Assembly: GCA_014763665.1 (NCBI GenBank)
Contig: JACXUY010000018.1
Span: 1 to 32,148 of the forward strand
Source: Gammaproteobacteria bacterium
GTDB lineage: Bacteria; Pseudomonadota; Gammaproteobacteria; Thiomicrospirales; Thiomicrospiraceae
Length of the DNA: 32,148 nt
Reading direction: 5' to 3'
The notes under the pieces are model-generated. The model ran no database searches and had not been told where the DNA came from. It saw only the letters and a program-made list of their open reading frames with translations. Positions 1-32,148 of this stretch are shown piece by piece. Numbering within the stretch: the stretch's first letter is position 1; every line of letters starts with the position of its first letter. Made by a program: the position numbers and the translations under genes.

Positions 1-10
1 TGAGGGTCAT
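1..10 (-). CDS. Possible start of a CDS leaving the window (3 codons)
   Basis: On the minus strand an ATG at 10-8 reads M-T-L before the edge. It is preceded by GGAG with a 7-nt gap and, about 35 nt further up, by an extended -10-like TGCTACAAT (TACAAT at 45-50). Only three codons are visible, so no product can be named. The call rests on the spacing of ribosome-binding site and promoter alone. Confidence 0.3.
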
Positions 11-527
11 GGTGAGACTCCAGAAAGCGTATTTAGTGGGGGTAATTGTAGCATGAGTTGCGTTTTTTGAGCCTGTTGGGCGAATGGGGGATATATGTCG
101 GGAATCGACTGATTATCAAAGTTTCTTATCAACAAATCAGGACTGTTTTTTGCCATTCTTCTCAGTTTGGTCATGGCAACTTATTGGTGCTGGTATCTCT
201 CTTTGCCCATTGAGTGGCAGTACGACGCCGACATTGTATTTTTGCCTCTTGTTGCAGGATGGTGAGAATCTCAGCCGTCAATGAGGTACAGGAATTTTAA
301 GTAATTGCAACTCATTTAATTAGTGGAGTCTCGATATCAAAAGAACACAAGGGATTGGTCACAGATCAAAGTAGTGATGAATCCTGAGAATTAGGCGCGC
401 GTAACCTTAAAAGGCGCAGCATGATTTTTACGACAACTAGCTTGAAAAACACCGCTTTCCTTAGCCGCTAGCGTGCCAATTCCTCTATAATAGTTGGATA
501 ACTTGCTAATACTTACCTAATCACTTA
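11..527. other. Intergenic stretch without a supported gene
   Basis: Short open frames exist here, including a 66-codon plus-strand frame at 84-284 and a 42-codon start-less minus-strand frame at about 383-510. None has a good ribosome-binding site or a recognisable protein family. The left end probably carries the promoter of a leftward gene, and the right end holds the promoter of the gene at 528. I see no tRNA-like fold or transposon end. Confidence 0.5.
486..491 (+). promoter_or_regulatory. Candidate -10 box for the YbhN-like/GT9 pair
   Basis: A perfect TATAAT lies 36 nt before the ATG at 528. No good -35 hexamer sits at 16-18 nt, so this is a half-supported promoter. Confidence 0.4.
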
Positions 528-1469
528 ATGAAAATTGCCCTTGCTTGGTTAAAAGTTGTTTTTTCGATTGGCTTATTGTGGCTGATTTTTGATCGACTTG
601 ATAACGAACAACTCTGGTCTAATATCAGCCATATTGGTCTAGCAACCTTACTATTAGCCCTGCTACTGCAATTGGCTAGCACACTAACCGCTGCTTATCG
701 CTGGAGTTTGATTCAACAATGGTTAGGCGATCCACCCGATACCCGCTTCTATGCCAAAAGCTATTTTAAAGGTTCGTTATTTAACCAATTACTACCAACC
801 AGTATTGGCGGTGATGCCTATCGTGTTTTGGAAAACGGTCATCGTATCAATAGCCCTAAAGAAGCCTTTTTTGGCGTCTTTATTGATCGCATTGCTGGTT
901 TATTAGGACTATTACTACTCAACGCGCTCGCCTTGTTTTGGTTGCCCGATTTGCTGCCCAGCAACATTACGATCACTATTGGTATCATATTGGTTATCGG
1001 GTTTTCTGGTGCACTTTTTGGACTTTGTTTACATAAACTACCGCGCTGGAAACTACCACTTTGGTCTAGCTTACAAAAATTATCTCGCCGATTCGCGCGC
1101 GTTTATCGTAATGCTCGAACCATTAGCATCCAACTCGGATTATCGGTGCTCACGCATTTATTTTCGATGTTAGTATTGATGACACTAGGACAATCTCTGG
1201 GATTAGAGTTTGAATTGATGGTTTATTTAGCGGTCATACCACCCGTTATTTTACTAACCCTACTACCTTTATCCTTTGCAGGCTGGGGCATTCGTGAAGG
1301 TGCTATGGTCGGCATTTTTGCCCTGATCGGCGCACCAGCTGAAGCGGTTTTAGCTATGTCGGTGATCTACGGACTAACGCTTGTTGCTGCCAGCTTGCCC
1401 GGATTATGGTTTTTTATTCACGACAAACAATGGTGGCAAAAGGGTCAATCATCTGTCACACCCCGCTAA
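528..1469 (+). CDS. YbhN/UPF0104 family (lysylphosphatidylglycerol synthase TM region-like) membrane protein
   Basis: This 313-residue protein is almost entirely hydrophobic, with about seven or eight predicted membrane segments. It carries the two signatures of the flippase-like UPF0104 family: N-Q-L-L-P-T-S-I-G-G-D-A-Y-R near residue 90 and F-A-G-W-G-I-R-E-G-A near residue 250. Family members include YbhN, AglD and the membrane half of MprF. They act in the inner membrane and are often linked to lipid or polyprenyl-glycan movement, but no exact substrate can be inferred. There is no soluble aminoacyl-transferase domain, so it is not a full MprF. The glycosyltransferase gene starts 15 nt downstream, so the two are probably co-transcribed and may act on the same lipid-linked glycan. 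The ATG has no clear Shine-Dalgarno sequence. Confidence 0.85.
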   Translation: MKIALAWLKVVFSIGLLWLIFDRLDNEQLWSNISHIGLATLLLALLLQLASTLTAAYRWSLIQQWLGDPPDTRFYAKSYFKGSLFNQLLPTSIGGDAYRVLENGHRINSPKEAFFGVFIDRIAGLLGLLLLNALALFWLPDLLPSNITITIGIILVIGFSGALFGLCLHKLPRWKLPLWSSLQKLSRRFARVYRNARTISIQLGLSVLTHLFSMLVLMTLGQSLGLEFELMVYLAVIPPVILLTLLPLSFAGWGIREGAMVGIFALIGAPAEAVLAMSVIYGLTLVAASLPGLWFFIHDKQWWQKGQSSVTPR

Positions 1470-1484
1470 CAAGGACGATTAACC

Positions 1485-2708
1485 ATGCGCGTTGATACCA
1501 TGCGCCAGCTCGATTACTGGCTCGGCATTCCCCTAACCTTTATCGCTAGTTTATGGGTTGCTGTTCAAGATTGGTTTCGCAACCAAGCCAGCCAAGAAGC
1601 ACCTGCCATTCAGCGCATTTTATTTGTTGAACTCTCGGAAATGGGCAGCACCATCATTGCCGACCCGGCCATGCGACGCGCTCGAGACAAGCTGAATGCG
1701 GAGCTCTATTTCGTTATTTTTGCTAAAAATCGCCCCAGTTTAGAGCTGTTAGATACAGTTCCGCGTGAAAATGTCTTTACATTAAGAGAGGACAATCTAT
1801 TCACCCTACTCTGGGATAGCCTGCGTTATCTCGTTTGGTGTCGTCGCAATAATATTGATACCGTCATTGATCTTGAACTTTTCTCGCGTGTTAGCGCATT
1901 ACTTACGGGACTATCGGGTGCATGGCGACGTGTGGGCTTTCACAGCTTCAATAATGAAGGGCTGTGGCGTGGGTTTATGCTGACCCACAAAGTGGCTTAC
2001 AACGCGCATCAGCATGTGGCTAAAAGCTTTGTTGCCTTGGTGTATAGCTTAGAGTGTGAAACTGATGAAGTGCCTTATGCCAAAATCCACATCAGTGACG
2101 ATGATATTGAACTGGCACAAGTCAGTGTCAGCGAGCAAGCCCAAGCGGAAATGCGCCAACGTATTGCCTTGCTTTGTCCCGATCAAACCCTAGCACATAA
2201 GCGAATTGTGCTCATTAATCCGAATGCTTCTGAGCTACTACCCCAACGTCGTTGGCCAAAAGAACGTTACGCAGAACTCATGCGCCGCTTGCTTGCACGT
2301 TTCGATGATATTGTGATACTGATTACCGGCGCACCAGCTGAACGCGAAGAAGCCGAAGCACTCAAACAACAGTGTAATAACGAACGCGTCATTAACTTTG
2401 CTGGTGGCGTTAAGTTTGCCGAATTGCCCACGCTATATACCATCAGCACCCTAATGGTCACCAACGATTCGGGACCAGGACATTTTTCGGCCATCACGCC
2501 ACTGAAAACTTTTGTGCTATTTGGACCCGAAACTCCGACACTTTATGGCTCTTTAGGTAACAGCACACCCATTTGGGCTGGTCTAGCTTGTGCGCCCTGT
2601 GTATCAGCATCAAACCACCGTAAAACACCCTGCTCACAACCCGTTTGTATGACTGCCATTAGTGTGGAGCAGGTTGAGTATATGGTCGCTTTTGAGCTGA
2701 GTCATTAA
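1485..2708 (+). CDS. Glycosyltransferase family 9 (heptosyltransferase-like)
   Basis: The 407-residue product resembles ADP-heptose:LPS heptosyltransferases (GT9, GT-B fold). An N-terminal Rossmann-like half starts at about residue 45 with [12 protein letters not shown]. The second half begins with L-I-N-P-N-A-S and has the donor-site motif [11 protein letters not shown] near residue 325, followed by F-G-P-E-T-P. A hydrophobic stretch at residues 11-30 may tether it to the inner membrane. The C-terminal Cys cluster C-A-P-C-V-S around residue 363 is common in GT9 proteins of unknown acceptor. AAGGA lies 9 nt before the ATG. It probably adds a sugar to LPS core or another envelope glycan, but the acceptor cannot be read from sequence and its neighbours are not a standard waa cluster. 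Confidence 0.85.
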
Positions 2709-2714
2709 AGCCGA

Positions 2715-2745
2715 TTGCACTAAATTCGTGAATTCAGGTTATAAT
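2715..2745 (+). promoter_or_regulatory. Promoter of the cyclophilin-lpxH pair
   Basis: TTGCAC (2715-2720) and a perfect TATAAT (2740-2745) are separated by 19 nt. Transcription would start near 2752. This is downstream of the longest possible ATG of the next gene at 2728 and supports the shorter start at 2782. Confidence 0.55.
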
Positions 2746-2781
2746 TTCGTTTCTGATTTATTTATTAAGGAGCATGCCAAC

Positions 2782-3345
2782 ATGCGTCGTTTTTTAGCTG
2801 TGTTAGGAGTTTTATTCGCCATGTCAAGCACCGAAGTCTTAGCTGATAACCCAAAAGTGTTATTCAAAACCAACCATGGTGATATTACAGTGGAACTTTA
2901 TGCCGATAAAGCCCCTAAAACGGTTGCTAATTTTTTAACTTATGTCAAAAACGGCCATTACAATGGCACTATTTTTCATCGTGTGATTAAAGATTTCATG
3001 ATTCAAGGTGGTGGTTTCACCCCAGATATGAACCAAAAACCCACCCTTGCACCCGTTGAAAATGAAGCCGATAATGGACTTAAAAACACTATTGGTACCA
3101 TCGCTATGGCTCGTACCAATGACCCGCATTCTGCGACTGCTCAATTCTTTATCAACACCAACAATAACGACTTTCTCGACTTCCGTGAGAAAACGCCTCG
3201 CGCTTGGGGGTATGCCGTATTTGGTAAAGTGGTCGATGGCATGAAAACAGTGAATGAAATTCGTAGTGTCGCAACCGGTCGGAGTGGCATGCATCAAGAC
3301 GTACCTAAAGAGCCAGTCATTATTCAAGAAGCACGTCAGCTTTAA
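2782..3345 (+). CDS. ppiA: Periplasmic cyclophilin-type peptidyl-prolyl isomerase
   Basis: The 187-residue protein is a cyclophilin, catalysing cis-trans isomerisation of X-Pro bonds during folding. The core motifs are [13 protein letters not shown], then [16 protein letters not shown] and V-F-G-K-V-V-D-G-M. The chosen start at 2782 gives a clean signal peptide (M-R-R-F-L, hydrophobic core, V-L-A cleavage before D-N-P), so it should act in the periplasm. AAGGAG lies 9 nt before this ATG. The frame is open upstream to an ATG at 2728, but that would spoil the signal peptide and falls before the likely transcription start. Cytoplasmic PpiB is less likely because of the signal peptide. lpxH follows after 19 nt. 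Confidence 0.92.
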
Positions 3346-3364
3346 CCCTTTGCAGTTTAAGTCA

Positions 3365-4084
3365 ATGTCCCAACATATTTTATTCATTGCCGACGTTCAT
3401 CTGCCCCTGCAGGTGGACGCTTCCATCAGTCAGGTATTCCTAAACTTTATGCAGACCAAAGCGCTGGAAGCGCAGACTTTGTATATTTTAGGTGACTTGT
3501 TTGACGGCTGGATTGGCGATGATGTCGGGTTAGTGGCTTACGCCCCTTTCATTTCAGCGCTCGCTAAGTACACAGGAAGTGGACGATCGCTTTATGTGGG
3601 CTTGGGCAATCGAGATTTTCTCTTGAAGTCTGACTTTGCTCAAGCCACAGGAGCCATTTTGCTTGGCGATGAAACTGAAATCGAGCTAGGTAACGAAAAA
3701 GCAGTGCTACTGCATGGTGACACGCTATGCACCGATGATGTGGATTATCTAAAAATGCGCACTTTGTTTACCAATGCCGATTGGCAAGCGCAAGCCTTAC
3801 AGAAAAGTCCTACAGAACGCATGGCCATAGCTGAGCAATTAAAAGCGGCTAGTGAAGGTCAAAAAAGCATTAAAAGTGCTGTAGTAATGGATGCAACTCA
3901 AACTGGTATCGACGAATTACTCAGTCGCCATGCCAATGTGAAACACATCATTCATGGACATACCCATCGCCCTATGCAACACGCACCTTATCGAGGTGTC
4001 ACACGTTGGGTGTTGGGTGATTGGCGTCCAGAAACAGAGTATCTCTACTGGAATGGCCAACAACTCAAGCTAGAAAGCTTCTAA
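3365..4084 (+). CDS. lpxH: UDP-2,3-diacylglucosamine diphosphatase
   Basis: LpxH cleaves UDP-2,3-diacylglucosamine to lipid X and UMP at the cytoplasmic face of the inner membrane, the fourth step of lipid A synthesis. The 239-residue length fits the family. All calcineurin-type metal motifs are visible: D10-x-H12, G-D-L-F-D at 43-47, G-N-R-D at 81-84, H-G-D at 117-119 and H-G-H-T-H near 197. The frame is open upstream to 3254, but that extension overlaps the preceding gene by about 90 nt. The ATG at 3365 starts directly at the conserved I-L-F-I-A-D-V-H strand. Its ribosome-binding site is weak, so translational coupling to the cyclophilin gene is possible. Confidence 0.93.
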   Translation: MSQHILFIADVHLPLQVDASISQVFLNFMQTKALEAQTLYILGDLFDGWIGDDVGLVAYAPFISALAKYTGSGRSLYVGLGNRDFLLKSDFAQATGAILLGDETEIELGNEKAVLLHGDTLCTDDVDYLKMRTLFTNADWQAQALQKSPTERMAIAEQLKAASEGQKSIKSAVVMDATQTGIDELLSRHANVKHIIHGHTHRPMQHAPYRGVTRWVLGDWRPETEYLYWNGQQLKLESF

Positions 4085-4103
4085 GAATAATTAACGTTCT
4101 GGC

Positions 4104-4121
4104 ACTGCTTTCCTAAGCAGT
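4104..4121. terminator. Small hairpin between convergent genes
   Basis: ACTGCTT and AAGCAGT form a perfect 7-bp stem with loop TCCT between the ends of lpxH and the HDOD gene, overlapping the HDOD stop codon. No T-run follows on either strand, so terminator function is weakly supported. Confidence 0.3.
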
Positions 4122-4964
4122 CCCTAAAGATGAGTAAGTTTGTAATGCCATACGAACACCTTTAATATCTTTATCATCCAACATCAACGTATCGATACCA
4201 TCATTAAACTGCTCAGTCATTTCGACACCAATATAAGAACCCATTGAAGTCTCAGAGACTATGCCATTTGCCGTCTTGATCAACGCAACAAGAAGCCTAA
4301 CCTTTTCATTTGCAATTAAATCGCATCGAACCATATGATGATCGTAAATGGCTTCAGTTATCTCTGGAGATAAACTCCATTTTTTAGCCATTAATAAGCC
4401 CACAACAGCGTGATTGGTATTAAATAAGGCTTCTTCTTTTTCGATTGACGTTACTGGTAAGCTCAAAGATTGAAAGAAAACTTCGCTATAAGTCTTAGCA
4501 TCTTTACAAGAGAGTAAGAAAGCACCACAGTTATGGAAAAGACCACATAAATAGGCCTCATCAGGACTAACGCCATGCACACCATTAGCCAGTTCAGCCA
4601 TGCAAAAAGCCACATCGACCGAATTATCCATAATCTCACGAATCGTACCATTACCACCAAAAGCTTGTTTTAAAGCTGAAGCTAGCACCATGTTTTTCAA
4701 ATTCACCGTACCCAGAATGGCAACGGCTTGCGGAATAGTTTTAATGACTTGCTTAGGACGCATAGCTGGTGAATTGGCAATACGTAGCACACTCGCTGCT
4801 AGTAATGCATTTTTACTAATAATCGCTACCATATTCTGCGTATTAGGATAACGGCTAGAAACTTCATTATTAAGTGCAATGACTTCTTCGGGCAAATCGG
4901 GAATTTTCACACCCTGGATAACTTGGAAGGCGCGACGTAGTTTCTGCTCAAAAGTCTCTGACAT
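4113..4964 (-). CDS. HDOD-domain protein
   Basis: This 283-residue cytoplasmic protein consists of one HDOD domain, a catalytically dead relative of the HD phosphohydrolases. Typical features are L-R-I-A-N-S-P near residue 61, A-V-A-I-L-G near residue 80, the L-F-H-N-C-G segment where HD enzymes have H-D-I-G, and A-I-Y-D-H-H. HDOD proteins are linked to signalling, motility and cell-cycle control, but no partner is encoded nearby and no GGDEF, EAL or receiver domain is attached. A GAGGA-type ribosome-binding site precedes the ATG at 4964. It is divergent from ettA across an AT-rich 145-bp region that must hold both promoters. Confidence 0.85.
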   Translation of the reverse strand: MSETFEQKLRRAFQVIQGVKIPDLPEEVIALNNEVSSRYPNTQNMVAIISKNALLAASVLRIANSPAMRPKQVIKTIPQAVAILGTVNLKNMVLASALKQAFGGNGTIREIMDNSVDVAFCMAELANGVHGVSPDEAYLCGLFHNCGAFLLSCKDAKTYSEVFFQSLSLPVTSIEKEEALFNTNHAVVGLLMAKKWSLSPEITEAIYDHHMVRCDLIANEKVRLLVALIKTANGIVSETSMGSYIGVEMTEQFNDGIDTLMLDDKDIKGVRMALQTYSSLGTA

Positions 4965-5109
4965 GGTTTCCTCTCAAAAGCCATCCTAGTTAGGTATAGA
5001 TATTACACGCATAAACGATTGCAAAGCAACCCCTAAGTCGTTAACATCAACACCATTAGAGTAATTGTTATATACTTATTTTTTATTACTAAGGTTATGA
5101 TACGCTAAA

Positions 5110-6774
5110 ATGGCTCAATACATTTACACCATGAATCGTGTTGGCAAAGTCGTGCCACCCAAAAAACACATTCTGAAAGACATTTCTCTCTCCTTTTTTC
5201 CGGGTGCTAAAATTGGTGTACTCGGTCTGAATGGCTCAGGTAAATCGACTCTGTTAAAAATTATGGCAGGACTAGACACCAACATTGAAGGCGAAGCTCG
5301 CCCTATGCCGGGTATTAAAGTCGGTTACTTACCTCAAGAACCTCAGCTTGACCCGAATAAAACGGTTCGTGGTAACGTCGAAGAAGCGCTATCTCATATT
5401 AGTAATGCACAAGCAGAACTCGATGCTGTGTATGCGGCCTACGCCGAACCCGATGCTGACTTTGATGCTTTGGCAATTCGTCAGGCTGAATTAGAAAATA
5501 TTCTACAAGCCAGCGATGGACATAACCTAGAAAATCAACTTGAAATTGCTGGCGACGCCCTGCGCCTCCCACCATGGGATGCTGATGTGACGAAACTTTC
5601 GGGGGGTGAACGTCGTCGCGTGGCTTTATGCAAGTTACTCTTGTCTCGACCTGATATGTTGTTGCTGGATGAACCAACCAACCACTTAGATGCGGAATCC
5701 ATTGCTTGGTTAGAACAATTCTTGCATAACTATTCGGGTACCGTCGTTGCCGTTACCCATGACCGTTACTTCTTAGACAACGTCGCTGGTTGGATTCTAG
5801 AGCTAGACCGTGGCATGGGTATTCCTTATGAAGGCAATTACTCTGCTTGGTTAGAAGCAAAAGAACGTCGCCTAGAGCAAGAGTCTAAAGCTGAACAAGC
5901 TCATATCAAAAGCATGAAACAAGAATTAGAATGGGTGCGCACCAATCCCAAAGGTCGTCATGCCAAGTCTAAAGCGCGTATGGCTCGCTTTGAAGAATTA
6001 TCAAGCGTTGAATACCAAAAGCGTAATGAAACGAATGAAATTTTCATCCCTGTTGGTGAACGTTTGGGCAATAAAGTCATCGACTTCGATAACATCAGTA
6101 AAGGCTTTGCCGATCGTTTATTGATTGATAACTTCAGTGCCAGTATTCCACCTGGTGCGATTGTTGGTATTATCGGTCCTAATGGTGCGGGTAAATCTAC
6201 TTTCTTCAAAATGATTACGGGGGTTGATCAGCCCGATAGTGGCACAGTGAGTATTGGAGATACCGTTCAGCTTTCATATGTTGATCAAAGCCGCGACTCG
6301 TTAGACGATAACAAAACGGTTTTTGAAGAAATTTCTGACGGTTCAGATGTGATCACTGTCGGTAAGTTTGAACTTTCGGCACGATCTTACTGCGGACGCT
6401 TTAACTTTAAGGGCGGAGATCAAGGTAAATTTATTAAGGACTTATCGGGCGGTGAGCGTAATCGAGTGCATTTGGCTAAAACCTTGCGCACTGGCGGTAA
6501 CGTATTGTTACTCGATGAACCAACCAACGATCTAGATGTTGAAACCCTACGTGCCTTAGAAGAAGCGCTACTGGAATATCCGGGTACAGCCTTGGTCATC
6601 TCGCATGATCGCTGGTTCTTAGACCGTATCGCCACCCACATTATTGCCTTTGAAGGTGATAGCCATGTTGAGTTCTTTGCTGGTAACTATTCTGATTATG
6701 AAGAAGACTACAAACGACGCAAAGGTAGTGATGCTGGTCCGGTACGTATTAAATACAAACCCGTTATCCGCTAA
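5110..6774 (+). CDS. ettA: Energy-dependent translational throttle protein EttA (ABC-F)
   Basis: This 554-residue protein has two ABC ATPase domains and no membrane segment, as in the ABC-F family. Domain 1 has Walker A G-L-N-G-S-G-K-S-T (39-47), signature L-S-G-G-E-R-R-R-V and Walker B L-L-L-D-E-P-T-N-H-L-D. Domain 2 has G-P-N-G-A-G-K-S-T, L-S-G-G-E-R-N-R-V and L-L-L-D-E-P-T-N-D-L-D. The charged linker between them (about 240-300) is the tRNA-interaction motif. EttA binds the ribosomal E site and couples entry into elongation to the ATP/ADP ratio. Length and the N-terminal M-A-Q-Y-I-Y-T-M fit EttA rather than Uup or YheS. coaE begins 6 nt after its stop. AAGG is 15 nt from the ATG, rather far for a ribosome-binding site. 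Confidence 0.95.
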   Translation: MAQYIYTMNRVGKVVPPKKHILKDISLSFFPGAKIGVLGLNGSGKSTLLKIMAGLDTNIEGEARPMPGIKVGYLPQEPQLDPNKTVRGNVEEALSHISNAQAELDAVYAAYAEPDADFDALAIRQAELENILQASDGHNLENQLEIAGDALRLPPWDADVTKLSGGERRRVALCKLLLSRPDMLLLDEPTNHLDAESIAWLEQFLHNYSGTVVAVTHDRYFLDNVAGWILELDRGMGIPYEGNYSAWLEAKERRLEQESKAEQAHIKSMKQELEWVRTNPKGRHAKSKARMARFEELSSVEYQKRNETNEIFIPVGERLGNKVIDFDNISKGFADRLLIDNFSASIPPGAIVGIIGPNGAGKSTFFKMITGVDQPDSGTVSIGDTVQLSYVDQSRDSLDDNKTVFEEISDGSDVITVGKFELSARSYCGRFNFKGGDQGKFIKDLSGGERNRVHLAKTLRTGGNVLLLDEPTNDLDVETLRALEEALLEYPGTALVISHDRWFLDRIATHIIAFEGDSHVEFFAGNYSDYEEDYKRRKGSDAGPVRIKYKPVIR

Positions 6775-6780
6775 TCTAAA

Positions 6781-7428
6781 ATGAACAAACTTATTGATAC
6801 TCAGGGCGCTGTTCAACAGCGCCCTTTGATTGTCGGCTTGACAGGTGGCATTGCCAGCGGCAAAAGTATGGTCAGTCGTTATTTAGCCGAAATCCATGCT
6901 GTTCCAATTGTCGATACGGATGTGATTGCACGAGATCTGGTCAAGGTAGGAAGCCCAACACTTGATGAAATCATAGCTCACTTCGGCGTATCGATTGTGG
7001 ATAAACAAGGTAATCTCAATCGACGTCAGCTTCGCGATATCATTAGTCAGCATGCGCATGAGCGCCTCTGGCTCAATGCACTCATGCATCCGAGGATTTA
7101 CGATGCAGTCATGGCACATGTGAAGCAACTTTCAGCTTCACCTCACCCCTACATTGTGATTGTCATTCCCTTACTGAGCGCTGACAGTCCTTACCTAGAC
7201 CTACTCAACGCAGTTTGGGTCGTTGATTGCGATGAAGAACAGCAAAAGCAACACCTCATCGCACGCGATCAAATGAACGCCCAAATCGCACAACAACTGA
7301 TTGATGCTCAACCCAGTCGACAAGAAAGGCTCAACCTAGCAACAGCCATTATAGAAAACACTGGGTCAACTGATGAGCTGTTAGACAAGACAGAGCGGCT
7401 GCACCAACGCTTTATAAGCAATCACTGA
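6781..7428 (+). CDS. coaE: Dephospho-CoA kinase
   Basis: CoaE phosphorylates the 3'-hydroxyl of dephospho-CoA, the last step of CoA synthesis. The P-loop G-L-T-G-G-I-A-S-G-K-S is at residues 19-29, followed by V-D-T-D-V-I-A-R-D-L-V and the lid region R-D-Q-M-N-A. The 215-residue length is slightly long because about 15 residues precede the conserved start. An alternative TTG start at 6826 would begin at the conserved segment, directly after a strong hairpin at 6803-6825. Neither start has a clear Shine-Dalgarno sequence, so the ATG is kept with some doubt. The gene probably continues the ettA transcript. Its stop overlaps that of the convergent SPOR gene by 7 nt. Confidence 0.92.
   Translation: MNKLIDTQGAVQQRPLIVGLTGGIASGKSMVSRYLAEIHAVPIVDTDVIARDLVKVGSPTLDEIIAHFGVSIVDKQGNLNRRQLRDIISQHAHERLWLNALMHPRIYDAVMAHVKQLSASPHPYIVIVIPLLSADSPYLDLLNAVWVVDCDEEQQKQHLIARDQMNAQIAQQLIDAQPSRQERLNLATAIIENTGSTDELLDKTERLHQRFISNH
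6803..6825 (+). terminator. Strong hairpin at the ettA/coaE junction
   Basis: AGGGCGCTG and CAGCGCCCT form a 9-bp perfect GC-rich stem with loop TTCAA, followed by TTG ATT. It lies inside the first codons of coaE as annotated. It could attenuate transcription between ettA and coaE or hide the coaE start, but the T-run is short. Confidence 0.4.
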
Positions 7429-8456
7429 AGCTTTTCGACCAACTTCTGCACATCGGAAGCCTTACGAATCCAAGGACTAACCCCCAACTCCTGCTTCAAA
7501 CGCTCCGATGCTTTACGAGCTTCATCCCTTGACGTAAAACCGCCATAGGTTAACACATAGCGCGTTGAACCATTTGCCGTAACAGGTAACACACGAGCCA
7601 GGTCTGGTTTCTGACGAATTTTCTTCATCATGTCACTAAATGCATCCGCTTTGACACTACTGCCCAATTGGATAACCAGCGCATCTTTAGGCAAGTCAAA
7701 CAACCACTGATTAGGGTGTGCTTCTTTAGTGCTGGTCGCCGAGCTCTGGGTAGACCCAACCGCCATTTCGGCAATGACAGGAGCTGTTGGCTCAGTTACG
7801 GTCGGTGCTTGCAATGGCAAGTTAGTCGTTGCACCGCTGTTTGTTAAAGGAGCTATGGGTTGTATGGGAGCAGGCGACTGCACACGCATACGTTGATCCA
7901 ACAACTCAATGAGTTGTTTAAAACGCGCATCTAGCAAACTTTCGACTGAACTTGCTGGTGGATTAGTGGCTTGTGTCGTAGCAACATCAGTAACGCTATT
8001 TACGCTTACAGCAGGTGCGGCTGATTCAGTTAACTTTGCTTCACTTTTGTTGCTAACTTTTTCGGCAACTTCAGCCAATTCTTTTAAGTTGGTTTCTAAT
8101 TTGGCCAACTTCTCTTTTAAGGCCGCATTTTCACTGCTCACACTTTGTACTTGCTGATTGAGTTGGTAAAAGCCAAACCCACCTACCCCTACAAGCGTAA
8201 GCAATAGGGTTCCACCAAGTAACACACTCAACAACGTTGATGATGAAGAACGACCTTCACCAGCAGCCATTGACATGGGTTTTACCGTTGGTTTTTTTAC
8301 TTCTGGCATCACTTCCTCCGCTGCATTCAGCCAATCACTCAAACGATGTTGATTCGCACCCCGTGCCATTGACATATTCTTAGCTTGCTCTTCAATGGCT
8401 TCTAAAATACGATGACGGTCATCATCTTCAAAAAAATGTTCATCTTTAGCTTGCAA
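7422..8456 (-). CDS. SPOR-domain membrane protein (TTG start)
   Basis: The 344-residue protein has a hydrophilic acidic N-terminus, one membrane span at about 74-97, a coiled-coil stretch at about 103-135, a Pro/Thr/Ala-rich linker and a C-terminal SPOR domain at about 258-340. SPOR domains bind denuded septal peptidoglycan, so a role at the division site or in cell-wall handling is likely. The layout is bitopic with the SPOR domain in the periplasm. The start is TTG at 8456, chosen because AGGAGAGGA (8465-8473) sits at the right distance. The next ATG (residue 28) lacks this. It is not clearly FtsN or DamX. The end overlaps coaE by 7 nt. Confidence 0.82.
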   Translation of the reverse strand: MQAKDEHFFEDDDRHRILEAIEEQAKNMSMARGANQHRLSDWLNAAEEVMPEVKKPTVKPMSMAAGEGRSSSSTLLSVLLGGTLLLTLVGVGGFGFYQLNQQVQSVSSENAALKEKLAKLETNLKELAEVAEKVSNKSEAKLTESAAPAVSVNSVTDVATTQATNPPASSVESLLDARFKQLIELLDQRMRVQSPAPIQPIAPLTNSGATTNLPLQAPTVTEPTAPVIAEMAVGSTQSSATSTKEAHPNQWLFDLPKDALVIQLGSSVKADAFSDMMKKIRQKPDLARVLPVTANGSTRYVLTYGGFTSRDEARKASERLKQELGVSPWIRKASDVQKLVEKLQ

Positions 8457-8513
8457 TTGTTCGATCCTCTCCTAGCATCGCCATGATTGTCGCTCATTCA
8501 CACAAATATCTCC

Positions 8514-8519
8514 TATAAT
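8514..8519 (+). promoter_or_regulatory. -10 box upstream of the small membrane protein and ygfZ
   Basis: A perfect TATAAT lies 38 nt before the ATG at 8557. The -35 region is weak (TTGTCG at 21 nt). It would drive the two-gene unit with ygfZ. Confidence 0.4.
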
Positions 8520-8556
8520 AACCTATTGGACTAGACATCACAAACGGGGTTTCTCG

Positions 8557-8691
8557 ATGGAACAACTCTTACAAGCTTTGGGGCTAACTGCTCTCTTTAC
8601 CATTGTATCGATTAGCGTCGTCGGATTACTGATGTGGTTACTCTATCGTCATTTTAACCGTTATCTACCAAAAGAGGACGAAAAACCATGA
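8557..8691 (+). CDS. Small single-span membrane protein (44 aa) coupled to ygfZ
   Basis: An ATG at 8557, 7 nt after GGGG, opens 44 codons whose TGA overlaps the ygfZ ATG as ATGA (8688-8691). The product starts M-E-Q-L-L-Q and has a hydrophobic stretch of about 22 residues (about 9-30) ending in L-L-Y. A basic patch R-H-F-N-R-Y follows, then a charged tail K-E-D-E-K-P. This fits a bitopic inner-membrane protein with a cytoplasmic C-terminus. The four-base overlap, the -10 box upstream and the coherent membrane topology argue it is real. I do not recognise a family. It could assist YgfZ at the membrane, but that is inference. Confidence 0.65.
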   Translation: MEQLLQALGLTALFTIVSISVVGLLMWLLYRHFNRYLPKEDEKP

Positions 8692-9770
8692 ATGAATTAT
8701 GGTATCAACACATGGAGAACCAAGGCGCTGTTTGGCATGAAGATCGACAAAGCATCGCGAATTTTGGCATTCCAGAAATTGAACGTCATATTATGAAGCA
8801 CGGTGCTGTCATGACCAGCCTCTCCCACATGGGACTCATTCGTTTCAGTGGCGAAGATGCTAAAACCTTTTTACAAGGTCAACTAACACAAGACATCAAC
8901 CTAGTCAGTGAAACTCAGGCGCAATTAGCGGGCTATTGTGACCCACAAGGTAACGTATTAGGGTTGGGAGTCTTATTCCTATTTCATGGCGCCTATTACT
9001 GGCAAGTACCACGCAATAGCGTGCTTCCTTTACTCAAACGCCTGAAAATGTTCATTATGCGTAGCAAAGTCGATTGTGAAGACTTTTCAGACCTGCTACC
9101 ACGTTTTGGCTATGCTGGTATTCATGCTGCGCAAGACATTGTCGTGTTACTCAACGAAAAACTAGACGAAACGGCTTATGGTCAACATTATTTACAAGCC
9201 GAAGAATTTGCTGATATTGCTATGATTCGCCTACCGACCGCTCATCCTTGTGCCCTATTCGTTGGTCCTTTACCGGCCATTGGCATTTTATGGGACAGAC
9301 TGGAAACAAATGGCACCAAAGTGGGTACAGACGACTGGAATCTAATGGACTTAGCCTATGGGCTGCCTCAAGTAACTGGCGAATTACAGGGAAAATTTAA
9401 CGCGCATCAACTCAATCTCGATCGCATCGGCGCCGTCAGTTTCAAAAAGGGCTGCTACCCTGGTCAAGAAGTGATCGCACGTACCCATTATCGAGGCAAA
9501 CCCACTAAACGCTTGATGCGCTTCCATACACCTGCTGCGATTCAACCCACTATTGGAGAAGAGCTAGTGGTACATTATGGCGAAGATCGTACTCAAACCC
9601 TAACGGTGATTGCGACTGGGCCCGATCTCAATGAAGGAGCACTAATACTGGCTATTGCCAGTATTAAAGGCGTTGATGATGCCGATGGTCAATTTCAACT
9701 GAGTTCAGGCGAACCCTTAGTGATGGAACCGATGGGATACCGACTGGTTGACTTATCCAATCCGACTTAA
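8688..9770 (+). CDS. ygfZ: Folate-binding Fe-S cluster repair protein YgfZ/GcvT-like
   Basis: YgfZ uses a folate-binding GcvT-like fold and helps maintain certain Fe-S enzymes, including the tRNA-modifying radical-SAM enzyme MiaB. The 360-residue product has the family signature K254-G-C-Y-P-G-Q-E261 with the conserved Cys256, plus F-S-G-E-D-A-K-T-F-L-Q-G-Q-L-T-Q-D at 53-69. The first 35 residues resemble the N-terminus of aminomethyltransferase-like paralogues. The start overlaps the upstream 44-residue ORF, suggesting translational coupling. It is convergent with the hybrid kinase gene, with a shared hairpin between them. Confidence 0.9.
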   Translation: MNELWYQHMENQGAVWHEDRQSIANFGIPEIERHIMKHGAVMTSLSHMGLIRFSGEDAKTFLQGQLTQDINLVSETQAQLAGYCDPQGNVLGLGVLFLFHGAYYWQVPRNSVLPLLKRLKMFIMRSKVDCEDFSDLLPRFGYAGIHAAQDIVVLLNEKLDETAYGQHYLQAEEFADIAMIRLPTAHPCALFVGPLPAIGILWDRLETNGTKVGTDDWNLMDLAYGLPQVTGELQGKFNAHQLNLDRIGAVSFKKGCYPGQEVIARTHYRGKPTKRLMRFHTPAAIQPTIGEELVVHYGEDRTQTLTVIATGPDLNEGALILAIASIKGVDDADGQFQLSSGEPLVMEPMGYRLVDLSNPT

Positions 9771-9777
9771 GCAACAC

Positions 9778-9805
9778 AAGGTCACTGATGAGATTCAGTG
9801 ACCTT
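9778..9805. terminator. Bidirectional hairpin between ygfZ and the hybrid kinase gene
   Basis: AAGGTCACTG and CAGTGACCTT form a perfect 10-bp stem with an 8-nt loop. TTT ends the plus-strand arm. The hairpin includes the kinase stop codon. Placement between convergent genes supports shared termination. Confidence 0.6.
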
Positions 9806-12442
9806 TAACCAATGCGCCAACTTTTCTGCTAGGATGCTTGGGTTAACAGGCTTAGCGATATAATCATTCATGCCAACCGCATAACAACGCGCATCATCGC
9901 CCTGCATCGCATTTGCTGTCATGGCAATAATCGGCACCTGTTGGTTAATACCAACATTAGCACGCAATTCAAGCGTCGTATCAAAACCGTCTTTGACTGG
10001 CATCTGGCAATCCATTAACACAAGATCAAATGGCTGTTGTGCCAAAATCACTAAGGCTTCCTGACCATTGTTTGCCACCGTTGCCGTCAGCCCTTGTTTT
10101 TTTAACAGAGCCAGCGCCAATTTCTGATTAATTACATTGTCTTCAACCAATAATATTCGCGACTGATCTGATAACACCATAGCTTGATCAGACGAAATAG
10201 TCTGACTGGGGCTAGCTTCTGTCTGTTGAACTGATAATTGAAACGGCTGTACCCAGTGTGCCAGTTTACCATACTTAAGTGGTTTAATACGCATTTTGAA
10301 ATGCAGACGTTGCGCGTGCTCTCGCCACTCACAGGCTTGTTTGTGTGTAACAAACAGACTGACGTGATGATATTGCACACATACATCATGTAACAAACTC
10401 AGCGGATGCTCAACAAACTGAAGCACTGAGTCTAGATCAAGCCAAATAGGTGTATTCAATTCGACACCTGACTCCATCAGCAACATCAAATCTTCAAACA
10501 CTTGCACCTGAATATTTAGAGATGCAAGTTGTTCAATGCAACGAGACACTAATGTTGAAGGGCGCATAATGCAAACCAGTTTAGTGGGCTGCGCCATAGG
10601 TTGAAGACAGGGAGTTTTATCAAACACTCGGCATGGCAAGGTGAAGCTAAAAGTAGAACCCTCCCCAACACGACTTGTTACTGAAATCTCGCCTCCCATT
10701 AAGGATACTAATTGCTTGGAAATGGCTAATCCAAGTCCAGTACCACCGAAACCTCTCGTTGACGAACCATCTACCTGAGAAAACGCACTAAATAGTTTCG
10801 CCAGCCCTTTGGGCGAAATACCTATCCCTGTGTCAGCCACATCAAAGCGCAAACTATCCCCAGATGCCGCTACATCAAGATAAACATGACCTTTTTGAGT
10901 AAACTTAATCGCGTTTCCCAGCAAATTCAACAAAACCTGACGCAAACGAACCGCATCAGTCATAATAACCTTGGGCAGGCTGGGTTCAATAAAGTAAGCT
11001 AAATCTAACGACTTAACCTGAGCCGAAGAAGCAACCATATCCATAATACCATCAAGCAGTGGTACCAATTCAACAGGGTCTTCAGTCACTTCGAGCTTAC
11101 CCGCTTCAATTTTAGAAAAATCTAAAATATCATTAATAATTGATAGCAAAGACTCTGAACTGGCTTTAACCGTCTGAGTTAACTCTTTCTGTTCTTCTGT
11201 TAAAGGCGTATCGAGTAGCAACTCTGTCATGCCTATCACACCATTCATAGGTGTTCTGATTTCATGGCTCATATTGGCTAAAAATTCAGATTTTAACTTA
11301 GCAGACTCAAGTGCTTGGTCGCGTGCTTGTTCCATTTGCAGCCTTGCTGATTCGCGCTCAGTGACATCGCGAACCACACCAGTAAAACGACGTTGTCCGT
11401 CTTGCATCATTTCAGTCACAGCCAAATCAATGGGAATCAACTCTCCTGATTTTTTGACTGCCTGTAGATGTTGCGTGAAACCAATTAAACGGGGATCGCC
11501 TTCTTTCAAATAACGCTGCAAATAACCATCATGTGCGCTGTGATGAGGTTCTGGAATGATTAAATTAATATTCCGTCCCACTAACTCTTCAGCTTCATAA
11601 CCCAATACGCTAAATACAGCGCGATTGGCTTCTAATACTATGCCTTGTTCATCAGTAACAATAATAGCATCAACCACCGAGTCCATAATACTTTGTGTTT
11701 TGTGTTGTTCTGCCTGCGCTTGAGACACAGCCAATCTATTACGACGAATAACAACACCAAGCAATGTTAACGCTAATAGGGCAATACCCAACATAGCCAA
11801 GAATGTTTGCCAAGCTTGTGCATCATTTTCTGAATGCAAACTAGAAATGGGGCGAATAACTTCAAGCACCCCGCGAACATCCCCTTCTTTCCAGTCAGTT
11901 TTAGGGGTTCCAGGGTAACTATTATGACAAGCCACACAAGAAGCTTGCATCACATCCGCAACAGCATATCTAAGTACTTTTTTACCTTCCAATACTTCGT
12001 AGCTGGTTACAAATCCGTTTGGATTTTCACGCAAATAAGCCATTGCCTTTTTTTCAAACTCATCATGCAGTCCGCCATTTTCTCTCCAACTAAATGGCAT
12101 ATCGCTATAAAGTCGAACACGATATTCGCTGTTTTGTGAAATCTTGTCACTGAAATCAATGGCAAAAGTAGCAGGTAACGGAACCGCACCCGGAATTTTT
12201 AAATAGTCATGTGTGATGGGAATATTGTGCATACGCAAAGAAGGAATGATGGTGTTAGCGTAAAAGTTACGGAATTCAGCGACTGATTTAGAAAAATTGC
12301 GCGCATCGTCGATAGCCACTTCTTTCATGTGAACATTGGAGCGCTCGTAATGCCACCAAAAGACAGATGAAATTCCAAGAATTAAAACGAAAGCAATGAG
12401 TGGCGAGGCGTAATCAACCAACCAAATCGTGAAACGTTTCAT
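9782..12442 (-). CDS. Hybrid sensor histidine kinase with c-type haem (Tll0287-like) sensor and PAS domain
   Basis: The 886-residue product has these parts in order: membrane span about 14-32; periplasmic Tll0287-like/DUF3365 domain with haem-attachment motif C169-V-A-C-H173; span about 210-232; PAS domain about 250-363; HisKA with M-S-H393-E-I-R-T-P; HATPase with N-A-I-K-F and D-T-G-I-G-I; a degenerate receiver-like segment (about 615-740); and a true receiver with phospho-acceptor D811 in L-M-D-C-Q-M-P. It ends without an Hpt domain, so phosphate must go to a separate partner. The PAS segment contains P-E-P-H-H-S-A-H-D-G-Y, where FixL has its haem histidine. Start: a TTG at 12493 would extend it, but ATG 12442 has GAGGAG 4 nt upstream and begins directly before the first span. 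It likely senses redox state or gas ligands. No cognate regulator is adjacent. Confidence 0.9.
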   Translation of the reverse strand: MKRFTIWLVDYASPLIAFVLILGISSVFWWHYERSNVHMKEVAIDDARNFSKSVAEFRNFYANTIIPSLRMHNIPITHDYLKIPGAVPLPATFAIDFSDKISQNSEYRVRLYSDMPFSWRENGGLHDEFEKKAMAYLRENPNGFVTSYEVLEGKKVLRYAVADVMQASCVACHNSYPGTPKTDWKEGDVRGVLEVIRPISSLHSENDAQAWQTFLAMLGIALLALTLLGVVIRRNRLAVSQAQAEQHKTQSIMDSVVDAIIVTDEQGIVLEANRAVFSVLGYEAEELVGRNINLIIPEPHHSAHDGYLQRYLKEGDPRLIGFTQHLQAVKKSGELIPIDLAVTEMMQDGQRRFTGVVRDVTERESARLQMEQARDQALESAKLKSEFLANMSHEIRTPMNGVIGMTELLLDTPLTEEQKELTQTVKASSESLLSIINDILDFSKIEAGKLEVTEDPVELVPLLDGIMDMVASSAQVKSLDLAYFIEPSLPKVIMTDAVRLRQVLLNLLGNAIKFTQKGHVYLDVAASGDSLRFDVADTGIGISPKGLAKLFSAFSQVDGSSTRGFGGTGLGLAISKQLVSLMGGEISVTSRVGEGSTFSFTLPCRVFDKTPCLQPMAQPTKLVCIMRPSTLVSRCIEQLASLNIQVQVFEDLMLLMESGVELNTPIWLDLDSVLQFVEHPLSLLHDVCVQYHHVSLFVTHKQACEWREHAQRLHFKMRIKPLKYGKLAHWVQPFQLSVQQTEASPSQTISSDQAMVLSDQSRILLVEDNVINQKLALALLKKQGLTATVANNGQEALVILAQQPFDLVLMDCQMPVKDGFDTTLELRANVGINQQVPIIAMTANAMQGDDARCYAVGMNDYIAKPVNPSILAEKLAHWLKVTESHQ

Positions 12443-12529
12443 AATGCTCCTCGTCTGCAGCACTGCTAAGGCTGTCAAGAAATTCCGTGACAATAATTAA
12501 CCTGAATATTTTTATCATCCCCTAACCCC

Positions 12530-12560
12530 ATTATACACCAACTTCCCGAGCTTGCCGCAA
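12530..12560 (-). promoter_or_regulatory. Candidate promoter of the hybrid kinase gene
   Basis: On the minus strand a perfect TATAAT (12530-12535) is preceded at 19 nt by TTGCGG (12555-12560). It lies just downstream of the lysS terminator, giving the kinase gene its own transcript with a leader of about 80 nt. Confidence 0.45.
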
Positions 12561-12571
12561 GCAAGCACAGA

Positions 12572-12604
12572 ACATAAAAGCCAGCAAACTGCTGGCTTTT
12601 ATGT
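12572..12604 (-). terminator. Intrinsic terminator of lysS
   Basis: A 15-bp perfect stem (ACATAAAAGCCAGCA and its complement) with a 3-nt loop lies 17 nt after the lysS stop. The minus-strand 3' arm contains TTTT. The symmetry would let it work in both directions. Confidence 0.8.
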
Positions 12605-12620
12605 AAGGAAATTAACACGA

Positions 12621-14141
12621 TCAGCTGTGTTCTTCGTGTCGCATTTGGGGGAACAAGAGTACATCACGAATCGAAGGTGCATCGGTGAGGAGCATCACCA
12701 AACGATCAATACCAATGCCTTCACCAGCAGTAGGTGGCAAGCCATACTCTAAGGCACGAATATAATCCGCATCATAATGCATGGCTTCATCATCCCCTGC
12801 TTCTTTTGCTCTTGCCTGCTCTAAGAAGCGCTCAGCTTGGTCTTCCGAGTCATTTAACTCAGAGAAGCCGTTGGCAATTTCACGTCCACCAATAAACAAC
12901 TCAAAACGATCGGTGACTTCTGGATTGTCATCATTACGGCGCGCTAAAGGTGAGACTTCCGCTGGATACTCGGTAATAAAAGTGGGTTGAATGAGTTGAT
13001 GCTCAACCGTTTCTTCAAATAAAATGTTTTGCACCTTTCCTAAGCCTGAACCGGGTAGTACTTTGAAGCCTTTGGCTTCGACGATGCGTGTTAGGGCATC
13101 CATATCCTCCAAATCAGCCGCTGTGACATCGGCATTGTATTTCAGAATAGACTGCTTAATGCTCAAACGTTCAAACGGTCCAGCAAAACTGATCAGTGTT
13201 CCTTGATAGTTCAGCTCGGTTGAACCGGTCACGTCTAAGGCCAACTTCGATAGTAAGGCTTCCGTCATATCCATTAAGTCCTTGTAATCGGCATAAGCCC
13301 AATAAAATTCCATCATGGTAAATTCTGGGTTGTGACGCGCCGACAAGCCTTCGTTACGGAAGTTACGATTGATTTCAAACACCTGCTCAAAACCACCAAC
13401 AACCAAACGTTTCAGATAAAGCTCTGGAGCAATACGCAAGTAAAGGGGCATATCCAAGGCATTGTGATGCGTGACGAATGGCTTAGCAGCCGCTCCGCCC
13501 GGAATGGGATGCATCATTGGCGTTTCCACTTCTAAAAAGCCACGCTCAATCATAAACTGACGAATACCAGCAATAATCAACGAACGGCGACGGAAAGTCT
13601 CACGGCTAGGCTGATTGACAATCAAATCGACATAACGCTGACGGTAACGTACTTCGGTATCGTGTAGTCCGTGGAATTTATCGGGTAATGGTCGCAGGCT
13701 CTTTGTCAATAACTCAGCTGAAGTGGCATGAATGCTCAATTCACCCGTATTGGTACGGAATAAAAAACCCGTAACGCCGACGATATCGCCCAAGTCCCAG
13801 TGTTTGACTTCTTCGTAGCGACTTTCACCAATATCCTGACCACGTAAATAAACCTGCATTTGCCCGCTCGCATCTTGCAGGGTGAAAAAGCTGGCTTTAC
13901 CCATCACGCGTTTGAGCATAATACGACCCGCCAAAGTAGCGGTTACGGGCGGAGTTAACTCAGCCAAGGCCGCCTTATCGTAATCGGCATAAGCCTCGTG
14001 CAATGCTTGTGCTAGGGTATCTCGCTTAAAGGTGTTGGGGAAAGCAATACGTTGCTCGCGAATATGTGCTAATTTAGCACGACGTTCGGCAATAACATGA
14101 TTTTCATCAAGATGCTCAACGGCGTTAGTTTGTTCGCTCAT
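12621..14141 (-). CDS. lysS: Lysyl-tRNA synthetase, class II
   Basis: LysS charges tRNA-Lys in the cytoplasm. The 506-residue length matches the bacterial class II enzyme. An OB-fold anticodon-binding domain (about 60-165) comes first. Motif 2 follows as [15 protein letters not shown] near residue 260, and motif 3 as [12 protein letters not shown] near residue 478. AAGGA lies about 8 nt before the ATG. It lies downstream of prfB on the same strand, as in many gammaproteobacteria, but with a 173-bp gap rather than tight coupling, so a separate promoter is possible. Confidence 0.96.
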
Positions 14142-14314
14142 TATTTAATCCTTTTTTCTTTATTACAAATAAGCGTCATGAGCTGGCGTATTAGCGAAGC
14201 GGTTACAACGCCAATTAACATTGCTGGGCGCACAGCACACAGAAAAATGAGTGTATAAATGATACATAACTTTTTCGAATACTGCGCAACAAGGCAAGAT
14301 AACAGCGCAATCGC
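14142..14314 (-). other. prfB-lysS intergenic region
   Basis: This 173-bp gap holds no ORF of note. Short inverted repeats are present (TGCTG/CAGCA at 14222-14237, TGGCGT/ACGCCA at 14184-14213). None is followed by a T-run, so no terminator is supported. An AT-rich stretch near 14245-14280 might hold a lysS promoter. Confidence 0.3.
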
Positions 14315-15419
14315 TTACAATCCAGCTTTTAAGCTGGCTTCAATAAACTGATCTAAATCCCCATCTAACACGCCTTGCGTATTGCCGACTTCAACGTTGG
14401 TACGTAAATCTTTGATACGCCCCGAATCGAGAACATAAGAGCGGATTTGACTGCCCCAGCTCACTTCCGATTTGCTCTCTTCTAAGGCTTGTTTTTCCGC
14501 ATTGCGTTTGAGCATTTCTAACTCATATAACTTAGCACGCAACTGCTTCATCGCTTGGTCTTTATTTTGATGTTGCGAGCGACCAGCCTGACATTGCGTT
14601 ACCGTATTGGTCGGAATGTGGGTAATACGAACAGCCGACTCGGTACGGTTAACGTGCTGACCACCAGCACCACTAGCACGATAAACATCGATGCGCAAAT
14701 CGGCTGGGTTGATGTCGATTTCAACATTGTCATCAATTTCAGGCGTCACAAAGACAGAGGCAAATGATGTATGACGTTTGTTATTCGAGTCGAAAGGCGA
14801 CTTACGCACCAAACGATGCACCCCAGTTTCGGTGCGCAACCAGCCATAAGCATAGTCCCCTTTCACCGAGATGGTGGCACTTTTAATACCAGCCACCTCG
14901 CCCTCTGAGACTTCCATCAACTCGACTTCAAAGCCTTTGCCTTCCGCCCAGCGCAAGTACATGCGCAACAAAATGTTGGCCCAATCCTGAGCTTCTGTAC
15001 CGCCTGAACCCGATTGAATGTCGATGTAGGCGTTATTCGGATCCATTTCGCCGCTGAACATGCGCGCAAATTCAAGCTTTTCAATCGCTGCCTGAGTTGT
15101 TGCAACCTCTTCAATCACAGCATTAGCGGTATCTTCATCATCTTCGGCTTCGGCCATTTCGAGCAATTCAAGCTGTCCCGTTAGTTCTTCATGAATGCGG
15201 TCAAGGTTAGTCACGACCTTCTCTAAACTAACGCGCTCTTTTCCTAGTAACTGTGCTTTTTCTGGCGTATTCCAAATATCAGCGCTTTCTAGTTCTCGCG
15301 TAACTTCTTGTAACCTTTCTGACTTACCTTCGTAGTCAAAGATACCTCCTAAGCGATTCGCAACGATCGTTTAGATCACGAATGCGGGCAAAAACACTGG
15401 CTAACTCCACCGAGCTCAT
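14315..15419 (-). CDS. prfB: Peptide chain release factor 2 (programmed +1 frameshift)
   Basis: RF2 recognises UGA and UAA stops and triggers peptide release. The long open frame covers 299 codons from 15214, but the family N-terminus is encoded further upstream. ATG 15419 opens 27 codons (ending L-R-R-Y-L), then an in-frame TGA at 15338-15336. Shifting +1 there gives D-Y-E-G-K-S-E-R-L and runs into the main frame. The full protein is 367 residues, the normal RF2 length. The peptide anticodon S-P-F and the catalytic G-G-Q (G-A-G-G-Q-H-V-N-R) are intact. AAGG abuts the ATG without spacing, so initiation may be weak. Confidence 0.96.
15336..15350 (-). promoter_or_regulatory. prfB: RF2 autoregulatory +1 frameshift site
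   Basis: On the minus strand the sequence reads AGG AGG TAT CTT TGA C. An internal Shine-Dalgarno AGGAGG (15345-15350) lies 3 nt before the slippery CTT and the in-frame TGA (15336-15338). When RF2 is scarce the ribosome slips from CUU to UUU and continues at GAC. This is the established RF2 feedback circuit. The E. coli site has AGGGGG in place of AGGAGG. Confidence 0.95.
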
Positions 15420-15514
15420 CCTTGTAACTTAATATCAAACTGTTCATTTTAGCGCATTTTATATGATTACATAAAGCAGAATATTCAGTATGAAATTAAA
15501 AGCGATTAAATTAG

Positions 15515-16531
<1,017 letters not shown>

Positions 16532-16545
16532 TCTACAGGGTTGTT

Positions 16546-17253
16546 ATGTCGGGTTGGGTGGTGTTGAATAATGGCGAGCAAGTGCATTATCAACACCCCA
16601 ACGCGAAACCGGCCTTTCCCCCCATCGAATGTTGCTTAGATGATCCCGAAGGATTAATTCAAATTGGTGGCGCTTTAACGCCTGAATGGTTACTGGCTGG
16701 CTACCGAAGGGGGATATTTCCTTGGTTTAGCGAAGGTGATCCTATCTTGTGGTGGTGTCCCAATCCTCGCACTATCCTCATTCCCAGTGAATTCAAACAA
16801 TCTCGCAGCTTGAGCAAGGTATTGCGCAATGCGGGCTTTTCCGTCACCTTCGATCAAGACTTTAGCACTGTGATTCGACTTTGTGCTCACACTCGTACCG
16901 AAACCTGGATTATGCCCAATATCATCGAAGGCTATAGCGCATTACACGAGCAAGGCTATGCTCATTCAGTCGAAGTATGGCTGGATGGGAAGTTAACTGG
17001 AGGGCTTTATGGCGTTTCGCTGGGCGGTGTTTTCTTTGGTGAGTCTATGTTTAGCCTAGTAAGTAATGCTTCCAAGGTAGCACTGGCTAGCTTGTGTCAG
17101 CGGCTCACAGACTGGCAATTTGACTTCATCGATTGCCAGTTCAGCACCGATCATTTATTGTCATTAGGTGCTAAATCCATACCAAGAGAGGACTTTTTGA
17201 TCTTGCTCAATCGTGCCTTTGATAAGCCAGATCGATTAGGTCTGTGGCATTAG
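16546..17253 (+). CDS. aat: Leucyl/phenylalanyl-tRNA--protein transferase
   Basis: Aat transfers Leu or Phe from tRNA to proteins with N-terminal Arg or Lys, marking them for ClpS/ClpAP degradation. The 235-residue length fits. Motifs include G-L-I-Q-I-G-G-A-L-T-P-E-W-L-L-A-G-Y, R-G-I-F-P-W-F, W-W-C-P-N-P-R, G-G-L-Y-G-V-S-L-G-G-V-F-F-G-E-S-M-F-S and D-C-Q-F-S-T-D-H-L-L-S-L-G-A. An AGGG element precedes the ATG. It ends 7 nt from the convergent monooxygenase gene. Confidence 0.95.
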   Translation: MSGWVVLNNGEQVHYQHPNAKPAFPPIECCLDDPEGLIQIGGALTPEWLLAGYRRGIFPWFSEGDPILWWCPNPRTILIPSEFKQSRSLSKVLRNAGFSVTFDQDFSTVIRLCAHTRTETWIMPNIIEGYSALHEQGYAHSVEVWLDGKLTGGLYGVSLGGVFFGESMFSLVSNASKVALASLCQRLTDWQFDFIDCQFSTDHLLSLGAKSIPREDFLILLNRAFDKPDRLGLWH

Positions 17254-17260
17254 GCTTTTC

Positions 17261-17611
17261 TTAAGCAAACACTGGCGCATCATAGTCTTCTGGTTCATCG
17301 CTGTAAACACAGACGTTCCATTGCTCAATTAAGCCGTCTTCAGCTTCACAATATTTAGCAAAAAACTCAACAATTTCCTTACGCTGACAATGTGCGTTAA
17401 AAGCAGCTTCATCGCGCCAAATTTCATTAAATACAATCGGAAAGCTCTGACCATCCGCATTAGGATTACTGACAAGACGCGTAACTCGGTAACTGATACA
17501 CCCATCTTCTCTCAGTGTGTTGGGTTCTAGTGCCTGCAACAGACGAAACACTTCTTTCTCTTTACCCGCTTTGGGCAAAAATTGGGCTAAACAATAAAGT
17601 TGACGAGACAT
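17261..17611 (-). CDS. Antibiotic biosynthesis monooxygenase (ABM/YgiN-like) domain protein
   Basis: This 116-residue soluble protein has the one-domain dimeric ferredoxin-like fold of ABM proteins. Typical points are the early A-Q-F-L-P-K-A-G-K-E strand, L-R-E-D-G-C-I-S-Y-R-V, the central N-E-I-W-R-D-E-A-A-F-N-A-H strand-helix and the later F-F-A-K-Y-C. Relatives such as YgiN oxidise quinols, but many members are uncharacterised. It is the last gene of the minus-strand operon that begins with tlpA, 12 nt after the 95-residue ORF, with AAGGA about 9 nt before its ATG. A quinone or thiol-linked oxidative role would fit the operon but is inference. Confidence 0.75.
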   Translation of the reverse strand: MSRQLYCLAQFLPKAGKEKEVFRLLQALEPNTLREDGCISYRVTRLVSNPNADGQSFPIVFNEIWRDEAAFNAHCQRKEIVEFFAKYCEAEDGLIEQWNVCVYSDEPEDYDAPVFA

Positions 17612-17623
17612 AGTTTACTTTCC

Positions 17624-17911
17624 TTACAAATGCTTGCGGCCTAAAATTTCCTGACTGAAGCCCAAGGCATCAGCATCATCGCCTGGAATCCATCCCAAGC
17701 AGCTGCGTACTTTCATCGACTGGTAATTACGCCAAATTGGCATAAGGGTCACAATACCCCAGAGCTTTTGCCCACAACTCCAACCCACTGGCGATGGATG
17801 CGCGGCCCACCAATCGTTGTTAACTCCGAAATGTTTGGTTTTTAGCACCAAATGAATGGCTAACTTCCAGTAGCGACGCATAAACGCAATGCGCGTTGAT
17901 AATTCATTCAT
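17624..17911 (-). CDS. Uncharacterised 95-aa protein coupled to the mini-adaptor
   Basis: I do not recognise this family. The 95-residue product is basic and Trp-rich in its first half (R-R-Y-W-K-L, N-D-W-W-A-A-H, V-G-W-S-C-G, P-I-W-R) and ends with an acidic D-D-A-D-A-L-G-F segment. There is no signal peptide, and hydrophobic stretches are too short for a sure membrane span. Its ATG overlaps the TGA of the upstream adaptor gene as TGATG (17913-17909), which strongly suggests it is translated and belongs to the same unit. It contains one Cys in S-C-G-Q and one near C-L-G-W. Confidence 0.6.
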   Translation of the reverse strand: MNELSTRIAFMRRYWKLAIHLVLKTKHFGVNNDWWAAHPSPVGWSCGQKLWGIVTLMPIWRNYQSMKVRSCLGWIPGDDADALGFSQEILGRKHL

Positions 17912-18414
17912 CAGGGTTTTGCCTCAATTTCAATCATTTTCATATTTTCGTGGAATACAGTATCGCCGAGTTGAACCCAGAGCTTAGTCACCACCCCATC
18001 GACGGGCGATACTATCTCGTAATAAGCCAATTTAGCTTGTACCTCATTCAATTCTGCACGCAAGGCATCCACCTTAGCTGTCGCTCTATCCTTGAACAAC
18101 AGCGAAGCTTCGTAGCGACGTTTTGCCGTCGCATTCTGGTCGAACAAAGCTTTTTCTGCTTCAAAATCGACTTTCGCATCTTTAAGCTCTGATTCAGCCA
18201 AGCGCAATTTGGCTTTAATTTGTGCAAGCGATGCCTGCAATGCCCGCGAATCAATGGACAATAACGCCTGGCCCTTGTTGACCTTATCACCCTCTTTAAC
18301 TGAGAGGCTGGTAATTTGTCCATCCACTAGAGCACCAATGGTTGCAGCTTGACTGGGCACAACACTGAATATACTAAAAAAGCTTGTGACGAAGAGTATT
18401 TGTTTCCAGTTCAT
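17911..18414 (-). CDS. Very short periplasmic adaptor (HlyD/RND MFP-like)
   Basis: The 167-residue protein has a signal peptide ending S-Q-A and a first lipoyl half (V-D-G-Q-I-T-S-L-S-V-K-E-G-D-K-V). A helical hairpin of about 80 residues rich in Ala, Lys and Glu follows, then the second lipoyl half (I-V-S-P-V-D-G-V-V). Typical adaptors have 300-400 residues with an added beta-barrel and membrane-proximal domain. Both are missing here, although the frame ends naturally after M-I-E-I-E. A TolC-family gene lies 3 nt upstream. AGGAG sits 8 nt before the ATG. It probably contacts the TolC-like partner with its hairpin tip. How it would meet an inner-membrane pump is unclear. Confidence 0.82.
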   Translation of the reverse strand: MNWKQILFVTSFFSIFSVVPSQAATIGALVDGQITSLSVKEGDKVNKGQALLSIDSRALQASLAQIKAKLRLAESELKDAKVDFEAEKALFDQNATAKRRYEASLLFKDRATAKVDALRAELNEVQAKLAYYEIVSPVDGVVTKLWVQLGDTVFHENMKMIEIEAKP

Positions 18415-18417
18415 GAT

Positions 18418-19692
18418 TTATTCTCCTAAAAGCTTCGCCAGGCTATCCCACAATAACGCTCTATCTCGCTGTAATTGCAGTGCTTCAAATTCGGCACGAG
18501 TCACTCTAACCAAGGAATCACCCAAATCGGTTTTACGTTCAAATTGATACTCAGTACGGCTTTTATCTAAATAGCGCTCAGCAAAATCTCCGGCCACTTT
18601 AACTTGGGCTTCTCGTACATTCAATCTTTCTATCGCTAATGCTGTTTCCAGTACCGCCTGACGTGTTTGTCGTTCTAATGCCAATCGCAAGGCTCGCTGT
18701 TTATTAAGCTCTGCTTTAGCTTTATCCACTTCGGCATCTTTCAAACCACCGTCAAAAATAGGCATCGAAATGGCTAAATCGGCTCGCCAACGTCCCTCAT
18801 AAAGGGTATCTACATGACTATGCCAACCCGCACGACCAATGGCATCAACACGTGGCATATTCAGCTTTTCAGCCGATTGTAATGACAGTTCTGCGGCTTC
18901 AATCATTAGCTGGGCAGCTTTAAGTTCGGGGTTGTTATCCAACGCCTTAGCTTGCAGGCTTTTAGGGTCGTCTAGCTTGCGTTTGACCAGTTCTGATTGC
19001 TTTGGCGGCACCAAGGTTTCGGGGAGTTTATTCGGAAATCCCAACAATTCAGCCAGTGCGGCTCGGGTATTACGCTGCTGACTTTCAGCCAGTGCCCGTC
19101 TCACGAGCGTACGTTGGTAGTGCTCTTCTAAGGCAGCAATATCGAGTTCCGACAATTTACCGACAGCGAGTTCCTCTTTAGCATTATCTAGGGCAACATA
19201 TTCAATCGCTAACTGTTCATTTTCAACCGCATAAGCAGCATCGGCTAACAATACAGCGTAAAAAGCTTTAATCACCGAATGTCGATAATCACTCAAGGCC
19301 AAACGTTCTAAGGCTTGTTCTGCTTGGTATTTCGTTTGCGCAGCAGATTGCGATAAGGCGGTACGGTTAAAATCGTAAAGTTGTTTTTGCAGCGTGACAT
19401 AGGCATTGTTAAAATCTTCTTCGTGCCCATTAAACTCACGTCTAACCACACCACCATTAAACTGCATTTTGAAACTATCCAAACTGGATAGCGCAGCCAG
19501 TTGTGCACTCGCTTGCTGACTTTTTGCCTGTGCTAACATCACGCGCGGATCTTGCTCTGCTGCAATGGCCAGTGCTGCTTCGAGCGTTAGCGGTTCGGGC
19601 AATCGTTGTTGAGCGTTTGCGGCTGACCATGCGACCTGGCTAATCGCAACCAAGCCGAGCAACCAAACAGACTGCTTCCATGTTTGGCTCAT
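18418..19692 (-). CDS. TolC-family outer-membrane efflux protein
   Basis: This 424-residue protein starts with a signal peptide (cleavage after A-N-A) and shows the repeated OEP pattern: L-T-L-E-A-A-L-A-I-A-A-E-Q-D-P-R-V in repeat 1 and L-D-N-N-P-E-L-K-A-A near residue 230 in repeat 2. Long amphipathic helices rich in Ala, Leu and Gln follow. Homologues trimerise into an outer-membrane channel with a periplasmic helical tunnel. The start at ATG 19692 has AAGGAG 8 nt upstream. A GTG at 19701, overlapping the previous stop as GTGA, lies inside that ribosome-binding site and is less likely. No inner-membrane transporter gene is in the operon. Confidence 0.88.
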   Translation of the reverse strand: MSQTWKQSVWLLGLVAISQVAWSAANAQQRLPEPLTLEAALAIAAEQDPRVMLAQAKSQQASAQLAALSSLDSFKMQFNGGVVRREFNGHEEDFNNAYVTLQKQLYDFNRTALSQSAAQTKYQAEQALERLALSDYRHSVIKAFYAVLLADAAYAVENEQLAIEYVALDNAKEELAVGKLSELDIAALEEHYQRTLVRRALAESQQRNTRAALAELLGFPNKLPETLVPPKQSELVKRKLDDPKSLQAKALDNNPELKAAQLMIEAAELSLQSAEKLNMPRVDAIGRAGWHSHVDTLYEGRWRADLAISMPIFDGGLKDAEVDKAKAELNKQRALRLALERQTRQAVLETALAIERLNVREAQVKVAGDFAERYLDKSRTEYQFERKTDLGDSLVRVTRAEFEALQLQRDRALLWDSLAKLLGE

Positions 19693-19697
19693 GAGGA

Positions 19698-20210
19698 TCA
19701 CTCCTTGGCTTGACGTTTATACCGTTCAAAACTCATTTTTTCGTATTGTTTTTCAACCACAAACTTACCCAATAGCAACATCTCTTCTTTATTGCGCGTT
19801 GCACCTGTGTAACGCGCTACTGGCTTACCCGTTAAATCAAAAAACACCATCACGGGTGTAGCACGGACACGAAAATCTTTCTCGGCAATCTCTTTCTGTT
19901 TTTTCGATTTACCATTAAAGTCAATGACTTCAACATCCCCTTCAATATCAAATAGAAAGTTTGCGAAATGTTGTTTGAAATAGGCTTGGACGTCGGGTTG
20001 TGACAAGATGGTTCTCTCCATTTTGTCACAGAAAGGACATTCATCCATCATGAAGAACATAAAAACGCCCGACTTACCCTCTTGCTTGGCGGTTTTAAGC
20101 TCTTCCTGATAATTGCCAAAGCTTTCTTGGAAAAATCCTTTCGATTTGTCGGCATAAGCGACCGAAATAGACAGACAGGCTAATAAAGCCGTGGTGAGTA
20201 ATTGCTTCAT
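19698..20210 (-). CDS. Periplasmic thioredoxin-like protein (SoxW-like)
   Basis: The 170-residue protein has a signal peptide (cleavage A-Y-A before D-K-S), a thioredoxin fold with redox motif C58-P-F-C61 and the cis-proline segment R-A-T-P-V-M-V-F-F. The M-D-E-C-P-F-C-D-K-M context resembles SoxW and other thiol reductases that keep periplasmic partners reduced. The CPFC motif and insertion before the cis-Pro strand (G-D-V-E-V-I-D-F-N-G-K) distinguish it from the TlpA protein encoded upstream. It ends at 19698, 5 nt before the chosen TolC start, in the same operon. Confidence 0.85.
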   Translation of the reverse strand: MKQLLTTALLACLSISVAYADKSKGFFQESFGNYQEELKTAKQEGKSGVFMFFMMDECPFCDKMERTILSQPDVQAYFKQHFANFLFDIEGDVEVIDFNGKSKKQKEIAEKDFRVRATPVMVFFDLTGKPVARYTGATRNKEEMLLLGKFVVEKQYEKMSFERYKRQAKE

Positions 20211-20260
20211 GATCCTTACCTCTTATCGGGTTTAATGTGTCTATGTGTCTAAGTTTATTA

Positions 20261-20734
20261 TTATTTTTTGCTGTTATCAGCTATAAACTTTTCTAAAACA
20301 GCCTGGTCAACCAATCCCGTTCTGGCGGCTACCAATTCTCCTTCAGGCGTAACCATAAAAGTCGTGGGCAAGCCTTTTAAGGTACCAAAAGGTGTACCAC
20401 TGCCCAGCTTCCCTTTGCTACGTACAACAGGATAGTTAACGAAGCGATCGTCGGCAAATTTTTTCACTTCTGCGACCGGGTCTTCTTGATGATTGACCCC
20501 TAACACCACCGCATCCTTCTTAGCATGTACTTCATGAAAAGAAACTAGCTCAGGAATTTCTTTGATGCATGGCGGACACCAAGTTGCCCAATAGTTAACC
20601 ACCACCCACTTGCCTCTAAAGTCGGATAGTTTGACTGTTTTACCGTTCAGGTCAACAAAATCAGCATCAATAGGTGCAGCCACCACGGTTGACGAGAGCA
20701 AAAGAGAAGCTGCCACCAATAAAGAACGCAACAT
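20261..20734 (-). CDS. TlpA/ResA-family thiol-disulfide oxidoreductase
   Basis: This 157-residue periplasmic protein has a signal peptide (V-V-A-A) and the TlpA-type core: L-S-D-F-R-G-K-W-V-V-V-N-Y-W-A-T-W, active site C53-P-P-C56, then L-P-T-T-F-M-V with the cis-Pro. Relatives reduce apocytochrome c or other periplasmic disulfides using electrons from DsbD/CcdA. No ccm gene is nearby. It heads the six-gene operon. AGGAG lies 6 nt before the ATG, and a fair promoter is present upstream. Confidence 0.88.
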   Translation of the reverse strand: MLRSLLVAASLLLSSTVVAAPIDADFVDLNGKTVKLSDFRGKWVVVNYWATWCPPCIKEIPELVSFHEVHAKKDAVVLGVNHQEDPVAEVKKFADDRFVNYPVVRSKGKLGSGTPFGTLKGLPTTFMVTPEGELVAARTGLVDQAVLEKFIADNSKK

Positions 20735-20762
20735 AAATAACTCCTAAAAATAATTTAATTCC

Positions 20763-20791
20763 ATTGTATAGGAAATGAGTGCCAAGGTCAT
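20763..20791 (-). promoter_or_regulatory. Promoter of the tlpA-trx-tolC-adaptor operon
   Basis: On the minus strand ATGACC (20786-20791) and TACAAT (20763-20768) are spaced 17 nt apart, with the first ATG 29 nt downstream. It overlaps the region just before the hda stop codon. Confidence 0.45.
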
Positions 20792-20798
20792 GTTCTGT

Positions 20799-21494
20799 TT
20801 AAGACTGTAACAACAGCTTTTTTGCAAAAGGTAAGGTAATGGGATGTTTTAATGTCATGGAACCATGATCTAAATAGGCTAAGACATGCATCAGCTGTCC
20901 AATATCCTCTGCGTAAAGCTTCATCAGCCAGTTAGTTACCTCTTTGCTTAATTGAATGCTACGCTGCTGGGCCCGTTCGAGCAGCAGTTGTCGTTTTTCG
21001 GCATCATTACTCAAGGCAACCAGTGAGAAATTCAATCCTAACAGCTGGTCATAAGCTGCTGCGGTTCGTTGTACTAATAGAATCATACCACCTGAATCAC
21101 GCATTAAACTCACCAGTTGCTCAATGGCGGTCCTCCATGCAGGCTTAACCAATAAGCGATCTGCATCATCAATACAGATTAAGGAAAGTTGCTCCATGCC
21201 CTGTAAACGCTCTGGGCGCAAACCTGCACTATCCTTAGCTGAAATGAAAGCACATGGCAGACCTTGCTGACTGTGTTGCGAAAGAATGGCCTGGGCCAAA
21301 TGTGTCTTTCCGGACGAAGCTTCACCCGTCAGATAAGAAACGGTTGGACTGGCAGCTTGTAACCATGCGGTCAATTGTTGCAGTGTTTTTGCATTTTCAC
21401 CGACAATAAAACTGTCCAAAGTCGGCCACAATGGCGCAGATAAGGTAAGTACGCCCTGAACTAATTGAATCGGAGCACTCTGTTGTTCTGCCAT
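20799..21494 (-). CDS. hda: DnaA regulatory inactivator Hda
   Basis: Hda is a DnaA-like AAA+ protein that, with the DNA-loaded sliding clamp, triggers hydrolysis of DnaA-ATP after initiation. The 231-residue length and lack of a DNA-binding C-terminal domain fit Hda rather than DnaA. Features are F-I-V-G-E-N, the P-loop G57-E-A-S-S-G-K-T-H, the Walker B I-C-I-D-D-A-D and the sensor region R-Q-L-L-L-E-R-A-Q-Q-R. The tail is L-P-F-A-K-K-L-L. The usual N-terminal clamp-binding hexapeptide of the Q-L-x-L-P-L type is not obvious. The gene is downstream of nadE on the same strand, separated by a terminator. Confidence 0.87.
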   Translation of the reverse strand: MAEQQSAPIQLVQGVLTLSAPLWPTLDSFIVGENAKTLQQLTAWLQAASPTVSYLTGEASSGKTHLAQAILSQHSQQGLPCAFISAKDSAGLRPERLQGMEQLSLICIDDADRLLVKPAWRTAIEQLVSLMRDSGGMILLVQRTAAAYDQLLGLNFSLVALSNDAEKRQLLLERAQQRSIQLSKEVTNWLMKLYAEDIGQLMHVLAYLDHGSMTLKHPITLPFAKKLLLQS

Positions 21495-21540
21495 TTAGTA
21501 CCAAACACCTGTAAAAAATTAAAAGATTACTTGCCAACCT

Positions 21541-21569
21541 AAAAAGCCACTAGTTCAGTGACTATGGCT
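21541..21569 (-). terminator. Probable terminator of nadE
   Basis: On the minus strand AGCCATAG pairs with CTA(G)TGGCT, with one bulged base, and TTTTT follows at 21545-21541. It lies 47 nt after the nadE stop and before hda. Confidence 0.55.
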
Positions 21570-21615
21570 GCCAAGGTGACACCATGTTAGGGATTGTTCG
21601 CTTGTTGACTCATCA

Positions 21616-23253
21616 TTAGCCCCTCCAACCATTGGTGATGGGCATACGCCAATCTTTATCGAAACTGCGTGCGGTGATTTTAATGCCTGGTGCTGCTTGC
21701 CGACGCTTGTACTCACTCAGTCGCATCAAACGCATACTGCGATTCAGTAGCGCATCATCCTTGGGCAAGTGAGCTGCTTTTGCCAATTGCTCGATGGACT
21801 GACCTTGCTGCATACGCTGCTCAATCCAAGCGTCTAGCGTTTCGTAGGGCGGCAAACTGTCTTGGTCTGTCTGATCGGGACGTAATTCAGCCGATGGTGG
21901 ACGGTCAATGACACGCTGCGGGATCACGCTATTTTGTTGGTTGCGCCAATTCGCAAGGGCATATACCCAGGTCTTAGGCACATCTTTTAAGGGCGCGAAA
22001 CCACCATTCATATCACCATACAGGGTGGCATAACCCATGGCCGACTCACTTTTATTACTGGTGGTGAGCAACAAGGCGCCCGTTTTATTCGACAAAGCCA
22101 TTAACAACAATCCACGAATACGCGCCTGTAAGTTTTCTTCTGTCACATCAGCGGCTAAGCCGGCAAAGCGCTCAGCTAATGTCGCTTCAACTGCTGCATA
22201 GGTAGGTGCAACGGGCAATTGTGTATAACGTACACCCAATTGGGTCGCTTGTTCGGCAGCATCCCATTGACTGATGTCACTGGTGTAAGTAAAGGGCATC
22301 ATTACCGCTTCAACCGAATCGCTGCCCAAGGCATCGACCGCTAAAGCCAGCACCAGCGCCGAATCCACCCCCCCCGACAATCCCAAAAGCACCCGTTTAA
22401 AGCCATTTTTACGCACATAATCAGCCAATCCGAGTGTCAGCATCGACCAGATGGCCGCCCAATCGGTGCTAGACGGTGGTGCTTGTGTTAACCATGACGT
22501 CCCTTCGCAGGTGAAGCCCGAATCAGACCAAGTGACTTGCGCCTGTATCGACTGAGCAATGGGCAAATAACGACAACCCTGAGCATCGAAAACCAAGGAG
22601 CGACCATCGAACACCAGCCCATCCTGTCCACCCACTTGATTGACATAAACGATGGGCAATTGCGTTTCAGCAAAGCGTTGTGTCAGCACAGTATGGCGCT
22701 GATGCCATTTACCCACCTCATAGGGCGAAGCGTGCAAACTCAGCAATACTTCGGCGCCCGCCTGTTTGGCTAAGAACGCTGGCTCTGGCTGCCATAAGTC
22801 CTCGCACACTAATAGACCTAAGCGCACACCCTTCCATTCAAGAACGCTGGCTTGCTTACCCGCGCTAAAATAGCGTTGTTCATCGAACACACCATAATTG
22901 GGTAAGGCTTGCTTGGCATAGCGCGCCAAAATCTTGCTTTGCCCTAACGCGATGGCTTCATTGGTTAAACGCCCTTGTGCATCACGTCCGACCGACCCCA
23001 CCAGCCAGAGCAAATCATCATCGGTTTCAGCCGCTAACTGCGTTAACAGAGCCTCGCACTGACCGATAAATGCGGGAAACAACAATAAATCTTCGGGTGG
23101 ATAACCGGTCAGCGATAGCTCAGGAAAAACAATCACCTGCGCACCAGCCAACTGGGCTGTTTTCGCCGCTTGGCGCATTAACTCAGCATTACCCACTAAA
23201 TCACCGACCAAAGGATTCAGCTGGGCTAAGGTAATTCTTAATTGAGCCATCAT
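21616..23253 (-). CDS. nadE: Glutamine-dependent NAD+ synthetase
   Basis: This 545-residue enzyme makes NAD+ from deamido-NAD+ using glutamine. The N-terminal nitrilase-fold glutaminase has the catalytic triad E45 (F-P-E-L-S-L-T-G-Y), K114 (A-K-Q-A-L-P-N-Y-G) and C150 (L-V-C-E-D-L-W). The C-terminal synthetase has the PP-loop G-L-S-G-G-V-D-S-A and later S-N-K-S-E. The start is uncertain by a few codons. An ATG at 23265 overlaps the upstream gene. I chose 23253 because the restored upstream frame ends at 23255 and A-Q-L-R-I-T-L-A-Q-L-N follows directly. A tandem ATG lies at 23250. Confidence 0.94.
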   Translation of the reverse strand: MMAQLRITLAQLNPLVGDLVGNAELMRQAAKTAQLAGAQVIVFPELSLTGYPPEDLLLFPAFIGQCEALLTQLAAETDDDLLWLVGSVGRDAQGRLTNEAIALGQSKILARYAKQALPNYGVFDEQRYFSAGKQASVLEWKGVRLGLLVCEDLWQPEPAFLAKQAGAEVLLSLHASPYEVGKWHQRHTVLTQRFAETQLPIVYVNQVGGQDGLVFDGRSLVFDAQGCRYLPIAQSIQAQVTWSDSGFTCEGTSWLTQAPPSSTDWAAIWSMLTLGLADYVRKNGFKRVLLGLSGGVDSALVLALAVDALGSDSVEAVMMPFTYTSDISQWDAAEQATQLGVRYTQLPVAPTYAAVEATLAERFAGLAADVTEENLQARIRGLLLMALSNKTGALLLTTSNKSESAMGYATLYGDMNGGFAPLKDVPKTWVYALANWRNQQNSVIPQRVIDRPPSAELRPDQTDQDSLPPYETLDAWIEQRMQQGQSIEQLAKAAHLPKDDALLNRSMRLMRLSEYKRRQAAPGIKITARSFDKDWRMPITNGWRG

Positions 23254-23254
23254 A

Positions 23255-23699
23255 TTAGAAGCCATAAACCAAGGTTAAGGCCGTTAAGGTGTCTAGGTTT
23301 TCTCGTCCCACCAATAGCTACTGTTAGTTTCATTTGATAATGGTAACCACTGAATAAGTCTTTGTCGTAGCGTAAATTACCGAAACCATAATAAACCTCT
23401 GAAAAAGTGCGTGGTGCCTGACCATCGAGCAAATAGCGTTCGCGCGTATTAACGCCTTCATTTTGTGCCGAAACCGCGCTTAAATTTAAGCTGTGCTCCC
23501 AATCTGCCTGTAAATAATTGATACCCAACTTGGCATTCAAACTACTGCTGTTGCTATTACTGGCGGTACTGTTATAACCCAATTCGCCTTCACCATTAAA
23601 CTCTCCTGATTTGGGCGATTCCGTCGCGTAAGCACTAGCCGAAAAAATACTGAAAACAGCCAGCAAAAACCTTGGGTAGCTCAACTTAGCACTCATCAT
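23255..23699 (-). pseudogene. DUF481 (YdiY-like) outer-membrane protein, internally deleted and frameshifted
   Basis: The frame starts with a good signal peptide (M-S-A-K-L, cleavage A-Y-A) after an AGGA box. It then matches DUF481 with G-E-G-E-L-G-Y-N-S-T, N-A-K-L, R-E-R-Y-L-L and F-G-N-L-R-Y-D-K-D-L-F-S-G-Y-H-Y-Q. Full family members run about 240 residues as beta-barrels ending in L-V-Y-x-F. Here the match stops at H-Y-Q and the open frame ends in non-barrel sequence at 23250. In the +1 frame the last 17 codons read G-R-E-N-L-D-T-L-T-A-L-T-L-V-Y-G-F, a proper barrel end, stopping at 23255, one base before nadE. So about 100 residues are missing and one frameshift lies near 23302-23311. An assembly error could explain the shift but not the deletion. 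Confidence 0.75.
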
Positions 23700-23747
23700 C
23701 GTTCCTAATGTCATTCTATTGTGAGGCTATTATAAAGCAGCTCTGCA

Positions 23748-24166
23748 CTATTTCGCCGAATCGGGTAGACCAAAGATACGATCGAATGCGCAAGTAAAGG
23801 CAATCGAGTAAATGAAAAACACCAACAATAAACTGGCATCGGTGATCAATGCCACCCACCAACTAACCAATAACCACCAAGCAATTAGGGGCACAAAAAC
23901 AATGCCAAACCCCCTTCAAAACCGACGCCATGCGCTAAATGACGTTGCCAGCTACGCCCTTTAACCGACTGTTTTCTTTCTCATGCCTCAAAGCCAGAAT
24001 TAAACAGGTAATTCCACGCCACTGCAATCGTGGACATAGCCACCGACAACCAAAAACTGGATGCAACATCGTGATCGAACACCCAGACAACAATGGGCGT
24101 GACGACAATCACCGCTCCCGTTTCATACAGCAATGCTTGCACCAGTTTGCGTTGATTAGCAGTCAT
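23748..24166 (-). pseudogene. PACE-type (BTP-domain) efflux transporter, broken
   Basis: The intact version would be a four-helix PACE transporter of about 140 residues with two BTP repeats. Repeat 1 is open for 61 codons: L-Y-E-T-G-A-V-I-V-V-T-P with the conserved Glu, and A-W-N-Y-L-F-N-S-G-F-E. It is cut by TGA at 23983-23981, where the family usually has Trp. Reading through gives H-G-V-G-F-E-G-G-L-A-L-F-L, then a frameshift near 23893-23899. Repeat 2 continues in another frame as V-P-L-I-A-W-W to F-D-R-I-F-G-L and stops at 23748. Two independent lesions make it a real pseudogene rather than a single error. Its ATG overlaps the Nudix stop (ATGA), so it was once translated with the nfsB-Nudix unit. 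Confidence 0.85.
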
Positions 24167-24654
24167 GAAGATGAAGCCAGCAACTCACTCGCCGCTTTCA
24201 CCATATCAGCATGGTCAAAGGCTAAAGCTATTTCGCCATTCAACACCGATGATAAAGTAAACCAACGTGCCTCGGCGGCATCATCACCAGCCTGTACTTC
24301 GGGCATAGCCTGAACACAATACAAAAACGCCTGCGTCACCACCCGCTGATCGCCTTCCGCACGCGGATCTCGACCCCAAGCGTCATAGGTTGCAATCAGT
24401 TGCAATTCCGTTTCAGCAACGGCTACACCCGTTTCTTCTAGTAACTCTCGTTGCGCTGCCTGCACATGGCTTTCGGCAAAAACAAAGGCTTCACCCGCTG
24501 GCGTTAAACTGTTAACAAAACCACCGGGTAACGCCCAACAACCCTTAAAAGGTTCATGTTTACGACGAATCAGCAACAGCTTTCGTTGTGCTTTTTCCCC
24601 GCTAATCACGACGATATCGGAAGTGAAATTATCACCCAAATGCCACAATGCCAT
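24163..24654 (-). CDS. Nudix hydrolase
   Basis: This 163-residue protein has a Nudix box ending E-S-H-V-Q-A-A-Q-R-E-L-L-E-E-T-G-V, preceded by W-A-L-P-G-G-F-V. The layout resembles ADP-ribose and NAD-linked Nudix proteins, with a longer-than-usual gap of about 10 residues between G-G-F-V and the box. The substrate cannot be told. The frame is open to 24723, but that start overlaps nfsB by 56 nt. ATG 24654 lies 13 nt after the nfsB stop and just before the conserved strand. No clear ribosome-binding site is present, so coupling to nfsB is likely. Confidence 0.85.
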   Translation of the reverse strand: MALWHLGDNFTSDIVVISGEKAQRKLLLIRRKHEPFKGCWALPGGFVNSLTPAGEAFVFAESHVQAAQRELLEETGVAVAETELQLIATYDAWGRDPRAEGDQRVVTQAFLYCVQAMPEVQAGDDAAEARWFTLSSVLNGEIALAFDHADMVKAASELLASSS

Positions 24655-24667
24655 ATCATAGCAACCG

Positions 24668-25324
24668 TTAAATGCGCGTGATAACGCGTTCTGCGGGGAA
24701 ACGTGACTTGGGTAACTTCGCATTCGCGTCTGACTCGCTACGATAACCCAAAGCCACCACCACCGTGCTGCTCAGCCCTTTATCACGCAAACCCAAGGCT
24801 TCGTCTAGTAACGCGTTATCAAATCCCTCGATTGGGCAAGCATCTATTCCCATCGCCGCCACACCTAACAACAGTGTTCCCAAAGCTAAATAAACTTGTT
24901 TATCTGCCCAATGTTGCAAATCTCGATATTGAAAGCGGTGCAAATTGAGAAAGAGTGAACGACCTTTGTAGGTCGCCAGTTTGGCCGCTTCATTGGCAAT
25001 GCGTCCATCGACATCCTCTTGATCAATCACGCGCTGTAAATACTCGCCATTCAGCTCCATACGTGTACACAATACCACCACATGAGATGCGTTGAGAACC
25101 TTAGGCGCATTGCTGGCATAAGCCCCTGTTGTGCCTTGCGCGACCAACGCCTTACCTGTCTCAGTACCGGCAATGACAAAATGCCAAGGTTGCGAGTTGA
25201 TCGATGATGGTGCTAGTCTGAGTAAGGTTTCGATTTCTACCATTTGGGCATCGCTAATGCGTTTGCTCGCATCGAATGCCTTAGTGGTGTAACGTTGTTG
25301 TGCTGTGGTTAAAATACTGCTCAT
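24668..25324 (-). CDS. nfsB: Oxygen-insensitive NAD(P)H nitroreductase NfsB
   Basis: This 218-residue FMN enzyme closely follows the NfsB pattern: T-T-K-A-F-D-A-S-K-R-I-S, A-P-S-S-I-N-S-Q-P-W-H-F, A-S-H-V-V-V-L-C-T, D-Q-E-D-V-D-G-R, K-Q-V-Y-L-A-L-G and P-I-E-G-F-D-N-A-L-L-D. NfsB reduces nitroaromatics, quinones and related compounds by two-electron steps. The purine-rich AAGGAAGTAGG precedes the ATG. It heads a minus-strand unit with the Nudix gene and the broken PACE and DUF481 genes. Confidence 0.92.
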   Translation of the reverse strand: MSSILTTAQQRYTTKAFDASKRISDAQMVEIETLLRLAPSSINSQPWHFVIAGTETGKALVAQGTTGAYASNAPKVLNASHVVVLCTRMELNGEYLQRVIDQEDVDGRIANEAAKLATYKGRSLFLNLHRFQYRDLQHWADKQVYLALGTLLLGVAAMGIDACPIEGFDNALLDEALGLRDKGLSSTVVVALGYRSESDANAKLPKSRFPAERVITRI

Positions 25325-25384
25325 TCACCTACTTCCTTTAACGCCTGCTTAATTTACAATGACGACAAGAAAACACATTACAGA

Positions 25385-25432
25385 TACCATAATATCCATT
25401 TATTGATATTGTTAGCTTAAATAGATATGGTA
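25385..25432. repeat. Nested inverted repeats upstream of nfsB
   Basis: TACCATA (25385-25391) matches TATGGTA (25426-25432). Inside, AATATC (25391-25396) matches GATATT (25405-25410). This sits in the 183-bp gap between the toxin stop and the nfsB start, about 65-110 nt before the ATG, and may be an operator. The rest of the gap is AT-rich and empty. Confidence 0.35.
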
Positions 25433-25507
25433 ATTTCCAATTTTATGACTTGAGATAAATAACCATGCCACCCTATCTCTCGCTCCTTTAGGTTACTGAT
25501 CTACAAG

Positions 25508-25825
25508 CTACCTAAACAATTCAGAATGCGTTCCTGTCCGAACAAAGATGACTTGCCCATTTTCGATACGATAGATCAGCAAAAAATCCCCGCCCGCATG
25601 GCATTCTCGATGATCCGCATAGTTACCTTTCAATGGATGATCTAACCATTCAGGCGGTAGTGGAAATGCATTAGCCATAATCAATAACATCACTTCTTTT
25701 AAGCGATTCATATCGTAACGCCCTGAATGTGATAGCCTTGTCCAGTCTTTCATGAATGCGTTGGTGTAACCGAAGACCAAAGGAATAGTAGTTCTTTTTG
25801 AATTAGTGTTTTTGCTCGAGCTCAT
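25508..25825 (-). CDS. yafQ: YafQ-family mRNA interferase toxin
   Basis: This RelE-superfamily toxin (105 residues from the chosen ATG) cuts mRNA on the ribosome. It matches YafQ in M-N-R-L-K-E-V-M-L-L-I, D-H-P-L-K-G-N-Y, H-R-E-C-H, D-F-L-L-I-Y-R-I and the C-terminal R-T-G-T-H-S-E-L-F, which contains the catalytic His. The start is unsure. ATG 25825 overlaps the antitoxin end by 23 nt, and an earlier ATG at 25843 is also open. The match to the family starts about 13 residues in, so the N-terminus is long. It is probably translated by coupling. Confidence 0.88.
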   Translation of the reverse strand: MSSSKNTNSKRTTIPLVFGYTNAFMKDWTRLSHSGRYDMNRLKEVMLLIMANAFPLPPEWLDHPLKGNYADHRECHAGGDFLLIYRIENGQVIFVRTGTHSELFR

Positions 25826-26075
25826 CAAACATTGCCTGTGCATCGGTAAATGCTAATGACTTTTCCGCCATTAACTGACGAGCCTCTTCCATTGCGGCAA
25901 CCGTTTGCGCATTAGGAACTTTTAACTCTAAGGGAAAAGCCTGTTCAGCAATCACTCGTTGCAAAAATAATCTAACCGCATCAGATACAGACATACCGAA
26001 GGAAGCGAGGATTTCTGTTGCTTGATGTTTGATCGTGTCATCGACACGGATATGAAGCATAGAAGAGTGTGCCAT
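25803..26075 (-). CDS. dinJ: RelB/DinJ-family antitoxin
   Basis: The 90-residue antitoxin has an N-terminal ribbon-helix-helix DNA-binding part (M-L-H-I-R-V-D-D-T-I-K, then F-G-M-S-V-S-D-A-V-R-L-F-L) and a helical C-terminal half that neutralises the toxin. The start at ATG 26075 is supported by AAGGAAGGAAAA. An open TTG at 26105 is not needed. The order antitoxin-toxin with overlap is typical. It is expected to repress its own promoter with the toxin. Confidence 0.9.
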   Translation of the reverse strand: MAHSSMLHIRVDDTIKHQATEILASFGMSVSDAVRLFLQRVIAEQAFPLELKVPNAQTVAAMEEARQLMAEKSLAFTDAQAMFDELEQKH

Positions 26076-26106
26076 TTTTCCTTCCTTATTGATTTTGTAT
26101 CTCAAT

Positions 26107-26164
26107 TGTAATACATAATAAGGAAAGATATAAAGTCTTTAGCGCATTTTTTACATTATTGTAA
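26107..26164 (-). promoter_or_regulatory. Possible operator of the toxin-antitoxin pair
   Basis: Two small palindromes lie upstream of the antitoxin: TGTAATACA (26107-26115) and TTACAttatTGTAA (26151-26164). Both share the TGTAA/TTACA half-site. On the minus strand a TACAAT -10-like box overlaps the first. The position suits autorepression. Confidence 0.35.
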
Positions 26165-26206
26165 GGAAATCCGTTGTCAGGCTAACGAATAACAGCTCAA
26201 CAGGGG

Positions 26207-26308
26207 GCAATGTATTTGAAACTCCGTCAAGCATTGCTCAAAAAAACCTCACACAGGTTGCGTTTTGCAACCCCTGAATCCGTGTCGTCATGATGACACG
26301 GATTCAGG
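26207..26308. repeat. Cluster of hairpins with a 14-bp perfect palindrome
   Basis: Four inverted repeats are packed together: GCAATG/CATTGC (26207-26237), AACCT/AGGTT (26245-26259), GGTTGC/GCAACC (26256-26272) and CCTGAATCCGTGTC/GACACGGATTCAGG (26273-26308, 8-nt loop). The second and third share bases and exclude each other. Seven A's (26240-26246) lie left of the second, so on the minus strand it reads as a short terminator with a T-run. The rest of 26106-26375 shows no gene. It could be a REP-like element, an RNA or a remnant. Confidence 0.6.
26240..26259 (-). terminator. Possible minus-strand intrinsic terminator within the hairpin cluster
   Basis: On the minus strand AACCT-GTGTG-AGGTT is followed by a run of T (26246-26240). 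The stem is short. It lies well after the tyrA stop, with no other minus-strand gene between, so it may end a long tyrA read-through or an uncharted RNA. Confidence 0.35.
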
Positions 26309-26375
26309 ATAATAATTAAAAACACAAATCAACATTATTTCAATAAGTAAGCAAAAAAGTGACCTATAGTAAAAA

Positions 26376-26717
26376 ATGACCGCACAAAGCTATGCGCTAA
26401 CGAACGTCGTGGCTCAGCCGCCCCGATTTCATAAGCAGGTTTGGTCTAAGGTCGAAACAGAAGTGAAAAACTACGTCAGCGTGGCGAAAGGCGATGTCTA
26501 TGTTTACACAGGAGCGCTATTCACCTCAATTGATAAGATGCAAATTTTGGGCAATAACCGCGTTTGGGTACCCACACACTTGTATAAGCTGGTTTACGAT
26601 CCAACTACCAACTATCCTTGGGCTTATGTTGTTGCCAACGAAGCCGATGCACAAATCGGCAAACCGCTAAACTATGAAAGCTGTGTGCGCACTGCTCGCT
26701 TACGATTATTGCCTTAA
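26376..26717 (+). pseudogene. C-terminal fragment of a DNA/RNA non-specific endonuclease
   Basis: The 113-codon frame matches the second half of NucA/NUC1-type nucleases: S-Y-A-L-T-N-V-V-A-Q-P-P, W-S-K-V-E, G-D-V-Y-V-Y-T-G-A-L-F, R-V-W-V-P-T-H-L-Y-K-L-V-Y and a terminal R-L-R-L-L-P. The catalytic D-R-G-H motif, normally just upstream of M-T, is absent, and the DNA before the ATG is non-coding and full of hairpins. There is no Shine-Dalgarno sequence. It should be inactive. The last 12 nt overlap the tyrA end. Confidence 0.75.
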
Positions 26718-27584
26718 TGGTTCAGTAGGCAGCAACGCATCTCGCGTTGCTTTGGCTCTGGCAAAGGCATCGCTTAATCCTTGCCAGTCCTGTTGCTCCA
26801 GCAAATGGGCATAGGTTTGTAACTGCTGTTGATAAGCCGCTAATGCTTCAGCGATAGCCAGTGCATTCAAGGCGACAATATCACGCCACATGGTGGGGTC
26901 GGAAGCGGCGATACGAGTAAAGTCGCGAAACCCACCTGCCGTATAATCAAATAACCGTTTGACATCTTGACGCTGACTGAACATATCCACCAAGGCAAAG
27001 GATAATAAATGCGGCAAATGACTGGTCCAAGCAAAGGTTTGGTCGTGTTCTTCAGCCGACATATAACGAACATCTGCCCCTGTTGCTTGCCACATCTGCG
27101 TCACTTTGGCTAAAGCCTGTGCGCCAGTTTGCTCATGTGGCGTAATGACCACTTTGCGCCCGACATACAAATCGGCCATCGCCGCCGCCGCGCCACTTTT
27201 TTCAGCACCAGCAATGGGGTGTGCCGGCACGGCATTTTCTGGCCAAACGCCTTGCCACACCGACAACACATCCTCAATCCAACAGCTTTTAGCACTACCT
27301 ACATCGGTTAATACGGCTGTGGCAGACAAAACCGGTTGAATTTCAGCCAACAAACCGCGCATAGAAGCGATGGGAACGGCCATCACCACCATATCGGCAT
27401 GACGCACGGCTTCACTGGCAGACTCAACTGCTTCATCAATAATACCCAGCGCTAAGGCTTCGGCTAAATTTGCTTGAGAACGCCCATAGCCAACAACTTG
27501 CTTCACTAACCCTTGTTGCTTAAGAGATAACGCCAATGAACCACCAATCAGTCCAACGCCTAAAATGGCTAAGCGGTCGATCAC
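26706..27584 (-). CDS. tyrA: Prephenate dehydrogenase
   Basis: This 292-residue monofunctional TyrA oxidatively decarboxylates prephenate to 4-hydroxyphenylpyruvate on the tyrosine branch. The NAD(P)-binding G9-V-G-L-I-G-G-S16 is followed by V-G-Y-G-R, V-M-A-V-P-I, D-V-G-S-A-K, A-H-P-I-A-G-A-E-K-S-G and S-H-L-P-H-L-L-S-F-A. There is no chorismate mutase domain. It overlaps hisC by 4 nt (stop and start), so the two are translated together. Confidence 0.93.
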   Translation of the reverse strand: MIDRLAILGVGLIGGSLALSLKQQGLVKQVVGYGRSQANLAEALALGIIDEAVESASEAVRHADMVVMAVPIASMRGLLAEIQPVLSATAVLTDVGSAKSCWIEDVLSVWQGVWPENAVPAHPIAGAEKSGAAAAMADLYVGRKVVITPHEQTGAQALAKVTQMWQATGADVRYMSAEEHDQTFAWTSHLPHLLSFALVDMFSQRQDVKRLFDYTAGGFRDFTRIAASDPTMWRDIVALNALAIAEALAAYQQQLQTYAHLLEQQDWQGLSDAFARAKATRDALLPTEPLRQ

Positions 27585-28678
27585 TTGCCTAACACCTTGG
27601 TTAGCGCTTCAATGCCATGCACATTTTCTTCATCGCAACCAATCGAAATGCGCAAATGATTAGGCAAACCATAAGCCCCCACCGGACGGACAATCACCCC
27701 TTCACGCAACAAGGCTTCATACAAAGGCTGTGCTGGCTGTCCCATATCCACGCACAAGAAATTACCCTGACTGGGAATCGCTTGCAGCCCTAATACCGAT
27801 AAAGCCTGTTGCCAAATTGCCATGCCCTTTCGGTTAAGCGCCACGCTTTCTTGCACAAACGCTTGATCGGCTAAGGCTGCGATACCCGCCACCATCGCCA
27901 AACTATTGACGTTAAAAGGTTGACGCACGCGATTGATATAACCTGCGATTTCAGCAGAACAAGCGGCAAACCCCAAACGGAAACCAGCCAAACCATAAGC
28001 CTTAGAAAAAGTTCGAGTGACAATCAAATTATCGTATTTTGCCAACGCTCTCAGCCCATCGGCATAATCCGCTCTTGAGACATACTCAGTGTAGGCTTCA
28101 TCTAGCACCACGAAAACGTGTTTCGGCACTTTCGCCATAAAAGCATCCCACTCTGACTGCCCAAAGCAAGTACCTGTCGGATTATTGGGGTTCGCTAAAT
28201 AGATGAGCTTAGTCTTGTCGGTAATCGCTGCCGCTATGGCTGCCAAGTCATGCGCGTAGTCTTTCGCTGGCACGACAACAGCTGTTGCCCCGATCGCTTG
28301 TGTGGTAATGGCATAAACAGCGAAGGCATATTGCGAAAAGATCACCTCATCGCCTGCGCCAGCAAAGGTGCGTCCAATCAATTCCAGCACATCATTAGAG
28401 CCATTGCCCAACACAAGACACTTTTCGTCGAGCGCAAAATGATTACTGATGGCTTTTTTTAACGCAAACCCAGCGCCATCCGGGTAACGTGCCATGTCTT
28501 CTAGCATGGCTTGACAGGCTTTCACGACGTCAAATGAACAACCCAAAGGGTTTTCATTCGACGCTAACTTACTCACACGCGTTATGCCAAGCTCACGTTG
28601 TAATTCATCGATCGGTTTGCCAGTTTGGTAAGGGGTAAGACCGCGAATCGCTGGCAAGACAAGAGCATCACATGACAT
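27581..28678 (-). CDS. hisC: Histidinol-phosphate/aromatic aminotransferase
   Basis: This 365-residue PLP enzyme of fold type I has N-E-N-P-L-G near residue 41, N-P-N-N-P-T-G near 163, D-E-A-Y near 193 and the Schiff-base lysine in F-S-K226-A-Y-G-L-A-G-F-R. HisC makes histidinol phosphate from imidazole-acetol phosphate. The tight coupling to tyrA points to a HisC2-type paralogue that also, or mainly, transaminates aromatic substrates. The sequence does not decide. Confidence 0.9.
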   Translation of the reverse strand: MSCDALVLPAIRGLTPYQTGKPIDELQRELGITRVSKLASNENPLGCSFDVVKACQAMLEDMARYPDGAGFALKKAISNHFALDEKCLVLGNGSNDVLELIGRTFAGAGDEVIFSQYAFAVYAITTQAIGATAVVVPAKDYAHDLAAIAAAITDKTKLIYLANPNNPTGTCFGQSEWDAFMAKVPKHVFVVLDEAYTEYVSRADYADGLRALAKYDNLIVTRTFSKAYGLAGFRLGFAACSAEIAGYINRVRQPFNVNSLAMVAGIAALADQAFVQESVALNRKGMAIWQQALSVLGLQAIPSQGNFLCVDMGQPAQPLYEALLREGVIVRPVGAYGLPNHLRISIGCDEENVHGIEALTKVLGK

Positions 28679-28728
28679 AGTTGCGTTGAAACCAAATTAA
28701 GAAATGGATTACTAAAAATGACTAGGGC

Positions 28729-28757
28729 ATTTTACGCTAGCCCACTCGATGCATCAA
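28729..28757 (-). promoter_or_regulatory. Promoter of hisC-tyrA
   Basis: On the minus strand TTGATG (28752-28757) and TAAAAT (28729-28734) are exactly 17 nt apart. Transcription from about 28722 would give a leader of about 44 nt. Confidence 0.6.
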
Positions 28758-28794
28758 GCTAATCGACTATGACGGACAATCGCCCATTTCGGGC

Positions 28795-28821
28795 AAAAAA
28801 AAGCCCAGCTAAGGAGCTGGG
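28795..28821 (-). terminator. Intrinsic terminator of the M16C protease gene
   Basis: On the minus strand CCCAGCT and AGCTGGG form a 7-bp stem with loop CCTT, followed after C by a run of eight T (28802-28795). It lies about 115 nt after the protease stop. The DNA between is AT-rich and shows no gene beyond a 12-codon frame. Confidence 0.8.
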
Positions 28822-28937
28822 TCATAAGAGGATACTCATGAAGAAAATACCACAAGACCTATGTTACCATAAATAAAATTAGTTGCAAAATAAATTTTAT
28901 CAATTACACCATTTAATGATATGAACCCCCATCCTGT

Positions 28938-31847
28938 TCAAACTTCACAGATTTCAAAGTGTTGCTCTTGCGCCAAGCGCTGTGCCGTTGCCTCATTGGT
29001 GAGCACCGCTCTGGTTTTGGCACCAGAAGCCAAATAGGTTTGCGCCACTCGACGTAGGCTATCCAAATTGGCACTCAGCACGCCTTGACGCCAGGCCATA
29101 CGTGACGCGTGATCCTTGCCTGCTATACCGAGATGGAACAGCTTTTTCACTTCACTGGCCGGTGAACTGGGTTTATCCATTGCACCAATGACACCCAAAA
29201 TGGCTTCTTCTACCAGCGATTCTTTAGCATCGTTGGATAACAGCCACGCCAAAGCGCCATCAAATATATCGTAGGTTTCTTCACAACGCGGATCGCGGTA
29301 AGAGAAGAAGCGGAAGCTCGCACTTTCGGCGTCATAACTCGCTCCGCCACCATAAGCACCGCCCTTCTCACGAATATTCGGGTGCAAATAACCATTACGC
29401 AACACACCAGACAACACTGATAGCAAGGGAGAATCGGCGTGTGACCAAGGCACAGCCGCATGAGCTTGCGCACAAAAATGCACTTGCGTACTGGTCACCC
29501 AAGCTTGACCCGCTACGCGTTGCGGTAAATCGACCATCAAGCCCTGACCCGCCTGTGTTGCATCGCCCATACGTTGCCACGCTTGCTCTAAATGATCGTT
29601 CATCGATAACAACCTATCCGACTCACCGACAATCAACGCCTGACGACTGACGTTGGCAAAAGCATCACGCGTTGAAGCCAGCGTCGCGGCAAAAGCCTCT
29701 AGCTCCGATTCATTTTCTAAGCGTTCATCTAAGGCTTTGAAACGTTTTAGACCCAACAACCCGTTGTTAGCATGAGCAAAAGCCGATGACACACCAAAAC
29801 CCGCACTGGCCGCGAGCATGGCCAGAGTATGCCCGTTACTGGTGATGGATTGCTCAGCATTAATGCGCGTCATGGAAACCAGTTCACGCAAGCGATCCAA
29901 CTCATCAAAACGGGCTTCAAACAGGGTTTCTTCCATCAATTGCGCTAAGGCTATTGTATTGCTAATCAGTGCCTTACCCGATAGCACCACCTGAGCACGT
30001 GACTGAGCTGGATCATCTTTTTGAGCCGCAACCGACAAACTCGCACTCAATCCACCCGTTAAACTTGCTTGACGCATCTGCGTGCTCAAGTAATCATCAC
30101 TGCCCACACCAACTTCAGCCCAAGTACCGGTTAATAAGGGTAGCAAGTCGGCTTGTTCACGCGTTAGCGCAGGAATATCTAAAATAACTTGCTGATAAAC
30201 CAAGCCATTGGTCGCCGCAGGTGCTAAGGTGGTTTTTAAGTGATGGAAATACTCACTACGCCCATTAAACTGAGGCAGCTCGGCAGGAATATCGCTTAAT
30301 TCGACCTTAGGCAGAATATTAACGTCATCTTCCTGTGCTTGGCGTTCTTCTAGCGCCGCTGCCAGTTCAACAACGGCTTGTTTTTGTTCCGGCGTCATCA
30401 AGGCTTGAGTGGCATCTAAATGCGCTCGTTCTGTTTGTGCCTTTTGCGCATTAAGGCTATTATCTGGCGACAAAACCAAACGTACACGATGCGGATTATC
30501 CAGTAACCAAGATTGAATCAACTGCGGAATAAAAGCAGGATTGGCGATTTCCTGACGCAACTCTAACAGCGCTTCATCAATATCAAGCAATGCCACAGGA
30601 TCACCACCGTGAATCGCGGCGGGTAAAGCACGTAGGAATAGTTGCAATCCGAAAGGATAGCTGTCACCGCCAATTTCGCGTTGACCCAGCTCTAATTGAT
30701 GCAACATCGCCGCTAAATGCTCATGCGGAATGCCTTCGCGCACTAAACGACTCAACTCATCCAAAATCAAGGCTTCGATGGCATCAGCATCTTCAGCTTC
30801 CGACCCCATCAGTCCCGCAGCAAAAATCATTTCTTTGAAATCGTCTTGCAGACCACATAAAGGCGATGGCGAGGCCCCCAATTCGGTCGTTTCCAGTAAA
30901 TAGCGCAAGGGCGACGCACTATTATCCAGCAACACCATGCTCAATAAATGACCTCGCAACACATCGCGTACATCCTGGTTTTTACCCAACAGCCAGCCCA
31001 ACACCACATGGGTTTTCTTGCTCAGGTCGGCTTCATCTAGGGCATAAGACGCGTTCACTCGAATGGGTGCTTTGTAACGTTGTTCATCAGAGACCATGAC
31101 AGGTTCTAAGCGCTCGCTAAAGCGCGACAAAGCTTGCGCTTGCCAACGCGCGTGATGTTCGCTAGCGGGAATGTCGCCATAAGTAAAGAAAACAGCATTA
31201 GACGGATGATAATGACGTTTGTGAAACGCCACCAACTGCTCATGCGTTAAATTCGGAATATCAGCGGGATCACCACCACTGTTGTAATGGTAAGTACTGG
31301 TTGGGAAAATAGCTGCGGTAAAGGCCTGCCATAAAGCAGAGGTTGGCGCACTCATTGCCCCTTTCATCTCATTGAACACCACCCCTTTGTAAACCAAAGG
31401 ACTGTTGCTATCGCCCGGTGTTTCAAAGTCGAATCTATGCCCCTCTTGGGCAAAGTCTAACGAATGAATGTTGGGGAAAAAGACCGCATCAAGATAAATA
31501 TCAAGTAGATTGTAATAGTCTTTTTTGTTTAAGCTTGCGAAAGGATAAGCCGTCCAATCACTGCTGGTGAAAGCATTCATGAAGGTATTTAACGAGCGAC
31601 GAATCATCATAAAGAAAGGGTCACGCACGGGGTATTTTTCACTACCACAGAGAACCGTATGCTCTAAAATATGCGCCACACCGGTGCTATCCATCGGCAC
31701 GGTTCTAAATGCCACCATAAAGGCGTTATGCGCATCATTGGTCGCTAAATGAAAGTGTTGCGCACCCGTAACTTCGTGACGGTATTCTTCAATCTCAATA
31801 CTTAATGCCGCTAAATGATGACGACGGACTAGCGTAAAAGCGCTCAT
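28938..31847 (-). CDS. M16C insulinase-family metalloprotease (presequence-protease-like)
   Basis: The 969-residue protein has the PreP-type layout of two M16 halves joined by a helical hairpin. The inverted zinc motif H59-I-L-E62-H63, with V-L-C-G-S-E-K-Y-P after it, and the distal ligand E160 in F-N-E-M-K-G-A-M-S are intact. The C-terminal half keeps G-G-A-Y-G-G-G near residue 830 and F-F-S-Y-R-D-P. No signal peptide is seen, so a cytoplasmic peptide-degrading role is likely. GAGGA lies about 8 nt before the ATG. It is divergent from the M61 peptidase gene. Confidence 0.92.
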   Translation of the reverse strand: MSAFTLVRRHHLAALSIEIEEYRHEVTGAQHFHLATNDAHNAFMVAFRTVPMDSTGVAHILEHTVLCGSEKYPVRDPFFMMIRRSLNTFMNAFTSSDWTAYPFASLNKKDYYNLLDIYLDAVFFPNIHSLDFAQEGHRFDFETPGDSNSPLVYKGVVFNEMKGAMSAPTSALWQAFTAAIFPTSTYHYNSGGDPADIPNLTHEQLVAFHKRHYHPSNAVFFTYGDIPASEHHARWQAQALSRFSERLEPVMVSDEQRYKAPIRVNASYALDEADLSKKTHVVLGWLLGKNQDVRDVLRGHLLSMVLLDNSASPLRYLLETTELGASPSPLCGLQDDFKEMIFAAGLMGSEAEDADAIEALILDELSRLVREGIPHEHLAAMLHQLELGQREIGGDSYPFGLQLFLRALPAAIHGGDPVALLDIDEALLELRQEIANPAFIPQLIQSWLLDNPHRVRLVLSPDNSLNAQKAQTERAHLDATQALMTPEQKQAVVELAAALEERQAQEDDVNILPKVELSDIPAELPQFNGRSEYFHHLKTTLAPAATNGLVYQQVILDIPALTREQADLLPLLTGTWAEVGVGSDDYLSTQMRQASLTGGLSASLSVAAQKDDPAQSRAQVVLSGKALISNTIALAQLMEETLFEARFDELDRLRELVSMTRINAEQSITSNGHTLAMLAASAGFGVSSAFAHANNGLLGLKRFKALDERLENESELEAFAATLASTRDAFANVSRQALIVGESDRLLSMNDHLEQAWQRMGDATQAGQGLMVDLPQRVAGQAWVTSTQVHFCAQAHAAVPWSHADSPLLSVLSGVLRNGYLHPNIREKGGAYGGGASYDAESASFRFFSYRDPRCEETYDIFDGALAWLLSNDAKESLVEEAILGVIGAMDKPSSPASEVKKLFHLGIAGKDHASRMAWRQGVLSANLDSLRRVAQTYLASGAKTRAVLTNEATAQRLAQEQHFEICEV

Positions 31848-31931
31848 TCAAAATCCTCAAATAAATGGTACAACTCATCCTGTAAACGAAGATTTATGAA
31901 TTCGTTTAGGTATTCTTGGTTTTTTCAGTTC

Positions 31932-31940
31932 TGCTATATT
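31932..31940 (+). promoter_or_regulatory. Extended -10 promoter of the M61 peptidase gene
   Basis: TGC directly before TATATT forms an extended -10 element, 40 nt before the ATG. No good -35 is seen, as is common for this promoter type. Confidence 0.45.
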
Positions 31941-31980
31941 AGCATAAACAAGTAACCTGCTTAGAGACAATTAACTGCCA

Positions 31981-32148
31981 ATGAATGCGCAACATCTTAC
32001 CCTCAGCTTCCCAGATTTAACAGCGCACATCATCCAAGCGCGATTAGAAATCACACTCAACCAACCTCAAATCCTGACACTGCAATTACCACGTTGGATT
32101 CCAGGTAGCTATTTGTTGCGTGATTTTACCAAACATTTGACGATCCAC
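31981..32148 (+). CDS. M61-family (glycyl aminopeptidase-like) peptidase, N-terminal part
   Basis: The first 56 codons are present and the gene runs off the window. The segment L-T-L-Q-L-P-R-W-I-P-G-S-Y-L-L-R-D-F is the well-conserved N-terminal signature of M61 peptidases, which are about 600 residues with a later zinc site and PDZ domain. The catalytic H-E-x-x-H lies outside the window. No Shine-Dalgarno sequence is clear before the ATG. Confidence 0.82.
   Translation, partial: MNAQHLTLSFPDLTAHIIQARLEITLNQPQILTLQLPRWIPGSYLLRDFTKHLTIH

Follow-up and report, generated by a model that had tools for sequence, protein, structure and literature searches.

A trx2-tolC-adaptor gene module without a linked pump is associated with SoxB-bearing genomes in Gammaproteobacteria

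Our analysis of a six-gene operon in a member of the order Thiomicrospirales indicates that three of its genes, encoding a SoxW-like periplasmic thioredoxin-like protein (trx2), an outer-membrane channel of the TolC family (tolC) and a short adaptor protein (adaptor), belong to a conserved module which has no linked pump and is tied to genomes that carry SoxB, a conclusion we consider well supported. No description of this triad was found in the open-access literature. The closest accounts found there concern a HlyD/TolC set that is up-regulated in Sulfurovum grown on S0, which was interpreted as polysaccharide secretion (PMC10045233), and genes of thioredoxin-like and TolC/Cus type near thiocyanate dehydrogenase (PMC6504805).

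Layout of the locus and architecture of the adaptor

The first-pass annotation of this DNA described six genes on one strand with gaps of 50 nt or less, and this holds: six open reading frames lie intact on the minus strand at positions 17261-20734 of the window, the whole 32,148-nt stretch that was analyzed, with intergenic distances of -4 to 50 nt. The first gene, tlpA (20261..20734), encodes a periplasmic thiol:disulfide protein of the TlpA/ResA type, assigned from profile searches by its AhpC-TSA/Redoxin domain (ResA-like; AhpC-TSA E=1e-21), a CPPC motif and a signal peptide. It is followed after 50 nt by trx2 (19698..20210), the first core gene, whose product combines an N-terminal signal-like stretch with a Thioredoxin_2 fold (E=1e-19) bearing CPFC, as expected of an exported SoxW-type thioredoxin; CPFC and TP (cis-Pro) are invariant in a 26-row alignment. 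The second core gene, tolC (18418..19701), overlaps trx2 by 4 nt and encodes a TolC-family outer-membrane efflux channel with two OEP domains (E=6e-35). The third, the adaptor gene (17911..18414), begins 3 nt further on and encodes 167 aa with matches to Biotin_lipoyl_2/HlyD and TIGR01730. It overlaps by 1 nt with u95 (17624..17911), a 95-aa orphan that forms a conserved flank outside the triad, and 12 nt beyond this lies a gene for an ABM-domain protein (17261..17611; E=4e-12) that is a local neighbor only. Upstream of tlpA, at a distance of 64 nt on the same strand, is its conserved neighbor, an hda-type DnaA-related gene (20799..21494; Hda_lid E=2.5e-16).

Scans of the region for promoters and terminators returned signals no better than those from shuffled sequences. 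On the plus strand, trxB (thioredoxin reductase) and aat (15587-17253) converge on the 3' end of the operon, and in L023 and L091, too, they occur close to the locus. Elsewhere in the window, a minus-strand DUF481 gene of 154 aa (23250-23714) matches only positions 2-87 of the 210 in its profile and looks truncated, its 3' end overlapping the start of nadE.

The adaptor had initially been described as truncated-looking. Instead, its length is conserved at about 165-190 aa throughout the order, and the gene encodes a complete short protein, neither truncated nor damaged, with a confidently predicted lipoyl and hairpin fold. The AlphaFold2 model (pLDDT 88.9) contains two strand clusters and two long helices arranged as a hairpin (57-93 and 95-132), and the closest geometric matches in Foldseek are the cores of AcrA (2f1m, TMq 0.80, rmsd 1.6 over 145 columns). 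The protein consists of a signal peptide of the cleavable type, a lipoyl domain and an alpha-hairpin, and has no anchor domain. In profile searches it covers only positions 20-157 of the 322 in TIGR01730, and the adaptor of G170 (L161) is likewise short, while the four long adaptors scanned from the class reach positions 228-244. The membrane-proximal end of the profile is unmatched in all adaptors scanned, and in the order the beta-barrel part is unmatched as well; going by the established domain order of adaptors of this kind, we take these stretches to be the membrane-proximal domain and the beta-barrel. The RLS-type tip for docking to TolC (R-x3-L-x6-S) is present in most adaptors of the class and degenerate in Thiomicrospirales.

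The absence of an inner-membrane pump to accompany the channel and adaptor, which the first-pass annotation had also remarked on, is borne out by the neighborhoods. In the window, neither the operon itself nor the DNA next to it contains a pump gene, and among 40 loci from the class a screen for RND and MacB-type ABC pumps, with six RND proteins and MacB-type ABC/permease queries, gave no hit nearer than 4.6 kb, so that an adjacent pump of these kinds is not a routine feature of the loci. It is nonetheless conceivable, if rather unlikely, that the triad belongs to a conventional tripartite exporter with the gene for its inner-membrane pump at another site, the thioredoxins being unrelated neighbors or folding helpers for exported proteins. 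The TolC family and the adaptor fold do match those of tripartite pumps, the genome itself encodes about eight RND genes along with several other TolC-like proteins, and in a subset of Thiomicrorhabdus (L025-L028) a MacA/ABC/permease set is located a few kb downstream on the opposite strand. However, that set includes a full-length adaptor of its own and is missing at most loci of the order, and the tolC-adaptor pair stays with the thioredoxin gene across the families sampled. The earlier suggestion that the system borrows a pump, here an RND pump, is also unlikely, given that no membrane-proximal domain is present in the class adaptors examined and that the adaptors of the order are without the beta-barrel as well.

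The triad and its backbone in the order and the class

The window's group comprises Thiomicrospira, Thiomicrorhabdus, Hydrogenovibrio and Sulfurivirga. Within the order, trx2 is present in 51 of 63 genomes (one copy being a fragment) and u95 in 60 of 63, and neighborhood maps show that the arrangement tlpA-trx2-tolC-adaptor-u95 recurs across the order and is thus not due to chance; hda lies upstream of tlpA in most of these loci. Two states of the locus are seen. In the first, hda-tlpA-[trx2-tolC-adaptor]-u95 is contiguous; in the second, found at 13 loci in one set of maps, hda-tlpA-u95 is contiguous without the triad and tlpA directly adjoins u95. Moreover, in Hydrogenovibrio-type genomes (L033-L036, L038, L047, L051) the triad has moved behind ectB, ectC, an aspartokinase gene and a gene for a TPR protein, the ectoine genes being named putatively from their sequences. 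Given the two states and this relocation, trx2, tolC and adaptor constitute one block, while tlpA and u95, which stay in place when the triad is lost or moved, belong to a separate backbone. The ABM gene was found in its position only in G000 and G001; in G002 and G003 the contig breaks off shortly after u95. Since trx2 is missing from roughly one fifth of the genomes in the order, the majority of these being SoxB-bearing, the module is dispensable.

The u95 product has no match in Pfam or NCBIfam and no convincing relative in the PDB, and its AlphaFold2 model is of low confidence (61.5). It carries many invariant residues (FGVNN-WW, PS, RN-QS-VRS-GW) with no known family or confident fold, and is nearly specific to the order. 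A single divergent relative, with approximately 40% identity, comes from outside the named genera (L092:7953-8240); it is encoded by an uncultured gammaproteobacterium next to a dGTPase-like gene, with no triad nearby. An acylphosphatase of the same size, often encoded at the same place in other loci of the class, was considered as a relative of u95 and rejected, as it belongs to PF00708.

A sample of 369 genomes from across the class yielded strong trx2 profile matches in 97, at a presence cut-off (E<1e-35) that was chosen after the scores were known. Forty trx2 loci were fetched, of which one (L130) ends at a contig edge, and in 35 of the 39 evaluable loci the order trx2-tolC-adaptor is kept. 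In 34 of these the adaptor is located 1.2-1.5 kb after trx2 with tolC between them; this number includes L142, where an overlong frame starts nearer, and in the 35th locus (L148) an overlong frame had hidden the adaptor. The gene order that the first-pass annotation proposed to trace across gammaproteobacteria is therefore conserved for these three genes, but the six do not form a single unit, since the ABM gene is local and tlpA and u95 are separable. A tree places 63 triad TolC proteins in one clade (support 0.98), apart from paralogues encoded by the genome of the window. In a 299-genome sample of the phylum trx2 is rare, being found in 4 genomes, and in L183, from a genome of the same phylum that is not marked as belonging to the class, it adjoins a TolC gene.

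We also considered whether the genes are linked without joint function, trx2 belonging to sulfur oxidation and tolC and adaptor being passengers by synteny near hda and tlpA. Across the class tlpA is often upstream of the triad, hda lies within the fetched stretch at 15 of the 40 loci, and part of the class retains the hda-tlpA neighborhood, which would favor passengers, as would four loci with trx2 in the absence of tolC-adaptor (L158, L162-L164). Against this, the triad relocates as a block with its order intact, both to the ectoine operon of Hydrogenovibrio and, in families where it is found away from hda, to other sites (L129, L132, L150-L153), and we judge the passenger explanation to be distinctly unlikely.

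Association with SoxB and a possible role in sulfur oxidation

SoxB is encoded by 150 of the same 369 class genomes, and trx2 is nearly confined to genomes that carry it: SoxB is found in 90 of 97 genomes with trx2 and in 60 of 272 without (odds ratio 45, p=2e-36, a comparison that ignores phylogeny and takes trx2 as a proxy for the triad). Counted by family, the figures are 49 of 51 with trx2 versus 28 of 127 without. Inside the order, comparison of cassette presence with SoxB gave no usable signal, SoxB being nearly universal there. A link between trx2 and loss of SoxCD was considered and rejected, as SoxC showed no association with trx2 (16/90 versus 14/60, p=0.41).

The trx2 gene of the window lies outside any sox cluster. 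G228 (L163) carries a more distant trx2 homologue in a SoxB locus, flanked by genes for a Porin_O_P protein of the outer membrane and a Sulf_transp protein (PF04143). In this stretch (L163:6623-9836) the SoxW-like thioredoxin gene and Sulf_transp are followed by genes for ankyrin-repeat and MACPF proteins; frames of 380, 759 and 1036 aa had raised the candidacy of L163 as a pump-bearing version of the module, which was rejected when they were identified as the Sulf_transp, ankyrin and MACPF proteins.

The distribution of cysteines bears on how the thioredoxin might act. The first-pass annotation envisaged redox-controlled export, and in its strict form the thioredoxin would use thiol-disulfide exchange to open or close either TolC or the adaptor. 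The tight packing of the genes, with overlaps of 4 and 1 nt, is compatible with such a switch. However, beyond residue 30 the adaptor is free of cysteine in all 30 members from the order (and in 23 of 28 from the class), and TolC is cysteine-free in 22 of 31 order members and 23 of 31 class members. Judged from these sequences, the thioredoxin is unlikely to act as a thiol switch for either protein, since the adaptors of the order and most of the TolC proteins offer no cysteine, and we regard the switch as largely refuted and very improbable. It is more likely that the thioredoxin acts on cargo or on another periplasmic protein.

Such cargo might be exported protein, if the locus were a device for disulfide reduction or oxidative folding in which the periplasmic thioredoxins act on proteins, such as a secreted peptide, that leave through TolC. 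Two CxxC proteins with signal peptides do precede tolC, and the genome encodes DsbD, a possible source of reductant. Yet the locus showed no linked gene for a peptidase-ABC protein or for a conserved cysteine-rich peptide that is secreted, and trx2 tracks SoxB, so this device appears improbable.

We favor, tentatively and as something short of a probable conclusion, the reading that trx2-tolC-adaptor, often placed after tlpA, provides a pump-independent passage from the periplasm to the outside which serves periplasmic sulfur oxidation, the last part being proposed in view of the near-complete restriction of the module to SoxB genomes. The functional unit of this passage would be the triad, with tlpA often in front. 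The adaptor hairpins may dock onto the dedicated TolC and keep the channel open, and the architecture and distribution of the module suggest that the passage would be independent of a pump. The SoxW-like thioredoxin would handle cargo or sulfur chemistry rather than the channel, perhaps with electrons from DsbD and possibly TlpA, and sulfur intermediates (polysulfide, sulfane sulfur or thiol-bound sulfur) could cross the outer membrane downhill. A narrower proposal, which we put forward as a speculative and on balance unlikely one, is that the module is a dedicated pump-less sulfur conduit of the outer membrane, in which an adaptor-opened TolC and a SoxW-like thioredoxin let sulfane sulfur or polysulfide travel between the Sox machinery in the periplasm and the cell exterior. 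Such a conduit, if real, would account for the formation of zero-valent sulfur outside the cell or for access to it.

TolC and its adaptors are understood as components of pump-driven exporters. A conserved version that has no linked pump, whose adaptor is without the parts that dock to one and which is associated with a thioredoxin and with sulfur oxidation, would reveal a different use of TolC, and would offer a testable candidate for the movement of poorly soluble sulfur over the outer membrane in sulfur oxidizers, which is a long-standing question. The dispensability of the module in some relatives makes natural comparisons possible.

Comparison with known systems

A comparison of the triad with the tripartite systems AcrAB-TolC, MacAB-TolC and EmrAB-TolC shows both shared and divergent features. 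Like these, the triad comprises a TolC-family channel and an adaptor with lipoyl and alpha-hairpin domains, and the RLS tip motif of tripartite efflux systems is present in most class adaptors, though degenerate in those of Thiomicrospirales. Unlike these, the triad is linked to a thioredoxin gene in place of a pump, and its adaptor lacks the membrane-proximal domain and, in the order, also the beta-barrel. The combination of TolC with an adaptor of the HlyD superfamily is likewise shared with type I secretion (HlyBD-TolC), from which the triad differs in having no linked ABC transporter, no membrane-anchored HlyD and no linked substrate. The tlpA gene upstream of the triad resembles TlpA/ResA in its CPPC motif and signal peptide, but this flanking gene is separable and remains where the triad is absent. 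Finally, trx2 is comparable to SoxW, the thioredoxin of Sox gene clusters, and is putatively of the same type: the trx2 product is exported, of the Thioredoxin_2 type and bears a CxxC motif, the gene is nearly confined to SoxB genomes, and one distant homologue resides in a SoxB locus (L163). Thioredoxins of the SoxW type receive their electrons from SoxV/CcdA/DsbD, and the DsbD of this genome would be a candidate donor for trx2. Unlike SoxW, trx2 is here not located in a sox cluster and is linked instead to tolC-adaptor.
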